Origin: Haloplanus rubicundus | GTDB taxonomy: Archaea; Halobacteriota; Halobacteria; Halobacteriales; Haloferacaceae | Assembly (NCBI RefSeq): GCF_003342675.1 | Contig: NZ_CP031148.1 | Location: 1 to 64,000, forward strand | DNA: 64,000 bases | Direction: 5' to 3' | Part shown: piece by piece, positions 1 through 64,000 of the stretch | How the letters are laid out: the number at the start of each line of letters is the position of its first letter | Numbering within the stretch: position 1 is the stretch's first letter | Position numbers and translations under genes: made by a program | The notes under the pieces: model-generated | The model's input: the letters and a program-made list of their open reading frames with translations, nothing else | Databases searched by the model: none | What the model was told of the DNA's origin: nothing

Positions 1-27
1 GAATCCGGACGGACGGCCGCGCGGTGA

Positions 28-42
28 GGAAACGATTTTTCC
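28..42. promoter_or_regulatory. Palindrome upstream of the FAD-linked dehydrogenase gene
   Basis: Positions 28-42 read GGAAA-N5-TTTCC. On the minus strand it contains AAATCGTTTCC, which is also present in the palindrome at 3683-3697 before the crotonase operon. A TATA-like cattta stretch follows at 89-94, about 38 bases before the start codon. This is a possible shared operator for the catabolic genes; binding is inferred. Confidence 0.35.
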
Positions 43-131
43 GACGGAATAAGCGATAAACTGTGTGACGTTCCAACATGAATCAATACATTTAGGCACG
101 TCCAAGACGAGTCATCCATAATCTTCCTATC

Positions 132-3101
132 ATGGCAAAAAGCGACACACCGTTCGACGACGGTCCGGTGACCGACCGTCGGGCGAACTACGATCACCGC
201 GACGATTCGGTCGAACGGCCGGGGCTGGCGAGCGACCTCGACGACCTGATCGCGGGCGACGTACGGTTCGACGACTACTCCCGACAACTCTACGCCACCG
301 ACGCGAGCATCTACGAGGTGACGCCCGTCGGTGTCGTCTACCCCACCTCGACGGCGGACGTCTCCGCGGTGGTCGAGTACTGCGCCGACCGCGAGATACC
401 CGTCCTCCCGCGCGGTGGCGGCACCAGCCTCGCTGGACAGACCGTCAACGAGGCCGTCGTCCTCGATTTCACGCGGTACATGGACAGCGTGTTGGATGTC
501 GACCCCGAGAACCGACTGGCGCGCACCGAGTCGGGGACCATCCTCGCCGAACTCAACCAAGCGCTCGAGCCCCACGACCTGAAATTCGCCCCCGACCCGT
601 CGACGGCGAACCGGAGCGCGATGGGTGGCGCCGTCGGCAACAACACGACCGGCGCGCACTCGCTGCTGTACGGCAAGACCGACGCTTACGTCGAGGAACT
701 GGAAGTCGTCCTCGCGGACGGCACGGTGACGACCCTCGGCGAGGTGACCTTAGAGGAACTCGAAGCCGGCGCCGACCCCGACGGGAATCTGGAGGAACGC
801 CTCTACGCCGAGGCCCACCGCATCATCGAAGAGGAGAGCGACCACGTCGAGGAGCGCTTCCCGGACCTGAAACGCAACGTCTCGGGCTACGCCTTCGACG
901 TCCTGGTCGACGAGGCGAAGTCGGGATCGGTCAACCTCGCCCGCCTGATCGTCGGCAGCGAGGGGACCCTCGCCGTCGTCACCGAAGTGACCGTCTCGCT
1001 CGAACCCCTGCCCGAGACGAAGGCGCTCGGCCTCCTGACCTACGACAGCCTGCTGGAGGCGATGGAGGACGTCGACAACATCCTCGAACACGAACCCGCG
1101 GCGCTGGAGGTACTCGACGGCGTCCTCGTCGACCTGGCGCGCGAGTTGGAGGAGTTCAAGGACGTCATCAACCTACTGCCCGAGCGGACGGACACGTTCC
1201 TGCTCGTCGAGTTCTACGCGGACGACGACGAGAAGCGCCGCGAGAAGGTGCAAGCGCTGCTCGAGGACCGGGTCGGCGACATCGCGTTCGACGGCCTCGA
1301 AGCCTACGAGGAGAAAGATCAGAAGAACTTCTGGAAGATGCGGAAGGCGTCGACGCCCATCCTGCTCTCGCGGACGACCGACGCCAAACACATCGCCTTT
1401 ATCGAGGACGTGGCGGTGCCACCGAAACACCTGCCGGAGTTCATCGCGGACTTCCAGCAGGTGTTCGAGGATCACGACACCATCGGCAGCTTCTACGCCC
1501 ACGCCGGGCCCGGCTGTATCCACGTCCGCCCGCTGGTCAACACGAAGACGGAAGAGGGCATCGAGCAGATGGAGTCCATCGCCGACGCCGCGACGGACCT
1601 CGCGGTCAGATACGACGGCTCGGTGTCGGGCGAACACGGCGACGGCCGGGCGCGCACGCAGTGGAACCGGAAGCTGTACGGCGACCACCTCTGGAACGCC
1701 TTCCGCGACCTGAAGACGGCGGTCGACCCCGACTGGCTGCTCAACCCCGGCACCGTCTGTGGCGACGTCGACATGACCGAGAACCTCCGCTTCGACGCGG
1801 AGTACGACTTCGACGCCGGCTTCGACCCCGCGCTCAACTGGGACATCGACAACGGGTTCCAGGGCATGGCCGAACTCTGTCACGGCTGTGGTGGCTGTCG
1901 GAGCGCCCAGGAGACGGGCGGCGGCGTCATGTGTCCGACCTACCGCGCCAGCCAGGAGGAGATCACCAGCACGCGCGGTCGGGCGAACATGCTCCGACAG
2001 GCCATGAGCGGGAACCTCGACGACGAAGAACAGTTCGACGTGGAGTTCATGCACGAGGTGCTCGACCTCTGTATCGGCTGTAAGGGCTGTTCGAAGGACT
2101 GCCCCAGCGAGGTCGACCTCGCCAAGATGAAAGTCGAGGTGGCAAACGAGTACCACGAGCGCCACGGCTCCAGCCTGCGTGACAAGCTGTTCGCGAACAT
2201 CAACGCGCTGAACGCGCTGGGATCGACACTCGCCCCCATCTCGAACTGGGCAGCCAAGGTGCCGGGCGCTCGGACGGTCATGGAGAAGACGGTGGGCATC
2301 GCCAAGGACCGCTCGCTGCCCACCTTCCACAGCGAGACGCTGGTCGACTGGTTCGAGAACCGCGGCGGGGCGCAGGTGAGCGAGGAGGAGGCCGACCGTC
2401 GGGTCCTGCTCTTCCCCGATACGTACACCACGTACAACGCACCGGATGCGGGCAAGGCCGCCGTCAGAGTGCTGGAAGCCGCGAACGTCCACGTCGAAAT
2501 TCCCGACGACGTGGCCGGCAGCGGCCGGCCGCCCCACTCGAAGGGATTCCTCGAGAAGGCCCGGGAACAGGCGGCGACGAACGTCGACGCCCTCGCGCCC
2601 CGCGTCCGGGACGGCTGGGACGTGGCGGTGGTCGAACCCTCCGACGCGGTGATGTTCCAGTCGGACTATCTCGACCTCCTCTCTGGCGAGGACGTCGAAA
2701 CCGTCGCCGCCAACAGCTACGGGATCATGGAGTATCTGGACGCCACCCGACTGGACGAGGCACTCGACGTCGACGCGCCGGGGACGACGCTGACCTACCA
2801 CGGCCACTGTCACCAGAAAGCGACGAAGAAAGACCACCACGCGGTCGGCGTGTTGCGCCGCGCCGGCTACGCGGTCGATCCGCTCGATTCGGGCTGCTGT
2901 GGCATGTCCGGCTCCTTCGGCTACGAGGCCGAGCACTTCTCGATGAGCAAGGCCATCGGCCGCATCCTCTTCGATCAGGTCGACGACAGTCCGGGCGACC
3001 GGGTCGTCGCCCCCGGCGCCTCCTGTCGCACCCAACTCGGCGACCACTACGACGAGAAGCCGCCGACGCCGGTCGAGGCGCTCGCCGAAGCGCTCGTCTG
3101 A
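132..3101 (+). CDS. FAD-binding and 4Fe-4S oxidoreductase, GlcD-GlcF (D-lactate/glycolate dehydrogenase) fusion
   Basis: This 989-residue protein fuses a GlcD-like flavin half to a GlcF-like iron-sulfur half. It probably oxidises a 2-hydroxyacid such as D-lactate or glycolate and passes electrons to the respiratory chain at the membrane. The FAD-binding PRGGGTSLAGQ motif lies near residue 93 and an FAD-oxidase C-terminal domain spans roughly 290-545. Two ferredoxin clusters follow (CHGCGGC near 583, CIGCKGC near 648), then two cysteine-rich CCG regions (HGHCHQK near 890, GCCGMSG near 923). The length fits one-piece Dld/GlcDF proteins. The exact substrate cannot be read from sequence. A 2-hydroxyacid dehydrogenase and acyl-CoA genes lie just downstream. 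Confidence 0.88.
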   Translation: MAKSDTPFDDGPVTDRRANYDHRDDSVERPGLASDLDDLIAGDVRFDDYSRQLYATDASIYEVTPVGVVYPTSTADVSAVVEYCADREIPVLPRGGGTSLAGQTVNEAVVLDFTRYMDSVLDVDPENRLARTESGTILAELNQALEPHDLKFAPDPSTANRSAMGGAVGNNTTGAHSLLYGKTDAYVEELEVVLADGTVTTLGEVTLEELEAGADPDGNLEERLYAEAHRIIEEESDHVEERFPDLKRNVSGYAFDVLVDEAKSGSVNLARLIVGSEGTLAVVTEVTVSLEPLPETKALGLLTYDSLLEAMEDVDNILEHEPAALEVLDGVLVDLARELEEFKDVINLLPERTDTFLLVEFYADDDEKRREKVQALLEDRVGDIAFDGLEAYEEKDQKNFWKMRKASTPILLSRTTDAKHIAFIEDVAVPPKHLPEFIADFQQVFEDHDTIGSFYAHAGPGCIHVRPLVNTKTEEGIEQMESIADAATDLAVRYDGSVSGEHGDGRARTQWNRKLYGDHLWNAFRDLKTAVDPDWLLNPGTVCGDVDMTENLRFDAEYDFDAGFDPALNWDIDNGFQGMAELCHGCGGCRSAQETGGGVMCPTYRASQEEITSTRGRANMLRQAMSGNLDDEEQFDVEFMHEVLDLCIGCKGCSKDCPSEVDLAKMKVEVANEYHERHGSSLRDKLFANINALNALGSTLAPISNWAAKVPGARTVMEKTVGIAKDRSLPTFHSETLVDWFENRGGAQVSEEEADRRVLLFPDTYTTYNAPDAGKAAVRVLEAANVHVEIPDDVAGSGRPPHSKGFLEKAREQAATNVDALAPRVRDGWDVAVVEPSDAVMFQSDYLDLLSGEDVETVAANSYGIMEYLDATRLDEALDVDAPGTTLTYHGHCHQKATKKDHHAVGVLRRAGYAVDPLDSGCCGMSGSFGYEAEHFSMSKAIGRILFDQVDDSPGDRVVAPGASCRTQLGDHYDEKPPTPVEALAEALV

Positions 3102-3233
3102 GACGGGGGATCGTACGCCAGTACCGGTGGCTCGCCGGACAGTCTCGGCGACCCACCGGGACACAGTTACGATAGTCCGGACACGGGGATCGGCACAACA
3201 CTTAATCCCTCCGCCACCGCGCCTCGGATAGAG

Positions 3234-3662
3234 ATGGTAGTTGTCGCTGCAGTCGACCGATCAGGTGGAGAACGGATCGTCGAGGAGGGCCGAAAGACGG
3301 CGGACGCCCACGGGCTCCCGCTACACGTCGTCCATACGATCTCGGAAGCCGACTTCCGGGACCTCGAACGCGCGTCGTACGATACGAGCGGGAAGAGTCT
3401 GGACATGGCACAGATCGAGTCGCTGGCGGAGACCATCGCCGAGGAGGCCGTGACGGAAGCCGGCGTCGAGGCGGAGGAAGTCGTCGGCCTCGTCGGGAAA
3501 CCCTCACAGCGTGTCCTCGAGTACGCCGACGACGTCGACGCGGACTACGTCGTCGTCGGCGGGCGCAAGCGCTCCTCGGTCGGCAAGGTCCTGTTCGGGA
3601 GCGTCACGCAGTCGATCCTGTTGAACGCGGAGTGTCCCGTGATCACCGTGATGGAGGAGTGA
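3234..3662 (+). CDS. Universal stress protein UspA family
   Basis: A single-domain UspA fold of 142 residues, the usual length. The N-terminal strand (VVVAAVD) and the C-terminal nucleotide-binding signature (GGRKRSSVGKVLFGSVTQ, about residues 107-124) match ATP-binding members, which bind nucleotide in the cytoplasm and respond to stress or energy state. It stands between two catabolic transcription units with its own upstream gap of about 130 bases, where an acttaatcc stretch could serve as TATA. Its precise role is unknown. Confidence 0.9.
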   Translation: MVVVAAVDRSGGERIVEEGRKTADAHGLPLHVVHTISEADFRDLERASYDTSGKSLDMAQIESLAETIAEEAVTEAGVEAEEVVGLVGKPSQRVLEYADDVDADYVVVGGRKRSSVGKVLFGSVTQSILLNAECPVITVMEE

Positions 3663-3682
3663 CCGATACGTCCGATAAGCTA

Positions 3683-3697
3683 GGGAAATCGTTTCCC
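3683..3697. promoter_or_regulatory. 15-bp palindrome plus TATA box before the crotonase operon
   Basis: GGGAAATCGTTTCCC (3683-3697) is a perfect inverted repeat around a central TCG. It lies about 10 bases upstream of a TATA-like ttttatta (3708-3715), which sits 24-31 bases before the ATG at 3739, as expected for a leaderless haloarchaeal transcript. It could be an operator for the downstream genes or part of a 3' hairpin of the uspA transcript. Confidence 0.45.
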
Positions 3698-3738
3698 CTT
3701 CGCGCCCTTTTATTAGAGCCTTCGGAGTGAGGCACCAC

Positions 3739-4521
3739 ATGGCATTCGAAGCGTACGAGAGCATCACGGTAGACGTATCCGACGGCGTCGCGACGATCAC
3801 CTTCCACCGGCCCGAGAAGTACAACGCGCTGAGCACCGAGGTGTATTTCGACCTCGCGCGAGCGTTCGCCGAGATTCAACTCGACCGCTCCATCGACGTG
3901 ACGATCATCACGGGTGAAGGTGAGGACGCGTTCTGCGCCGGGGCGGACATCGAGCAGTACGCCGGTCCGAGCGAGGAACACGACCCCCGCCAGAAAGACC
4001 GTCAGGAGTTCTTCTACGAGGACGTCTACAAGCGCGTCTACGACCTGCACTGCCCCGTCATCGCGAAGATCAACGGCTACTGCGTCGGCGGCGGCCTCAT
4101 CCTCGCGGCCTTCTGTGATCTGCGGATCTCGGTCGACGACGCCAAGTTCGGCGTCCCGGTCACCGACATCGGGCAGATTCCCGGCGGTGGCTCCACGTAT
4201 CGCGTCACCCAACTGATCGGCGAGGCCAAGGTCAAGGAACTCGTCTACACCGCCGGCATGGCGGAGGCGGACGAGGCCGAGGAGATCGGGTTCGTCAACC
4301 ACGTCGTCCCCCGCGAGGAACTCGACGAGACGGTCGACGACATCGTCGACGCCATCCAGGACACCGGCAAGAAGGCGGTCAAGAACTCGAAGCGGGCGAT
4401 CAACTACAGCGCGAACGCCCCCGACCTCGATACGGCCCACGACTACGAGTCGGACGTCTGGTGGGAGCAGTTCGCCACGCAGGAACGGGTCGACCTCGTC
4501 GACAAGTTCAACGAGGAATGA
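3739..4521 (+). CDS. Enoyl-CoA hydratase/isomerase (crotonase) family protein
   Basis: This is a 260-residue crotonase-fold protein, likely acting on an acyl-CoA thioester. The ATG at 3739 was chosen over an upstream in-frame GTG at 3727 because MAFEAYESITV is the usual N-terminus. Oxyanion-hole segments are visible (FCAGADIEQY and GYCVGGGLIL). The two glutamates that act as acid/base in enoyl-CoA hydratase (rat Glu144 and Glu164) appear replaced: GGGLIL stands where GGCEL is usual, and FGVPVTDIG where a proline-glutamate pair is expected. It may therefore be an isomerase, hydrolase or other crotonase. Its stop overlaps the next start (ATGA), so the two genes are translationally coupled. Confidence 0.85.
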   Translation: MAFEAYESITVDVSDGVATITFHRPEKYNALSTEVYFDLARAFAEIQLDRSIDVTIITGEGEDAFCAGADIEQYAGPSEEHDPRQKDRQEFFYEDVYKRVYDLHCPVIAKINGYCVGGGLILAAFCDLRISVDDAKFGVPVTDIGQIPGGGSTYRVTQLIGEAKVKELVYTAGMAEADEAEEIGFVNHVVPREELDETVDDIVDAIQDTGKKAVKNSKRAINYSANAPDLDTAHDYESDVWWEQFATQERVDLVDKFNEE

Positions 4522-5474
4522 CGGCCACCATCGTCGTCACCGACTACGACTTCCCCGACCTGTCCATCGAGTCGGCGGTACTCGACGACGCGGCCGTGGA
4601 ACTGCGCGGGGAGTACGCCCGGACGCCCGAGGAAGTGATCGACGTCGCCGAGGGCGCCGACGCCCTCCTCGTCCAGTACGCCGACGTCACCGACGAGGTG
4701 TTCGAGGCGCTCCCCGACCTGCAGGCCGTCGGTCGCTACGGCATCGGCGTCGACTCCATCGACGTCGACGCCGCGGCCGACCACGGCGTGCCGGTGGTGA
4801 ACGTCCCCGACTACTGCATCGAGGAGGTGCCGACCCACACGCTCGCGCTCCTGCTCGCCTGCGTCCGCAAGGTGCCGAGCTACGACCGCGCGATCAAGGG
4901 CGGCGAGTGGGACTGGACCGCCGGCAAACCCATCCGTCGGCTCACGGGGGCGACCCTCGGCCTCGTCGGCTTCGGCAAGCTCCCGCGTCGCCTGATCGAA
5001 CTCGTCGACGGCTTCGACCTAGAGATCTTGGTCTACGACCCCTACGTCGACGCCGCGGACGTCGAAGACGCCGGCGCCGAGAAGGTCGACCTCGACGCCC
5101 TCCTCGAACGGTCGCGGTACGTTTCGGTCCACGCGCCGCTGACCGACGAGACGCGGAACCTGATCGACGCGGACGCGCTCGACCGGATGCGCGAGGACGC
5201 CATCCTGCTCAACACGGCCCGCGGACCGCTGGTCGACACCGACGCGCTCTTCGAGGCGGTCGAGGCCGGCGACATCGCCGGTGCCGGCCTCGACGTCCTG
5301 CCGGAGGAGCCGCCGTCGAAGCCGCCGCTCGATCACGACGCCATCGTCTACACCCCCCACGTCGCGTTCTACTCCGAGGAGTCCGAGACGACGATGCGCC
5401 GGACGGTGACCGAGGACGTGCTCGGAATCCTGCAGGGCGAGGCGCCGCACAATCCGGTGAACGACGCCGACTGA
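4518..5474 (+). CDS. D-2-hydroxyacid dehydrogenase (C-terminal-binding-protein type)
   Basis: A 318-residue NAD-dependent dehydrogenase that would interconvert a 2-keto acid and its D-2-hydroxy acid. The ATG overlaps the crotonase stop. Catalytic Arg (NTARGPLVD, near residue 234), Glu (VLPEEPP, near 262) and His (YTPHVAF, near 280) are all present. The dinucleotide-binding loop reads GLVGFGKLP, so the third glycine of GxGxxG is replaced by proline, as seen in some CtBP-like members. It probably works with the neighbouring crotonase and CoA transferase in breaking down a hydroxylated or aromatic acid; that pathway is inferred. Confidence 0.87.
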   Translation: MTATIVVTDYDFPDLSIESAVLDDAAVELRGEYARTPEEVIDVAEGADALLVQYADVTDEVFEALPDLQAVGRYGIGVDSIDVDAAADHGVPVVNVPDYCIEEVPTHTLALLLACVRKVPSYDRAIKGGEWDWTAGKPIRRLTGATLGLVGFGKLPRRLIELVDGFDLEILVYDPYVDAADVEDAGAEKVDLDALLERSRYVSVHAPLTDETRNLIDADALDRMREDAILLNTARGPLVDTDALFEAVEAGDIAGAGLDVLPEEPPSKPPLDHDAIVYTPHVAFYSEESETTMRRTVTEDVLGILQGEAPHNPVNDAD

Positions 5475-5543
5475 TCGGCTTGGACGGCCGCAACCATCTC
5501 ACGTCTCGGAAGGATTTTACCGAGGTCGGACGAGGGGCGACGT

Positions 5544-6809
5544 ATGGGAACGAACGACGACGCTGCGGAGAAGATACTCGACGGCATCACGGTGGTGGAC
5601 CTGACGACGTTCGTCACCGGCGGGTTCGCGACGCTGATGCTCGCCAACCAGGGCGCGGAGGTCATCAAGGTCGAACGCCCCGAACTCGGCGACGACAACC
5701 GCCACTCCGGCCCGCCGTTCGTCGAACCGAACGAGGAGTACGACGGCCCCGGCCGCACCGCCGACGCCAACGGCGAATCCCCGTACTTCTGGACGATCAA
5801 CTACGACAAGTTGAGCGTCGAGTTCAATCTGAAGACCGATTCGGGGCTGGAGGCGCTCTACGACCTCGTCGAGGAGGCCGACGTGGTCGTCGAGAACTTC
5901 CGACCGGGGACGGCCGAGCGTCTCGGCATCGGCTACGACGACCTGCGCGAACTGAACGACGACCTCGTCTACTGCTCCATCTCGGCGTTCGGCGAGACGG
6001 GGCCGTGGAGCAGCCGCCCGGGTTACGACCTCCTCGTACAGGGGACGAGCGGCATCATGTCGGTGACGGGGCCGGAGGGCGGCGATCCCGTCAAGGTCGG
6101 GCTCCCCCAGACCGACCTCATCACGGCGATGTGGGCGGCCTTCGGCATCGTCGGCTCGCTGTTCCGCCGCGAACTCACGGGCGACGGCGACCGCATCGAA
6201 ATCGGGATGCACGACGCCGCGCTCCCGTGGCTCACGAAGCAGGCCGGCAAGGCCTTCGTCGGCGAGGAGACGACGCGCATGGGGACGAAAGATCCCGTGC
6301 TCTCCCCGTATCAGGCCTACCCGACCGCCGACGGCTACCTCAACGTCGGCTGTGCGAACCAGAAGCTCTGGAGCGAACTCTGTGAGGCCATCGACCGCCC
6401 GGACCTGATCGACGACGAGCGCTTCGCCTCCAACCCCGACCGCGTGGCGAACATGGACGAGTTGGAGGAAGAACTGTCGGCGGTGTTCCGTGAGCGACCC
6501 ACCGAGGAGTGGGTCGACCTGCTGGCCGAGGACCACGGCCTCCCGGTCGGGCCCGTCTACGACGTGGCGACCGCCCTCGACAACGAGCAGACCGAGGCCC
6601 GCGACGTGATCCGGGAGATCGAACACCCGGCGCTCGGCACCGTTCCGGTCATCGAACACCCACTCAACTACGAGCACGCGACGGCCGGCTTCGACGAGGC
6701 GCCGCCGCTGTTGGGTGAGGACACCGAAGCGATCCTCGACGGACTGGGCTACGACGCCGAGGACATCGACCGCCTCCGCGAGGAGGGGGCGATCCCCGAC
6801 GACGAGTAG
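5544..6809 (+). CDS. Class III (CaiB/BaiF) CoA transferase
   Basis: A 421-residue family III CoA transferase, which moves CoA between carboxylic acids through an aspartyl-CoA anhydride. The N-terminal block ending in GAEVIKVERPE, the YDLLVQGTSG segment (about 161-170) and the Asp at about 191 in LPQTDLITAM, which aligns with the catalytic aspartate of formyl-CoA transferase, are all visible. The length is typical. A TATA-like gattttac sits about 26 bases before the ATG, so it may have its own promoter although it follows the dehydrogenase by only 69 bases. The substrate is unknown. Confidence 0.9.
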   Translation: MGTNDDAAEKILDGITVVDLTTFVTGGFATLMLANQGAEVIKVERPELGDDNRHSGPPFVEPNEEYDGPGRTADANGESPYFWTINYDKLSVEFNLKTDSGLEALYDLVEEADVVVENFRPGTAERLGIGYDDLRELNDDLVYCSISAFGETGPWSSRPGYDLLVQGTSGIMSVTGPEGGDPVKVGLPQTDLITAMWAAFGIVGSLFRRELTGDGDRIEIGMHDAALPWLTKQAGKAFVGEETTRMGTKDPVLSPYQAYPTADGYLNVGCANQKLWSELCEAIDRPDLIDDERFASNPDRVANMDELEEELSAVFRERPTEEWVDLLAEDHGLPVGPVYDVATALDNEQTEARDVIREIEHPALGTVPVIEHPLNYEHATAGFDEAPPLLGEDTEAILDGLGYDAEDIDRLREEGAIPDDE

Positions 6810-6863
6810 AGTCGCCACTCGCGGGGATCGCTACGACCCGTTCAGAGACGGAGGCGGTCCCGG

Positions 6864-7067
6864 TCACTCCGGCGTCCCCGCGTCGACGATGAACGTCACG
6901 CCGGTGCAGGCCGGGCATTCGATCGCATCGGCGTTCCCGGCGGTAACAGAGGCTACCGACGAGTGAACGAGCAGGTGCTCAGTCGGTGTAGCGATCTGCC
7001 GACCGCACAGTGGACACTCGACGACACCGGCACGGACCCGCTCGCGGCGGACGACGTTTCGGGACAT
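6864..7067 (-). CDS. Small CPxCG-type zinc-ribbon protein
   Basis: A 67-residue protein with two cysteine knuckles, CPLC (Cys18, Cys21) and CPAC (Cys51, Cys54), separated by a segment containing HLLVH. This spacing predicts one zinc ribbon. Such small zinc proteins are common in haloarchaea and have been tied to regulation, but this one's role is unknown. It ends 54 bases from the convergent CoA-transferase gene. Confidence 0.7.
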   Translation of the reverse strand: MSRNVVRRERVRAGVVECPLCGRQIATPTEHLLVHSSVASVTAGNADAIECPACTGVTFIVDAGTPE

Positions 7068-7197
7068 CGGGACGACCTGGCAGTACCGCGTCCTTGCACA
7101 CAGTGCGGAATAACGGTGACGACCCGACAGTCGAGCGGTCGGGCCGGTGGACGTCTCGGGTCCCCGTCCAGCACGCGTATCGTGAACGAGGGTTCGT

Positions 7198-8253
7198 TCA
7201 GAGCCGATCCCGCAGATCCGCCGCCACCGCCTCGGTCCCCGATTCGCCGCCGAGGTCGGCCGTCCGCGGCGCGTCGGCGTCGGCCAACTGGTCGGTCACC
7301 GCGTCCCACAGCGCCGTCGCGGCGGCGTCCTCGCCGAGGTGCTCGAACATGAGCGAGCCCGAGAGCACGGTCGCGAGCGGGTTGGCGACACCCTCGCCCA
7401 TGATGTCGAAGGCGCTGCCGTGGACCGGTTCGAACATCGAGGGGTTGTCGCGGCCCGGATCGATGTTGGCCGACGGTGCGAGGCCCATGCTCCCCGTGAC
7501 GATGGCGCCCACGTCGGTGAGGATGTCGCCGAAGAGGTTCGAACAGACGAGTACGTCGAACTCGTCGGGGCGGCGGACCATGTCCATGCTCGCGGCGTCG
7601 ACGAGGAGTCGCTCCACCTCGACACCGGGGTACTCCTCGCTCACCTCCGAAACGATGTCGTCCCAGAAGACCATCCCGTGGGCCTGAGCGTTCGACTTCG
7701 TGACGTTCGTCAGGTGGCCCGAGCGCTCCGTCGCCGCCTCGAACGCGGCGCGGACGATGCGTTCGGTGCTCCGGCGGGTGTAGACGGCGCTCTGGACCGC
7801 CACCTCGTTGTCGTATCCCCGGTGTTCGCGACCGCCGACGTCGGCGTACTCGCCTTCCGTGTTCTCGCGGAAGACGAGAACGTCGATGTCGCCACCCGCG
7901 TAGCCCTTCAACGGGCTGTCGACGCCCTCGAAGAGGACCGCCGGGCGCTTACAGATAGACTGATCGAACCCCTTGCGGATCGGCAGGAGAAGCCCGTTGA
8001 GCGTGACGTGGTCCGGCACGTCGGGATGACCGACGGCGCCCAGCAGGATGGCGTCGTGGGACGCCAACCGATCCAGGCCGTCCTCGGGCATCATCGCCCC
8101 CTCGTTCAGGTAGCGGTCGGTGCCCCAGTCGTAGCGCGTGGTCTCGACGTCGAAGCCCGCCGCCGTCGCGGCGGCGTCGAGGATCGGGAGCGTCGCGTCG
8201 ACGACTTCCGGTCCGATCCCGTCGCCGGGAATGAGCGCGATATCGTACGACAT
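7198..8253 (-). CDS. Tartrate/D-malate-type beta-decarboxylating dehydrogenase (isopropylmalate dehydrogenase superfamily)
   Basis: A 351-residue NAD-dependent decarboxylating dehydrogenase. It starts MSYDIALIPGDGIGPEV, the typical N-terminus, so the ATG at 8253 was preferred over longer in-frame extensions. Features closest to the tartrate/D-malate (TtuC/DmlA) branch are YDWGTDRYLNEGAMMPEDGL, AVGHPDVPDHVTLNGLLLPI and the RENTEGEY motif. The metal-binding aspartates are in SNLFGDILTD, and EPVHGSAFDI closes the active site. The alternative is 3-isopropylmalate dehydrogenase (LeuB), but no leuA, leuC or leuD genes are nearby. The product would be pyruvate, glycerate or a related acid. Confidence 0.8.
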   Translation of the reverse strand: MSYDIALIPGDGIGPEVVDATLPILDAAATAAGFDVETTRYDWGTDRYLNEGAMMPEDGLDRLASHDAILLGAVGHPDVPDHVTLNGLLLPIRKGFDQSICKRPAVLFEGVDSPLKGYAGGDIDVLVFRENTEGEYADVGGREHRGYDNEVAVQSAVYTRRSTERIVRAAFEAATERSGHLTNVTKSNAQAHGMVFWDDIVSEVSEEYPGVEVERLLVDAASMDMVRRPDEFDVLVCSNLFGDILTDVGAIVTGSMGLAPSANIDPGRDNPSMFEPVHGSAFDIMGEGVANPLATVLSGSLMFEHLGEDAAATALWDAVTDQLADADAPRTADLGGESGTEAVAADLRDRL

Positions 8254-8308
8254 GGCCGACGACTCGGCGGACGCACACAAAAAGATGCCATAATCGAGTC
8301 GGGGTCGC

Positions 8309-8902
8309 CTACGGCGTCGGATCGAACGGCACCAGTTCGTCGTCCGCACCGCCGTCCGTGGACGCCCGCCGGAGGAACGGGTCGTCGAGTTGGTGGCCGT
8401 CGATCCGGGGCGCCATCTCTGAGATTTCCTCCTCGAGGGCGGCGTACGCCGACTCGTTCCGAAGTACGGACCGGGACTCCGTCTCCAGAAGCGCGGCACG
8501 CTTCGAGAGGTTCGAGAGATATCGGTCGGTCGTCTCGGGTAGCGACTCCCGGCGAAGCAACGACTGGACGAGGTCGACGTACACCTCCCGCGCGACCGGC
8601 TTGGTGAGGTAGGCGTCGATGTCGAGGTCGACGATCCGGACGTCGGGGGTCGCCGCCGACACGAACGCGACGCGGGGGTCGAAGCCGCGCTCGCGGAGTT
8701 CGTCGAGCACCTCGTCGCCGGAGAGGCGCGGCATGTGTCTATCGAGCAACACCACGTCGATCCCCTCGTGACACCGCTCCAGCGCCTCGGCGCCACCGTT
8801 AGCCCGACGGATCGCCACGTCGAGGTCGGCGAGCCAGATCTCGTAGAGATCGAGCAGCGCCGGTTCGTCGTCGACGATCAGCACGCGTGGGCGCCGATTC
8901 AT
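8309..8902 (-). CDS. Response regulator, REC plus HalX domain
   Basis: A 197-residue haloarchaeal response regulator. The receiver domain has the acidic pair at residues 11-12, the phospho-acceptor Asp54 (VVLLDRHMP) and the conserved Lys101 (YLTKPV). The C-terminal half, roughly 125-180, is helical and matches the HalX output domain found in haloarchaea; it has no recognisable DNA-binding motif. Its ATG overlaps the stop of the upstream secreted repeat protein by four bases (ATGA), so the pair is co-transcribed. The partner histidine kinase is not in the window. Confidence 0.85.
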   Translation of the reverse strand: MNRRPRVLIVDDEPALLDLYEIWLADLDVAIRRANGGAEALERCHEGIDVVLLDRHMPRLSGDEVLDELRERGFDPRVAFVSAATPDVRIVDLDIDAYLTKPVAREVYVDLVQSLLRRESLPETTDRYLSNLSKRAALLETESRSVLRNESAYAALEEEISEMAPRIDGHQLDDPFLRRASTDGGADDELVPFDPTP

Positions 8903-10224
8903 CGGTTCCCACCACTCCGACCGCCGGAGTTACCGGGACTGTCGTCGTCGTTTCCGGCGCCGTCCGAGCCGTCACCGTCTCCGGCATCGCCCGAGTTCCC
9001 CGGGCTGTCGTCCGAGTCGTCATCGTTCCCCGCGCCGTCTGCGTTCCCCGAGCTATCGTCCGATCCGTCGCCGTTAGCGTCGGAGTCGTCGCCGTTTCCT
9101 GCGTCATCCGAATTTCCCGGGCTGTCGTCCGATCCGTCGCCGTTAGCGTCGGAGTCGTCGCCGTTTCCTGCGTCATCCGAATTTCCCGGGCTGTCGTCCG
9201 ATCCGTCGCCGTTAGCGTCGGAGTCGTCGCCGTTTCCTGCGTCATCCGAATTTCCCGGGCTGTCGTCCGATCCGTCATCCTCCACTCCGTCACCGTTTCC
9301 CGCGTCATCCGAGTTTCCCGGGCTATCACCCGAATTTCCCGCGTCATCCGAGTTTCCCGGGCCGTCCTCCGAGTCGTCTTCCTCACCGTTCCTCGCCTCG
9401 TCCGGTGGGCCGGCAGTCTCCGACCGGTTCCCGGCACCGGCGTTCCCGTCGCCGTTCCCGGCGTCCTCGGGTGGACCGGTTCGCTCCGCGTTCCCGTCGC
9501 CGTTCCCGGCGTCCTCGGGTGGGCCGGTTCGCTCCGCGTTCCCGTCGCCGTTCCCGGCGTCCTCGGGTGGACCGGTTCGCTCCGCGTTCTCACGATCGTC
9601 TTCGTCGTCGCCGGCGACCTGACGCGCGATTTCGGCCACTTCCGGGCCGCGGAGTTCGTCGGCGTCCTCACGCAGTCGATCGATCTCCTCCCGGTTCACG
9701 CCGCGGGCTTCGAGCGCGGCGTCGGGAAGGTCACGGGTAACCGCCTCGCTGGAGTCGAGTTTGGTCCGTACTGACCGGATCTGGGCGGCCGTGATCGCCA
9801 TCCGGGCGCGGTACTCGCCGGTCGAGATGTCGCCCGACCGTCGCGCCTCCCGGAGGGCGGTCTGGGTCTCGCGCAGGTTGCGAAGTCGATCGCGGGCGGT
9901 GTTGAGTTCCGTCGCCACGACGGCGGCCTTCGAGGTGTTGGACTCGGCGCGGTCGACCCGTGTCGCCAGCGTCCGCTCCTCGAGTTCGCCGTCGATTTCG
10001 GCCCCCTGAACGCCCACGACGCCGGCGAGGCGCTGGCCGGGCGCGAGTGTCTCGGACCCGTTCGCCGAGCCGTTCGTCGTCTGCGGTGCCACGCCGCCGT
10101 CAGCAGTCGTCACCGTCGCCGTCGCCGTCGCTCCCCCGAGCGCCGACGCCGGTAGCGCCACCGCGCTGACGGTGACGACGACGACGAGCGCGAACGCGAC
10201 GACATCCGGAACGTCTCGGCTCAT
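8899..10224 (-). CDS. Secreted protein with helical domain and Gly/Asn/Asp-rich tandem repeats
   Basis: A 441-residue exported protein of unknown function. The ATG at 10224 gives a plain signal peptide (DVVAFALVVVVTVSAVALP), which an upstream in-frame ATG at 10263 would displace. A helical, coiled-coil-like region (about residues 60-190, rich in Arg, Glu and Ala) is followed by two kinds of repeats: a 16-residue unit containing ERTGPPEDAGNGDGNA, three copies, and a 23-residue unit containing PGNSDDAGNGDDSDANGDGS, several copies. The tail SGGRSGGNR is basic. The repeats are low-complexity and acidic, like surface or matrix proteins. It is coupled to the HalX response regulator. Confidence 0.75.
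   Translation of the reverse strand: MSRDVPDVVAFALVVVVTVSAVALPASALGGATATATVTTADGGVAPQTTNGSANGSETLAPGQRLAGVVGVQGAEIDGELEERTLATRVDRAESNTSKAAVVATELNTARDRLRNLRETQTALREARRSGDISTGEYRARMAITAAQIRSVRTKLDSSEAVTRDLPDAALEARGVNREEIDRLREDADELRGPEVAEIARQVAGDDEDDRENAERTGPPEDAGNGDGNAERTGPPEDAGNGDGNAERTGPPEDAGNGDGNAGAGNRSETAGPPDEARNGEEDDSEDGPGNSDDAGNSGDSPGNSDDAGNGDGVEDDGSDDSPGNSDDAGNGDDSDANGDGSDDSPGNSDDAGNGDDSDANGDGSDDSPGNSDDAGNGDDSDANGDGSDDSSGNADGAGNDDDSDDSPGNSGDAGDGDGSDGAGNDDDSPGNSGGRSGGNR
9058..9270. repeat. Tandem 69-bp repeats within the secreted-protein gene
   Basis: Three nearly identical 69-bp units begin at about 9061, 9130 and 9199. The period equals 23 codons and keeps frame. More diverged units extend the array on both sides, to about 8930 and 9390. 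Near-identity at DNA level, including synonymous positions, indicates recent unequal exchange or slippage. Confidence 0.9.
9441..9584. repeat. Tandem 48-bp repeats within the secreted-protein gene
   Basis: Three 48-bp units start at 9441, 9489 and 9537 and encode a 16-residue ERTGPPEDAGNGDGNA unit. They differ at only a base or two. They adjoin the 69-bp array but have an unrelated period. Confidence 0.9.
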
Positions 10225-10355
10225 CACGAGCGTTGGTACGTGGGAGTATCCAATAAACCGCATCGAACCTCAAAAACGCTTAACCCGGATTAAACCGGGC
10301 GTAGGGGGAGCTTGAACGAACGTAATCACCGGTTCGAGCCGTGACGGCACCGTTC

Positions 10356-11483
10356 TCACGAGTCGTCGTCGGGGAGTTTCAACACGTTCTCGCGGCCGAG
10401 ACGGAAGCCTTCGAGGCTGCCGTCGTCGCGCAAGTCGCGGACGATCTGACTCGTTCGGGCCTCCGTCCAGTCGAAGGCTTCGACGATTTCTTGCTGTTTG
10501 ACCCGCCCGCCCTGCTCGCGGACGAACTGGAGGACGCGCTCCTCGTTGCTCAGGAGGTCCTCGTCGTCGGCGTCGCCGCCGTTCGCCGCCGGGGTCTCCG
10601 TGCCGTCCGCGTCGTCCGCGTTCTCGCCGAACCGGTCGCGGTAGCGCCACGCGACGGCGCCGACGACGAAGAGGAGTCCGAGCCCGACCAGCGGGAGCAT
10701 CGAGCCGCCGTCCGACGAGGGGGTGGTCGCGCCGCCGTCGCCGTCGCCGCCGCCGCCATCACTACCGTCACCGCCGGCGCCGCCGTCGGCCGTCGTCGTG
10801 ACCGTCGATGCCGGGCGGAGGACGACGCTCGGTTCGCCGGAGACGAAGCTCGTCTCGGCGCCGCGCCAGACGGCCGCGTCGTCCCGGCGTTCGTCCGGCG
10901 CAGGGGCGATATCGTTCGTCGCGTAGGAATCGGGCCACTCGATCACGAGCCGGGTTCGCTCGTCGAGGAAGAGCCCCTCGATGGCGTCGCCGACGCGGAT
11001 CGTATCGCCGTCCACGGCGGCGAAGCCGTCCCAGCGGAACGTGTAGACGACGACGCCGTAGTCGGGCGGCGCTCGCGTCTCGGCTTGCACGTCGAAGTCG
11101 GTGGCGGACATCTCCCGGCCGGTCGCGTTCTCGGACGCGCGGACCGTCGAGCGCATACGCGAGGCGAACCGATCCGAGAAGTTCGAGGGGTTCGACTCGA
11201 TGTCGCGCTGCAGGGACTCGAACGCGGCGGTCGTGTTCTCGTCGTCGAGCCGCGTCCAGTACTGGACGGTCCAAGTCGCCGAGCCGTTCTCGGCGACCGA
11301 GACGATCAGGCGGACGGAGTCGGTGTCGACGCCCTGCTGGGAGACGGCGCCACCGCCGAGCTGGGCGGTCGACGACGAGGACGGCGCCGACGTGACGGCG
11401 CCGAGCACAGGGCCGGCCACCAGCGACAGAAGCAGCACGGCACTCACGACACCCACGAGGCGGTTCGACGAGCGCTTCCTCAT
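10356..11483 (-). CDS. Membrane-anchored protein with extracellular domain and cytoplasmic winged-helix domain
   Basis: A 375-residue protein with a signal peptide (LVGVVSAVLLLSLVAGPVLG), a beta-rich external domain of about 180 residues, a Gly/Asp/Ser-rich linker, one membrane helix (MLPLVGLGLLFVVGAVAW, near residues 268-285) and a C-terminal winged helix (about 315-375, including SNEERVLQFVREQGGRVKQQ). The topology puts a sensor-like domain outside and a putative DNA-binding domain inside, as in other haloarchaeal one-piece membrane regulators. The ligand and target genes are unknown. A gap of about 130 bases separates it from the downstream secreted repeat protein. Confidence 0.8.
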   Translation of the reverse strand: MRKRSSNRLVGVVSAVLLLSLVAGPVLGAVTSAPSSSSTAQLGGGAVSQQGVDTDSVRLIVSVAENGSATWTVQYWTRLDDENTTAAFESLQRDIESNPSNFSDRFASRMRSTVRASENATGREMSATDFDVQAETRAPPDYGVVVYTFRWDGFAAVDGDTIRVGDAIEGLFLDERTRLVIEWPDSYATNDIAPAPDERRDDAAVWRGAETSFVSGEPSVVLRPASTVTTTADGGAGGDGSDGGGGDGDGGATTPSSDGGSMLPLVGLGLLFVVGAVAWRYRDRFGENADDADGTETPAANGGDADDEDLLSNEERVLQFVREQGGRVKQQEIVEAFDWTEARTSQIVRDLRDDGSLEGFRLGRENVLKLPDDDS

Positions 11484-11646
11484 CTGCGTGGCCGTGGTTT
11501 TCCCCCGGTCGTAGATAGGTCTTGCCGCTTGGATCGACGACGGGTCGCTCCACCACCGCTAAATGGGAGCTCGTAATACGCGTGCACATGGCAACGTTAC
11601 TCGGCTCGAGACGGGGACGGACGACGACCGGCACGGGGGGAGTGGC

Positions 11647-13065
11647 GTGACGCGGCGTCGTGCACCCGTCTCGCCGCCGGTCGCACTCACCGTCGCCGGC
11701 AGCGACTCCGGCGGCGGAGCGGGCATTCAGGCCGATCTGAAGACGATGGAGGCCCACGGCGTCTTCGGCACCTCGGTCGTCACCGCCGTCACGGCACAGA
11801 ACACCCGCGGCGTCGAGCGCTCGCACGTCCTCCCGGTCGCGGAGATCAAGGCGCAGTACCGGGCCGTCAACGAGGACTTCGACCTCGGCGCGGTGAAGAC
11901 GGGGATGCTCGCGACCGAACCCGTGATCGACCTCGTGACGGACCGCGCCGCCGCCCTCGACGCGCCGGTCGTCGTCGACCCCGTGATGGTCGCGGCGAGC
12001 GGCGACCGCCTCCTCGACGCGGACGCCGAGGCGGCCTACGCGGACCTGATCGGCGAGGCGACGCTCGCCACGCCGAACGCCGACGAGGCCGCGGTGTTGA
12101 CGGGGATCGATCCGACCGACCGCGAGACGGCACGCGAGGCGGGCGAGGAACTGGTCGGGATGGGGGCCGATGCCGCCCTCGTCAAGGGTGGTCACGTCGG
12201 GGCGGACGACGACACGGTGATCGACACGCTGGTCGTCGACCGCGAGGGACAGGAGTCCCTCGGGCCGTCGGCGGGGAGCGCCGACGACGAGGGGCCGACG
12301 GTCCGCACGTTCGAACACCCCCGCGTCGACACCGACGCCACCCACGGCTCGGGGTGTACGCTGTCGAGCGCCATCGCCGCGCACCTCGCCCACGGGGAGA
12401 CGCTCGAATTCGCCGTCGAGGCGGGGACGGCGTTCATGGAGCGGGCGGTCCGGTACAGCCTCGACGTGGGGCAGGGACCGGGGGCGGTCCACCACCTCGC
12501 CGCGCTGCGCGAGGCCGCCGACCGCCACCGGACGATGACCGACGTGGCCGAGGTGGTCGAGGCGTTCGTCGACCGGGACGTGTCCCGCCTCGTCCCCGAG
12601 GTGGGGATGAACGTCGTCGGCGCGACGGCGTACGCCGAGGCGGTCGGCGAGACGGCCGCCGTCGAGGGGCGGATCACGCGCACGTTCTCCGGCGTCGCGC
12701 CCAACCGCGGCGTCCGCCTCGGCGCCTCCTCGCACGTCGCCCGCTTCCTGCTCGCGGCCCGCGAGTTCGACCCGGACCTCCGCTTCGCGGTCAACTGCCG
12801 CTTCGACGACGAAACCGAGGCGGCGACGGCCGCACTCGACGGCCCCGTCACCGAGTACGACCGCGACGCCGAACCCGACGACGCGAGCGGGACGATGGGC
12901 TGGGGCGCCCGGCAGGCGTTCGGCGCCGTGGACGCCGACGACCCGACGCCCGCCGCCGTCCTCGACCGTGGCGCGGTTGGAAAGGAGGCGATCATCAAGG
13001 TGGTCGGCGAGACGCCCGAGGAGCTTGGCGAGCGGGTGTTCGCGCTGCTGGACGCCGTCGAGTAG
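11647..13065 (+). CDS. thiDN: Bifunctional HMP-phosphate kinase / thiamine-phosphate synthase (ThiD-ThiN)
   Basis: A 472-residue fusion of thiamine biosynthesis. The ThiD half (about 1-270) phosphorylates hydroxymethylpyrimidine phosphate; it shows AGSDSGGGAGIQADLKT near the start and the anion-hole loop HGSGCTLSSA. The C-terminal ThiN half (about 290-470) is the archaeal replacement for ThiE, joining pyrimidine and thiazole moieties; MNVVGATAYA, GRITRTFSG and GAVGKEAIIKVVG are visible. The GTG at 11647 was chosen because it brings the ThiD core close to the N-terminus; an in-frame ATG at 11563 would add 28 poorly conserved residues. The 3' end is partly duplicated downstream. Confidence 0.92.
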   Translation: MTRRRAPVSPPVALTVAGSDSGGGAGIQADLKTMEAHGVFGTSVVTAVTAQNTRGVERSHVLPVAEIKAQYRAVNEDFDLGAVKTGMLATEPVIDLVTDRAAALDAPVVVDPVMVAASGDRLLDADAEAAYADLIGEATLATPNADEAAVLTGIDPTDRETAREAGEELVGMGADAALVKGGHVGADDDTVIDTLVVDREGQESLGPSAGSADDEGPTVRTFEHPRVDTDATHGSGCTLSSAIAAHLAHGETLEFAVEAGTAFMERAVRYSLDVGQGPGAVHHLAALREAADRHRTMTDVAEVVEAFVDRDVSRLVPEVGMNVVGATAYAEAVGETAAVEGRITRTFSGVAPNRGVRLGASSHVARFLLAAREFDPDLRFAVNCRFDDETEAATAALDGPVTEYDRDAEPDDASGTMGWGARQAFGAVDADDPTPAAVLDRGAVGKEAIIKVVGETPEELGERVFALLDAVE

Positions 13066-13128
13066 AACTCGACTTGCAGTCGGACGGGCTCCGACGACGC
13101 CGTCGAATAGGGTTCGACGTGCAACCGG
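13051..13128. repeat. Imperfect tandem duplication of the thiDN 3' end
   Basis: The last codons and stop of thiDN (13051-13083) recur at 13096-13128 with a 45-base period, matching at 26 of 33 positions and including a second DAVE-stop codon series. It lies between thiDN and mutS. Two other genes in this window show the same arrangement. Confidence 0.7.
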
Positions 13129-13203
13129 CCACGGGCCGGTGACGCGGTCGGGTCGGAAGACCCACAGCGTTTTACCCGCCCACGGCCCGGATGGGAGTAG
13201 AGT

Positions 13204-15846
13204 ATGACCGCCGATGGAATCGTCGGGGAGTTCCTCGCCCTGAAGTCGGAGACGGACGCGGATCTGCTGGCGATGCAGTGTGGCGATTTCTACGAGTTCT
13301 TCGCGGAAGACGCCGAGTTCGTGGGCGACGAACTCGACCTGAAGGTGTCCGAGAAGTCCTCCCACGGCTCGACGTATCCGATGGCGGGCGTCCCGGTCGA
13401 CGACCTGACGCCCTACCTGAAGGCGCTGGTCGAACGCGGCTACCGCGTCGCCGTCGCCGACCAGTACGAAACCGACGACGGCCACGCCCGCGAGATAACC
13501 CGCGTCGTCACGCCCGGCACCCTGCTGGAGACGACCGACCCGTCGGCGCAGTTCCTCGCGAGCGTCGTCGCCGTCGACGGCCGCTACGGCCTCGCCCTCG
13601 CCGACGTGACGACCGGCGAGTTCCTCGTGACGACGACGGAGTCGGCGGCGGACGTGCTCGCCGAACTCCACCGCTTCGACCCCGTCGAGGTGTTGCCGGG
13701 GCCGACCGTCCGCGACGAGGAGACGGACCTGCTGGCGCGGGTCCGCGAGCGCACCGACGCGGCGGTGACCGACCACGACGAGGCGGCCTTCGCCCCCGGT
13801 CGGGCCGAGCGCACCCTGCGCGAGCAGTTCGGCGACGCCGCCCTCGACAGCGTCGGCCTGGACCACCGGGCGGGCGTCGCCGCCGCGGGCGCCGTCCTCG
13901 CGTACGTCGAGGAGACGGGCGTGGGCGTCCTCGACGCCATGACGCGCCTGCAGGCGTACGACCCCGGCGACCACCTCGACCTGGATGCCACCACGCAGCG
14001 GAACCTCGAACTCACGGAGACGATGCACGGCGACCGCGGGGGGTCGCTGCTGGCCACGGTCGATCACACCGTGACGAGCGCCGGCCGCCGTCGCCTGCGG
14101 GAGTGGCTGACGCGTCCCCGCCGAGACCGGACGGTCATCGACCGCCGCCTCGACAGCGTTGGCGCGCTGTCGGAGGCGGCGCTGGCCCGCGACCGGGTTC
14201 GGGAGGTGCTGGACGACGCCTACGACCTCGAGCGCCTCGCGGCGAAGGCGACGAGCGGGAGCGCTGACGCCGCCGACTTGCTCAGGGTCCGGGACACCCT
14301 GAGCGTCCTCCCGGCGCTCGCGGAGGCGGTAGCCGACTCGCGGCTCGCGGAGTCGCCGCTTCCCGGCATCGTGAACCGCCCGGACCGCGAGGCGGCGGCG
14401 GACCTCCGGACCGAACTCGACGAGGCGCTAGCCGACGATCCGCCGAAGACGGTGACGGAAGGCGGCCTCCTCCGGCGCGGCTACGACCCCGAACTCGACG
14501 ACCTGTTGGATCGGTACGAGGGGGCACGGGAGTGGCTGGATGGCCTCGCCGACCGCGAGAAGGCGCGGACGGGCATCACCCACCTGCAGGTCGACCGCAA
14601 CAAGACCGACGGCTACTACGTGCAGGTCGGGAAATCGGAGACCGACGACGTGCCCGACGAGTACCGGGAGATCAAGACGCTGAAGAACTCCCGTCGGTAC
14701 ACGACCGACGAGTTGGAGGAGCGGGAGCGGGAGATCCTCCGCTTGGAGGAGGCCCGCGGCGAGTTGGAGTACGACCTGTTTCGGGAGCTTCGGGACCGGG
14801 TGGCCGCCCGCGCCGAACTCCTGCAGGAAGTGGGCCGGACGCTGGCGGCGGTCGACGCCCTCGCCTCGCTCGCGACCCACGCGGTGAGTCAGGACTGGAC
14901 GCGACCGGACGTGGTGGAGTCGGGACCGCTCGTCGTCGAGGCCGGCCGCCACCCGGTCGTCGAGACGACGACGGACTTCGTGCCCAACGACGTGACCCTG
15001 CGCGAGGACCGACGATTTCTGCTGGTGACCGGCCCGAACATGTCGGGCAAGTCGACGTACATGCGGCAGGCGGCGCTGATCGTCCTCCTCGCGCAGGCGG
15101 GGAGTTTCGTCCCCGCTCGCTCCGCGACGGTGGGCGTCGTCGACGGCATCTACACCCGTGTGGGCGCGCTCGACGAACTCGCGGGCGGCCGCTCGACGTT
15201 CATGGTCGAGATGCAGGAGTTGAGCAACATCCTCCACTCCGCGACGGAGGAGTCGCTGGTCGTCCTCGACGAAGTCGGCCGCGGCACCGCCACCTACGAC
15301 GGCATCTCCATCGCGTGGGCGACGACGGAGTACGTCCACAACCAGATCGGCTGTAAGTGCCTGTTCGCCACGCACTACCACGAACTGACGGCCCTCGCGG
15401 ACCACCTGCCGCGCGTGGAGAACGTCCACGTCGCCGTCGCGGGCGACGGTGACGACGGGGACGACGTGACCTTCCTGCGGACCATCGAGGAGGGGCCGAC
15501 CGACCGGAGCTACGGCGTCCACGTCGCGGACCTCGCGGGCGTACCCGGGCCGGTCGTCGACCGCTCGCGGGACGTACTCGACCGCCTCCGGGAGGAGCGA
15601 GCCATCGAGGCGCGGGGGGCGGAGACGGGAAGCGACGGCGAGACGACGCAGGCCGTCTTCGACCTGTCGGCGGGAACGATGCGGACCGGTGCGGACGGCG
15701 GAACGGCGACGGCGGAGACGGAGCCGTCGCTCCCGGCCGACATCGAGGCGGTGCTGGACGAACTCGAAGCGGTGAACGTCGATGAGACGCCGCCAGTCGA
15801 ACTGCTGTCGAAGGTGCAGTCGTGGCAGCGGCGGTTAGAGGATTAA
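13204..15846 (+). CDS. mutS: DNA mismatch repair protein MutS
   Basis: An 880-residue MutS1-type protein that recognises mismatches and recruits MutL. The mismatch-wedge FYEFF motif is at about residues 29-33 (after MQCGD). The Walker A motif GPNMSGKSTYM lies near 612 and Walker B LVVLDEVGRGTATYDG near 682, followed by FATHYHEL. The length is that of bacterial MutS; haloarchaea are thought to have acquired MutS and MutL by transfer. The last four bases overlap the convergent TPP-enzyme gene. mutL lies 3.4 kb downstream on the same strand. Confidence 0.97.
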   Translation: MTADGIVGEFLALKSETDADLLAMQCGDFYEFFAEDAEFVGDELDLKVSEKSSHGSTYPMAGVPVDDLTPYLKALVERGYRVAVADQYETDDGHAREITRVVTPGTLLETTDPSAQFLASVVAVDGRYGLALADVTTGEFLVTTTESAADVLAELHRFDPVEVLPGPTVRDEETDLLARVRERTDAAVTDHDEAAFAPGRAERTLREQFGDAALDSVGLDHRAGVAAAGAVLAYVEETGVGVLDAMTRLQAYDPGDHLDLDATTQRNLELTETMHGDRGGSLLATVDHTVTSAGRRRLREWLTRPRRDRTVIDRRLDSVGALSEAALARDRVREVLDDAYDLERLAAKATSGSADAADLLRVRDTLSVLPALAEAVADSRLAESPLPGIVNRPDREAAADLRTELDEALADDPPKTVTEGGLLRRGYDPELDDLLDRYEGAREWLDGLADREKARTGITHLQVDRNKTDGYYVQVGKSETDDVPDEYREIKTLKNSRRYTTDELEEREREILRLEEARGELEYDLFRELRDRVAARAELLQEVGRTLAAVDALASLATHAVSQDWTRPDVVESGPLVVEAGRHPVVETTTDFVPNDVTLREDRRFLLVTGPNMSGKSTYMRQAALIVLLAQAGSFVPARSATVGVVDGIYTRVGALDELAGGRSTFMVEMQELSNILHSATEESLVVLDEVGRGTATYDGISIAWATTEYVHNQIGCKCLFATHYHELTALADHLPRVENVHVAVAGDGDDGDDVTFLRTIEEGPTDRSYGVHVADLAGVPGPVVDRSRDVLDRLREERAIEARGAETGSDGETTQAVFDLSAGTMRTGADGGTATAETEPSLPADIEAVLDELEAVNVDETPPVELLSKVQSWQRRLED

Positions 15847-17450
15847 TCCAGGTCCGGCCGCGACAGCTCCGTCTCGTGGCACGTGATGAACTCGAGCATG
15901 ACGGGCGTGCCCTCCTCGGTTTTCCGGATGCCGCGCTCGATGGCGTCGGCCACCTCGTTCGGGTCCGTGACCTGTTCGCCGTAGCCGCCGAGACCCTCCG
16001 CGACGGTGGCGAAGTCGCCGCCGAAGGGGGTGTCGTAGCCCGCCATCTCGTAGTTGTTCAGCAGGATCGAGAGGATGGGGAGGTCGTAGCGGACGGCCGT
16101 CTCGAAGTCGAGGCCGGTCATGCCGATGGCGCCGTCGCCCCAGACGTTGATGCAGAGCTTCTCGGGGTGGGCGAGTTTGGCGCCCATCGCGAGGCCGAGG
16201 CCGTAGCCCAGTTGCGTCGTCTTGCCCCAGCCGATGTAGCCGAGGGGTTCCGGGGACTCCCAGAACGGCGCGACGAAGTCGCGGGCGTTGCCGGCGTCGT
16301 GGGTGATGATCGCCTCGGACGCGTCGACGACGTTCGTCAGTTCGTCGATCACGCGGTAGGGGTTGATCGGCGCCTCGTCGGATTCCAGCTTGGGGCGCCA
16401 CTCGTCGAGCCAGGCCTCTTTGACCTCGGCGATTTCGGCGGCCACGTCGTCGGCGCGGCCGCGGGGACCGTCGAGGCGTTCCTCGACTTCGTCGACCATG
16501 GCTTCGAGGACGAGTTTCGCGTCGCCGAGGACGGCGTGGTCCGCCTCCACGTCCTTGTTCACGTCCGTCGCGTCGAGCGTCGAGTGGACGATGGTGTTGT
16601 CCGTCGGAACGGTGATGCCGTAGGCGGTGTCGGTGAAGCTGGTGCCGACGCCGAAGAGGAGGTCACACTCGTCGAGGAAGTGTGCGAGCTGTCCGGGTTC
16701 GCTCTTCGAGCCCGCGCCGAGCGAGAGCCGGTGGTCCTCGGGGAAGGCGCTCTTGCCGTTCAGGCTGGTGGCGACGGGTGCTTCCGTGAGTTCGGCGAGT
16801 TCCTGCAGTGCGTCCCAGCCCTCGGCGTAGTGGACGCCCTGCCCGGCGTAGATGACCGGCCGCTCGGCGTCGAGCAGGCGGTCGACTGCCTCCGAGACGG
16901 CCGCGGGATCGGCGCCGGGACGGGAGGTGATCCCCGGCGTATAGTCGAACGGCTCCACCTCGTGGTAGAAGACGTCTTTCGGCACCTCGACGACGGCGGG
17001 GCGCGGGCGCCCGTTGCGCGCCGCGCTGAACGCGCGGCGGACCGTCTCGGCGACGGCGTCGGCGTCGGTCAGCTGCTCGCAGGACTTCGAGATTTGCTGG
17101 TAGTTGACGAGGGAGCTGAACTTGGGATCGGTGTCGTTGTTCGACTGGTCGTAGCCGGCGGGGAAGGCGACGAGCGGAACCGACTCGCCGTAGGCCTGTG
17201 CGACACCCCCGAAGGAGTTCTCGGTGCCCGGACCGTGCTGACAGGCGAAGACGCCGACGGCGTTGCCCGAGGTGACACGGCTCAGCGCGTCGGCCATGTG
17301 CGCGCCCGTCCGTTCCTGTCGAACGATGATCTTCTGGATGCCCTTCTCCGCGAGCACACCCGTATCGAACAGCGGGTTCGACGGGAACCCGAACACGTAC
17401 TCCACTCCCTCCTCGACGAGGATATCCGCAATCGCTTCCGTGAGGTCCAT
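15843..17450 (-). CDS. Thiamine pyrophosphate-dependent enzyme, acetolactate synthase-like
   Basis: A 535-residue ThDP enzyme with the three usual domains. The N-terminal pyrimidine-binding domain carries the activating glutamate in IVRQERTGAHMAD (Glu46). A central domain follows, then the C-terminal cofactor domain with the GDG-to-NN metal motif (GDGAIGMTGLDF, then LLNN). It resembles the large subunit of acetolactate synthase, but no small subunit or ilvC is adjacent, so it may be another 2-keto-acid decarboxylase or carboligase. The gene is monocistronic and ends in a four-base convergent overlap with mutS. Confidence 0.85.
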   Translation of the reverse strand: MDLTEAIADILVEEGVEYVFGFPSNPLFDTGVLAEKGIQKIIVRQERTGAHMADALSRVTSGNAVGVFACQHGPGTENSFGGVAQAYGESVPLVAFPAGYDQSNNDTDPKFSSLVNYQQISKSCEQLTDADAVAETVRRAFSAARNGRPRPAVVEVPKDVFYHEVEPFDYTPGITSRPGADPAAVSEAVDRLLDAERPVIYAGQGVHYAEGWDALQELAELTEAPVATSLNGKSAFPEDHRLSLGAGSKSEPGQLAHFLDECDLLFGVGTSFTDTAYGITVPTDNTIVHSTLDATDVNKDVEADHAVLGDAKLVLEAMVDEVEERLDGPRGRADDVAAEIAEVKEAWLDEWRPKLESDEAPINPYRVIDELTNVVDASEAIITHDAGNARDFVAPFWESPEPLGYIGWGKTTQLGYGLGLAMGAKLAHPEKLCINVWGDGAIGMTGLDFETAVRYDLPILSILLNNYEMAGYDTPFGGDFATVAEGLGGYGEQVTDPNEVADAIERGIRKTEEGTPVMLEFITCHETELSRPDLD

Positions 17451-17625
17451 GAACTCGTACCCCCTGCCTGGTACATAATGTTATACACTCTATCCTTCAC
17501 GAATAATGCGCGCTCATCCGGATGAAACGCTCGAAAGCGTCGGTAGCGCGTCACGATGAATCCCGGCCGCGGCAACTGGTTCGTCGGACAACAGGACTAT
17601 TTCGCTCCGTGGCGACGTGACGGGT

Positions 17626-18213
17626 ATGACGCACGTAGCCATCGTCGGCGGCGGCCCCGCGGGACTGAGCGCGGCACTGTTCACGGCGAAAAACGGTCTC
17701 GACGCCACGGTGTTCGACACGGACGAGACGTGGATGCACAAGGCCCACCTGTTCAACTACCCCGGCATCGGCTCCATCGGCGGCGACGCGTTCATGCAGG
17801 TAGCCCGCCAGCAGGTCGACGACTTCGGCGTCGACCGGCGACAGGGCGAGGAAGTCACGGGTGTCTCGGCCGACGGCGACGGCTTCACCGTCAGCACCGA
17901 GGACGGCGACCACGACGCCGACTACGTGGTGTTGGCGACGGGCGCCGACCGAAGCCTCGCGGAGGACCTCGGTTGCGAGACGGACGACGACGGCGTCGTG
18001 TCCGTTGGCGTCGAGATGGAGACGAGCGTCGCGGACGCCTACGCCACGGGCGCGATGGTGCGCGCCGAGGAGTGGCAGGCGGTCATCGCTGCGGGCGACG
18101 GCGCCGCCGCCGCGCTCAACATCCTGACCAAGGAGAAAGGCGAACATTACCACGACTTCGACGTGCCGGCGGACGCGACCGAGACGTTCGGCGGGATGGT
18201 CGACGAGGTGTAG
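17626..18213 (+). CDS. Short thioredoxin-reductase-like FAD protein
   Basis: A 195-residue protein with the FAD-binding start THVAIVGGGPAGLSAAL and a second FAD motif (DAYATGAMVRAEEWQAVIAA) near its end. It is little more than the FAD half of thioredoxin reductase: the CxxC redox pair and the NADPH-binding domain are missing. Comparable short flavoproteins are common in haloarchaea and their partners are unknown. The ATG at 17626 places the Rossmann strand at the N-terminus; an in-frame GTG at 17617 is less likely. The 3' end is duplicated directly downstream. Confidence 0.8.
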   Translation: MTHVAIVGGGPAGLSAALFTAKNGLDATVFDTDETWMHKAHLFNYPGIGSIGGDAFMQVARQQVDDFGVDRRQGEEVTGVSADGDGFTVSTEDGDHDADYVVLATGADRSLAEDLGCETDDDGVVSVGVEMETSVADAYATGAMVRAEEWQAVIAAGDGAAAALNILTKEKGEHYHDFDVPADATETFGGMVDEV

Positions 18214-18333
18214 GGCGTGTGGTGAACGTCTCGGTCGGTGGGCCGAGACGGTCGGCGGGATGGTCGACGAGGTGTAGGGCGTGTGGTGAACGTCTCGGTC
18301 GGTGGGCCGAGACGGTCGGCCGGATGGTCGACG
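18181..18333. repeat. 64-bp tandem duplication of the flavoprotein gene 3' end
   Basis: A 64-base unit covering the last codons and stop (18181-18244) is repeated at 18245-18308 with a single difference, and a third partial unit follows at 18309-18333. Because 64 is not a multiple of three and the copies lie past the stop, the second and third copies are untranslated. The near-perfect identity implies a recent event. Confidence 0.92.
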
Positions 18334-18384
18334 GCGGTGAACACCGGCCCAACGTACAAGCCCTCGGCGCCCCTACCGGATTCC

Positions 18385-18738
18385 ATGTCCGCACTCGCCG
18401 ACGAACCGTGCGAAGCCTGTACGAGTGACGACGAACCACTCACCCCCGAGGAGTACGAGGGGTATCTCGACGGCGTCCGATCGGACGTCTGGGAGGTCGT
18501 CGACGACCACCACCTCCACGCTCACTACGAGTTCGACGACTTCCGCGACGCCCTGGAGTTCACCTACGAAATCGGCGAACTCGCGGAGGAGGAGTGGCAC
18601 CACCCCGACATCGCGCTCGCGTGGGGAGAGGTGGAAGTGGAGATGTGGACCCACAAGATCGACGGCCTCCACAAGACCGACTTCGTGATGGCGGCGCGGA
18701 TGGACCGCCTCTACGAACCGTACGAACCCGACGAGTAG
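18385..18738 (+). CDS. Pterin-4-alpha-carbinolamine dehydratase
   Basis: A 117-residue PCD/DCoH-fold enzyme that dehydrates 4a-hydroxytetrahydropterin to recycle the cofactor of aromatic amino-acid hydroxylases. The family signature is intact: [10 protein letters not shown], then [20 protein letters not shown], with the paired histidines and the later THK. The start at 18385 follows a gap that holds the 64-bp duplications. An N-terminal CEACTSDD segment adds two cysteines not needed for the activity. No pterin-dependent hydroxylase is nearby. Confidence 0.88.
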
Positions 18739-18779
18739 TCGATCCCAGTCCTTATCCCTCCGAACGCCGATTTCGAGGT

Positions 18780-19247
18780 ATGGCTATCACTGCTGGCGAT
18801 ACGGTTACCATCGAGTACACCGGCCGTCTCGAGGACGGCTCCGTGTTCGACACGACGGACGAGGCGGTCGCCGAGGAGGCCGGCCTCCTCGAGGAACAGC
18901 CCAACCGGGAGTTCGAACCGCTCACGGTCGAGGTGGGCGAGGGCAACCTCATCGAAGGGATGGAGGACGGGCTGATTGGCCTCGAAGCCGGCGACTCCGA
19001 GACGGTCACGATCCCGCCGGAGGAAGCGTACGGCGAGGCGTCGGACGACCAGAGCCGCGAGTTCGGCCGCGAGGACTTCGAGTCGATGGTCGGCCAGGAG
19101 GCCGCCGAGGGGATGCAGGTGCAGGCACAGGGGGGCGCGACCGGCACGGTCGCCGCCGTCGACGACGACACCGTGACGGTGAGTTTCCAACATCCGCTGG
19201 CGGGCGAGACGCTGACGTTCGACATCGGCGTGCTGTCGGTCGAGTAG
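18780..19247 (+). CDS. FKBP-type peptidyl-prolyl isomerase, SlyD-like
   Basis: A 155-residue FKBP with an inserted flap, as in SlyD and archaeal short FKBPs. The isomerase part has VTIEYTGRLEDGSVFDTT at the N-terminus and GEGNLIEGMEDGLIGLEAGD; the insert-in-flap chaperone region (about 85-135) follows, then HPLAGETLTFDI. Unlike bacterial SlyD there is no His-rich metal tail. It assists protein folding in the cytoplasm. It lies 41 bases after the PCD gene on the same strand. Confidence 0.93.
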   Translation: MAITAGDTVTIEYTGRLEDGSVFDTTDEAVAEEAGLLEEQPNREFEPLTVEVGEGNLIEGMEDGLIGLEAGDSETVTIPPEEAYGEASDDQSREFGREDFESMVGQEAAEGMQVQAQGGATGTVAAVDDDTVTVSFQHPLAGETLTFDIGVLSVE

Positions 19248-19289
19248 GTCGACCGTGGCGTTGATGGTCCCGCCGGTCGTCCTGCGACC

Positions 19290-21359
19290 GTGAGCGAGAC
19301 GCCGACCATCCACGAACTCGACGACGCGACGGTTCGCCGCATCGCCGCCGGCGAGGTGGTCGAGCGCCCCGCCAGCGTCGTGAAGGAACTGCTAGAGAAC
19401 AGCCTCGACGCCAGCGCCTCGCGCGTGACCGTCGCCGTCGAGGGCGGCGGCGTCGAGGGTGTGCGCGTCCGCGACGACGGCGTCGGCATGACCGCCGCGG
19501 ACCTCGAACGCGCCGTCGAGGAACACACGACGAGCAAGATCAGCGGCGGCGACGACCTGGAGGCCGTCGGGACCCTCGGGTTCCGGGGCGAAGCGCTCCA
19601 CACCATCGGCGCCGTCTCGCGACTGACGATCCGCTCTCGACCCCGTTCGGGCGGACGGGGTCACGAACTCGTCGTCGAGGGCGGCGACGCTGGCGAGGTG
19701 CAGCCGTCGGGCTGTCCACCGGGGACCGTCGTCGAAGTCGCGGACCTGTTCTACAACACGCCGGCGCGTCGGAAATTTCTCAAGACCGAGGCGACGGAGT
19801 TCGACCACGTCAATCGCGTGGTGACGCAGTACGCCCTCGCCAACCCGGACGTGGCGACGACGCTCGAACACGACGGGCGGGAGGTGTTCTCGACGGCGGG
19901 GAGCGGCGACCTCGAATCGGCGATCCTCGCCGTCTACGGCCGGGACGTGGCCTCGGCGATGGTCGACGTCGAGACGGAGCCCGAGGACGGTCCCGTGACC
20001 GCCGTCTCGGGGCTGGTGAGCCACCCCGAGACGACGCGGGCCGGCCGGGAGTACCTCTCGACGTTCGTCAACGGCCGCTACGTCACCGCGGGGACGCTCC
20101 GCGAGGCCGTCCTCGACGCCTACGGCGGCCAACTCGCGCCGGATCGCTACCCCTTCGCCGTCCTCTTCGTCGAGGTGCCGCCGGACGCGGTGGACGTGAA
20201 CGTCCACCCCCGCAAGATGGAGGTCAGGTTCGACGCGGAGGTAGCCGTCGCCGATGCGGTGACGACGGCCGTGCGCGAGGCGTTGCTCGACGAGGGACTG
20301 GTTCGCTCGTCGGCGCCGCGGGGACGGTCCGCGCCCGAACAGACGGAGATCAGCCCCGAGTCGCCGGCGCGGGAGGTAGCGGGCGGCGACGCCGTCGAGA
20401 CGGACGACTGGACAGAGGGCGACGCGCCCGCGGCGGAGGCGTCGACCCGCGACGGATCGAGTGCGACGGCGCCGAAGGCGCCGGACGCCGATGCCGACGG
20501 TCGAACAGGCGAGACGACGCGAACGCTGGACGAGGTGGCCGGATCGACGGAGACGAGCGCGTCGGCGCCGGAACCGACCGAATCGCGGGCCAGCCCGTCG
20601 ACGACTGACGAGTCGGGGGCGAGTCGGGACGGCGACGACGTGGCGACGGAAAACGACACGACCGGCGACGATCCGTCGGCCGGCGTCGTCGAGCCGACGG
20701 ATCAGCGAACCCTCGACGGGGAGACGGCGACGCCGGAGGGGGCGTACGACCGTCTGCCGGCGATGCGCGTCCTCGGGCAGTTCGACGAGACGTACGTCGT
20801 CGCGGAGACGCCCGACGGCCTGGTCCTGCTCGATCAGCACGCGGCGGACGAGCGGATCAACTACGAGCGACTCCGGGGGGAGATGAGCGGCGAGACGCCG
20901 ACGCAGGCGCTGGCCGAACCGGTCGAACTCGAACTCACGGCGCGGGAGGGGGAGCTGTTCGCCACCTACCGCGACGCGCTGGCGGAGCTGGGCTTTCACG
21001 CCGACCGGGTGGACGACCGGACCGTCGAGGTGCGGACGGTGCCGACGGTGTTCGACTCGGCGCTCGATCCGTCGCTCCTCCGGGACGCGCTGACGGGCTT
21101 CGCGGACGGGTCGGCGAGTGAGACGGTCGACGCGGTGGCCGACGCCCTGCTCGCCGACCTGGCGTGCTATCCATCCATTACGGGCAACACGTCGCTGACG
21201 GAGGGGTCGGTGGTCGACCTGCTCGACGCCCTCGACGACTGCGAGAACCCCTTCGCCTGCCCGCACGGCCGCCCGGTCGTGGTGGCGTTCGACCGCGGCG
21301 AGATCGAGGATCGATTCGAACGCGACTATCCGGGACACGGCGGCCGACGTGCGGAGTGA
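19290..21359 (+). CDS. mutL: DNA mismatch repair protein MutL
   Basis: A 689-residue MutL starting at GTG. The GHKL ATPase domain (1-330) has ELLENSLDA, RDDGVGM and GFRGEAL. A variable acidic linker of about 150 residues, rich in Asp, Glu, Ser and Thr, follows. The C-terminal dimerisation domain contains LLDQHAADERINYERL, which fits the DQHA-x2-E-x4-E nicking endonuclease motif, with ACYPSITGN and CPHGRP further on. It is therefore probably an endonuclease-type MutL that nicks DNA after MutS signalling. The last 48 coding bases plus the stop and beyond are duplicated downstream. Confidence 0.96.
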   Translation: MSETPTIHELDDATVRRIAAGEVVERPASVVKELLENSLDASASRVTVAVEGGGVEGVRVRDDGVGMTAADLERAVEEHTTSKISGGDDLEAVGTLGFRGEALHTIGAVSRLTIRSRPRSGGRGHELVVEGGDAGEVQPSGCPPGTVVEVADLFYNTPARRKFLKTEATEFDHVNRVVTQYALANPDVATTLEHDGREVFSTAGSGDLESAILAVYGRDVASAMVDVETEPEDGPVTAVSGLVSHPETTRAGREYLSTFVNGRYVTAGTLREAVLDAYGGQLAPDRYPFAVLFVEVPPDAVDVNVHPRKMEVRFDAEVAVADAVTTAVREALLDEGLVRSSAPRGRSAPEQTEISPESPAREVAGGDAVETDDWTEGDAPAAEASTRDGSSATAPKAPDADADGRTGETTRTLDEVAGSTETSASAPEPTESRASPSTTDESGASRDGDDVATENDTTGDDPSAGVVEPTDQRTLDGETATPEGAYDRLPAMRVLGQFDETYVVAETPDGLVLLDQHAADERINYERLRGEMSGETPTQALAEPVELELTAREGELFATYRDALAELGFHADRVDDRTVEVRTVPTVFDSALDPSLLRDALTGFADGSASETVDAVADALLADLACYPSITGNTSLTEGSVVDLLDALDDCENPFACPHGRPVVVAFDRGEIEDRFERDYPGHGGRRAE

Positions 21360-21461
21360 GCGGGCGGAAAGAACGTGTCGAGTCGTCGAGCGCGTTCGAA
21401 TCGACCGATTCGAACGCGACTATCCGGGACACGGCGGCCGACGTGCGGAGTGAGCGGGCGG
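21312..21461. repeat. 56-bp direct duplication of the mutL 3' end
   Basis: Bases 21312-21367, spanning the end of mutL and its stop codon, are repeated exactly at 21406-21461 (56 of 56). The 38-base spacer contains gcgttcgaatcgac, which itself resembles the start of the unit. The second copy lies in the leader of the next gene, 50 bases before its start. Confidence 0.95.
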
Positions 21462-21510
21462 CGCGCGGACCGGCACGCACCTTTTTGCGCCGGTCGGTCG
21501 AACGTCGACC

Positions 21511-22461
21511 GTGACCGATCTGGTAACCGTCGGCGAAGCCACCCTCCAGTTCTCGCCGCCACGCGGCGACCGCATCGAAACTGCCGGGGAGTTCGCGGCC
21601 CACGTGGGCGGCCCGGAGAGCAACGTCGCGGCCGCGGCGGCGACACTCGGTCTCGACGCCGTCTGGCTGTCGAAACTCCCCGACACGGCGCTCGGGCGGC
21701 GGATCGTCGGCGATTTGCGTCGACACGGCGTCCGGACGGGCGTCGTCTGGACCGACGACGGGCGCACCTCGACGGCGTTCGCCGAGCGCGGCGGGACGGC
21801 GGGGGCAACGACCGTCGCCGACCGCGAGGGTGCCGCCGTCGAGACGATGACGGAGGACGACGTCCCGATGGGGGTGCTCCGCGACGCCGAGACGCTGTTC
21901 GTGAGCGGGGCGACGCCCGCACGCTCCGAGACGCTTCTGGAGACGACGGAGTGGCTCCTGCAGGCGGCGGGCGAGGCGGACACGACGCGGGCGTTCGACA
22001 CGCGGTTCGCGGCGACGGGGCTCGACGCCGACACGGCCCGTGAACTGTACGACCGACTGCTCGACGAGGTGGAGGTGCTGATCGTCGACGAGGCGGACGC
22101 GGAGGCGGTGTACGGACTCGACGGCGACGTGGTGCCGGCGGGGCACAGCCTCCGGACGCGGTACGGCTGTGAGATGGTCGTCGTCACCCGCGCGGACCCG
22201 ACTCACGCCGTCGTCGGGCTGGCCGGCGAGTCGATTTACGAGGTCCCGCCGTTCGAGGCGGAGACGCGCGACCCGGCCGGCGTCCACGACGCGTTCGTCG
22301 GCGGCTTCCTGGCCGGCTGCCACCGCGGCGGGGACATGAAGGACGCGTTGTACGACGGCGCGGCGACGGCGGCGCTCAAGCGAACCATCGTCGGGGACGC
22401 CGTCGTCGGGTCGCGTCGGGACGTCGAGGCGATACGTGCGCGCCGCGAAGGGGAGAAGTGA
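21511..22461 (+). CDS. PfkB-family sugar kinase, 2-keto-3-deoxygluconate kinase-like
   Basis: A 316-residue ribokinase-fold kinase starting at GTG. The N-terminal sugar-binding region (VGEATLQFSPPRGDRIETAG and GGPESNVAAAAATLGLD) resembles haloarchaeal KDG kinases. The ATP-site and anion-hole motif normally reads DTxGAGD; here it is DPAGVHDAFVGGFLAG, so the catalytic Asp remains but two residues of the GAGD loop are changed. Activity may be altered. The substrate is unproven. The upstream region is occupied by the duplicated mutL tail. Confidence 0.75.
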   Translation: MTDLVTVGEATLQFSPPRGDRIETAGEFAAHVGGPESNVAAAAATLGLDAVWLSKLPDTALGRRIVGDLRRHGVRTGVVWTDDGRTSTAFAERGGTAGATTVADREGAAVETMTEDDVPMGVLRDAETLFVSGATPARSETLLETTEWLLQAAGEADTTRAFDTRFAATGLDADTARELYDRLLDEVEVLIVDEADAEAVYGLDGDVVPAGHSLRTRYGCEMVVVTRADPTHAVVGLAGESIYEVPPFEAETRDPAGVHDAFVGGFLAGCHRGGDMKDALYDGAATAALKRTIVGDAVVGSRRDVEAIRARREGEK

Positions 22462-22686
22462 CAGCAGCCGACCCGCACCCGGTCGGGGAGGCCGAGACGG
22501 GTCGGACGGAACGTCGGTCTAGTCGGGGAGACGTTGCGGAGACCGACGCCACCGGCGTCGGGGAGATCGTCCGGAGGGCGTCGGCACTCTCACGTGTGGC
22601 CGCCGAGTCAATAAATCCATCAGAGGCTCAGACGCGGATTTCAGTCATATGAACACGCATTTGACGCCACGGAACCGAGAGCGGGT
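22462..22686. other. Intergenic stretch upstream of the small acidic protein
   Basis: About 225 bases with no convincing gene. An open frame that begins with a GTG overlapping the kinase stop has atypical composition and no recognisable motif. A caataaatcc stretch near 22607 could be a TATA element. Confidence 0.4.
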
Positions 22687-22842
22687 ATGTCCGACGACGA
22701 CGTGCACGTCGAGATAGAGGTCGAGGTAGCGGTCGACAGCACCGAACTCGAGTTCGACGCCGACGACAAACGCGACGTCGAAGCCGAACTCGAAGCGGAG
22801 GGCCTCACCATCGAAATCGAGGCCGAAATCGAACGGGAGTAG
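22687..22842 (+). CDS. Small acidic protein of unknown function
   Basis: A 51-residue open frame from ATG to TAG, beginning MSDDDVHVEIEVEVAVDS. It alternates hydrophobic and acidic residues in two beta-like stretches joined by a short helical part (DDKRDVEAELEAEG). Codon use is like its neighbours and a haloarchaeal amphipathic small protein is plausible, but no family is recognised. It lies 50 bases before the Rieske gene, with the iron-box-like palindrome between them. Confidence 0.55.
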   Translation: MSDDDVHVEIEVEVAVDSTELEFDADDKRDVEAELEAEGLTIEIEAEIERE

Positions 22843-22869
22843 CGGCCGACCCGAGACGACAGGTTGATT

Positions 22870-22883
22870 TTAGGCGAGCCTAA
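22870..22883. promoter_or_regulatory. Iron-box-like palindrome at the Rieske gene promoter
   Basis: TTAGGC-GA-GCCTAA (22870-22883) has perfect 6-base arms. TTAGG/CCTAA half-sites are the hallmark of DtxR/IdeR/SirR-type metal regulators. It overlaps the only TATA-like stretch (gatttta) and ends 9 bases before the ATG at 22893, a position suited to repression of a leaderless transcript. Confidence 0.6.
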
Positions 22884-22892
22884 TTCGAGGGC

Positions 22893-23450
22893 ATGGACGA
22901 ACCGGTACGAGTGACGCTCGAGGATGGGGACGAGAGCGAGGCGGTGCGAATCGCCGACACCGAGGGGGAGGTTTCGGTCGGGGACGCGACCGTTCGGTTC
23001 GACGTGGGCGGCGACCGACCCGAACGGGAGGCCGACGGCGGCACGGTGGCTGAGGCGAACGCGGAGGCGGAGGCGGAGACGGACGAGGACCCGCGATACG
23101 TCGCCCCGGCCGCCGACGTGCCGAGTCACGGCACGCTCCGGTTCGAGGCGGTCGACGGTCGCCGTCGGATCGACGGCATCCTCCAGCGACTGGACGACGA
23201 TGGCGTCGTCGCGTGGGAGAACTCCTGTCCGCACAAACCCGAGGTCAAACTCGACCGGGGGCTGGGCGCGCTCGTCGACGGCGACCAACTGGTCTGTCAC
23301 GAACACGGCGCCCGCTTCGACTGTGACGACGGCTACTGCACCCGTGGCCCCTGTCGCGGCCGGTCACTGTCGCCCATCGGCGTCACCGTCCGCGACGGCG
23401 ACGTGTATCTGACGGACGAGCGGTTCGAGGGCGGACGGCGGCTGGATTAG
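22893..23450 (+). CDS. Rieske [2Fe-2S] domain protein
   Basis: A 185-residue soluble protein. The N-terminal half is acidic and unassigned, with an Ala/Glu linker (about 60-75). The C-terminal half (about 78-185) is a Rieske domain with both cluster-binding boxes: SCPHKPEVKLDRG and CHEHGARFDCDDGYC, giving two Cys and two His ligands, with extra cysteines in the GYCTRGPC segment. It probably carries electrons for an unidentified oxygenase or reductase. The iron-box-like site in its promoter suggests control by iron. It ends with a four-base convergent overlap with the SDR gene. Confidence 0.88.
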   Translation: MDEPVRVTLEDGDESEAVRIADTEGEVSVGDATVRFDVGGDRPEREADGGTVAEANAEAEAETDEDPRYVAPAADVPSHGTLRFEAVDGRRRIDGILQRLDDDGVVAWENSCPHKPEVKLDRGLGALVDGDQLVCHEHGARFDCDDGYCTRGPCRGRSLSPIGVTVRDGDVYLTDERFEGGRRLD

Positions 23451-24214
23451 CGCGACACCAGCGTCGGCGTCGGGTAGGTCCCACCGTTGACGTGGAGCAC
23501 CTGGCCGGTGACGAAGGAGGCGCGATCGGAGGCGAGATAACAGCAGGCGTCGGCCACTTCGTCCACGCGCCCCAGACGCCCGAGCGGCGTCGCGTCGATC
23601 ACGTCCTGCTCGACACGCACCCACTCGTCGGTCGGCTCACGCTCCACGTCGATCAGCCCCGGGGAGAGACCGTTCACGCGAATCCCGTCGGGACCGAACT
23701 CCGTGGCGAGCTGGCGAACCATCCCTTCGATGCCCAGTTTCGACCCGAAGGAGTGGACGTGATCGAACGTCCCGAGATACACCATCTGCCCGATCAGGTT
23801 GACGACCGACCCGCCGCCGCTCTCCAGCATGTCCGGCAGGACGTGCTGGGTGGTGAGAAACAGCCCACGGAAGTTCACGTCGAGAACGCGGTCGAGTTCC
23901 GCCCGAGTCACGTCGAGAAACGACGACTGCGGGCGGTAGGTGGCGTTGTTCACCAGCACGTCGATCGGTCCGAGTTCCGACCGCACCGTCTCGACCATCG
24001 ACTCCACGTCGTCCGGGTCGGCCAAGTCACCGAGCGCGACGGCGGCGCGCCCACCGGCCGCCTCGACGCGTTCCGCCGTCTCCGCACACCCCTCGCGATC
24101 CGTCCGCGCACAGACGCCCACGTCCGCGCCGCGTTCGGCCAGCTGCGTCGCGATGGCCCGTCCGATATTTCGACTCGACCCCGTCACCAGCGCCGTTCGG
24201 CCCGAAAACTCCAT
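23447..24214 (-). CDS. Short-chain dehydrogenase/reductase family protein with altered active site
   Basis: A 255-residue classical-type SDR. The cofactor motif TGSSRNIG (residues 11-18), the NNA strand end and the C-terminal SPGLIDVE region are present. The catalytic YxxxK, however, reads SFGSK, so the tyrosine is replaced by serine, and the usual catalytic serine after VVNL is Gly in VVNLIGQMVY. The lysine remains. It may be a non-classical or regulatory member, or use the nearby Tyr. Ends in VLHVNGGTYPTPT, typical of the family. Confidence 0.85.
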   Translation of the reverse strand: MEFSGRTALVTGSSRNIGRAIATQLAERGADVGVCARTDREGCAETAERVEAAGGRAAVALGDLADPDDVESMVETVRSELGPIDVLVNNATYRPQSSFLDVTRAELDRVLDVNFRGLFLTTQHVLPDMLESGGGSVVNLIGQMVYLGTFDHVHSFGSKLGIEGMVRQLATEFGPDGIRVNGLSPGLIDVEREPTDEWVRVEQDVIDATPLGRLGRVDEVADACCYLASDRASFVTGQVLHVNGGTYPTPTLVSR

Positions 24215-24279
24215 GCGGGCGGTACGCCAAGGGGAGTGATATAGACCGCTGGCGATAGTGCTAGGTTATGTTATCAGCT

Positions 24280-24291
24280 CACGTATACGTG
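24280..24291. promoter_or_regulatory. Perfect 12-bp palindrome directly before the lipoprotein gene
   Basis: CACGTATACGTG (24280-24291) is a perfect palindrome ending two bases before the ATG at 24294. A GTATAC core also occurs in spaced form (GTAT-N6-ATAC) in the repeated module near 32-35 kb. It may be an operator at the transcription start; this is inferred. Confidence 0.35.
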
Positions 24292-24293
24292 GC

Positions 24294-25094
24294 ATGCAGT
24301 GGAATCGCGGGGTCACGCTGGTTCTGGTCGTGATGATGTTGACGGCCGGCTGTCTCGGTGGGGGGAGTCCCGCCAGCGAGGTGGCGGGTGGGAGTGAGAA
24401 CACGCCCGGCGGCGGGAGTTCCGACGGCGAGGACGCCGACGGCCCTGACCTGACCGATCCGGAGGCGGCCCTGCGTGACGCGGGCAGTTTCACCGTCACG
24501 TGGCAGTACGCCGGCGTCGACGCGACGGGGATGCGAACCGAGGTGACCCACGAGTACCACGCCGACCTGCGCGGCGAGCGCACGCTGACGGTCACGTCGT
24601 CGAGCCGTGACGGCCAGGCCGAGGGCACGACCGAGCAGTTCGCCGCCGACGGCACGACGTACGTCCGCACGGGGACGGCGGAGGCGCCGTCGTACGTCTC
24701 GTACCCCGGCAGCGCCGACGTGGTCGGTACCGCCATCGCGCTCTCGCAGGCCCGGGCCTACGGCGCCAACGAGGACCTGACCACCCGCGGGAACGAGCGC
24801 TTCGACGGCGTGTCCGTCACCCGCTACGAACTCTCCGAGGCGGACTCGCAGTTGATCCAGGCCGGCTCCGCGGCGACGAGCGGCGCGCCCGGCTCCGCCG
24901 AAATCACCGACTTCCACTACGTCGTCCTCGTCGACGAGGACGGCCTCTCCCGCTACGAGTCGTGGTCGTTCACCGGTCGGACCGCGGAGGGACAGGATAT
25001 CAGCGGCGAGTGGGAGTACACGCTCACGAACGTCGGGGCGACGAGCGTCGACGACCCCGACTGGCTGGCCGACGCGCGCGCCGCGACGGCCTGA
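24294..25094 (+). CDS. Haloarchaeal lipoprotein of unknown function
   Basis: A 266-residue lipoprotein. The ATG at 24294 gives a clear signal peptide (GVTLVLVVMMLTAGC) with the lipobox cysteine; a 12-residue longer start is unlikely. After a Gly/Ser/Asp linker the mature part is a beta-rich domain of about 200 residues with repeated Tyr/Thr strands (TWQYAGVDATG, ADGTTYVRTGTAEAPSYV), similar in style to haloarchaeal lipoproteins that resemble LolA/LppX folds. It is anchored outside the membrane. The substrate is unknown. Confidence 0.8.
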   Translation: MQWNRGVTLVLVVMMLTAGCLGGGSPASEVAGGSENTPGGGSSDGEDADGPDLTDPEAALRDAGSFTVTWQYAGVDATGMRTEVTHEYHADLRGERTLTVTSSSRDGQAEGTTEQFAADGTTYVRTGTAEAPSYVSYPGSADVVGTAIALSQARAYGANEDLTTRGNERFDGVSVTRYELSEADSQLIQAGSAATSGAPGSAEITDFHYVVLVDEDGLSRYESWSFTGRTAEGQDISGEWEYTLTNVGATSVDDPDWLADARAATA

Positions 25095-25220
25095 TCACGA
25101 GCCGAGCCACCGCGCGGCGCCGCCGGCCAGCATCACCAGTCCGCCGGTCACGAAGGTGCCGGGAATCGGAAGCACGAACAGTCCGAGGCCGAACGCGATG
25201 GCGAGCGTGGAGGAGCGCAC
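25095..25220 (-). CDS. Tiny membrane protein
   Basis: A 41-residue frame starting at GTG with two short hydrophobic segments (TLAIAFGLGLFVLPIPG and VTGGLVMLAGGAARWLGS). The IPGTFVTGGL turn is reminiscent of small haloarchaeal membrane proteins. It follows the convergent lipoprotein gene with no spacer and lies 82 bases downstream of the YbaK-like gene, so it could be the second gene of that transcript. Function unknown. Confidence 0.6.
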   Translation of the reverse strand: MRSSTLAIAFGLGLFVLPIPGTFVTGGLVMLAGGAARWLGS

Positions 25221-25302
25221 GGCCGGCCTAGGGGCTCGGCGTAGGTCTGGTGGCCCGAGGTGGCTCCGTGACCCGTGGAGGGCGACTGTCCCCTCCGCAG
25301 CG

Positions 25303-25779
25303 TTACTCGGCGATATCCGCCGGCGTCGCGTCCGCGAAGTCGACGAGCTGGGTCGGGGTGATCGAAAACAGGGCCTCGGGAACCCCGGCGCCGGCCCACA
25401 CTGTCGCGTGGTCCACGAGCGTCTCGTCCACGTACACCGGGACCGACCGCTCGTGGCAGATGGGCGGGACGCCGCCGATGGCCCAGCCGGTCGTCCCGCG
25501 AACCGTCTCCGGGTCCGCCATCTCGACGGTGTCGGGAGGAACGCCCACGGCCGCGGCGAGTTTCGACTCGTCGACCCGGTTCGCACCGGAAGCGACGACC
25601 ACGACGGGATCCCCGTCGGCGAGAAACACCAAGCTACTCGCGATCTCGGCCACCGAACAGTCGAGGGCCTCCGCCGCGTCGGCGGCCGTCCGCAACTCGT
25701 CGTCGAACTCCTTGACCGACGCGTCGAACCCGTAGCGAGCGTCGGCACGGTCGACGAACTCGCGCACTCGTGGGTGCAT
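25303..25779 (-). CDS. YbaK/EbsC (prolyl-tRNA deacylase-like) protein
   Basis: A 158-residue YbaK-domain protein, the family that hydrolyses mischarged aminoacyl-tRNAs in trans. The central AEIASSLVFLADGDPVVVV and the later TGWAIGGVPPICH, containing the conserved GxxPxG-like loop, support the call. The ATG at 25779 gives the usual N-terminus (MHPRVREFVDRA); in-frame extensions upstream run into the tRNA-Phe repeat zone and are rejected. The specific tRNA target is not predictable. Confidence 0.88.
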   Translation of the reverse strand: MHPRVREFVDRADARYGFDASVKEFDDELRTAADAAEALDCSVAEIASSLVFLADGDPVVVVASGANRVDESKLAAAVGVPPDTVEMADPETVRGTTGWAIGGVPPICHERSVPVYVDETLVDHATVWAGAGVPEALFSITPTQLVDFADATPADIAE

Positions 25780-25844
25780 GGGTGAGGCGAGGGCGGCGGG
25801 GCCCAAGGGTGTACCGTTCCGGGCTGCGACTGAATAGCTCGGAT

Positions 25845-25999
25845 CACGTCGAAGCCGTACCGAGCGAAGCGCGGTTTCACCGGACGCTCCCTGCGGTCGC
25901 GCCGGGTCGTTTTCCCCACGTTTTTGCGAGGAGTAGTCCCCGAAGGCGGCCGAGGAAACCCGACGAAGTAAGAAGTGGGCTAGCCTCCCCGAATTGAAC
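25845..25999. repeat. Left copy of a direct repeat ending in a tRNA-Phe fragment
   Basis: Matches 27341-27525 with small gaps: shared landmarks are gtcgaagcc, gcgcggtttcac, ttttccccacgttttt, gaaggcggcc and aggaaacccgacgaagtaa. It ends in a degenerate 17-base piece of the tRNA-Phe 3' end (25983-25999, 16 of 17 identical). Together with the right copy it brackets about 1.5 kb holding one gene, as expected of attL/attR remnants. Confidence 0.75.
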
Positions 26000-26140
26000 A
26001 CTGGACGGGCCTCACTGTGCCCTCCGAACGACCCGGCAGAGCACGTCGCTCCCGAAGACGCAAAAGGACGTGGCGACGGGACGCCGTCGTGCACTGGCAG
26101 AACTGACGAAGATTAAGTGATGCCGTTTGAAAGATTCCGT

Positions 26141-27058
26141 ATGGTCGACCCGATCACGGCGACTCTCGGGGCGTTATCCTTGGGCGTCGACGCAGCGAGC
26201 ATCTATCACCAGCGAAGAACCGCCACCACCGACGGCGGCGTCGACGAAATTGGCAGGGTCAAAGAGTTCTGGGAGGCACACCGTCGAGACACGCTCGATA
26301 CGGGGTCGTACGTTACAGTCGAAGGAACGCTGTCGATGTACGCGCCGATGATCTTCGGAGATCCACGGCTCATCAAGCAGCGGCACTTCGAGTTCAGAGA
26401 CGCACTTTCGACGGAGGCGCCGACCAGCATCGACGCCCTCGTCAGCATCAGTTCGGGACAACCGGTCGTCCGCCTGGAGCCGATGAAAGGGATCTACTAC
26501 GCGGGACTCTATCAGGGCATCGGCCGAAATTCGATCCCCGTCTTCGTCGACGAGCAGCGCCTCGATTCGTGGTGTGACGAGCGTACGAACACCAGCAAGC
26601 AGGTGTGGGACGTCGCGTTGACCGGTCAGCTCGACGACCTGCCGACCGAGTGGGACGATTTTTTCTCTATTTTCGGCCTCGATCAGGAAGCTCCCGAATA
26701 CGCGATCTATGTACAGGACGATAGCACCTCGAACATCGAGTATCGGGGAGAGACGAGGTTCTTCGAAGCCGACGTGTGGGCCGCGTACGAACACGGCGGC
26801 GAGCGCGACTGGATGACCCGGTGTCCCGACTTCGCCGAACGGACCGAGATCAGACGGGCGATCGACGCCATCATCGATAATCTCGAAGCGATCGGCGGTC
26901 CGGTCGAACTGGTCTCACAGTACGATCTCGTGGACCAGCCCCTGGGAAAGAGTCCGAGCATCGATCAGACGTCGACGCACGTCCAAGAGATGTCGAATAG
27001 ACGAGTCCGGCAAACCTACATCGACGAAGTGTCGGAACTCGTCGATACGTACACCTAG
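26141..27058 (+). CDS. Orphan protein inside the tRNA-Phe integration zone
   Basis: A 305-residue protein without a recognised family. The ATG at 26141 was chosen because the hydrophobic ITATLGALSLGVDAASI helix then lies at the N-terminus; starts at 26117 and 26120 are possible. The rest is mixed alpha/beta, rich in Asp, Glu and aromatic residues, with SSGQPVVRLEPMKGIYYAGL and EYAIYVQDDSTSNIEYRGET as beta-like stretches. Its G+C content is visibly lower than that of its neighbours (ttttttctctatttt occurs in frame). It is bracketed by direct repeats with tRNA fragments, so it is probably cargo of an integrated element. A toxin, an effector or a DUF are all possible. Confidence 0.7.
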   Translation: MVDPITATLGALSLGVDAASIYHQRRTATTDGGVDEIGRVKEFWEAHRRDTLDTGSYVTVEGTLSMYAPMIFGDPRLIKQRHFEFRDALSTEAPTSIDALVSISSGQPVVRLEPMKGIYYAGLYQGIGRNSIPVFVDEQRLDSWCDERTNTSKQVWDVALTGQLDDLPTEWDDFFSIFGLDQEAPEYAIYVQDDSTSNIEYRGETRFFEADVWAAYEHGGERDWMTRCPDFAERTEIRRAIDAIIDNLEAIGGPVELVSQYDLVDQPLGKSPSIDQTSTHVQEMSNRRVRQTYIDEVSELVDTYT

Positions 27059-27238
27059 ACGGGCGTCGTTTGCGCCGAGTCGACAGCCAATTCGCCTGAA
27101 AGTCACGACCCGACGTATTTCGATCAGTTCGGTCACCCGTGCCGGACCTCCCGTATTCGCGTCGCTGCGCCCTTCCGACTCGCTCAACTCCGATCAGGCC
27201 GTATCTCTTCGCCCAAGAGTGAATTCGGTACGGAAAGA

Positions 27239-27257
27239 CCGCCTCCCCGATTTGAAC
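27239..27257 (-). repeat. 19-base tRNA-Phe 3'-end fragment
   Basis: Identical to the T-arm and acceptor portion of the intact tRNA-Phe (27656-27674) and in the same orientation. It is followed after 57 bases by a second piece of the same tRNA at 27315-27340. Confidence 0.8.
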
Positions 27258-27314
27258 TCCGGAAGACTCGCTACCGCTCGTCTTTCGACTTCCCGCGAGC
27301 GGAGCGAGCGGGAA

Positions 27315-27340
27315 GGGGGACAGCTCGATCTTCAGTCGAG
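27315..27340 (-). repeat. 26-base tRNA-Phe anticodon-arm fragment
   Basis: All 26 bases match 27675-27700 of the intact gene, covering the variable region and the anticodon arm. With 27239-27257 it forms a half tRNA interrupted by a 57-base insertion carrying a cttcccgc/gcgggaag hairpin. Confidence 0.85.
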
Positions 27341-27525
27341 ACGTGTCGAAGCCATGTACCGTGCCGAGCGGAGCGAGGCGCGGTTTCACTGCTGGCGAAC
27401 GGAGTGAGCCAGCAGGGAGTTTTTCCCCACGTTTTTACGAGGAGCGGTTCCCGCAGGCCGCCGAAGGCGGCCAAGGAAACCCGACGAAGTAAAAAGTGGG
27501 AGTATGCCGCCTCCCCGATTTGAAC
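27341..27525. repeat. Right copy of the direct repeat ending in a tRNA-Phe fragment
   Basis: Counterpart of 25845-25999. It ends at 27505-27525 with 21 bases identical to the 3' end of tRNA-Phe, including the position of base 73. Short inverted motifs (gagcggagcgagg; gctggcgaacggagtgagccagc) are typical of haloarchaeal element ends. Confidence 0.8.
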
Positions 27526-27653
27526 TCGCCGAGACGTTCCTGCTCGCGCCTGCGGCGCTGCGCGGGCGTGCGACTCGTCTGCTCAAATCGGCTCGGGCAT
27601 TTTCACTGCACACGAGCTCGGTCGCTTCGCTCCCTCGTCAGTTCGCAGGAAAA
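27526..27653. other. Short spacer between tRNA fragments
   Basis: 128 bases between the last tRNA fragment and the intact tRNA-Phe, holding palindromic motifs (gcgcctgcggcgctgcgcgggcg) and no gene. It is probably the remnant of a further integration, or the 3' flank exchanged by it. Confidence 0.4.
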
Positions 27654-27727
27654 TGCCGCCTCCCCGATTTGAACGGGGGACAGCTCGATCTTCAGTCGAG
27701 TGCTCTCCCAGTCTGAGCTAAGGCGGC
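27654..27727 (-). tRNA. tRNA-Phe (GAA)
   Basis: Read on the minus strand, the 74 bases fold into a full cloverleaf: acceptor GCCGCCT pairing AGGCGGC, D arm with AGCTC, anticodon stem TCGA/TCGA around CTGAAGA (anticodon GAA), and T arm CCCCG-TTCAAAT-CGGGG. No intron is present and CCA is not encoded. Several partial copies of its 3' half lie immediately downstream (27505, 27315, 27239, 25983), marking it as a favoured integration site. Confidence 0.95.
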
Positions 27728-27781
27728 GCAGTTTCGACGACGGGGATAGCAGGCAAAAGGATTTCGAAACGGATGGGCCAA

Positions 27782-28369
27782 TCAGGACACGTCGCGTCGC
27801 TCGGTGAAGACGCGCGTCCCGCTGGCGGTACGGACCGTCGTCTCGATTCGAACGACGCCGTCGTTGGCCTCGATGCGCGCGGCGTCGACGTAGCCGACCC
27901 GGACGGTGCGCGTTCGCGTCACCGTCTGCCCCGCGTCGAGGCTGCCGACGTCGGACTGGCCCTCCCAGACGAGGCTGCCGTCGGTCGTGATTCGGGTGCT
28001 GACGCGCACCTCGGTGGCGGACGCCGACCCCTCGTTCGACAGCGCGACCGTCACCGACCGGCAGCGAGTGCCACAGGACTCGATCGATCGAACGCGCATG
28101 GCGATGGCGGGGGCGCGCTCGGCCGTCGACTGTGGGGTCGTCTCCGCCGCCGTCGCGGCCGGCGTGGGCGTCGAGCCGCCGTCGGCGCCGGTGGCCGTCG
28201 TCCCGGCCGGCCCGCTCATCCCGAGGGCGACGGCCGCGACGAGGACGACGACGAGACCCCCGAGCAGGACGAACTCGCCACGGGCGAGCGGCAGGTCCGT
28301 GCCGGTCTCGTCACCCTCGGTGTCGTCGGCCGACCCGGGCGGCGCTGGGTTTTCGTCCCCCGACTCCAT
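27782..28369 (-). CDS. Single-pass membrane protein with external beta domain
   Basis: A 195-residue protein. An acidic N-terminus (about 30 residues) precedes one membrane helix (GEFVLLGGLVVVLVAAVALG, about 31-50), then a Thr/Ala/Gly linker and a beta-sandwich-like domain of about 110 residues (RSVTVALSNEGSASATEVRV, VVRIETTVRTASGTRVF). The domain has CARDB-like spacing and contains a CGTRC cysteine pair. The topology suggests the domain lies outside. Function unknown. Confidence 0.75.
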   Translation of the reverse strand: MESGDENPAPPGSADDTEGDETGTDLPLARGEFVLLGGLVVVLVAAVALGMSGPAGTTATGADGGSTPTPAATAAETTPQSTAERAPAIAMRVRSIESCGTRCRSVTVALSNEGSASATEVRVSTRITTDGSLVWEGQSDVGSLDAGQTVTRTRTVRVGYVDAARIEANDGVVRIETTVRTASGTRVFTERRDVS

Positions 28370-28449
28370 GCCCCGACGTTGGCCGGCGCCGCCGATAGGT
28401 CTGATGGCCGCCGACGAGAGGCTTTTGCGCCGTCACGACAACGTGTTGC

Positions 28450-28596
28450 ATGGAAGAGACGTTCGTCTGCCCCATCTGCGAGCACGCGTGCAAGACCCGA
28501 AATCACCTGCGCGAACACCTCCACGACCACCACCACAAAAGCGACATCATCGACCGCTATCTGGCGGAACTGAACGATCACGCCGACAGCCGGTAG
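28450..28596 (+). CDS. Small C2H2-like zinc-finger protein
   Basis: A 48-residue protein starting METFVCPIC-like (MEETFVCPICEHAC). Cys7 and Cys10 with a downstream His-rich helix (RNHLREHLHDHHHK) fit a classical zinc finger; the remainder is helical (IIDRYLAELNDHADSR). It overlaps the convergent proteasome-like gene by 19 bases. Such mini zinc fingers are conserved across haloarchaea and probably bind nucleic acid or protein. Confidence 0.75.
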   Translation: MEETFVCPICEHACKTRNHLREHLHDHHHKSDIIDRYLAELNDHADSR

Positions 28597-29102
28597 CTGT
28601 CGTATTCGCTCCCCGTACCGGCGTCCCGTTCCGCGGCCGCCGAGAGCGCGTCGCGGGCGAGCGCCGCCGCCTCGTCGAGGGTCGCGTCGGGGTCGTGGCC
28701 CGCTTCGAGCGCACCCAGCGCCACCGATGCACCGCTCCCGAACGCCGCCACGTCGTCGGCGGTGACGCCGCCGTCGGGGCTGACGGCCCGGAGTGCGGGC
28801 CGACCGTCGCCGTCACGGGCGACCACAAGGACGGCGGCGTCGAACTCGGTGGCGAGGTCGCTCGCCATGCGGGTGAACGGTTCGATATCGAGGTCGCCGC
28901 GCTCGGTTCGGTACGTTCGAATCTCGCTCGCCAGACGGTCGGCGAAGCCGTCCACGTCCGCGCCGACGACGCCGAAGCCGACGCGCCCGAAGTCGAAGAC
29001 GTGCCGGCGGGAGCGACTGCGGACGTGGCCGCCGCTCGCGACCACGCGGTCACCCGCGAGGACGACGCCGTCCGCACACGACACGCCGAGGACGGTGCTC
29101 AT
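28578..29102 (-). CDS. Proteasome beta-like Ntn-hydrolase paralog
   Basis: A 174-residue proteasome-subunit fold, shorter than catalytic beta subunits and with no propeptide. The GVSCADGVVLAGDR segment aligns with positions 5-18 of mature beta subunits, which places Ser2 of the translated product at the position of catalytic Thr1, with Asp17 conserved. Lys33 appears replaced (RSRRHVF, with His in that place), while the GSGASVALGALE and ERDAGTG blocks match the regions of Ser129 and Asp166. It may be a Ser-type or inactive relative rather than part of the 20S core. Confidence 0.72.
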   Translation of the reverse strand: MSTVLGVSCADGVVLAGDRVVASGGHVRSRSRRHVFDFGRVGFGVVGADVDGFADRLASEIRTYRTERGDLDIEPFTRMASDLATEFDAAVLVVARDGDGRPALRAVSPDGGVTADDVAAFGSGASVALGALEAGHDPDATLDEAAALARDALSAAAERDAGTGSEYDSYRLSA

Positions 29103-29140
29103 GGGTGATAGTTGGACGGGCGGACGGGTAGGGATGTCGT

Positions 29141-30247
29141 CTAGCCGACGAGGTCGGCGACCAGTTCCTCGGGATCGAACCGGTCGAGGTCGTCGTAGCC
29201 CTGCCCGGTGCCGAGAAAGAGGACCGGCTTGCCGGTCACGTAGGCGACTGAGATGGCCGCGCCGCCCTGCGAGTCGGCGTCGGCTTTCGTCAGCACCGCG
29301 CCGTCGATTTCGGCGGCGTCGTCGAACTGTTTCGCTCGCTCCACGGCGTCCTGGCCCGCGACCGCCTCGTCGACGAAGATGGTGAGGTCGGGGTCGACCA
29401 CGCGGTCGATTTTCTCCAACTGGGCCATCAAGTCGCTCGACGTGTGGAGGCGGCCGGCTGTGTCGCCGAGCACCACGTCCACGTCGTTGGCCTCGGCGTA
29501 CTCGACGCCGTCGTAGATGACGGCCGCGGGGTCGCCGCCCTGTTCGTGGGCGATCAGGCGCTTGCCGAGCGCCTCCGCGTGCTCGCGGATCTGCTCGTTC
29601 GCGCCCGCACGGTACGTGTCCCCGTTGGCGAGCACCGAGGAGTAGCCCCGATCCTCCAGATAGCGGGCCATCTTCGCGATGGTCGTGGTTTTCCCGACGC
29701 CGTTGACGCCGGTGAAGACGATGGTGACGGGTTTCTCCGCCTCCGCGATGCGCTCCTCGAAGTCGAACTGGCCGACGCTGATCACGTCGAGGAGGGCGTC
29801 GCGCAGGGCGTCGGCGACGAGGTCGCCCGTACTCGCCATCTGGGATTTGGTTTCGCCGATCAGGTTCGACCGGAGGTCGTCGAGGATGGCCTCCGCGACG
29901 CCCATCTCCACGTCGCTCTCCAGCAGGGCCATCTCGAGGTTCCAGAGCGGGTCCTCGAGGTCCTCCTCCTCGAGGACGACCTTGCCGGTGGCGAAGGCCT
30001 TGGCTCGCTGGAGGCGGCCGGGACCGTCTTCGTCCGCGTCCGACGACGCGGACTCAGTCGACGACTCGGCGTCGGTGTCGGCCTCGACGTCGGAGTCGGC
30101 GTCGGTGTCGGCCTCGACGTCGGAGTCGGCGTCGACGTCGGCCTCCGCCTCGACTTCAGCCTCCGCCTCCACGTCGGCCTCGGCGTCGGCACTCTCCTCG
30201 ACGTCGCTCCGGAAACTGTCCAGCTTGTCTTTCAGTCCGTCGAACAT
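29141..30247 (-). CDS. ftsY: Signal recognition particle receptor FtsY
   Basis: A 368-residue SRP receptor GTPase that docks SRP-ribosome complexes at the membrane. It has an acidic N-terminal A domain of about 75 residues with alternating Asp/Glu/Ala/Val, a helical N domain, then the G domain: TGVNGVGKTTTIAKMARYL (G1, near residue 183), DTYRAGANEQ (G2), DTAGR (G3) and TKAD (G4). GQGYDDLDRFDPE is the usual C-terminus. It is the last gene of a six-gene minus-strand operon with ribosomal proteins, eIF6 and prefoldin, an arrangement shared by haloarchaea. Confidence 0.97.
   Translation of the reverse strand: MFDGLKDKLDSFRSDVEESADAEADVEAEAEVEAEADVDADSDVEADTDADSDVEADTDAESSTESASSDADEDGPGRLQRAKAFATGKVVLEEEDLEDPLWNLEMALLESDVEMGVAEAILDDLRSNLIGETKSQMASTGDLVADALRDALLDVISVGQFDFEERIAEAEKPVTIVFTGVNGVGKTTTIAKMARYLEDRGYSSVLANGDTYRAGANEQIREHAEALGKRLIAHEQGGDPAAVIYDGVEYAEANDVDVVLGDTAGRLHTSSDLMAQLEKIDRVVDPDLTIFVDEAVAGQDAVERAKQFDDAAEIDGAVLTKADADSQGGAAISVAYVTGKPVLFLGTGQGYDDLDRFDPEELVADLVG
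30071..30130. repeat. 30-bp perfect tandem repeat in the FtsY acidic domain
   Basis: Two identical 30-base units (30071-30100 and 30101-30130) encode the DADSDVEADT repeat of the A domain. They keep frame and probably vary in copy number between strains. Confidence 0.85.
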
Positions 30248-30256
30248 CGGCCGTCC

Positions 30257-30721
30257 CTACTCGTCGCCCTGCTCTTGCTGTTGCTGCATCTGCTGCATCT
30301 GCTGTTGCTGCATCTGCTGTTGCATCTGCTGGGCCTGCTGCTCGATCTCGTCGCTCTCGGATTCGAGCTCCGAAATCTCGTCTTCCACGTCGTCGATCCG
30401 GTCGTCGAGGACGGCCTTCTTGCGTTCGAGCGCGTCGACGGCGTCGTCCTGTTCCTGCTCGGCCGCGTAGCCGCCGCCGAGGTCGACGATGACCTCGTCG
30501 ATGTCCTGAATCTCGGCACGGAGGTACGCGCCGCCACCGAGGGGCACCTGCACCATCGAACCGCTGTCGAGCGTCTCGATGGCCTCGATGGCCTCGTCGA
30601 TCTCGCTCTGTCGGGTGCGGAGGTCCTCGATTTCGGCTTCGAGTTCCGCGATCTCCTCGTCGATAGCTTCGAGTTCCTGGGAGAGCTGCTGGAGTTGCTG
30701 CTGACCGCCACCACCCATCAT
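30257..30721 (-). CDS. pfdA: Prefoldin subunit alpha
   Basis: A 154-residue prefoldin alpha subunit, which captures unfolded chains and hands them to the thermosome (encoded at 39.5-41.2 kb). Two long coiled coils flank the beta-hairpin region (MVQVPLGGGAYLRAEIQD, about residues 56-73, and VIVDLGGGYAAE). The tail is a run of Gln and Met (MQQQMQQQQMQQ). The ATG overlaps the stop of the upstream LX gene. Confidence 0.95.
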   Translation of the reverse strand: MMGGGGQQQLQQLSQELEAIDEEIAELEAEIEDLRTRQSEIDEAIEAIETLDSGSMVQVPLGGGAYLRAEIQDIDEVIVDLGGGYAAEQEQDDAVDALERKKAVLDDRIDDVEDEISELESESDEIEQQAQQMQQQMQQQQMQQMQQQQEQGDE

Positions 30722-30894
30722 GCCGCGCTCACCTCGCTGATTTCGACCTGCGTTCGCTTGAGACCGTGCTCGCTGCCGAGTCGCGAGAGCGCGTGCTCGC
30801 GCGCGACGTTCTCGTTGGGAGCGTCGATGGTCTTCTCGAAGTCACGATGCCCGAGTCGATCCTGAAAGCGCCCGCTGACGACGAATTGACTCAT
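30718..30894 (-). CDS. 50S ribosomal protein LX (L18Ae/L20e)
   Basis: A 58-residue archaeal ribosomal protein starting MSQFVVSGRFQDRLGHRDFE and ending TQVEISEVSAA. The combination FEKTIDAPNEN with REHALSRLGSEHGLKR is characteristic of the L18Ae/LX family. It sits between eIF6 and prefoldin alpha, its standard archaeal place, with an ATGA overlap to prefoldin. Confidence 0.93.
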   Translation of the reverse strand: MSQFVVSGRFQDRLGHRDFEKTIDAPNENVAREHALSRLGSEHGLKRTQVEISEVSAA

Positions 30895-30930
30895 GTACCG
30901 AAGGGTCGTGAGGAAGCGGGAAGTATCTTC

Positions 30931-31596
30931 CTACTCGATGTAGCCGAGGGTCTCCTCGATGCGACCCAGCTCCGGGCCGGTCGTGTCGGTCCCGACGACG
31001 TAGCCCGAATCGTTGGCGACGAGGCCGCTCCCGACGAGCGGCGCGCCGTAGTTGACGGTGCCGATGTCGGCGCGCACGTCGAGCACGTCCTCGATGGCTT
31101 CGAGTTCGGGTTCCCGGGACTTCGGGTGACAGAGGACGCCCTCGTTGGTCGCGACGGCAGCGGTACCGACGGTACGCACGTCCGCGAGATCGCCGCGCTC
31201 GACGGGCACGTCGAGTGCCGACTTCACCGCTTGGACGGCCTCACGGTTCAGATCGGGGTGGACGTACGCGCCGTAGTCGTTCGCGAGGACGACGTTGCCG
31301 GCGGCGTTGATGCGCCCGGGGAGTTCGGTGACGGGCAGGTCCGTCGCCTCCTCGATGGCGTCCATCTCGCGGTCGGTCGCCCGGCCGGAGACGAGCAGGC
31401 CGGACTCGTTGCCGACGGCGAGGGCGCCGACGGTGCCGGAGCCGCCGACCGTCGTCGGCACGGCGTCGACGTCGAGTTCCGCCGCCATGTCGGCGACGGT
31501 GTCGTCGTCGGCGTCCGGCCGCACGAGCAGACAGTCGTCCGTCGCGCGGGCGAACACGCCGACGTAGGACGAGCCGGCGAAGGAGGCGCGTAACAC
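30931..31596 (-). CDS. Translation initiation factor 6 (aIF6)
   Basis: A 221-residue aIF6, an anti-association factor that binds the 50S subunit during late assembly. The five-fold repeated beta-alpha pattern is visible, with motifs such as [45 protein letters not shown] and [20 protein letters not shown]. Length matches the family. The start lies one base beyond the stop of L31e, in the ribosomal operon. Confidence 0.97.
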
Positions 31597-31597
31597 G

Positions 31598-31876
31598 TTA
31601 GTCGGCGAGTTCGGCTTCGACGGTCGGTTCCCCGTCCTCGACGAAGCGGGCGGCGCGAACGCGAAGCTTGCTCGGCGGGTTGTTGCGGCCCTGTGCCCAC
31701 ATGGCCTCGTTGATGCCGGGGTCGAGTCGAACCTCGCTCTCGTCGACCTTGAAGTGTTTCGCGAGGTGCCCGCGGACGAGCTTCATCGCGCGGTCGGCCT
31801 GCTTGTTCGACGGCGCGGCCTTCGCGTCGCGGAGCGGGACGGTCACGACGCGCTCCTCGAAGTCGTTGGCGCTCAT
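31598..31876 (-). CDS. rpl31e: 50S ribosomal protein L31e
   Basis: A 92-residue L31e starting [19 protein letters not shown], with the conserved [16 protein letters not shown] and [19 protein letters not shown] core. It starts directly after the L39e stop and is followed by aIF6, as in other archaea. Confidence 0.97.
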
Positions 31877-32029
31877 CTATTCGTCCGTGTCGTTCCGGCG
31901 CCAGTTGCGCCGCTTGGGGTTGCGCGTCACCTGTCGGTCCGTCTTGAGCATGACCCACGCGGGCACGCGGCTGTTCTGGTTTTCCAGCTTTGCGAGGCGT
32001 TTCTTCTTCGCCTTCGATTTCTTGCCCAT
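31877..32029 (-). CDS. rpl39e: 50S ribosomal protein L39e
   Basis: A 50-residue basic protein lining the ribosomal exit tunnel: [19 protein letters not shown], then [19 protein letters not shown]. It opens the L39e-L31e-aIF6-LX-prefoldin-FtsY operon. Its ATG at 32029 follows a TATA-like ataaaatctt on the opposite strand near 32056, giving a leaderless or short-leader transcript. Confidence 0.97.
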
Positions 32030-32106
32030 AGTGGGCACCACTACCCAGCCGCCGCATAAAATCTTGTTTGTTCGGCCGTCGCGGCGGACGGCGACGCGGA
32101 CGCCCG

Positions 32107-32306
32107 TCAGGCGCCGTCGAACGGGTCCGCGAACCTGCCCCGGATGTAGTACCGGACGAAGTTCCCGTACGTTCGGTCGCCGGGGTGGTCCGCGACCTGT
32201 TCGTAGCGGACGATGCCGTCGGCGTTGAGTACGTCCCCGCCGGTGAGGCCGGTCCGCTCGACCTTCCGGCGTCTGGACTCGGAACGAACGCAATCGTAGG
32301 GGTTCG
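32107..32306 (-). pseudogene. Possible gene remnant downstream of repeated promoter module A
   Basis: The minus strand keeps an open frame whose last 35 residues look protein-like ([31 protein letters not shown]). No ATG, GTG or well-placed start follows promoter module A (32307-32327), and a second frame reads [10 protein letters not shown] just after it. It may be a frameshifted relic. Real, intact coding is not demonstrated. Confidence 0.3.
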
Positions 32307-32327
32307 CTATCGCAACATACGATTTAT
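32307..32327 (-). promoter_or_regulatory. TATA plus GTAT-N6-ATAC module, copy A
   Basis: Read on the minus strand: ataaatcgtatgttgcgata followed by g. It combines a TATA-like start (ATAAAT) with a half-site pair GTAT-N6-ATAG. It faces the possible gene remnant at 32107-32306. Confidence 0.55.
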
Positions 32328-32796
32328 CGACTGCGTGCGTGAGGCCCGAGGAAACCGCTGTTTCCGTGGCGAGAAGATTCACCACGTCGAAATCGGGGCG
32401 ACGTGGATGATCGAGTCCGCGGTGGTCGCCGAGCGGTTCGCGGCGGGGCGGCTGTCGACACCTCACGAGGTACTGGTCGACGACCCGTCTCGTCGACGGG
32501 CGTTCCTGCAGTCGGGGGCGACCGGTGTGCGCGCGCGATTGTGATGAGCCAGAACGACTGACTTCGAGAGCTCACAGGCCGAGTCTGCGAGAGCGACGTT
32601 GTGGTCCGGTTCGGCGCGACACCGGCCGCTTTCACGCCCCGACTGTCCACCACCGGGCAGGGTGAAATGGGCATCCTGCGGGCAGATCCGACGGCGTTCG
32701 AGAGCGAGAGCGCCTACCGAATCGCCCGCGTGTCGCCCCGACCGTTGATTAACCGCCGCTTCTACATCCGACCGTCGCCGGATGCGACAACCCAGT
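32328..32796. other. Intergenic region between promoter modules A and C
   Basis: About 470 bases between two divergent copies of the promoter module. Open frames exist on both strands but lack starts, ribosome-binding context and recognisable motifs. It may be a decayed gene. Confidence 0.4.
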
Positions 32797-32817
32797 ATAA
32801 ATCGTATGCCGCTATAC
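32797..32817 (+). promoter_or_regulatory. TATA plus GTAT-N6-ATAC module, copy C
   Basis: ataaatcgtatgccgctata followed by c, ending 19 bases before the ATG of the CocE-type hydrolase. The TATA-like part is 35-40 bases before the ATG, so the palindrome would lie between TATA and the transcription start, a repressor position. Confidence 0.65.
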
Positions 32818-32836
32818 AAAATGGAGAACACTACGG

Positions 32837-34612
32837 ATGCCACCGGACGAACCGACGGCCGCGTATCGGACCGACGACTACACCCACGAAGCGCCGGACG
32901 GCACGCATCTCGCGATCCGCGTGTTTCGGCCGACCGAGGCGAACGCACCGTTCCCGACCCTGCTCCAGCGAACGCCGTACGGCCGCCCCGAGACGCCCGA
33001 GGACCTCGGCGTCGCGGCCCGCGCGATAGACGCCGGCTACGCCGTCGCCTACGAGGACACGCGCGGACGCGGTGACAGCGGGGGTGCGTTCGAGCCGTGG
33101 ATTCACGAGGCGGCGGACGGCGCCGCGACGGTCGAGTGGCTGGCCGACCGCCCGTGGTCGACGGGCCGAGTGGGCACGTACGGCGGGTCCTCGCCCGGAC
33201 AGGTGCAGGTGCTCGCCGCCCTCGAACGCCCCGAGGGACTGGCAGCCATCGCACCGATGTTCGCGCCGAGCGACCTCCACCGCGCCGACTTCTTCCAGGA
33301 CGGTGCGATGAACGCGCAGGCGACGCTGACGTGGTCGTTCGACGCCGTCGCGGCCGATACCGTGGACCGACTCCACGCCGCGGGACGGCTCGACGACTCG
33401 ACGGCCGAAGCGGCCCACGACGCCATCGAATCGGCGACCGACGAGTTGCTGGAGACGGCCACGACACGGCCCCTGATCGACCTCCCCGCGGCCGTCTTCG
33501 CGGACGTGGACCTCCCGGCCGACGTGGCGCCGGCGGACCTCGTCCCCCACTGGGACGCGTGGCTCTCGCGCCCGACCTACGACGACTTCTGGCGCTTGTT
33601 CGACCCCGAACCCGACTACGGCCGGATCGAGGTCCCCGGCCTCCACGTCACCGGCTGGTACGAACTCTGCCAGTCGGGGACGCTCGCCAACTACCGCGGC
33701 CTGCGCGACCGGTCGTCCGCGCCCCAGCATCTGGTCGTCGGGCCGTGGACTCACGGCGACACGTCGGGCGAGGCCGGGGACCTGAATTTCGGGACCGACG
33801 CGAGCACCGACGCCTACGGCGTCTGGGAGACGCATCTGGCCTTCTTCGACACCTACGTGCGGAACTGCCCGCGGCCGCCGTTCGACGACGGCCGCCTCGT
33901 CGAGACGTTCCGGACCGAACTCGGGGGTGGCGGGTGGGAACGCCACGACGACTGGCCGCCGGCCGCCGCCGAGCGGGAGCGGTGGTTCCTGCGGAGTTCG
34001 GGGACGGCGGCCACGGACGGGGGGCGACTGACCCGCGACCCGCCGCCGAAGTTCGAATCGCCGGACCGGTGGACCCACGACCCGACCGATCCGGTTCCGA
34101 CCCGCGGCGGGCCGCTCTGCTGTGGCGACGTGGACGACGGCCCCTACGACCGGCGGGCCGTCGAACGCCGCGACGACGTGTGTACGTACACGACACCTCC
34201 GTTGTCGTCGGCGCTAGAGCTCGCCGGCCCCGTCCGTGCCGACCTGACGTTAGCCACGGACGCCCCGGACGCCGACGCCGTCGCGACGCTCGTCCACGTC
34301 GCGGACGAGGGGACGTACCCCATCACCAGCGGGATTCGACGCCTGCGCTATCGACGCGGCCGTGATCGGGAGGTTCCGGTCCCGGACGACCCGGTCCGCG
34401 TCGCCGTCGACATGTGGGACACGCACCACCGCGTGCCCGCGGGCGACCGACTCGGACTCGAGGTGGCGAGCAGCGACGCGCCGCGGTTCGATCCGCATCC
34501 GGGGACTGGGCGGCCGTGGCGGGCGACCGAGGAGGACGTGCGGCCGGCCGCACAGACGCTGTTCCACGAGCTGGACCGCGAGAGCACGCTGACGGTGACG
34601 CGGGCGCGCTGA
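32837..34612 (+). CDS. CocE/NonD family hydrolase (X-Pro dipeptidyl-peptidase S15-like)
   Basis: A 591-residue alpha/beta hydrolase with a C-terminal jelly-roll domain, a family that cleaves esters, amides or X-Pro dipeptides. The N-terminus has the usual APDGTHLAIRVFRP, then YEDTRGRGDSGG. The nucleophile elbow reads GTYGGSSPGQ, with Ser in place of the more common SYPG context. Asp and His of the triad are expected near residue 265 and in HLVVGPWTHGD. The C-terminal half (about 390-590) is beta-rich. It has no signal peptide, so it acts in the cytoplasm. A conserved promoter module precedes it. Confidence 0.85.
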   Translation: MPPDEPTAAYRTDDYTHEAPDGTHLAIRVFRPTEANAPFPTLLQRTPYGRPETPEDLGVAARAIDAGYAVAYEDTRGRGDSGGAFEPWIHEAADGAATVEWLADRPWSTGRVGTYGGSSPGQVQVLAALERPEGLAAIAPMFAPSDLHRADFFQDGAMNAQATLTWSFDAVAADTVDRLHAAGRLDDSTAEAAHDAIESATDELLETATTRPLIDLPAAVFADVDLPADVAPADLVPHWDAWLSRPTYDDFWRLFDPEPDYGRIEVPGLHVTGWYELCQSGTLANYRGLRDRSSAPQHLVVGPWTHGDTSGEAGDLNFGTDASTDAYGVWETHLAFFDTYVRNCPRPPFDDGRLVETFRTELGGGGWERHDDWPPAAAERERWFLRSSGTAATDGGRLTRDPPPKFESPDRWTHDPTDPVPTRGGPLCCGDVDDGPYDRRAVERRDDVCTYTTPPLSSALELAGPVRADLTLATDAPDADAVATLVHVADEGTYPITSGIRRLRYRRGRDREVPVPDDPVRVAVDMWDTHHRVPAGDRLGLEVASSDAPRFDPHPGTGRPWRATEEDVRPAAQTLFHELDRESTLTVTRAR

Positions 34613-35003
34613 ACGGTGCAGAGACGACGGGGTTCCATATAGCGAAATAGAATTTATGACGCGGCATTCGGGCACCGTTCGGAAGCGCTGCTGAAGTGAT
34701 CCCGACTCGCCGAGCCTGGAATCGCTGTCGTCCGGAAATCGGGGGTATCGTGCTCTTTCGGACCACGCGCGGTCCGTGCGTCACCGTTCGCGGCGGAGAC
34801 CTGCGACTCCCTTGCAGTCCATCCGGTGGTGGCGGGTGGGGTTTCGAATCGTTTCCGGTTCTCCGGCGCCTCCGACCACGACGGTGCGGGGGACGACCCA
34901 CACCGCCGAGCGCACGGGCCGTCCCGCTCGGAACCGGCCGGAACGCCTCGGTGGAGTCGGCAGAGCGGCCGGCGTTTCGGCGAGCGGTCGGTCCCGTCCC
35001 CCG
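34613..35003. other. Gene-poor stretch after the CocE-type hydrolase
   Basis: About 390 bases with no credible gene, bounded by promoter module D (minus strand) and module B (plus strand). Composition is normal for the genome. Open frames on both strands lack starts near the modules. Confidence 0.45.
34637..34657 (-). promoter_or_regulatory. TATA plus CTAT-N6-ATAT module, copy D
   Basis: Read on the minus strand: ataaattctatttcgctata followed by t. It is the most diverged copy of the four but keeps TATA, both half-sites and the spacing. It faces the 3' end of the hydrolase gene, so any transcript would be antisense to it. Confidence 0.45.
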
Positions 35004-35024
35004 ATAAATCGTATGTGGCGATAC
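35004..35024 (+). promoter_or_regulatory. TATA plus GTAT-N6-ATAC module, copy B
   Basis: ataaatcgtatgtggcgata followed by c. It matches copy A at 19 of 21 positions. It points toward the 3' end of the cyclic phosphodiesterase gene, so no sense gene lies behind it. Confidence 0.5.
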
Positions 35025-35034
35025 GAAACGAGGA

Positions 35035-35586
35035 TCATCCAAGCGGGAACCGCGCGACCGTCTCGTACACCGGTCCGTCGTCGGTCAGTCGACTCTCGGT
35101 GAGGCGCACCTCGGTCACGTCGTATCCGCCGACGGTAGGGTCGGCCTCGCGAACGACTCGCTGGACCGCCTCCTTACCCCGGGCGTCGTCCATCCGGGCG
35201 AGGGTGACGTGGGGCGTGAACTCGTGGTCTTCGGGGTCGAAGCCGAGCGCCGTCGTCTCGCGCTCGATTGTCTCGTGTAGACGGGTGAGTTCGGGACCGC
35301 CCTCGCGGACGCCCGTCCAGACGACGCTGATGTAGTCGAGCGAGGGGAAGACGCCGAAGCCGCCGACGACCATGTGGAAGGGGTCGACGCCGGCGTCGTC
35401 GACGGCCGTCGCGAGGGCCGCTTCGAGGGCGTCGAGGCGATCGGGGTCGACCTCTCCGAGGAACTTCAGCGTGACGTGGGCGCCCGCGGGGTCGACGGGT
35501 CGGAGACTTCCCACGGCGGGCAGGTGGGCCTGTGCGTCGGCGACGGCGTCGGGGTCGTCCAGGTCGACGCTGACGAACAGTCGCAT
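35035..35586 (-). CDS. thpR: RNA 2',3'-cyclic phosphodiesterase (LigT/ThpR)
   Basis: A 183-residue 2H phosphoesterase that opens 2',3'-cyclic phosphates in RNA. Both HxT motifs are present: AHVTLKFLG (about residues 36-44) and FTPHVTLARM (about 125-134). The start MRLFVSVDLDD is typical. It lies convergent to promoter module B and divergent from the TPR gene. Confidence 0.94.
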   Translation of the reverse strand: MRLFVSVDLDDPDAVADAQAHLPAVGSLRPVDPAGAHVTLKFLGEVDPDRLDALEAALATAVDDAGVDPFHMVVGGFGVFPSLDYISVVWTGVREGGPELTRLHETIERETTALGFDPEDHEFTPHVTLARMDDARGKEAVQRVVREADPTVGGYDVTEVRLTESRLTDDGPVYETVARFPLG

Positions 35587-35667
35587 GGTGGAGATTGGTG
35601 AGAGCCGTTCCTAAGTGTACGGGGCGGTGACGCAGGCCTTAACCCACCTGACACCCAACTTCGGCGT

Positions 35668-36405
35668 ATGGACGACGACCCCGACCGCCCCCACCGATTC
35701 TCGGAAGGGCAGGGCTTCGACGAGGAGTACGAGGAGTTCTCGCTCGACCCGCCGGAACTCTCGGTCGACCCGACGCAGGTCGACCCCGTCGACTCGCGGG
35801 TGTTGACCGACATGCTCGACGAACGCAACGTCGCCAGCGACCAGGTCGACGCCGAACGCCTCGTCGACGTCGGACTCTCCTACATGGGGATCAACCGCTT
35901 CGAGGAGGCGACGGAGACGTTCGAGCGGGCGGCAAGCTTCGCCGATGACGACCCGGTCGAGCAGGAGGCGTGGGTGAACAAGGGCGCCGCCCACGCCCAA
36001 CTCGAGGAGTACGACGAGGCGGTCGGCGCCTACGAGGAGGCACTGGCCATCGACGAGGACTCGGAACACGCCGCGTCGGCGCATACGAACCTCGCGTACA
36101 CGCTCTGGGAGTGGGGCCGCACCGAACAGGCGCTAGAACACGCCGAGCGAGCCGTGGAGGTCGACCCCCGGTTCGCGCAGGCGTGGTACAACCGCGGGTT
36201 CTTCCTGTCGGAACGTGGCCTGCACGAGAACGCGGTCGACTGCTTCGACAACGCCATCCGCCTGGGGATGCGCAACGCCTCGGTGCTGGAGGAGAAGGCC
36301 ATCGCGCTGGAGGAGGCGGGACAGACCGAGGAGGCCGAACGCGTCCAGGAGCAGGCCGAGGAACTGCGCGAGGAAGCCGAGCAGGAACTGGTCGAGGATC
36401 GGTAG
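35668..36405 (+). CDS. TPR-repeat protein
   Basis: A 245-residue protein. After an acidic N-terminus of about 60 residues, three to four tetratricopeptide repeats run from about residue 65 to 210 (VDVGLSYMGINRFEEATETF, AWVNKGAAHAQLEEYDEAVG, AHTNLAYTLWEWGRTEQALE, AWYNRGFFLSERGLHENAVD). An Ala/Glu-rich coiled coil closes the protein. It is a scaffold for protein binding, with unknown partners. The next gene starts immediately after its stop, so the two form an operon. Confidence 0.9.
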   Translation: MDDDPDRPHRFSEGQGFDEEYEEFSLDPPELSVDPTQVDPVDSRVLTDMLDERNVASDQVDAERLVDVGLSYMGINRFEEATETFERAASFADDDPVEQEAWVNKGAAHAQLEEYDEAVGAYEEALAIDEDSEHAASAHTNLAYTLWEWGRTEQALEHAERAVEVDPRFAQAWYNRGFFLSERGLHENAVDCFDNAIRLGMRNASVLEEKAIALEEAGQTEEAERVQEQAEELREEAEQELVEDR

Positions 36406-36696
36406 ATGCTGGTCCGCGAGCGCGACACCCCCGAGGGACTGCTGGTCGCCGTCTGCGACGAGGAGTGTCTCGGCGAAACCTACGGTAACGGCGACGTGTC
36501 GCTGACGGTGACCGAGGAGTTCTACGGCGGCGACGAGGCCGACGCCGACGAGGTGGTAGACTCGCTGACGCGGGCGTCGGTCGCCAACCTCGTCGGCGAG
36601 CAGTGTGTCACCGTCGCCATCGAGGCCGGTCTCGTCGACGAGGAGCGCGTGTTGGACCTCGGCGACGCGCTCCACGCCCAGCTGCTCTGGCTCTAA
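36406..36696 (+). CDS. DUF424 family protein
   Basis: A 96-residue archaeal protein matching DUF424: LLVAVCDEECLGETYGNGD, EEFYGGDEADADEVVDSL and VANLVGEQCVTVAIEAGLVD. Three cysteines are present. The family is conserved in archaea and usually near translation genes, but has no settled function. It follows the TPR gene with no spacer and ends with a four-base convergent overlap with the lipoprotein gene. Confidence 0.85.
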   Translation: MLVRERDTPEGLLVAVCDEECLGETYGNGDVSLTVTEEFYGGDEADADEVVDSLTRASVANLVGEQCVTVAIEAGLVDEERVLDLGDALHAQLLWL

Positions 36697-37382
36697 GTCA
36701 TCGAACTCCGAAGTTCCTGCACCTCGGAGACGGGGCCGACGGGCACGTAGTGACTCTCGCCCGAGCCGCCGGTCGGGTTGATACGAATCCAGTAGTTCCG
36801 GTCGGGGTCCACGTCGAACACGACGGCACCGGTCTTGGTGTTGCCCGAGAGGACCGTCGCCGTACCGATCGGTTCGACGTCGATACGGTCGTCGTCGCCG
36901 ATCTGTGGCGTCGCCTCGTCGTCGATGTAGAGGATCTGCTCTTCGTTCCAGGCGAGGAAGCTGTTGTTCGGGAACGAGAGGCTCCCGTCCCGCGGGTTAC
37001 TCAGGTCGAGGACGACGATCAGGTACGTGCCGTCGGCGGTGGAGTTGTTCGCGCTGCTGCCGATTTGGTCGGCGCGGAAGAAATCGACGATCCGGTAGCC
37101 GACGGCTTCGTTGCCGCTGCCGACGGTGAACGACTCCCCGACTTCGTGGGTCGGCCCGCCGGGACCGGAGGCCGCCTCGGTGGCGGTCGGCTCCGGCGTG
37201 TCCGTCGCCGTCGGTTCCGGCGCCTCCGTCGCGGTAGCGGTCGGCGCTTCGGTTTCCGTCGCCGTCGCTTCCGCCGTCGCCGTCCCCGTCGGCGTCGCGT
37301 CCCCGCCGCCACCGCCACCACACCCGGCGAGCAATCCTGTGAGAACCGTTCCACACGCTGTCAACACGTTTCGACGTTCCAT
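36693..37382 (-). CDS. Tat-type lipoprotein with DUF4352-like domain
   Basis: A 229-residue lipoprotein. MERRNVLTACGTVLTGLLAGC has an Arg pair and a lipobox cysteine. A low-complexity Thr/Ala/Glu/Pro linker of about 60 residues leads to an immunoglobulin-like domain (about 95-225) with GESFTVGSGNEAVGYRIVDF, DGTYLIVVLDLSNP and GAVVFDVDPDRNYWIRI, which fits DUF4352. It is displayed outside the membrane. Its role is unknown. Confidence 0.8.
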   Translation of the reverse strand: MERRNVLTACGTVLTGLLAGCGGGGGGDATPTGTATAEATATETEAPTATATEAPEPTATDTPEPTATEAASGPGGPTHEVGESFTVGSGNEAVGYRIVDFFRADQIGSSANNSTADGTYLIVVLDLSNPRDGSLSFPNNSFLAWNEEQILYIDDEATPQIGDDDRIDVEPIGTATVLSGNTKTGAVVFDVDPDRNYWIRINPTGGSGESHYVPVGPVSEVQELRSSMT

Positions 37383-37514
37383 AGACGGGTTACGTGTGAG
37401 TGAGGGTAAAGAAGTTGGTGCCCATCCGACCGTCGGCGGCGTGTAACCGGAACCGGTTCAGGCTCGGACGAAACACCGAAGGGGTGTTATCCCTCCGGAC
37501 CCTACCCGGCTGCA

Positions 37515-38792
37515 ATGGGAGTGCAGGAATCGTATCCAATCGACGTAGAGGCCATCCGGGCCGATTTCCCCATCCTCGACCGGATGGTCGGGGGCAACGT
37601 GGAGACGCCCGGCGAGGGGCCAGGCGACGATACGCCGCTGTGTTATCTGGACAACGCCGCGACCAGTCACACGCCGGACCAGGTGGTCGATACGATCAGC
37701 GACTACTACCGGGGGTACAACGCGAACGTCCACCGGGGCATCCACCAGTTGAGTCAGGAGGCGTCGGTCGCCTACGAGGAGGCCCACGACACCGTGGCCG
37801 ACTTCGTCGGCGCCGATGGCCGTGAGGAACTCGTCTTCACCAAAAACACCACCGAGAGCGAGAACCTCGTCGCCTACGCGTGGGGGCTGAACGAACTCGG
37901 ACCCGACGATTCGGTCGTGATGACCGAGATGGAACACCACGCGTCGCTGGTGACGTGGCAACAGATCGCGAAGAAGACGGGCGCGGAGGTGCGTTACATC
38001 CGCGTCGACGAGCAGGGGTATCTGGACATGGACCACGCCGCCGAGTTGATCGACGGCTCGACGGTGATGGTGTCGGTCGTCCACGTTTCGAACACGCTGG
38101 GGACGGTAAATCCCGTCGCGGAACTGGCCGACATGGCCCACGACCACGACGCCCTCATCTTCGTCGACGGCGCGCAGTCGGCGCCGACGCGGCCCGTCGA
38201 CGTGAAGGCGATGGACGCCGACTTCTTCGCGTTCTCCGGGCACAAGATGTGTGGTCCGACCGGTATCGGCGCACTCTACGGGAAGGAGTCGATCTTGGAG
38301 GAGATGAGTCCCTACCTCTACGGCGGCGACATGATCCGTCGGGTCACCTACGAGGACGCGACGTGGGAGGATCTCCCCTGGAAGTTCGAGGCCGGGACTC
38401 CCTCCATCGCGCAGGGCATCGCCTTCGCGGCCGCCGTCGACTACCTGGAAGACATCGGCATGGACGCGGTCCAGGCCCACGAGGAACTCCTCGCCGAGTA
38501 CGCCTACGACCGCCTGACCGAGTTCGACGACGTGACCGTCTACGGCCCGCCGGGCGACGACCGCGGCGGCCTCGTCGCGTTCAACCTCGGGTCGGTCCAC
38601 GCCCACGACCTCTCCAGCATCGTCAACGAACACGGCGTCGCCATCCGTGCCGGCGACCACTGCACCCAGCCACTCCACGACAAACTCGGCGCCGCCGCCT
38701 CCGCGCGGGCCTCGTTCTACATCTACAACACGCGCGAGGAGATCGATCTGCTGATCGACGCGCTCGAAGACGCCCGCGACTTGTTCGCGTAG
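37515..38792 (+). CDS. sufS: Cysteine desulfurase, SufS type
   Basis: A 425-residue PLP enzyme that mobilises sulfur from cysteine for Fe-S clusters. The start YLDNAATSHTPDQVVDTI is the usual N-terminal block, with LVFTKNTTESENLVAYAWG, DGAQSAPTRPVDVKAMDADF, and the PLP lysine in FFAFSGHKMCGPTGIG (near residue 243). The active-site cysteine is probably that of DHCTQPL; the later position that carries Cys in E. coli SufS reads SARASF here. No sufBCD genes are adjacent. Confidence 0.92.
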   Translation: MGVQESYPIDVEAIRADFPILDRMVGGNVETPGEGPGDDTPLCYLDNAATSHTPDQVVDTISDYYRGYNANVHRGIHQLSQEASVAYEEAHDTVADFVGADGREELVFTKNTTESENLVAYAWGLNELGPDDSVVMTEMEHHASLVTWQQIAKKTGAEVRYIRVDEQGYLDMDHAAELIDGSTVMVSVVHVSNTLGTVNPVAELADMAHDHDALIFVDGAQSAPTRPVDVKAMDADFFAFSGHKMCGPTGIGALYGKESILEEMSPYLYGGDMIRRVTYEDATWEDLPWKFEAGTPSIAQGIAFAAAVDYLEDIGMDAVQAHEELLAEYAYDRLTEFDDVTVYGPPGDDRGGLVAFNLGSVHAHDLSSIVNEHGVAIRAGDHCTQPLHDKLGAAASARASFYIYNTREEIDLLIDALEDARDLFA

Positions 38793-38848
38793 CCCGGTTC
38801 GAGAACCGAACCGGATCGACTTTGGGCGCGTCGAACTGTCGACACACG

Positions 38849-39409
38849 ATGAATAGACGAACGACGGTCGCGACGCTCGGATCGCTGCTCGGGACGGGCG
38901 GACTGGCCGGCTGTCTCGGCGGCTCGCCCCGACCGGACCCGGTCGACCTCTCGGGCGGCAAAGCCGACGATCAGGGTGGCATGATCATCGGCAAGCACGG
39001 CGGCCCGAACGGGCAGATATTCTACGAGAACGAGAGTCCGGCGGGACACGACAATCCGGCGTGGTTTCACACGCTCGCCTTCGGCCTCTTTCGGTACTAC
39101 CTCCGTCACGAGCGCCGGGGCTGGGAGGCGACGGCCATCTACGTCACCGACTACTCGTCGCTCGATTACGAGTTGGACGAGCGGGACGGGCGGCCGTATA
39201 TGCCCGCCCCGACGGCCGCCGGGACGTTCGGGGACGCGACGGCGATGACGTACGTCATGGAGAGTGACGTCCACGGGGGAATGGGCCCGGAGCTACATCC
39301 GTTCTCGGCGGCCGACGACGCCCGGGCGTTCGTCGAGGACCACGGCGGGCGAACGGTGGGCTTCGACGACGTGACGCCCCAGTTGATCGCGGCGTACACG
39401 TCGCGCTGA
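38849..39409 (+). CDS. NosL-like lipoprotein
   Basis: A 186-residue lipoprotein with a Tat-like start (MNRRTTVATLGSLLGTGG) and lipobox LAGC. The body resembles NosL, a copper-binding accessory: GGMIIGKHGGPNGQIFYEN, AIYVTDYSSLDYE, MTYVMESDVHGGMGPELHPF and DARAFVEDHGG. The CGM cysteine of NosL is replaced by Gly in QGGMII, so copper ligands would have to be Met and His. It follows sufS by 56 bases; no nos genes are present. Confidence 0.82.
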   Translation: MNRRTTVATLGSLLGTGGLAGCLGGSPRPDPVDLSGGKADDQGGMIIGKHGGPNGQIFYENESPAGHDNPAWFHTLAFGLFRYYLRHERRGWEATAIYVTDYSSLDYELDERDGRPYMPAPTAAGTFGDATAMTYVMESDVHGGMGPELHPFSAADDARAFVEDHGGRTVGFDDVTPQLIAAYTSR

Positions 39410-39520
39410 TCGGGGTCGGGACTCGACGGTCGTTCGATGCCGATAAAATTCGAGGGGTGATCGGAAAGCCGAGTCGACTCGCGGGTCGGGTCGGAAGGGG
39501 TGCGTGGCTGGTGGCCTACG

Positions 39521-41218
39521 TCACATCGCGCCGCCCATGCCACCCATGCCACCCATGCCGCCCATGCCGCCCATGCCGCCGCCCATGCCGCCGGCGCCGC
39601 CGGGGCCGCCCTCGTCGCCGCCGTCGTCGCTGCCGCCGCCCTTGAGGTCGCCGGCGGCGATGACGTCGTCGATGCGGAGGATCATGACGGCCGCTTCCGT
39701 GGCGCTCTCGATGGCCTGGGTCTTGACGCGGAGAGGTTCGACGACGCCCTCTTCGTCCATGTCGACCACGTCGCCCGTGTAGGCGTCGAGACCGTCGGAG
39801 AGGTTGCCTTCACTGTGGCTGGCGCGGAGTTCGACCAGCGAGTCGATGGGGTCGAGACCGGCGTTCTCGGCGAGGGTGCGCGGGATCACGTCCACGGCCT
39901 CGGCGAAGGCCTCGACGGCGAGGGCCTCGCGGCCGTCGACGTCGTCGGCGTAGTCGCGCAGTCCGAGGGCGAGTTCCGTCTCGGGGGCACCGCCGCCGGG
40001 CAGGACCTTGCCGTCCTCCAGCGTGGTGCGCACGACGCCGAGGGAGTCCTCGACGGCGCGTTCGACCTCGTCGACGACGTGTTCGGTCCCGCCGCGGAGG
40101 ACGAGCGTCACGGACTTGGCCTCGGCCACGTCCTCGACGAAGATGCGCTCGTCGCCGCCGATGTCCTTCTGGGCGACGGAGCCGGCGAAGCCGAGGTCGT
40201 CCTCGGTCAGGTCGTCGACGGAGCCGACGACCGTGCCGCCGGTCGAGCGGGCGAGCCGGGAGAGGTCGCTGTCCTTCGCGCGGCGGACGGCGAGGATGCC
40301 CTCCTGGGCCAGGTAGTGCTGGGCCATGTCGTCGATGCCGCTACCCACGAAGACGGCGTCGGCGCCGACTTCCTTGAGGTGATCGACCATCTCGCGCAGC
40401 TGTTTCTCCTCCTGATCGAGGAACTGCTGGAGCTGGTCGGGGTCGGTGACGTTGACCTCGGCGTCGATTTCGGTCTCCTTGACTTCGAGCGCGCCGTCGA
40501 TCAGCGCGATGTCGGCGTCCTCGACGGCGTAGGGCATGCTGTCGCTGACGCGTTCCTTGTCGACGATGACGCCCTCGATGAGCTCGGAGTTGTCGATGGC
40601 GCCGCCGACGACCTTCTCGATGGAGACGTTGTCGGTGTCGACCCCGTCGTCGTCGCGCACGGCGAGCACGGCGTCGACGAGCAGGTCCGCGAGCTGGTCT
40701 TTGGCGCTCTCGGCGCCCTTGCCCGTCATCGCCGTCGCGGCGATCTTGACGAGGGTCTCGCGGTCGTCCGGGGAGACGTCGATGGCGTTCTCCTCGAGGA
40801 TCTCCTTCGCCTTCTCCGCGGCCCGGCGGTACCCCTGGGCCAGCGTCGTCGGGTGGATGTCCTGGTCGATGAGCTCCTCGGCCTCGTCGAGGAGTTCACC
40901 GGCAATGACGACCGCCGTCGTGGTGCCGTCGCCGACCTCGTCCTCCTGGGTCTCGGACACCTCGACGATCATGTTCGCGGCGGGGTGGTCGATGTCCATC
41001 TCCTTCAGGATCGTGACGCCGTCGTTCGTGACGACGACGCTCCCGCCGGAGTCGACGAGCATCTTGTCCATCCCTTTCGGACCGAGCGTGGTCCGTACGG
41101 CCTCCGCGACGGCCTTGCCGGCCGTGATGTTCATCGTCTGGGCGTCTTTCCCCTGTGTCCGCTGAGAGTCCTCGCCGAGAATGATCATCGGCTGGCCTTG
41201 CTGCATTCGCTGAGACAT
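39521..41218 (-). CDS. Thermosome subunit (group II chaperonin)
   Basis: A 565-residue group II chaperonin that folds proteins inside a double ring using ATP. Conserved blocks include [51 protein letters not shown] and, near the C-terminus, DDVIAAGD. The tail is a Gly-Met-rich repeat (GGMGGMGG), as in other haloarchaeal subunits. A strong TATA lies just upstream. It partners functionally with prefoldin encoded earlier. Confidence 0.97.
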
Positions 41219-41243
41219 AATCGGTCGTTGATTGATTGTGATT

Positions 41244-41255
41244 CTATAAAAATAT
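41244..41255 (-). promoter_or_regulatory. TATA region of the thermosome gene
   Basis: The minus strand reads atttttatag here, 26-37 bases before the ATG at 41218, within an A/T-rich patch (41230-41268) that stands out in this high-G+C genome. The attgtgatt motif occurs on both sides of the TATA element (41235-41243 and 41254-41262), a possible heat-shock element. Confidence 0.6.
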
Positions 41256-41481
41256 TGTGATTCTTCGTATGTGACACCGTGCCGCAGTCACGTGATTAGG
41301 CGAATCGGGCGGGGGCGTGAGGGTGGGGGAATGTAGTGCGTCACTCGGTACCACGGGGTGCGCGTCGATAGGGGTGTGGAAAAAACGGATCGGGCGTGCG
41401 CTCGGAGGGAGTATCGGAAGTCAGCAGGGGTTCTACCGGGACGGTCCGGCGAGCATCCCTGGACAGTGACGATACCCTCGA

Positions 41482-42024
41482 TCAGTTCGACGGCTGGAGG
41501 TCGGCGCCGCGAGTCAGTTCGTTGTGCTTGCGTTCGAGGAAGCCGTACACCGCGCCGTGGGGGGCGCCGTCGAGCAGCATCTCGGCGGCTCGGCGGACGG
41601 CCTGAACCTCCTCGGGCTGCCCGATGATGCCCAGCGTGGTTCCGTAGATGACCACGTCGGCGCCGGAGAGTTCCTCCATTAGCTCGCGGGTGCGACCGTC
41701 CTCGCCGATGAGGCGGCCCTTCTGTCGCTGGAGGTCGTTCTTGTTTCTGGTGGCCTCGTCGATGTCGATGAGGTCGAACATCCGCATATCGTTGTCGAGC
41801 AGGGAGAGCGCCGCGTCGGGGCGGAAGCCGCGGCCGATGGCGCGGACGATGTCCGGTGCCACCATCGCGGTGACGGGGTCGCCGACGGCGTCGATGGCGA
41901 CGCTCCCGCTCTCGGAGTCGATGTCGAGGCGGACCTCGGCGCGTCGCTCGATCTCGCGCATCGTCTCGCCTCCGTCGCCGATGAGGACGCCGAGACGGTC
42001 CTGCGGTACCTTCACGTGCTGCAT
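41482..42024 (-). CDS. KH-domain RNA-binding protein (Pno1/Dim2-like)
   Basis: A 180-residue protein with two KH domains. The first begins VKVPQDRLGVLIGDGGETMR and the second has QRQKGRLIGEDGRTRELMEE, each with the GxxG loop. The family assists small-subunit rRNA processing. It sits 46 bases after the RIO1 gene, the standard archaeal pairing. Confidence 0.93.
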   Translation of the reverse strand: MQHVKVPQDRLGVLIGDGGETMREIERRAEVRLDIDSESGSVAIDAVGDPVTAMVAPDIVRAIGRGFRPDAALSLLDNDMRMFDLIDIDEATRNKNDLQRQKGRLIGEDGRTRELMEELSGADVVIYGTTLGIIGQPEEVQAVRRAAEMLLDGAPHGAVYGFLERKHNELTRGADLQPSN

Positions 42025-42070
42025 AACCGTCGATACCGGCCGTAGCCGTTTAAGCGTTCTCGCTCGGGAA

Positions 42071-42934
42071 TTAGGGCTCTGCCTCGACCGCGGTCACGAA
42101 CTCGCGGAGGTCGGCCGGGTCCACGTCGATCCCCTGCCGGGTGAAAAACGAAGCGACGTTCCGGCAGTCCCGCGCCAGGAAGTCGTCGGCGTTCGGGTGA
42201 TGAACCGTCACCGCCTGCCCGAGGTCGATCACCACCAGTTCGCCGTCGTGGATGATCAGGTTGTACTCCGAGAGGTCGCCGTGGACCAACCCCGCGCCGT
42301 AGAGCCGGCGCATGTACTCGCGGACCACCTCGAACGCCGTCTCGGGGTTCTCGACGTTCACTTCCGCCAATCGCCGGGCACGCTCTTCGACCAGCCCCAC
42401 CAGCTCCATCACGAGGACGTTCCGCTCGACGGCGATGGGCTCCGGCACCCGGACCCCGGCCTGCCGCGCCCGGCGCAGGTTCGCGAACTCCTTTTTCGTC
42501 CACGCCAGCACCACCTTCTTCTTGTCCGAGCCGATCCCCTCGAACCGCGGGTCGCCTTCGAGGTACGCCCGCATCTCCTGGAAGTTCGAGGCGTTGATGC
42601 GGTAGATCTTCACCGCCACGTCGCGGTCGTCCGCGCCGAGGGCTTCGTAGACGTTGGCCTCCTTCCCCGTCGATATCGGTCCGCCGAACGCGTCGATGTA
42701 GCCGTCCTGCACCAGCTTGTAGATGGCCGCGAAGGTGGCGTCGTCGAACACCGACTGCTCCACCTTGAACTGGTCGGCGTCCTTCAGACGCTTGCGGAAT
42801 TCGGCGAACTCGCGGTCCCGTTTTCTGGCGATGCGATCCGCTTCGGTGTCGGAGACGTCGATCTCCTCCCACTCGTCGCCGAAGTCCTCGCCCTCGCCCT
42901 CCTCGGGATCGAGCAGACCGTACTCCTCTGTCAT
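42071..42934 (-). CDS. rio1: RIO1-family serine protein kinase
   Basis: A 287-residue atypical kinase of 40S/30S ribosome maturation. The nucleotide loop is GGPISTGKEANVYEA (about residue 81-95), the catalytic loop is LVHGDLSEYNLIIHDG and the metal-binding site is VVIDLGQAVT. An acidic N-terminus precedes the winged helix (FDDATFAAIYKLVQDGYIDA). It is co-oriented with the KH gene. The eIF1A gene that often precedes rio1 in haloarchaea is not present; a repeat element occupies the upstream space. Confidence 0.95.
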   Translation of the reverse strand: MTEEYGLLDPEEGEGEDFGDEWEEIDVSDTEADRIARKRDREFAEFRKRLKDADQFKVEQSVFDDATFAAIYKLVQDGYIDAFGGPISTGKEANVYEALGADDRDVAVKIYRINASNFQEMRAYLEGDPRFEGIGSDKKKVVLAWTKKEFANLRRARQAGVRVPEPIAVERNVLVMELVGLVEERARRLAEVNVENPETAFEVVREYMRRLYGAGLVHGDLSEYNLIIHDGELVVIDLGQAVTVHHPNADDFLARDCRNVASFFTRQGIDVDPADLREFVTAVEAEP

Positions 42935-43020
42935 CTAGGTCGGCGTACGCGGGCGAGGGGGAAAAGCGTGGGTATCGGCTAGTAGTAGATGGAATCTGAA
43001 CCGGTGAAGTGGCAACTGGA

Positions 43021-43391
43021 ACCACCTCGAAAGCCCCCGCCGTCTCGACTCCCGGGACTCGTTGCGGTCCTCGGCCTCCGGCCTGCGGTCCTTACGTCGT
43101 CCGGGTTCGCGGAAAGACTCGCTGCGCTCGTCTTTCCTGCCATCCGCTCGCTTCGCTCGCGGAGACGCCGAGACGGTGGCCCCTTTCAGTCCCACCCACG
43201 TCGGCTGGCCAATCAGCCGCATCGGGTGGGACTGAAAGGGGCGAGTCGTCATCGGGCGGCGAAGCCGCCCGATTGCCCGAGGGAGCTTCGCTCCCTCGCT
43301 GCTGGGGGAAGGCGGGCGACGCAAGCACCGCAGCGAAGCGAGGAGCGCAGCGAGCCCCCCGAGCCCAGCGACTCGGGGCTTTCGAGGTGGT
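43021..43391. repeat. 371-bp nested inverted-repeat element
   Basis: Outer perfect 17-bp arms accacctcgaaagcccc (43021-43037) and ggggctttcgaggtggt (43375-43391) enclose a series of hairpins: 43111-43137 (ggaaagac/gtctttcc), 43144-43162 (ccgctcg/cgagcgg type), 43179-43242 (perfect 19-bp arms gcccctttcagtcccaccc/gggtgggactgaaaggggc), 43254-43270 and 43279-43297. No convincing protein gene lies inside. Haloarchaeal chromosomes carry similar palindrome-rich non-coding blocks; origin and mobility are unknown. Confidence 0.85.
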
Positions 43392-43478
43392 GACGGAATC
43401 GACGAGATCCGATCCATAATCTGCGTTCGAGACTGGTGACCGTCGCGCTTATCCACCCCGCTCCACAACCGACCGTTC

Positions 43479-44549
43479 ATGCGTCCCGACCCGCTGTACG
43501 CCCGGTATCCGTTCTTCCGCGCCGCCCGCGAGGCGGTCCAGCGGGCGGACATCTCGCCCCCGCGGCTGGTCACCGAGGGCGACCCCGCCGTCGAGCGCGC
43601 CCGCGAACGCGTCGAGCGCGCGCTCATGTCCGGCACCGTCGAATCGGAGACGCCCGGGCGCTGGAGTGACCGCGACGAACTCCTCTCCTATCCCATCGCG
43701 CGCATCCTCGTCTCGTTGGTCGACGTACGCGCCGCCGTCGAGAAGTACGCCGAGGCGGAGGCCGAGACGGCGTTCGAGCGCCTCACCGCCGACCTGGAGG
43801 CCGACGACGCGGCACTCCGGAGCGTCTCGACGCCCCGCGCCGACCTCGGGACGGTCCTCGACGAGTTCGACCTCGACGGGGCGGTCCGGCGGGTCGACGG
43901 CGACCGGGGCCGCGCCGGCTACCGGATCGACGTGACCGCGTACCTCCGCCTCGCCGACCCCGACTGGGGCGACGGCTGGCGACTCGTCAACCGTGACCTC
44001 GCCGACGGAACGGTGCCCGTCGACGACGCGGAACTCACCCGCCTGCTCCGGGAGGCGGTCCGCCGCCGGGTCGCCGACGGCCTCCCCTTCGAGGTGCGGG
44101 GGAGTTCGGGCGGTGACGCCATCGCGGACGCGCTGGCCGAGGACGTGGCCACCCTCCGTGACCGCCTCGCGGAGCGCGAACGCCTCCCGGACGTGGACGC
44201 CGTCGTCCCCGCGCAGTTCCCCCCCTGTATGCAGGCGTTGCTGGAGGACGACGAGGACCCCCTCGACCCCCACGCCGCCTTCGCGGCCACCGCCTTCCTC
44301 GTCTCGCTGGGCCTCGACGCCGACGCCATCGCCGAGCGGTGGCCCGTCCTCGACGACGGCTCGCTGTCCTACCGGGCGACGGTGCTCGACGACCGCGGGG
44401 GGAGCCAGTACCCCGCGCCTTCGTGTGCGACGATGCAGACGTTCGGCGACTGCGTGAACCCCGACGAGCGCTGTGAGACTATCGACCACCCGCTCCGCTA
44501 CTACGCGGCGGCCGTCGCGGACGCCGACGCCGACGCGAACGCGGACTGA
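43479..44549 (+). CDS. priL: DNA primase large subunit PriL
   Basis: A 356-residue archaeal primase regulatory subunit that primes replication with PriS. The N-terminus MRPDPLYARYPFFRAAREAV is typical. The four cysteines of the C-terminal 4Fe-4S domain are visible as PPCMQALLED, then PSCATMQTFGDC and DERC. Length matches haloarchaeal PriL. The catalytic subunit gene is not in this window. Confidence 0.95.
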   Translation: MRPDPLYARYPFFRAAREAVQRADISPPRLVTEGDPAVERARERVERALMSGTVESETPGRWSDRDELLSYPIARILVSLVDVRAAVEKYAEAEAETAFERLTADLEADDAALRSVSTPRADLGTVLDEFDLDGAVRRVDGDRGRAGYRIDVTAYLRLADPDWGDGWRLVNRDLADGTVPVDDAELTRLLREAVRRRVADGLPFEVRGSSGGDAIADALAEDVATLRDRLAERERLPDVDAVVPAQFPPCMQALLEDDEDPLDPHAAFAATAFLVSLGLDADAIAERWPVLDDGSLSYRATVLDDRGGSQYPAPSCATMQTFGDCVNPDERCETIDHPLRYYAAAVADADADANAD

Positions 44550-44587
44550 CGGTCGGCGACCGGCGGGGAGGACGGAGGAGACCCGCC

Positions 44588-44785
44588 TCAGTCGGAGAGA
44601 AGGAAGCCGACGACGGCCATCAGGAGGATGAACAGGACGATAGCGCCGACGAGCGCCAGCCCGCCGGCCGACCCCAGCCCACCGTCGTTGAACGTGGTGC
44701 CGATGCCGACGACGAAGGCGACGAAAACCCCCACCGCGGCGACGGAGATGGCGATTTTCCGGACCATCCCCTCTTCGAGTTCCAT
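44588..44785 (-). CDS. Small two-helix membrane protein
   Basis: A 65-residue protein beginning MELEEGMVRKIAISVAAVGV, with two membrane helices (IAISVAAVGVFVAFVVGIG and GLALVGAIVLFILLMAVVGF) joined by a Gly-rich loop. It is convergent to priL, a common haloarchaeal neighbour. Function unknown. The ATG at 44785 places the first helix correctly. Confidence 0.8.
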   Translation of the reverse strand: MELEEGMVRKIAISVAAVGVFVAFVVGIGTTFNDGGLGSAGGLALVGAIVLFILLMAVVGFLLSD

Positions 44786-44934
44786 ATGCGGGCATCCGCC
44801 GGCCTCCTCAAAAGGGCTTCGATGAGACGACGCCCCCCGATCAGGCCGTATTCTCCGGACAGGCCGCCCGAAACGAGGGTTTAGATGTATCGAGCACCAA
44901 GGACGGGTACCGGAGCGACGGTCGCTCCACACCC

Positions 44935-45624
44935 ATGACGCACCCAGCACACACACCCGCGTCACTGCCGGCGACCCGCTCGAAGACCACGTTCCCCGCC
45001 GCCGGAACGACGGGCCGCGCCAGGCGCGCCCGCGTCGAACCCATGGCGGTCCGCCCGCTCCGCGACGGCCGCTACGCCGTCGAGACGGCGGGCGGCACGT
45101 ACGTCGTCGACCCCGACGCGCACACCTGTACCTGTCCCGATCACCAGCTCCGCGGCGCCCGGTGTAAGCACCGCCGCCGGGTCGCCCTCGAGGTGACGGC
45201 GGGGCTCGTGCCGCCGCCCGGGAAACGCACCGCCGTCTGTGCGGTCTGTGGCGGGCGCACGTTCGTCCCCACGGCGTTCAGCGGCCCGGCACTCTGTCCG
45301 CGCCACGACCACCGAGTGGGCGCGCTCGTCCGTGATCGGGAGACGGGCGACCGCCTCGTCGTCGTCGGCGCGGCCGGCGAGCGCGCCGACCGGGTCGAGA
45401 CGGCGGAGGGGCGACTCGTCGCCGACTACCCCACCAACGCCGACTACGGCTCCCACGAACCCGTCTTCTGGGTCGTCTACCTCGACTCCCTCGGCCGTGA
45501 CGGCGACGTGCGGCGCTACGCCTTCCCGGCGTCACGGCTGCAGCGGATCGACTCCGAGGGCGCGACCCACCCGGACGCCGGCCCGACCCCCACGGACGGC
45601 GCGGCGTCGACGACGACCGCCTAG
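44935..45624 (+). CDS. SWIM zinc-finger protein
   Basis: A 229-residue protein with a SWIM finger ([15 protein letters not shown], Cys-x-Cys-x(n)-Cys-x-His, about residues 63-77) that binds zinc and probably DNA or protein. A second Cys cluster follows ([11 protein letters not shown] with CPRHDH), then a beta-rich part and an Ala/Thr-rich tail. The start may be at the internal ATG coding [13 protein letters not shown], residue 37; the first 36 residues lack conservation by eye. It converges on hjc. Confidence 0.82.
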
Positions 45625-46043
45625 GGGTCGTCGAGACGCGCCTGCGTCGAGTGGCCGACGAGTTCGTCCAGATCCTCCCCCTCGGCCAGCGCCGTCTCCT
45701 TTTTCACCCGGTAGTTGCCGCCGTCGGTGACGTGCAGGTCGCCGGGGTGGAAGAAGTACCAGTCCTCGCGGTCGAATCGGGCGGCGACCCGTGCCTTCGC
45801 GCCGAAGTTGCGGGCGAAGTAGATGAGGGATTCGACCTCCTCGCCCGAGAGGTAGATGGGGTCGCCGGCGGACGACTTCGCCTCGATGGCGTAGAACTGC
45901 TCGCCGTCGCCGGCGAGCACGTCCGGCAGGTCACGCTCGGTGGCGCTCCCGCTCGCGGGGGCGCGCATCACCGCGAAACCCGCCGCGTCGAGTTCGTTGA
46001 CGAGTTCGCGCTCCCGGCGGTCCCCCTTGCGGTTCGCGGACAT
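45621..46043 (-). CDS. hjc: Holliday junction resolvase Hjc
   Basis: A 140-residue archaeal Hjc nuclease that resolves four-way junctions. The start [19 protein letters not shown] has the active-site Glu; [20 protein letters not shown] supplies the catalytic Asp and the Glu-x-Lys pair (about residues 39-58). It ends with a four-base overlap with the SWIM gene. Confidence 0.95.
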
Positions 46044-46089
46044 ACGAACGACTGGGCGGTGGCGGGTTATAAAGAGCCGGTCGGCGGGC

Positions 46090-47370
46090 TCAGGTCCCGT
46101 GATCCCACGAGTCCAGATACTCGCGCTGATCGTCGCTCAGGTCGTCGATGGCGATGCCCTCGGCGTCGAGTTTCACCTCGGCCACCTCGCGGTCGAGGCG
46201 GTCCGGCACCTCGTGGACGCCCGCGTCGTAGGCGTCGGGGTTCGCGGCGAGTTCGCGCACGCAGACGGCCTGTACGCCGAAGCTCTGGTCCATCACCTCG
46301 ACGGGGTGGCCCATCGAGAGCGGGCCGGCGAGGTTGACGAGTCGCCCCTCGGCGAGCACGTTCAGCCGACGGCCGTCCGGGAGTTCGTACTCTTCGACGC
46401 CCTCGCGGACCTCACGGGTCGAGTCGGCCATCTCGGCGAGTTCCTCCAGATTGATCTCCACGTCGAAGTGGCCGGCGTTGGCCAGCAGGACGCCGTCCCC
46501 CATCTCCTCGAAGTCCTCGCGGGTGATCACGTCGCGGTTGCCCGTCGTCGTCACGAACACGTCGCCCTCGCTCGCGGCCTCGTGCATCGGCATCACCGCG
46601 TGGCCCTCCATGTGGGCTTCGAGGGCGCGGCGGGGGTCGACCTCCGTGACGATCACGTCGGCGTTCATGCCCGCGGCCTTCTTCGCGACGCCGCGACCGC
46701 AGTAGCCGTAGCCGCCGACGACGACCGTCTTGCCCGCGATGGAGAGGTTGGTCGTCATGGCGATGTTCGTGAGTGCGGACTCGCCGGTGCCGTGGACGTT
46801 GTCGAACAGCGTCTTCATCGGCGTGTCGTTGACGGCGAACATCGGGTACTTCAGCGCGCCGTCGTCGGCCATCGAGCGCAGGCGGTGGACGCCGGTCGTC
46901 GTCTCCTCGCACCCACCTTTCAGCTGCGGGATCAGGTTGGGGTGTTCGTCGTGGATGTGGGTCACCATGTCGGCGCCGTCGTCGACGGTGATGGTGGGAT
47001 CGACGCCGACGACGGCCTCGATGGCGTCGTAGTACTCGTCGGTGTCGACGCCGTGGGCGGCATAGGAGGTGACGCCGTCGACGGCGTGGAGCGCCGCGCT
47101 CACGTCGTCCTGACTGGAGAGGGGGTTACAGCCGGTGATGGCCACTTCCGCGCCGCCGACGGCGAGGAGTTCGACGAGGACGGCCGTCTTGGCCTCGACG
47201 TGCATCGCCATCGCGATTCGCTCGCCGGCGAGGGGTTGCTCTGCTTCGAAGTCCTCGCGGAGCGCGGCGAGGATGGGCATGTGTGCCTCCGCCCAGTCCA
47301 TCTTCCGACGCCCCTCGGCGCGGGCCGTATCGGGGTCGTCGAGTCGCTCGGCTATCGTGGGTGCGGTCAT
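46090..47370 (-). CDS. ahcY: Adenosylhomocysteinase
   Basis: A 426-residue NAD-dependent enzyme that splits S-adenosylhomocysteine into adenosine and homocysteine. Recognisable blocks are [59 protein letters not shown] and the NAD loop [19 protein letters not shown]. The start [10 protein letters not shown] is at 47370; a longer in-frame extension overlaps the hairpin leader and is rejected. The neighbouring MTA/SAH deaminase gene at 48765 works on the same metabolite. Confidence 0.96.
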
Positions 47371-47419
47371 ACGTCCCGTAGCGGGAGGCGTGGCAAAACG
47401 GTACCGTCTCGAGCGTCGG

Positions 47420-47456
47420 AGAGCGGGCCGCCGCCGAGTCGGCGGCAGCCCGCTCT
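47420..47456. promoter_or_regulatory. Strong hairpin in the ahcY leader region
   Basis: agagcgggc pairs with gcccgctct (47420-47428 and 47448-47456) and an inner cgccgcc/ggcggc pair extends the stem to about 15 pairs around a five-base loop. It lies 50-86 bases before the ahcY ATG. Adjacent gacccgc motifs at about 47466 and 47520 form an imperfect duplication with a period of about 54 bases. It may be a regulatory leader or terminator. Confidence 0.5.
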
Positions 47457-47612
47457 TGACGCGTTCGAGACCCGCAGTGGGGTGGGAAAGCCCACTTCGG
47501 GGGGCGCGCTCGACGGGGTCGAGACCCGCGGTGTTGCGGACGCCCACGGTCGGCGGCGGGATAGCCATAGTTTGATACTACCCTCGGTCGGATCGAAGGG
47601 TACGAATCAGTC

Positions 47613-48761
47613 ATGCCAGAGGAGTTCCGCGTGTTACACGTCGACGACGACGCGGCCCAACTCGACCTGACGGCCGACTGCCTCGAACGGGCGGACCCTC
47701 GCCTGCAGGTGCTCACCGAGACGAGCGCCAGCGACGCGCTCGATCGTATCGAGGCGGCGGCGGTCGACGCCGTCGTGAGCGACTATCAGATGCCGGGAAT
47801 GGACGGGCTAGCCTTCCTCGACCGCGTCCGCGACGACTACCCCGACCTCCCGTTCGTCCTCTTTACCGGACAGGGGAGCGAGGAGATCGCGAGCGAGGCC
47901 ATCGCCCGCGGTGTCACCGACTACCTCCAGAAAGAGGGCGGCACCGACCAGTACACCGTCCTCGCGAATCGACTCACGAACGCTATCGAGCGCCGTGAGG
48001 TGGCGGCGAAACTGCGACAGCGCGAAGCCCACCTCCGACAGGCACAGTCGGTAGCGACCCTCGGCAGTTGGTGGACCGACGTCGAATCGGACGAGCTGTA
48101 CTGGTCGGACGAGGTGTACGAAATCTTCGAGGCCGACGAGCGAACGCTGCCGCTCGACCACGAGGCGTTTCTGTCGTACGTCCACCCGGACGATCGGGAG
48201 TTCGTGGAGAAGAAGTGGCTCGCCGCACTGAACGGAGAGTCCTACGACATCGAGCATCGAATCGTCGTCGACGGGGAGACGAAGTGGGTTCGGGAACAGG
48301 CCGAACTCTCCTTCGAAGACGGGACGCCCGTCCGCGCCACGGGCGTCGTACAGGACATCACCGACCGTAAAGAACGGCGCCAGCAACTCCGGGAGACGAA
48401 CCGCCAGCTACAGGCGGTACTCGACACCGTCGACGCCGCCATCTTCACCAAAGAGGTCGACGGCACCTACCGCCTCGCCAACGACACGGCGCGGGAACTT
48501 CTGGGCGTCGACGACGGCGAGATGGTCGGCCGGACGGCGGCGGACCTGTTCCCGGACGCACTCGCCGAGCAGTTCCGTGCGGACGACCGCCGCGTCGTCG
48601 AAACCGGCGAGTCGGTGCGGAAAGAGGAGGAACTGCCGCTCCCCGGCGGCGCCCGGACACACCTCACGATCAAGAGTCCGATCGTCGACGAGGACGGTAA
48701 CGTGACCGGCATCTGTGCCGTCTCGACGGACGTCACCGGCTGGACGGCCGAGAGACGCTGA
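47613..48761 (+). CDS. Response-regulator protein with REC-PAS-PAS domains, no kinase
   Basis: A 382-residue cytoplasmic signalling protein. The receiver domain has the acidic pair in VLHVDDDAAQ, phospho-acceptor Asp in VVSDYQMPGMDG (near 56) and Lys in DYLQKEGG (about 112). Two PAS domains follow (about 140-255 with RIVVDGETKWV, and 265-378 with TYRLANDTARELLG). It ends DVTGWTAERR, where haloarchaeal relatives normally continue into a histidine kinase. The output partner is unknown. It is divergent from ahcY across the hairpin region. Confidence 0.85.
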   Translation: MPEEFRVLHVDDDAAQLDLTADCLERADPRLQVLTETSASDALDRIEAAAVDAVVSDYQMPGMDGLAFLDRVRDDYPDLPFVLFTGQGSEEIASEAIARGVTDYLQKEGGTDQYTVLANRLTNAIERREVAAKLRQREAHLRQAQSVATLGSWWTDVESDELYWSDEVYEIFEADERTLPLDHEAFLSYVHPDDREFVEKKWLAALNGESYDIEHRIVVDGETKWVREQAELSFEDGTPVRATGVVQDITDRKERRQQLRETNRQLQAVLDTVDAAIFTKEVDGTYRLANDTARELLGVDDGEMVGRTAADLFPDALAEQFRADDRRVVETGESVRKEEELPLPGGARTHLTIKSPIVDEDGNVTGICAVSTDVTGWTAERR

Positions 48762-48764
48762 CGG

Positions 48765-50057
48765 TCAGACGCCCGCTCGCTCCAGCAACCCGTCGGCCCG
48801 CGCCGCCGCCCGCTCCATCACCGCCGCCTCGTCGAGCGTCAACACCTCGCGGTCACGCATCAGCACCTCGCCGTCACAGACCGTGTGGCGCACGTCGGAC
48901 CCGCGGGCGGCGTAGGCGAGGTGGCTCACGAGGTCGTGTTCGGGCGTCAGATGCGGCGCGTCGAGGTCGATCACCGCGAGGTCGGCCCTGGCACCGGCCT
49001 CGATCCGGCCGGCGTTCAGGCCCAGTACGTCGGCGCCGCCGGCCGTCGCCATCGACACGGCGTCGGGGGCGGCGACGGCGCTCGCGTCGCCGGCGGCGAG
49101 TTTCCCGAGCATCGCCGCGTCCCGCAGTTCGTCGAAGAGGTCGAGGTCGTTGTTCGAGGCGGCGCCGTCGGTGCCGAGACCGACCGGGACACCTGAATCG
49201 AGAAGCCGCTGGACCGGCGCCATTCCCGAGGCGAGTTTCATGTTCGACGCCGGGCAGTGGACGACGCCCGTCCCCGTCCGGGCGAGCAGATCGATCTCCC
49301 GGTCGTCGAGGTGGACGCCGTGGGCGAAGAAGTCGGACTCGGTACAGAGGCCGAGGTCACGCGCCCACTCGACGGGGCGCTGGCCGCGCTCCTCGACGAT
49401 CGGTTCCACCTCGTCGAGCGTCTCGTTGGCGTGGTAGTGGACCGGGACGCCGGCGTCGTGGGCCTCCGCCGCCGCCAGTTCCAGCAACTCGGGCGTGACG
49501 GTGGTGAGGCTGTGGGGCATCACCGCCGTCGAGATTCGCCCGTCCGCGGCGCCGTCGAGTTGCCGCGCCATCGCGACCGACTCCTCGATATCCGCGCGGG
49601 CGGCCGCGCCGTCCTTGCCCGCCGAGATGGCGCCGTGACCCAGCATCGCCCGCATCCCCGCCCGCTCCACCACGTCCGCGGTGCGGTCGATTTCGAAGTA
49701 CATGTCGGCGAAGGTCGTCGTCCCGGATCTGATCATCTCGAGGACCCCCAGCGCGGCGCCGGCCTCGATGTCCTCGGGTTCGAGCGCCGCCTCCACCGGC
49801 CAGATGTCCTCCCGGAGCCACGCGTCCAGGGATTTGTCGTCGGCGTGGCCGCGCAGGAGCGTCATGGCGACGTGAGTGTGGGCGTTCACCAGTCCGGGCA
49901 TCACCAGGTCGCCGTCGGCGTCGAGTTCGTCGTCGCCGGCGAGTTCGGCACCGAGTTCGACGATGTCGCCCGCCTCGCGGTCGACCAGCACGTCCGCCTC
50001 GGTGACGGTCATGTCCGAGCGGAGGATGCGCCCGCCGCGGATCGCAAGCGTAGCCAT
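48765..50057 (-). CDS. mtaD: 5-methylthioadenosine/S-adenosylhomocysteine deaminase
   Basis: A 430-residue amidohydrolase of the TrzA/MtaD type. Metal ligands are seen in VNAHTHVAMTLLRG, HYHANET and GLGTDGAASNNDLDL, with HGVHLDDREI between them. It would deaminate MTA or SAH to inosyl products, feeding the SAH-recycling carried out by ahcY 1.4 kb away. Guanine deaminase-like relatives cannot be ruled out by eye, but the length and motifs fit MtaD. It is convergent with the REC-PAS gene. Confidence 0.88.
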   Translation of the reverse strand: MATLAIRGGRILRSDMTVTEADVLVDREAGDIVELGAELAGDDELDADGDLVMPGLVNAHTHVAMTLLRGHADDKSLDAWLREDIWPVEAALEPEDIEAGAALGVLEMIRSGTTTFADMYFEIDRTADVVERAGMRAMLGHGAISAGKDGAAARADIEESVAMARQLDGAADGRISTAVMPHSLTTVTPELLELAAAEAHDAGVPVHYHANETLDEVEPIVEERGQRPVEWARDLGLCTESDFFAHGVHLDDREIDLLARTGTGVVHCPASNMKLASGMAPVQRLLDSGVPVGLGTDGAASNNDLDLFDELRDAAMLGKLAAGDASAVAAPDAVSMATAGGADVLGLNAGRIEAGARADLAVIDLDAPHLTPEHDLVSHLAYAARGSDVRHTVCDGEVLMRDREVLTLDEAAVMERAAARADGLLERAGV

Positions 50058-50138
50058 GTTCCACCCTCGCCGCCGCCCGGGTTAAGCCCCCGGGGTTCGG
50101 TGAAAAGACGTTTAGCCGTCGCGACGGGATTGCCACCG

Positions 50139-50777
50139 ATGCCCTCCATCACGCGCAGACGCGCCCTCTCCGGAGCAGTCGCGCTCCTGACCGGCTTCGC
50201 CGGCTGTTCCGGCGAGTCGTCGTCGAGTTCGAGTTATCCGCCCGACCCGACCGGCAACATCGAGTTGAACCCCGAATCGTACACCCTGCGGAACTCCGAG
50301 CGTGCGCCGACCGTCTGGACCGGCGAGCGGCCGACGCCGCACGAGGACGAAGAGCGCGTCCACCGCCGCCACCACCTGTTCGTCACGAGCGCCGACGAGG
50401 CCGCTGCCGTCGCCTTCGCCGACGTGGACGGCGCCGCCGACGCCCGCGAGTTCCTCGAGACCACCGACTACGACGCCGCGACGGTGTACGTCGAGCAGCA
50501 ACAGGTCGGAGCGTGTTTCGCGTCGGATCTCTGCTCGGTCCAGTGGTCCGACTCCGACATCCAGACGAACTACGCCCGGCGGTACCGCGACGCCGACGTT
50601 CGCTGTGAGACCGACGACGAGGACGTCCTCGCGGTGCTGATCCGCATTCCCGAGGCGTTCGACCCGAGCGACGTCAGTAGCTACGGGTCGAGTCGTGGGT
50701 CGGGCACCTGCGAACGGGAGAACGAGCGGATTCGCCGGCGCCGCAACGCGAGCGACGACGCGGGAGGCGCCCGATGA
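50139..50777 (+). CDS. Tat lipoprotein, unknown, first gene of a pair
   Basis: A 212-residue protein with a twin-arginine and lipobox signal (ITRRRALSGAVALLTGFAGC). The mature part has a Ser-rich linker, then a domain with three cysteines (GACFASDLCSV and ADVRCETDDED) and a fourth in GSGTCERENE. It is otherwise without recognised family. The next gene overlaps it by four bases (ATGA). Confidence 0.8.
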   Translation: MPSITRRRALSGAVALLTGFAGCSGESSSSSSYPPDPTGNIELNPESYTLRNSERAPTVWTGERPTPHEDEERVHRRHHLFVTSADEAAAVAFADVDGAADAREFLETTDYDAATVYVEQQQVGACFASDLCSVQWSDSDIQTNYARRYRDADVRCETDDEDVLAVLIRIPEAFDPSDVSSYGSSRGSGTCERENERIRRRRNASDDAGGAR

Positions 50778-52081
50778 CCGGGCGTCTCACGCGGCGCGGC
50801 GCGCTCGTCGCCCTCGGAGCCCTCGCCGGCTGTAGCGGCGCGAACCCGCTCTCCTCGGAGCCGGACCCGGTCGAACTCGACGCCGCCGCGCTCCGCGGCG
50901 TCGTCGACGACTCGGCGCCGTCGCTTCCCGAACGACTCCCCGTCGGGATCACCGAGGCTCACGTCGTGGCCAGCGAGGATCGGGGGCGGATGCTCCTCGA
51001 CGCCGTGCCCGCGCGCCTCGGTCCAGACGAGATTCCGAACGGCGCGATCCGCGAGGAGGTGCGCCACGCCCGCGAACGCGCCGCGACGGAGCTTTCGGCA
51101 GCGGCGACGGCACCGACGCCGTTCGCCCGGCTGGAGGCGTTCGCTGGCGCCCGGGCCGAAGCGCGCTTCGCCGCCGGTTCGTGGCGCGCCATCGACGAGG
51201 GACTGACCCGCGAGGACCTCCGGGAGGAGGCCGAGGCGGTTCGTTCGGACCGCCGGGCGCTCCGCGACCGGTGGCGCTACGTCGGCGACGACCCCGTCGA
51301 GGCGACGCTCGTCCACGCCGCCATCGAGCACCGGATCGCGTCCGGGCGAAGCGACATCGCGGTCGGCGAACCGCACCGCTACCGCCCCGGCAACCCGCTC
51401 GGCGTCGGCGAAATCGCCGAAGAGGTCGAGCGCGCACGCGTCGCCGTCGACGACGCCGCCCACCTCTACGACCGGCTGACGGCGACGCTCGACGAGCCGG
51501 TCGACCTGCGCGACCGACTGGTCGACGCCCGACGGCGGCTCCGCGAGGCGTTCGAGACCGAACGCGAGGCCCTGTCGTCGGTCGATCCGCAGGAACCCTG
51601 GCGGATCGAGGGGATCGACGTCGAGGACACGCCGGCCGCGGAGGCACTCGAAGAGCTCTTCCGCCCCGTCAATCCGGAACGCGACGACGGCTGGGACGAG
51701 ACGACGCCGGCCGAGGCGCTGACGTGGGCACACGCCTCCTTCGTCACGCTGGCGGCGTTCACCGCCCTCCGCGAGCGGGTGCGCGAGGGCGAGACGTTCG
51801 CCGTCGAGTCGACGGCGGACGTCGACGCCGCGCGATCGGCCGCCATCGAGGCGTTGCGCGCCGCCGAGGCGTCGCCAGCGGAGCCGGCGCTGACGCGGCA
51901 CTCGACGGCCGAACTCGCCGCGCAGGTGGCGTGGGTCGACGAGGAACTGCGGAACGTCGACGAGAGCGTTCGGGCGTCGTGGCTCCGCAACGACGTGGGG
52001 ACGTATCTGACCGTGATGGCGCGAGCGCGGGCGACGCCGGCGGCGAGCGAACGGGTGGCGGAAGCGCTGCGGTCGGGGTAG
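50774..52081 (+). CDS. Tat lipoprotein, helical, unknown, second gene of a pair
   Basis: A 435-residue protein with the signal MTGRLTRRGALVALGALAGC (twin arginine plus lipobox). The mature part is almost all helical and rich in Ala, Arg and Glu (RHARERAATELSAAATAP, RSDRRALRDRWRYVGDDP), with no cysteine beyond the lipobox. It is translationally coupled to the preceding lipoprotein, and the two probably act together on the cell surface. Confidence 0.8.
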   Translation: MTGRLTRRGALVALGALAGCSGANPLSSEPDPVELDAAALRGVVDDSAPSLPERLPVGITEAHVVASEDRGRMLLDAVPARLGPDEIPNGAIREEVRHARERAATELSAAATAPTPFARLEAFAGARAEARFAAGSWRAIDEGLTREDLREEAEAVRSDRRALRDRWRYVGDDPVEATLVHAAIEHRIASGRSDIAVGEPHRYRPGNPLGVGEIAEEVERARVAVDDAAHLYDRLTATLDEPVDLRDRLVDARRRLREAFETEREALSSVDPQEPWRIEGIDVEDTPAAEALEELFRPVNPERDDGWDETTPAEALTWAHASFVTLAAFTALRERVREGETFAVESTADVDAARSAAIEALRAAEASPAEPALTRHSTAELAAQVAWVDEELRNVDESVRASWLRNDVGTYLTVMARARATPAASERVAEALRSG

Positions 52082-52270
52082 GTAGGGCCTCGGTCGCGTC
52101 GCTCTCACCCCACCACGCTCCGCGGCTCGTCCCTCGCCGCTCCGCCACGAGGCCTCGCACCCCTCTCACGGGTCACTCACGTTCCCCGTTCGAATCGAGG
52201 TCCCGTTCCCGACGGTCACGGAACCTCGCACCCGAAAGGCAATTGCCCCGGGACCGAGAGATATCCGACA

Positions 52271-53116
52271 ATGCGCATCGCCGTCCCCAATAAGGGCCGC
52301 CTGCACGACCCGTCGATAGACCTGCTGGAACGCGCCGGCCTGCACCTCGAAGGCGGCGCGGACCGGAAACTCTACGCGGACACCGTCGACCCCGACGTGA
52401 CCGCCCTGTTCGCCCGCGCCGCCGACATCCCCGAGTACGTCGCGGACGGTGCCGCCGCGGTCGGCATCACGGGCCTCGATCAGGTTCGGGAGTCGGGTCA
52501 CGACCTGGTGGACCTGCTGGATCTGGAGTTCGGCCGGTGTCGCCTCGTCGTCGCCGCGCCGGAAGACGGCGACATCGAGACGGTCGCGGACCTCGAAGGT
52601 GGCACCGTCGCCACCGAGTTCCCCCGCATCACCCGCGACTTCTTCGCGGATCGCGGCGTCGACGCCGAGGTGGTGGAGGTGACGGGTGCGACGGAGCTCA
52701 CCCCCCACGTCGACATGGCCGACGCCATCGTCGACATCACGTCGACGGGGACGACCCTCCGGGTCAACCGACTGGCCGAAATCGAGGAGGTGCTCGCGAG
52801 TTCGGTCCGCCTCTTCGCCCACCCCGGCGCCGTCGACGACGAGAAGGTCCAACAACTCGTCACCGCTTTCGAGTCCGTCCTCGCCGCCGAGGACAGACGC
52901 TACCTCATGTTGAACGTCTCGGAGGACCGCCTCGACGACGTGCGCGACGTGTTGCCGGGAATGGGCGGGCCGACGGTGATGGACGTGGCCGGCAGCGACG
53001 ACGTGGCGGTCCACGCCGTCGTCGAGGAGCGGGCCGTCTTCGGCGTCATCAACGACCTCAAGGCGATGGGGGCGAGCGACATCCTCGTCACCGAAATCGA
53101 GCGGCTGGTGGAGTAA
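52271..53116 (+). CDS. hisG: ATP phosphoribosyltransferase, long form (HisG)
   Basis: A 281-residue HisG catalysing the first step of histidine synthesis. [48 protein letters not shown] and [14 protein letters not shown] are diagnostic; the C-terminal regulatory domain (about 205-281, ending [15 protein letters not shown]) identifies the long, His-inhibited form. A perfect ggcaattgcc palindrome (52238-52247) lies upstream. Other his genes are not in the window. Confidence 0.96.
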
Positions 53117-53233
53117 CGCGCCCGTTCCTCGCCGACCGGCGCGCCCTCGTCCCCGAGGCGACTTTCCCGAAAAGTGAAATCTACCTCACATTTTTATCCC
53201 CGCGGCCCACCAAGAGCGAGTGGTGAACGTCTC

Positions 53234-53476
53234 ATGAACAAGAACGTCGGCGGTTACGACAGGGTCTGGCGGTTCGTCGTTGGAGCGGTGTTACTCGTCG
53301 CCGGAGTCGTCGGCTACGTCGGGATGGTACGCGTCGCCGTGGGTCCCGTCCCACAGGCACTCGTGGCGCTGCTACTCGTCCTGCTTGGGGTGATCCTGAT
53401 CGTGACCGGCTACACGCAGACGTGCCTGCTCAACCGCCTGCTGGGGCTGAACACCTACGACCCGCGCGGTCGGTGA
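53234..53476 (+). CDS. DUF2892-type inner-membrane protein
   Basis: An 80-residue protein with two membrane helices (VVGAVLLVAGVVGYVGM and ALVALLLVLLGVILIVTGY). The N-terminal MNKNVGGYDRVWRF and the CLLNRLLGLNT tail are the DUF2892 hallmark. The upstream promoter has ttttatcc and a gtgaaatctacctcac inverted repeat (53175-53190). Members often accompany rhodanese-type sulfur proteins, but none is adjacent. Confidence 0.9.
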   Translation: MNKNVGGYDRVWRFVVGAVLLVAGVVGYVGMVRVAVGPVPQALVALLLVLLGVILIVTGYTQTCLLNRLLGLNTYDPRGR

Positions 53477-53481
53477 CCGGC

Positions 53482-54516
53482 CTACTCGCGGTCACCGGGC
53501 GCCGGTTCCCACCGGTCCGTGTCGACGGGCGTCTCTGCATCGCCGGAATCACCCCGTAGCTCCGGCGTCGTCACTGCGGGATCGATCCGTAGCTCGCCCG
53601 TCCGCCACCGGACCCAGACGGCGATGGCGACGGTACCGACGATCATCGCACCGAGGCCGAGGAGACCGGCCTCGGGACCGAACGCGCCGCCGGTGACGAC
53701 ATCCGGCCCCGTCTCCTCGACGGCGACGACGCTCGCGCCGACGCCGAGGCCGGAGACGGGAAAGCCGTAGACGCCGCCCTGAAACAGGTTCCAGGTCGTA
53801 TGCAGGCCGATGGGGACCGCGAGGTCACCGGTCAGGACGTAGCCGACGGCGAGCATGACGCCCGCGAGGACGATGGCGAGCGTCGAGAGGAGCGTCGCGT
53901 TCGGGTTGTTGGCGTGGGCGAGGCCGAAGACGAGCGAGGAGAGCGCCGTCGCACCCACCACGGCGCCCCGGTCGCCGAGCCACCCGACGAGGCCCTCCGC
54001 GGCGTTCGTCAGCAGGTAGCCACGCAGGAGGAGTTCCTCGTAGACGCCGACGGCGACGAAGATGGCGACGAGGCCGGCGAACCGAACCGCGAAGCCGGCC
54101 CGAGGTTGGAGGGTGCCGGTGACCCGCAGCCACCCGAACGCGAGGCCGACGAGGAAGACGAGCGTCAACAGGCCGGCGCCGAGCGCGAGGCCGAACCCGC
54201 AGTCGAGCCACCAGCCGCGGTCGATCCGGAGGCCGAAATCGCGGACGCGCCGCCGGTCGACGTACCGGCCAGCGATCAGGACCGCGAGCGTGACGGTGCC
54301 GCCGGTGAGGGCGACGCCGACGACGGCGACGAGGGTCGTCGCGACGGCCTCCCCGAACGCCGTCGAGAGCCACGACCGGAGGGCGCCGAAGCCGACGGCC
54401 GCACCGACGCTCGTTCCGATGGCGAGCAACGCCGCGACGACGATCAGGAGGACGACCCGGAGGAGCGCACGAGGACGGCGCTCGGCGTCGTTCCACAGGA
54501 CGCCTCGGAGGCTCAT
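53482..54516 (-). CDS. CPBP family intramembrane glutamic protease
   Basis: A 344-residue multi-pass membrane protein with eight or so helices. The CPBP (Abi) active-site motifs are present: VYEELLLRGYL (EExxxR), FGLAHANN and GLHTTWNLF. In other organisms such proteases mature CAAX-like or signalling peptides. The ATG at 54516 is preferred; a start at 54543 would add nine residues. C-terminal tail is acidic and cytoplasmic. Confidence 0.9.
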   Translation of the reverse strand: MSLRGVLWNDAERRPRALLRVVLLIVVAALLAIGTSVGAAVGFGALRSWLSTAFGEAVATTLVAVVGVALTGGTVTLAVLIAGRYVDRRRVRDFGLRIDRGWWLDCGFGLALGAGLLTLVFLVGLAFGWLRVTGTLQPRAGFAVRFAGLVAIFVAVGVYEELLLRGYLLTNAAEGLVGWLGDRGAVVGATALSSLVFGLAHANNPNATLLSTLAIVLAGVMLAVGYVLTGDLAVPIGLHTTWNLFQGGVYGFPVSGLGVGASVVAVEETGPDVVTGGAFGPEAGLLGLGAMIVGTVAIAVWVRWRTGELRIDPAVTTPELRGDSGDAETPVDTDRWEPAPGDRE

Positions 54517-54634
54517 GGGCGGCACGTCGGGAGCGGCGTCCAAGAGAGTTGCCGTCGACTCGCCGTTAGTTCAACGAAGTAATATAATGAACGTATGCGC
54601 AAGATTAGTGTCATCTGGTAACGAAGACCGTGGT

Positions 54635-54865
54635 ATGGGAACTCGTACGTACGGCGCTGACGGGCTAGTACCGGCCGGCGCACCGCTCGACGCCGTGGAC
54701 ACGCTCCTCACGGGCGGCGGGGCAGTCGGGCTCTTGCTGTACGTCGTGGCGTTGCTGCTCGGACACACCGAGGCAGCGACGGTCGGTGTGGGCGTCGGCG
54801 TCGCCTGCGTGCTCGGCACGCTCACGATTCGGAGCGCCCGGGAGGCCGCTCGGGCGCTCGGTTAG
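54635..54865 (+). CDS. Small two-helix membrane protein
   Basis: A 76-residue protein starting MGTRTYGADGLVPAG with two hydrophobic helices (AVGLLLYVVALLLG and ATVGVGVGVACVLGTL). An alternative ATG at 54587 would add 16 residues. It overlaps the convergent membrane-protein gene by four bases. Function unknown. Confidence 0.65.
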   Translation: MGTRTYGADGLVPAGAPLDAVDTLLTGGGAVGLLLYVVALLLGHTEAATVGVGVGVACVLGTLTIRSAREAARALG

Positions 54866-55242
54866 CCCGGCGCCGAGCGGACGAGAACGTAGAGGCTGAA
54901 GAGGATGGCACCGAGGATGATGCTGACGACGGCGTGGATGAGTGTGACGCCCGCGGTGAGTCGCCGGTCGAGGTCGTAGACGTACCGGATCACCAGCGCG
55001 TCGACGACGAGGGCGACGGCGACGGCGGGGAGGGAGGGGAGTTCGAGCGCCGCGGCGACGACGGCGATGGCGGCGGGGAGCGGGCCGACGAGGAAGGCGT
55101 TGCGAACCGGCACGTCGCCGAGGACGTTCCGAGCGGCGAGGTGGGCGGTGAGGGAGAGAAACAGGGCGAACAGTGCGACGGTGCCGGCGACGGCCAGCGG
55201 CGGGGCCCGGCCGACACCGGTCTGCAGGGAGACGGGGTCCAT
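54862..55242 (-). CDS. Four-helix membrane protein of unknown function
   Basis: A 126-residue protein with about four membrane helices (LAVAGTVALFALFLSLTAHL, AFLVGPLPAAIAVVAAALEL, AVAVALVVDALVIRYVY and LIHAVVSIILGAILFSLYVL). It lies just downstream of the TBP gene on the same strand and could be co-transcribed. No motif indicates function. Confidence 0.78.
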   Translation of the reverse strand: MDPVSLQTGVGRAPPLAVAGTVALFALFLSLTAHLAARNVLGDVPVRNAFLVGPLPAAIAVVAAALELPSLPAVAVALVVDALVIRYVYDLDRRLTAGVTLIHAVVSIILGAILFSLYVLVRSAPG

Positions 55243-55257
55243 CGGGGCGACGACGAA

Positions 55258-55818
55258 CTATCCCAAGAGGCCGAGCTCTTCGAGTCGGGAGACGATCACG
55301 TCGACGGCTTCCTCGGCGTCTTCGGGCTGTTTCCCGCCCGTGATGACGAGTTTGCCGGAGCCGAAGAGGAGCGCGACCACGTCGGGGTCGTCGAGGCGGT
55401 AGACGAGACCCGGGAACTGCTCGGGTTCGTACTCGATGTTTTCGAGGCCGAGACCGATGGCGATGGCGTTCAGGTTGAGGTTCTTGCCCAGGTCGGCGCT
55501 CGTGACGATGTTCTGGACGACGATCTCCGGCTCCTCGTCGACGCTGATCTTGAGGTCGCGGAGTTTGTCGAAGACGATGTGCAGGCTCTCGTGTACGTCG
55601 GCCGTCGACTTCGCGCCGGTGCAGACGATCTTGCCCGAGCGGAAGATCAGGGCCGCCGACTTGGGGTTCTGCGTCCGGTAGACGAGCCCCGGAAACTGTT
55701 CGGGGTCGTAGTCCGCACCTTCGAGGTCCATCGCCACGCTCTGGAGGTCGAGTTCCTGTCCGATTCCGGTAGAAGCCACCACGTTTTCGATGTTGATCGT
55801 CTCCTTGGGATCGGTCAT
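55258..55818 (-). CDS. tbp: TATA-box binding protein TBP
   Basis: A 186-residue archaeal TBP made of two imperfect repeats. Each has the PEQFPGLVYR motif (near residues 39-48 and 130-139). The DNA-contacting strands and stirrup positions (NPKSAALIFRSGKIVCTGAK, DPDVVALLFGSGKLVITGGK) are intact. The acidic C-terminus ends LEELGLLG. Haloarchaea carry several TBPs; this copy looks like a housekeeping form. Confidence 0.98.
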   Translation of the reverse strand: MTDPKETINIENVVASTGIGQELDLQSVAMDLEGADYDPEQFPGLVYRTQNPKSAALIFRSGKIVCTGAKSTADVHESLHIVFDKLRDLKISVDEEPEIVVQNIVTSADLGKNLNLNAIAIGLGLENIEYEPEQFPGLVYRLDDPDVVALLFGSGKLVITGGKQPEDAEEAVDVIVSRLEELGLLG

Positions 55819-55882
55819 GAGACGACTTAAATGTCGTATTTAAGGTTTAAAAAGGTTGGTGGCGAGGGCGAACGGTAGCCTC
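55819..55882. promoter_or_regulatory. Divergent TBP / methyltransferase promoter
   Basis: A 64-base intergenic region with A/T-rich tatttaaggtttaaaaa (55837-55853) serving both directions. On the minus strand a tttaaacc element lies about 28 bases before the TBP ATG. It is a natural site for TBP autoregulation. Confidence 0.6.
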
Positions 55883-56878
55883 ATGCCGCCGGCGGTCGGA
55901 CCCGAACGCGTGTACGGTCTCGAACTCGCGGGTGAGGACGACGCCTTCGCGGCCCGGGAGGCGGCGTGTGCGGCGACGGCCGTCGAGCCCGTCGCGCCCG
56001 GCCTCGCGACGGCCCGCGGCGTCGACGCCGACCGCCTCCGGACGCTCGCCTACACCCACCGCGCCAGCCGACTGCTCGGGCGGTGTGAAGCGGCCGTCGA
56101 GGCCGCGCGGGCGCTCGTCGCGGCGGCCACGATGGATCGCTCGGGCACCGTCGCCGTCCGCGCCCGCGACGTGCGGGGGACGGCGGGCGTCGACACCCGT
56201 CGCACCGAACGCGAACTCGGGGCGGCACTCGTCGACCGCGGCTTCGCCGTCGATCTCGACGACCCGGACCACGAACTCCGGGCGTGCTTCGCCGGGGATA
56301 CCTGCCTCGTGGGCTGGCTGGTCGCCGAGAGCGTCCGCGACTACGGCGACCGCAAGCCGACCGACCGGCCGTTCTTCCAGCCCGGGAGCATGGCGCCGCT
56401 CGACGCCCGTGCGTTCGTCAACCTCGCCGGCGCCGAACCGGGGGCGACGATCCTCGATCCGATGTGCGGGACGGGCGGCACCCTGATCGAGGCGGGGCTC
56501 GTCGGTGCCCGTCCCGTCGGAATCGACGCCCAGTGGAAGATGGTGCGGGGCGCCCGCGAGAACTGCCGGGCGTATCTCGACGGCGCGTTCCACGCCCTCC
56601 GCGGCGACGCGACGGCCCTCCCCCTCGTCGACGACGCGGTCGACGGCGTGGTCTTCGACGCGCCCTACGGTCGGCAGTCGAAGATCGCCCGCCACACGCT
56701 CGCGGACCTCGTGTCGGGGGCGCTCGCGGAGGCGGGGCGCGTGGCCCCGCGAGCGGTCGTCGTCGCCGACCGGTCGTGGACCGAGGCGGCCGAGGCGGCG
56801 GGATGGACGGTCGTGGACACCTTCGAACGCCGGGTGCACCGCTCGCTCACGCGGCACGTCCACCTGCTGGAGCGGTAA
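55883..56878 (+). CDS. tRNA (guanine-10) N2-methyltransferase-like, THUMP protein
   Basis: A 331-residue Trm-G10-type methyltransferase. An N-terminal THUMP-like RNA-binding part precedes the SAM domain with LDPMCGTGGTLIEAGL (about 192-207) and the catalytic motif DAPYGRQSK (about 258-266), which replaces the family's NPPY-like tetrapeptide. It would modify G10 of tRNA. The ATG at 55883 is chosen; a longer frame from 55856 is unlikely. It converges with the TRAP operon. Confidence 0.88.
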   Translation: MPPAVGPERVYGLELAGEDDAFAAREAACAATAVEPVAPGLATARGVDADRLRTLAYTHRASRLLGRCEAAVEAARALVAAATMDRSGTVAVRARDVRGTAGVDTRRTERELGAALVDRGFAVDLDDPDHELRACFAGDTCLVGWLVAESVRDYGDRKPTDRPFFQPGSMAPLDARAFVNLAGAEPGATILDPMCGTGGTLIEAGLVGARPVGIDAQWKMVRGARENCRAYLDGAFHALRGDATALPLVDDAVDGVVFDAPYGRQSKIARHTLADLVSGALAEAGRVAPRAVVVADRSWTEAAEAAGWTVVDTFERRVHRSLTRHVHLLER

Positions 56879-56879
56879 G

Positions 56880-59615
56880 TCAGGCGGTTTCGGGGTCCGC
56901 GTCGGTCTCGGAGCCGAAGAAACCCGAGGCCCCCTGTCCCCGGTTGCCGAGGAGGAGGGCGACGAAGAGCGCGAGGCCGACCCCCCGGAGCGCGAGGTCG
57001 ATGCCGAGTGCCACCTCGCCGCCACCGCCGGCGCCGATACCGACGAGGCCGAGTACGTCGAGGACGCCGCGAACGCCCAGCCCCGGCGCCATCAGGAGGA
57101 GCGAACTGAGCGCGAAGGCGGCGCGTTCGAGCCGAGACACCGGCGTGTAGACGTAGCCGATGACCGTCGCCGCCAACGCGACGACGCCGAGGAAGATGCC
57201 GATGACGGGGATCAACACTTCGGGGACGATGTAGCCCAGGTCGAACAGGTCGGCGGTCCCGAGGACGCGGTACTTTTCGCCCACCTCCAGCTCCGCGGCG
57301 TTCGGCTCACGGCGCAGGAGGACGATACCCGGCGCGAGGACGAACGCGAAGGGGACGATGGCCTTGTTCAAGGAGAGCGAGAAGGCCTCGATGCCGGTCT
57401 GGAAAGCGTCGGATTTCGCCACGCCCGAGGCGGCGTAGGCCGCCACGGCCACCGGCGGCGTGATGTCCGCGATGACGCCGAAATAGAGGATAAAGAGGTG
57501 GGCGGCGAGTTCGGGCACGCCGAAGGCAGTGAGCGCCGGCGCGAGCAGAGAGACGAGGATGATGTACGTCACCGTCGTCGGCATCCCCATCCCGAGCAGG
57601 ATGGAGGAGACGGCGGTCACGAGGAGCAGGAGGACGAGCGACCCGCCGGCGACGGCCTCGATGAGCGCCACCAGGTTCGGCCCGAGGCCGGTGACGCTGA
57701 TGACGCCCGGGATGATGCCCGCGGCGGCGACGGCGATGACGACCGGCACGGCCGTCCGCGCGCCGCCCTCCATGGACTTCCCGAGGAAGACGACCAGCCG
57801 GTGGAGGCCGTTGTCCGCGAGTCGCGGTCGGCCGAGGACGTCGGCGTTGGTCCGGGCGGCCCGGTCCACCGCGTCGTCGAACTCCAAGAGTGGTGCCTCG
57901 ACGAACGGATGGGTGAGGAGCGTGAGCACGCCCGCGACGATGCTGATGGCGCCGAGTTGACCGATCGTCGCCGCGAACGCGGCCGCCAGCGACTGGCCGC
58001 CGGTGCCGGTGCCGAGGAGCGCTCCCAGGATGCCGGTGCCGGCGACGTACTGGGCGCCGAGCGTCGCGGCGAACAGGCCGGTGAAGAGCGCGCCGAGTCG
58101 GCCCCGCGTCTCGTCGCTGTAGGCCGCGACGAGCGCGATCAGGGCGCCGATGGCGACGAGCGTGAACCACGCCGACCGCGCGACCGACAGCCGCTCGACG
58201 ATGAGGTAGTAGAGCAGGAGGCCGATGGGAACGAGGTAGAACCACCCCGACTTGAGATGCGACCGGATGTCGACGAGGTCGGCGGGGTCGAGGCCGCCGA
58301 TGCCGAGTTTCGAGGCCTCGAAGTGGACCATCACCCAGACGCCGAAGAAGAAGACGATGGCGGGGATGGCGGCGGCGACGATGACGTCCGCGAAGGGCGT
58401 CGCGGTGTACTGGACGATCAGGAAGGCGGCGGCGCCCATGACCGGTGGCAGGATCTGTCCCCCGGAGGAGGCGGACGCCTCGACGCCGCCCGCGAACTCG
58501 GGACGGTAGCCCGACTTCTTCATGAGCGGGATGGTGAAGGCACCCGTCGTCACCGTGTTGGCGATGGAGGAGCCGGAGATGGTCCCCATGAAGCCGGAGG
58601 CGAGGATGGAGGCCTTGGCCGGGCCGCCGCGGCGGGTGCCCGTCGCCGCGTACGCGAGGTCGATGAACCACTGCCCGGCGCCGGACATCTCGAGGAAGGC
58701 GCCGAAGAGGATGAAGATGTAGATGAACTGGACGGAGACGGTGACGGGGATGCCGAAGACGCCGTTCTCCGTGTTGTACCAGAGGTTCTGGATGATCGAG
58801 GGCCACGAGAGTTCGGGGATAGAGAGCACGCCCACGTAGGCGGCGTTCTGCGGGATGAGGACGCCGAAGCGGGCGTAGACGACGAAGGCGGCGACGATGA
58901 GCATGAGATAGAGGCTGATCGCCCGGCGGGTCGCCTCCAACACGAGGAGGACGCCGAGGACGCCGAGCACCATCGCGTAGGAGGTGTCGGCGACGGGGCC
59001 GAACAGGCCGGCGACCGGTTCGAGGAAGGTGAACACGCCCTGAATGGGGCGGCCGGCCTCCAGTCCGAGCGCGCGCATGCGCTGGATTTCGTCGAAGTCG
59101 GTGATGAAGTAGGCCGCGGAGAGCACCGCGACGGGGATCAACGTCAGGTCGAAGGGCGTCACGCGATCCATATCGGGGTCGACGAAGACCCACCGGAGCG
59201 CGCCGCCGACGACGTGGACGACCCGCGAGAGCGGGTGGTCGGGGCCGAGGCGGGCGTCGAGCGCCGCGCCGAGCGCGACACAGCGCGACGATATCGGCCC
59301 GTTGCCGGTGCTCGACGGGTAGAGCAGGAAGGTGAGCACGAGACCGAACGCGACGTGGATGGCGTTGATCTGGAGCAACTGGAGCGCGACGAAGTCCACC
59401 TCGCCGAGTCCGGGAACGGTGAGCGAGAGGACGAAGCCCTTCGCGGCGAGCCACATCTGGAAGAAGGAGAAGGCGATGCCGATGGCCGCGACGGCGACGA
59501 CCGCCCAGCCAGTCAGCGAGCGTTTGCGCTCGATCTCCTGGATGAGCGCCTCGGTCTCCTCCGGGTCCGGTTCGTCTATCGTCTCGTCGGGTGAGGTGTC
59601 GTCTTCGTCGGTCAT
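56880..59615 (-). CDS. TRAP transporter fused permease (DctQM-like)
   Basis: A 911-residue fusion of the small and large TRAP membrane components, with 16 or more predicted helices. The large domain carries SGSSIANTVTTGAFTIPLMK and PVMGAAAFLIVQYT, characteristic of the TAXI-associated TRAP permease, and GMGMPTTVTYIILVSLLAPA. It imports an organic anion driven by the ion gradient. The adjacent DUF1850 and TAXI genes complete the system. Confidence 0.92.
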   Translation of the reverse strand: MTDEDDTSPDETIDEPDPEETEALIQEIERKRSLTGWAVVAVAAIGIAFSFFQMWLAAKGFVLSLTVPGLGEVDFVALQLLQINAIHVAFGLVLTFLLYPSSTGNGPISSRCVALGAALDARLGPDHPLSRVVHVVGGALRWVFVDPDMDRVTPFDLTLIPVAVLSAAYFITDFDEIQRMRALGLEAGRPIQGVFTFLEPVAGLFGPVADTSYAMVLGVLGVLLVLEATRRAISLYLMLIVAAFVVYARFGVLIPQNAAYVGVLSIPELSWPSIIQNLWYNTENGVFGIPVTVSVQFIYIFILFGAFLEMSGAGQWFIDLAYAATGTRRGGPAKASILASGFMGTISGSSIANTVTTGAFTIPLMKKSGYRPEFAGGVEASASSGGQILPPVMGAAAFLIVQYTATPFADVIVAAAIPAIVFFFGVWVMVHFEASKLGIGGLDPADLVDIRSHLKSGWFYLVPIGLLLYYLIVERLSVARSAWFTLVAIGALIALVAAYSDETRGRLGALFTGLFAATLGAQYVAGTGILGALLGTGTGGQSLAAAFAATIGQLGAISIVAGVLTLLTHPFVEAPLLEFDDAVDRAARTNADVLGRPRLADNGLHRLVVFLGKSMEGGARTAVPVVIAVAAAGIIPGVISVTGLGPNLVALIEAVAGGSLVLLLLVTAVSSILLGMGMPTTVTYIILVSLLAPALTAFGVPELAAHLFILYFGVIADITPPVAVAAYAASGVAKSDAFQTGIEAFSLSLNKAIVPFAFVLAPGIVLLRREPNAAELEVGEKYRVLGTADLFDLGYIVPEVLIPVIGIFLGVVALAATVIGYVYTPVSRLERAAFALSSLLLMAPGLGVRGVLDVLGLVGIGAGGGGEVALGIDLALRGVGLALFVALLLGNRGQGASGFFGSETDADPETA

Positions 59616-60103
59616 CTATCGACTCCGTGAAGTGGCAACGCGAACGCGGACCGGCGGTGGATCGAGAGCGTCACCGACCGGCCGTTCGAGAGCGCGACCA
59701 GATCGTGCGTCTCGTCGCCGACGTGAAGTCGGTGGCCGGCGATCCGTCCGGGAGCGACGGTCAATCGCTCGTAACTCCCCGGTGGATCGTAGATAAAGGT
59801 CCCGTTCTTCCGGGTGACGTTCGCGCGGCTCGGCAGCCCCCAGCCGTACGATTCGAACTCCATGTGGGTCATCTCCAGTCGGTCGCCACGGATGGTGTAG
59901 GCCTCGTAGACGCGGGTCTTCTCGACGCTGTGGGTGTATTCGAGAGCGACGACAGTGCCGTTGTCGACGGGTGTTTCGAGGTACGTCTCGCCCGTCTCCG
60001 CGTCGCTGACGACGAGCACCCGTCGGTCGGGGACAGCCGCGGCGCTCCCGAGGGCCGCGACGAGGACGACGAACGCGACGGCGGCGACGTATCGGCGCTT
60101 CAT
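59612..60103 (-). CDS. DUF1850 protein
   Basis: A 163-residue protein with an N-terminal membrane helix (YVAAVAFVVLVAALGSAAAV) and a beta-rich outer domain (YLETPVDNGTVVALEYTHSV, FESYGWGLPSR). DUF1850 genes regularly sit between TAXI binding proteins and TRAP permeases, as here. The four-base overlap with the permease start makes them translationally coupled. Function unknown. Confidence 0.88.
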   Translation of the reverse strand: MKRRYVAAVAFVVLVAALGSAAAVPDRRVLVVSDAETGETYLETPVDNGTVVALEYTHSVEKTRVYEAYTIRGDRLEMTHMEFESYGWGLPSRANVTRKNGTFIYDPPGSYERLTVAPGRIAGHRLHVGDETHDLVALSNGRSVTLSIHRRSAFALPLHGVDR

Positions 60104-60133
60104 GGCGGTCGAAAACGGTTCGCAGGACCGGCG

Positions 60134-61096
60134 TTACGCGTCGAAGTACGCGGCTGCGCCGGGGTGGAGTTCGATGGACATGCCGTCCTGGGCCGAGTCC
60201 CGACTGATGAAGTCGGTCTTGATCGTGAGTTCGTCGACGTTGTCGAAGATGGCCGCCGTGACCGTCTCGACGGTCGACTCGGCCACGCCGGAGCGGGTGG
60301 CGATCATCGCCTGCACGGCCACCGTCTCGACGGCGCTGTCGACGCCGGTGTACGTGCCAGCCGGGATGGTGTCGTCCGCGAACCAGGAGGCGGCGTCCTT
60401 GACCGCCTGTCGGTTCTCGCCCTCGATGGGGACGATGTTGACGTCGTTGGTCGTCGCGAGGTCCTCGATGGCGCCGACGGGCCAGCCGCCGACGACGAAC
60501 GCGGCATCGATGTCGCCGTTCCGAAGCTGGTCGGCGGCCTGCGAGAACGAGGCGTTCTGCTCGTTGAACTCCGTGATGCCGACGGCCTCCAGAATCTGGA
60601 GGGCGTTGACCTGCGTGCCCGAGCCGAGGTCACCGGTGTTGATCGTCGCGCCCGAGAGGTCGGAAATCGTCTCGATGCCCGTGTTCTGGAGCGTGACGAT
60701 GGTGATCGTTTCGGGGTAGAGCGTCGCGACGCCCATCAGGGAGTCGACGGCGTTGTCCTGGAACGCCTCGATGCCCGTCCCGTTTTTCGCGAAGGACGCG
60801 ATGTCGTTCTGGATCAGGGCGAAGTCGGCGTCGCCGCTGGAGAGATTCCCCACGTTCTCGACGCTGGCGCCCGTCGACTGGACGTTCAGCGTGAAGTCCG
60901 TGTTCGCCTCGACGACCGACTTGAACTCGTTGGAGAGCGGGAAGTACGTCCCGCCGGTGCCGCCGGCGTGCCACGAGAGGCGGGTGTCGCCGCTCCCGCC
61001 GTCGCCACCGTCGCCACCGCTACATCCGGCGAGCGCGGCGACGCCAGTTACTCCGGCTGCACGAAGGAATCGTCGTCGAGTGGAATCGTCTGACAT
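60134..61096 (-). CDS. TAXI family TRAP transporter solute-binding protein
   Basis: A 320-residue binding protein. The ATG at 61096 gives the Tat-lipobox signal (STRRRFLRAAGVTGVAALAGC). The mature part has the TAXI hallmarks HAGGTGGTYFPLSNEFKSVV and the VQSTGASVENVGNLSSGDAD region, and later LIQNDIASFAKNGTGIEAF. It binds an organic acid (glutamate- or TCA-like in other systems) and hands it to the fused permease. The first gene of the TAXI-DUF1850-permease operon. Confidence 0.94.
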   Translation of the reverse strand: MSDDSTRRRFLRAAGVTGVAALAGCSGGDGGDGGSGDTRLSWHAGGTGGTYFPLSNEFKSVVEANTDFTLNVQSTGASVENVGNLSSGDADFALIQNDIASFAKNGTGIEAFQDNAVDSLMGVATLYPETITIVTLQNTGIETISDLSGATINTGDLGSGTQVNALQILEAVGITEFNEQNASFSQAADQLRNGDIDAAFVVGGWPVGAIEDLATTNDVNIVPIEGENRQAVKDAASWFADDTIPAGTYTGVDSAVETVAVQAMIATRSGVAESTVETVTAAIFDNVDELTIKTDFISRDSAQDGMSIELHPGAAAYFDA

Positions 61097-61167
61097 ACTG
61101 CTGATACTAGAGTCGTCTGCGCATTTAACGTTGTCCACATATCTCCCGTATGAGGTGCTCACACACG

Positions 61168-61767
61168 TCACAACGCCACGACCGTCTCGCCGGCGCGGAC
61201 GCTGTCGCCCTCCTCGACGAGGAGGTCGGCGCGGTCGTACGCGGCCGGCAAGAGTACGTCGGCGCGACTCCCGAAGGCGATGTGGCCGATCCGGTCGCCG
61301 CGGGTCACCGCGTCGCCGCCGGAGAGATAGGGGTAGATGCGCCGCGCGAACCAGCCGGCGATCATCGACACGTCGTGGGTGTCGAGGGCCACGTCCACCC
61401 GCTCGTTGCGCTCGGACTCCTTGGTGAAGGCCGGGCGATGCGCGCCCGGGCGGTGGGTGACCGTCTCGACCGACCCGTCCATCGGTGCCCGGAGGACGTG
61501 GACGTCGGTGACGTTCATGAACACGCCGACCCGGATCCGCCCCTCCTCCTCGCGGACGACGGAGACGTGGCCGTCGGCGGGGGCGACGACGCCGTTGGGG
61601 GGCGGGCTGCGCTCGGGGTCGCGGAAGAACCAGATCACGAACCCGCCGAGCGCCAGCGCGAGGGCGCCGAGCGGGGGCGCCACGACGGCGAGCGGGAGCG
61701 CGGCCAGAAGGGGCGGGAGCGCGAACCGGCGGGCGCCGGGGGCGAGCGAGAAGGAGGGGCGGATCAC
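61168..61767 (-). CDS. asd: Phosphatidylserine decarboxylase, archaeal type
   Basis: A 199-residue proenzyme that forms phosphatidylethanolamine or the archaeal equivalent. Membrane helices occupy the N-terminal third (LLAALPLAVVAPPLGALALAL). Family motifs are VGVFMNVTDVHVLRAPMDGS and HIAFGSRADVLLP, where the GS bond is the usual self-cleavage site that generates the pyruvoyl group. The GTG start overlaps the RFC gene stop. TAXI gene lies 71 bases downstream. Confidence 0.9.
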   Translation of the reverse strand: MIRPSFSLAPGARRFALPPLLAALPLAVVAPPLGALALALGGFVIWFFRDPERSPPPNGVVAPADGHVSVVREEEGRIRVGVFMNVTDVHVLRAPMDGSVETVTHRPGAHRPAFTKESERNERVDVALDTHDVSMIAGWFARRIYPYLSGGDAVTRGDRIGHIAFGSRADVLLPAAYDRADLLVEEGDSVRAGETVVAL

Positions 61768-62771
61768 GCGTCCGCCCCCTGTGCCCACGTCGCCAGCAGG
61801 TGCGTGAGATGGAGGCGGTCGTCCGTCCCGGTCACCAGGTCGTGGTCCACCTCGCCCGCGAGGCGGTGGAGTCGGGCGAGCGTCTCGCCGTCGTAGCGCT
61901 TGCGTGCCGCGTCCAGCAGGTCGGCCAGGAGCGACTGGCCGTCGTACCCCTCGTCGTCCAGCAGGGTACCGACGGTCTTGCGGGCGTCGGCCACTTCGCC
62001 CGCTTCGGCCGAATCGAGGATCGACGCGAACTCGTCGCCGTAGCCCACGTCGCTCAGCGTCTCGTGGACCGTCGTCATCGTCACTTCGCCGGTTTCGACG
62101 GCGGTCGTCTGGGCGCCGAGGATGGCCTTCCGGAGGTCGCCGTCGGCGTAGCCGGCGACGAACTCCAGGCCGTCGTCGTCGTAGTCGACGCCCTCGGCGT
62201 CGAGGATGGGCGCGAGGACGCCCTCGATTTCGTCGGCCGTCGGCGCCCGGACGGGCACCGGGAAACACCGCGACCGGACGGGGGCGATGAGCGTCGACGG
62301 CTGGCGGGTGACGATCACGAACTGCGTGGTGCGGTGGTGACGCTCCATCACCCGGCGGAGCGCCTGCTGGAAGTCCTCGCGGATCGCCTCGGCGTTGTCG
62401 AGGACGATGGTCTTGTAGTCGCCGGAGACCGGGGCGTAGCTCGCGGACTCCTTCAGCACGCGGTTGATCATGTCGCGTTTCGCCATACGCGAGCGCCCAG
62501 TGAGGAACTGCTCGAACCGGGGGTCCTGCCGAATCTCCTTTTTCGTCCGGTCGAAGAAGTCGGCGACGTTGAGTTCGACGAGGTCGTTCTCGTCCTCGTG
62601 GGCCCGCTCCGCGAGGGCCCGGACGGCAGCGGTCTTGCCCGACCCGGGCGGCCCCTGCACGACGAGGTTCATCGGTTCGTCGACCGCCCGGTCGAGACGG
62701 TCCCGGACCGACGCCTGCGGCAGGTCGTCGAGGCCGGGAGCGTGCGTCTCCGTCCACAGCGGCGCGTCCAT
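61764..62771 (-). CDS. rfcB: Replication factor C small subunit
   Basis: A 335-residue clamp-loader subunit. The start TETHAPGLDDLPQ, Walker A GPPGSGKTAAVRALAERA and the arginine finger region RSRCFPVPV are visible. The Walker B acidic tetrad reads VLDNAEAI rather than the DEAD-like form, as in some haloarchaeal RFC paralogs, so ATP hydrolysis by this subunit may be weak. It loads the PCNA sliding clamp with the other RFC subunits. Confidence 0.93.
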   Translation of the reverse strand: MDAPLWTETHAPGLDDLPQASVRDRLDRAVDEPMNLVVQGPPGSGKTAAVRALAERAHEDENDLVELNVADFFDRTKKEIRQDPRFEQFLTGRSRMAKRDMINRVLKESASYAPVSGDYKTIVLDNAEAIREDFQQALRRVMERHHRTTQFVIVTRQPSTLIAPVRSRCFPVPVRAPTADEIEGVLAPILDAEGVDYDDDGLEFVAGYADGDLRKAILGAQTTAVETGEVTMTTVHETLSDVGYGDEFASILDSAEAGEVADARKTVGTLLDDEGYDGQSLLADLLDAARKRYDGETLARLHRLAGEVDHDLVTGTDDRLHLTHLLATWAQGADA

Positions 62772-62873
62772 TGGCGGCTCTAGTCGGGCGTCGGGTACAA
62801 AGCTTGCTCTCTCGCTCGCGTGCTCGACCCGTCGACCGACACGCGTTTATCGCCCCCGCTCGCACACCGAGGT

Positions 62874-63797
62874 ATGTCGATGCGCGTGACGTTTCTCGGC
62901 ACCAGCGGGGCCGTCCCGACGACCCAGCGGGCGCCGAGTGCCGTCCTCGTCAACCGCGAGGGCGAACGCCTCCTGTTCGACTGCGGCGAGGGCACCCAGC
63001 GCCAGATGATGCGCTTCGGGACCGGCTTCGATATCTCCCACATCTTCGTCACACATCTCCACGGCGACCACATCCTCGGCATCCCCGGCCTGATCCAGTC
63101 GCTCGATTTCAACGACCGGTCGGACGCGCTGGCGATTCACGTCCCGCCGCGGTCGCGCGAGAACGTTCGACAGCTCGTCCACGCCGGCGGCCACCAGCCC
63201 GGCTTCCCCGTCCGCATCCACGAGGTGTCCCCTGGCTCCGTCGCGTACGCCGACGACGACTTCGAGGTGCGGACCGTCGAGACGGATCACCGCACGCGGT
63301 CGATGGGCTTCGCCCTCGTCGAGGACGACCGACCCGGCCGCTTCGACCGGGCGCACGCCGAGGAACTCGGCGTCCCCGTCGGCCCGAAGTTCGGCCGCCT
63401 CCACGAGGGCGAGGCGGTCGAACTCGACGACGGCCGGGTGATCGAGCCGGAGCAAGTGGTGGGCGACCCCCGGCCCGGCCGGCGGCTGGTCTACACCGGC
63501 GACACCCGCCCCGTCGACGCGGTGGTCGACGCCGCCGCGGACGCGGACCTCCTGATCCACGACGCGACGTTCGCGGACGACGAACGTGACCGGGCGCGAC
63601 ACACGGGACACTCGACCGCCCGCGAGGCGGGGGAAGTGGCCGCCCGCGCCGGCGTTTCCCGCCTCGCGCTCACCCACCTCTCCTCGCGGTACGCCGGCGG
63701 CTGGGAACGCCTCGAACGCGAGGCGCGAGCGGTCTTCGACGGCGACTGTTTCGTCGCGAGCGACGGCCAGACGGTGGACGTGCCGTATCCCGAGTGA
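62874..63797 (+). CDS. rnz: Ribonuclease Z
   Basis: A 307-residue tRNA 3'-end endonuclease of the metallo-beta-lactamase superfamily. The start MRVTFLGTSGAVPTTQRAPS and the metal motif THLHGDHILGIPGL (residues near 61-74) are exact. Further metal ligands appear in DTRPVDAVVD, HDATFADDE and LTHLSSRY. The ATG at 62874 is preferred to an earlier in-frame ATG at 62820. It would process the tRNA transcripts, including tRNA-Phe. Confidence 0.97.
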   Translation: MSMRVTFLGTSGAVPTTQRAPSAVLVNREGERLLFDCGEGTQRQMMRFGTGFDISHIFVTHLHGDHILGIPGLIQSLDFNDRSDALAIHVPPRSRENVRQLVHAGGHQPGFPVRIHEVSPGSVAYADDDFEVRTVETDHRTRSMGFALVEDDRPGRFDRAHAEELGVPVGPKFGRLHEGEAVELDDGRVIEPEQVVGDPRPGRRLVYTGDTRPVDAVVDAAADADLLIHDATFADDERDRARHTGHSTAREAGEVAARAGVSRLALTHLSSRYAGGWERLEREARAVFDGDCFVASDGQTVDVPYPE

Positions 63798-63987
63798 TCG
63801 GCCGAATTCTCAAATCTCAAATACGATCGAGACGTAGCCGACGAGACGAGTCGGCTGCGGGTACGACGCTCTAGGCCGTGATCTACAGTCTGGCGGCGGC
63901 CGTGTCCTCTCTCGAACGACTGGCAGAACTGCCAATTTTTAATGTATATTCGTTAATTAGTTAATTGGGGCGGTTCGACGGAGGGTA
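63798..63987. promoter_or_regulatory. A/T-rich intergenic region before the right window edge
   Basis: The last 190 bases before a possible start at 63988. An exceptionally A/T-rich patch (63937-63965, ttttaatgtatattcgttaattag) suggests a promoter. A gacgagacgagtcg motif and a cagtctggcgg run precede it. No gene is seen in it. Confidence 0.45.
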
Positions 63988-64000
63988 TGACCTTCCTCGT
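63988..64000 (+). CDS. Possible gene start cut by the window edge
   Basis: ATG-ACC-TTC-CTC follows a gaggg stretch and an A/T-rich promoter-like patch. Only four codons are inside the window, so the product cannot be named. Confidence 0.3.

Follow-up and report, generated by a model that had tools for sequence, protein, structure and literature searches.

The window analysed here, a stretch of 64,000 nucleotides from the beginning of a Haloplanus rubicundus contig, holds four copies of one short motif around a gene for a CocE-type hydrolase, and raises the question of what these copies are for. An earlier note on this DNA had described them as a 21-bp promoter/operator module, belonging to a regulated cassette that had lost its other genes or to a mobile promoter unit. 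We conclude instead, with a probability of roughly 0.7, that each module is a copy of the core site at which a haloarchaeal Xer-type recombinase, Int, would recombine DNA, and that the modules delimit units resembling dif modules. That they are recombination sites is probable from the fixed geometry of the motif, its association with a recombinase gene, the bracketing of segments by inverted pairs and the targeting of the sites by transposons at a fixed distance.

Four alternating sites around an accessory hydrolase gene

All four modules were located exactly where they had been reported (Table 1). Allowing up to three mismatches, we found five matches in 64 kb (the four modules and one weak match), against 0.07 expected from 100 shuffles of the window, none of which gave five matches. 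The orientations alternate along the window, A(-), C(+), D(-), B(+), with the hydrolase gene between C and D, that is, between two (-)(+) site pairs. The hydrolase ATG follows about 13 bp after the end of site C, the stop codon lies 17 bp from site D, and site B is 3 bp from the 3' end of the ligT-like gene. The gene remnants that some modules were thought to face were not substantiated, with no Pfam match to the ORFs of the A-C and D-B segments.

Table 1. Coordinates of the sites, genes and transposon loci discussed in the text
Feature	Position	Strand	Remarks
Ribosomal protein eL39, left-hand anchor	31877..32026	(-)	Head of eL39-eL31-eIF6 operon; read from translation
Site A, candidate Xer/dif-like core	32300..32327	(-)	ATAAATCGTATGTTGCGATAGCGAACCC, motif score 38
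21-bp module A as first noted	32307-32327	(-)	ATAAATCGTATGTTGCGATAG
A-C short segment	32328..32796		Without recognisable gene; partly conserved with G009/G002
Site C, candidate core site	32797..32824	(+)	ATAAATCGTATGCCGCTATACAAAATGG, score 44
21-bp module C as first noted	32797-32817	(+)	ATAAATCGTATGCCGCTATAC
CocE/NonD-family hydrolase, 591 aa	32837..34612	(+)	Pfam PF02129 (S15) and PF08530 (PepX_C), NCBIfam TIGR00976
Site D, candidate core site	34630..34657	(-)	ATAAATTCTATTTCGCTATATGGAACCC, score 41
21-bp module D as first noted	34637-34657	(-)	ATAAATTCTATTTCGCTATAT
D-B short segment	34658..35003		Without recognisable gene; not conserved beyond the sites
Site B, candidate core site	35004..35031	(+)	ATAAATCGTATGTGGCGATACGAAACGA, score 39
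21-bp module B as first noted	35004-35024	(+)	ATAAATCGTATGTGGCGATAC
ligT-like 2'-5' RNA ligase, right-hand anchor	35035..35586	(-)	Pfam PF02834
Further copies, same genome	C1:54018, C2:984689, C2:986454, C2:1880746, C2:1883122		Plus weaker ones
Int, Xer-type tyrosine recombinase, 338 aa	C2:1880791-1881804, same genome		In SRAP-DUF5805-int unit
HTH/ThiN-like-gene site	L010:758-785 (G000:C2:1877257); L044:5852 (G005:C1:208351)		Overlaps stop codon in G000
ISH3-like transposon loci	L148:258-4032; L149:264-4028; L146:3386-5194; L010:6623-7501		

The hydrolase is an accessory gene, intact in only one of 40 relatives; at E<=1e-100 it was found only in G009. There it is 81% identical, about the same divergence as that of the neighbouring genes, and because of this resemblance we regard its gain as old. 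The gene is decayed in G002, and G005 keeps a remnant of its start beside a site. In this genome (G000), G009 and G002 the hydrolase gene lies at the centre of four alternating sites. In both of these relatives the position orthologous to site A is occupied and site C is conserved, and the homologue of site D is degraded (score 30 in G009, 20 in G002). A (+) site abutting the ligT 3' end was found in G002, G004, G006, G008 and G009, and most other Haloplanus genomes have a (-) site on the eL39 side.

All Haloplanus relatives carry sites in or beside the gap between ligT and eL39. G004, G006, G008 and G011 have a lone (-)(+) pair with ligT and eL39 as its immediate neighbours, and the interval is rearranged or larger, with sites present, in G001, G003, G005, G007 and G010. 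In three other families, in contrast, the gap contains no site (about 126 bp in G039, 111 bp in G034 and 152 bp in G030), a difference that we counted in favour of the acquisition of a site pair. We infer that such a pair entered the gap in the Haloplanus lineage, and that the hydrolase would then have been added together with two further alternating sites, C and D; a two-site circle integrating at A or B would add one gene and two alternating sites. Divergence of the A-C and D-B segments is too great for proof of which one was added. We also considered the D-B segment as the ancestral A-B segment, and rejected this upon nucleotide comparison, as the protein match in question was to ligT, reached through the 700-bp flank.

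A 28-bp motif and the recombinase beside it

The true motif is longer than the 21 bp first noted. Across 86 distinct sites it spans about 28 bp, with A24 and A25 conserved in 96% and 76%, and the position weight matrix gives the consensus RTAAAYYGTAT-RTCGCK-ATAYnRAAt: imperfectly inverted arms, RTAAAYYGTAT and ATAYnRAAtnn, around a 6-bp centre, RTCGCK. It is thus more than the GTAT-N6-ATAC half-sites proposed earlier, the centre being both conserved and asymmetric. The spacing of the arms and the asymmetry of the centre resemble those of tyrosine-recombinase core sites and of dif sites, which have an 11-6-11 geometry (PMC2958812). The commonest centres are GTCGCG, ATCGCG, GTCGCT and ATCGCT, with others also present; they are thus not identical among sites, and the differences could limit exchange between some site pairs. 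Int would most likely bind the two arms and exchange strands within the centre.

Nor is the module a local feature of this locus. About 8-12 additional copies are present in the same genome, and matches occur in 32 of the 40 relatives searched and beyond the genus, whereas a reversed control pattern gave none in any genome. Each Haloplanus genome has about 8-12 sites, whereas an Xer/dif system would have a single one in the terminus region of each replicon. In its exact 26-base form the motif is confined to haloarchaea among 84,980 species genomes: it gave 35 matches, and all of the titled records are haloarchaeal, except one titled 'uncultured archaeon A07HR67', a stretch that also encodes SRAP and Int.

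We identified Int in 37 of the 40 genomes, including all 31 of good quality, with identities of 47-93% across the order. Of 43 int loci (two strains being counted twice, L074/L173 and L082/L165), 42 have a site 3' of int. Its orientation is the same in every one of them, and its distance from the end of the gene is mostly 14-85 nt, with 371 nt as the maximum. These int-adjacent sites score 20-51, where the scoring null reached 14. In the sole exception, L092 (G032), the site is about 1 kb further on. Site copies on plasmids and smaller replicons adjoin other tyrosine recombinases.

Int is a Pfam phage_integrase/SAM_1 protein. The catalytic residues R147, K205/K207, H283, R286 and Y318 do not vary among 10 aligned Ints, and in all 10 an aspartate, D309, takes the place of the usual third histidine (the H/W position). 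The best NCBIfam match is archaeal XerA NF040815, at 105 bits against a cut-off of 220, and the XerC and XerD matches are likewise below cut-off. Int is its genome's best XerA-type match, yet since it falls short of the curated XerA, XerC and XerD cut-offs we call it Xer-like and not XerA. In chain-level comparisons it matched XerD 1a0p best, followed by P. abyssi 4a8e and XerA 5hxy.

Bracketed gene units, transposons and competing readings

Of 62 pairs of neighbouring sites at most 3.5 kb apart, 53 are arranged (-)(+) (P about 2e-23), with their ATAAAT sides facing inward. As in dif modules, discrete gene segments lie between inversely oriented sites: rio2-rpl15e, gcvT-gcvH, SRAP-DUF5805-int, DUF5783-NifU and, in Halorientalis, rio2 alone. 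When the 700-bp flanks of the sites were clustered by translated similarity, the inner flanks were conserved and grouped by unit (int 31, rio2 10, rpl15e 10, gcvT 8, gcvH 8), whereas the outer flanks varied. The differing contexts of units are mostly found at family-level distance; within the genus, positions and orientations are largely vertical, and the flank table contained no module inverted between genomes.

One gene family offers a comparison of related flanks beside different units. The 3' end of its ABC-transporter gene adjoins a site of gcvTH in G001 and G002, of a rio2 unit in G016 and of DUF5783-NifU in Salinigranum (L160), and 11 other top-ranked ABC-transporter loci had no site. 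The comparison is suggestive but not proof, and the orthology of these genes is not certain because the homologues are only 50-64% identical. Bracketed segments may have been gained or exchanged as dif-module-like units through recombination between sites; inverted sites would allow inversion and, with two adjacent units, excision and integration.

We additionally noted several features within or beside these units. A UPF0175 gene with a PIN-like partner adjoins a site in two genera (L009:6036-6986, L056:2597-3465), following rpl15e in Haloplanus and NifU, in the opposite orientation, in G012. A conserved non-coding sequence, TTGAAGATACTGGTTCCC, lies just inside the gcvH-side site in several Haloplanus species (L050:3350-3395; also L047, L049, L051 and L055). 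In two Halobacteriales MAGs, additional alternating sites around a segment of about 400 bp split rio2 from rpl15e (L169:1526-3908, L166:6245-7029), as though the two genes formed separate units.

The sites are also targets for a transposon family with an ISH3-like transposase, the ends of which begin AGTTGAGAC. In 16 cases an end begins outside the 28-bp site, at a distance of 8-12 bp from its outer edge, and only one other outward-facing end was found within 600 bp of a site. In G007 one end abuts a site and the far end, about 3.8 kb off, has none, from which we take the site to be the target of the transposon and not its terminus. Comparable behaviour is known in Acinetobacter, where dif and pdif sites receive IS1202-family elements in one orientation, at 5 bp from the XerC arm (PMC10132070). 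Some copies of the haloarchaeal transposon carry a MarR-like HTH gene paired with a PemK/MazF-like gene, and one end of the family holds a TTGAGAC/GTCTCAA hairpin.

Taking these results together, we tentatively propose, at somewhat less than even odds, that haloarchaea possess a multicopy, chromosomal Xer/dif-like system in which a single order-wide recombinase, with its gene beside one of the sites, acts on inverted site pairs around housekeeping and accessory units, in which these units have been gained and exchanged over evolution, and to which a dedicated transposon family homes. An alternative is that the Int sites serve only chromosome or plasmid maintenance, through dimer resolution or DNA architecture, with bracketing a by-product and the units immobile. 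The order-wide presence of Int and its adjacent site, the vertical conservation of unit positions and the occurrence on small replicons of single sites close to genes for recombinases or ParA would all agree with this. We nevertheless consider it unlikely in view of the strong bias to inverted pairs, the variable outer neighbours and the arrival of the accessory hydrolase with an extra alternating site pair.

The sites might otherwise be operators bound by a transcription regulator of haloarchaea, and the hydrolase, rio2-rpl15e, gcvTH and int would then belong to its small regulon, which we judge improbable. GTAT-N6-ATAC is partly palindromic and ATAAAT resembles a TATA box; site C directly precedes the hydrolase ATG (by about 13 bp), the distances from the ATAAAT edge to ORF starts on the inner side are concentrated at 45-65 nt, many sites precede inner genes by that much, and site positions are kept over genus-level time. 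Against this, a dimeric regulator needs no conserved asymmetric centre, the gene units have no common function, across the order the sites are associated most closely with a recombinase gene, at its 3' end, and transposons home to the site at a fixed spacing. The sites that follow rpl15e, int and gcvH face away from those genes, which also counts against the promoter/operator module of the earlier note. An outward start, in the direction that a promoter would drive, was found at 27 of 126 sites, and an inward start at 58 of 126; the TATA-like ATAAAT is present even in copies without a gene to drive. The fixed position in promoters of regulated genes that marks an operator regulon was not seen, and the distances and orientation misfit a core promoter. 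For rio2, the TATA element is likely a separate sequence downstream of the motif, GCTTTTGT, which lies at the right distance from the ATG (about 28 nt).

A promoter/operator regulon is rejected as the main reading because of the orientation of the sites, their positions behind genes, the asymmetric conserved centre and the association with a recombinase. Judged by position, site C may serve as the hydrolase promoter as well, whereas we expect no promoter function for A, B and D. The 'mobile promoter unit' of the earlier note pointed in the right direction as to a mobile unit, but not as to a promoter; the genome-wide search and comparison with relatives that it suggested did show non-random placement, which follows gene-unit boundaries and the recombinase gene rather than a promoter regulon.

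That an insertion sequence or MITE family has these sites as its terminal inverted repeats is very improbable and was rejected: inverted pairs 0.2-2.7 kb apart with short non-coding interiors do look MITE-like, but the enclosed segments are mutually unrelated and include housekeeping operons, the short ones have no sequence in common beyond the sites (except the orthologous A-C segments of G000, G002 and G009), and the actual transposon has other ends of its own, only one of which abuts a site.

Relation to known Xer/dif systems

A close parallel to the candidate recombination sites described here lies in the dif modules of Acinetobacter plasmids, with their pdif (XerC-XerD) sites (PMC6449649, PMC13141974). 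Both systems have short Xer-type sites with variable 6-bp spacers, inversely oriented pairs that bracket discrete gene segments, toxin-antitoxin-type genes nearby, and a dedicated IS at fixed distance and orientation from the site (PMC10132070). The putative haloarchaeal system differs in being archaeal and mainly chromosomal, with a single recombinase gene beside a site; its units include housekeeping genes, its site sequence is unrelated in detail, and its transposon is ISH3-like instead of IS1202-family. None of the papers searched describes archaeal dif modules, and the present work suggests that dif-module-like gene packaging and dif-hunting transposons exist there, bracketing core genes.

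In the XerA/dif system of Thermococcales (PMC2958812), an Xer-type tyrosine recombinase likewise acts on an 11-6-11 site, as Int presumably does. Int is only distantly related to Thermococcales XerA, and whereas Thermococcales have one dif site per chromosome, away from xerA, the haloarchaeal site is multicopy, with one copy directly after int. XerS/difSL (PMC2958812) is similar in that one recombinase gene adjoins its own dif-like site, but has one site per chromosome instead of many in inverted pairs. For Haloferax volcanii, with 12 xerC/D-like genes, the existence of haloarchaeal dif sites, the relevance of individual Xer-like proteins and the part that these play in termination have been described as undetermined (PMC7776575); as a specific order-wide recombinase and a candidate site can now be named, this question becomes directly testable in a tractable model.

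Finally, we noted single sites in other settings. In two Haloplanus species an HTH/ThiN-like gene follows the int unit and has such a site at its extreme 3' end (Table 1). Two related IMG/VR viral contigs have an identical exact site just upstream of the terminase large-subunit gene (L190:10408-10435, L191:3513-3540), and a third viral or plasmid-like contig has a site near a ParA-type gene (L192:2461-2488), where a multimer-resolution site might be expected.
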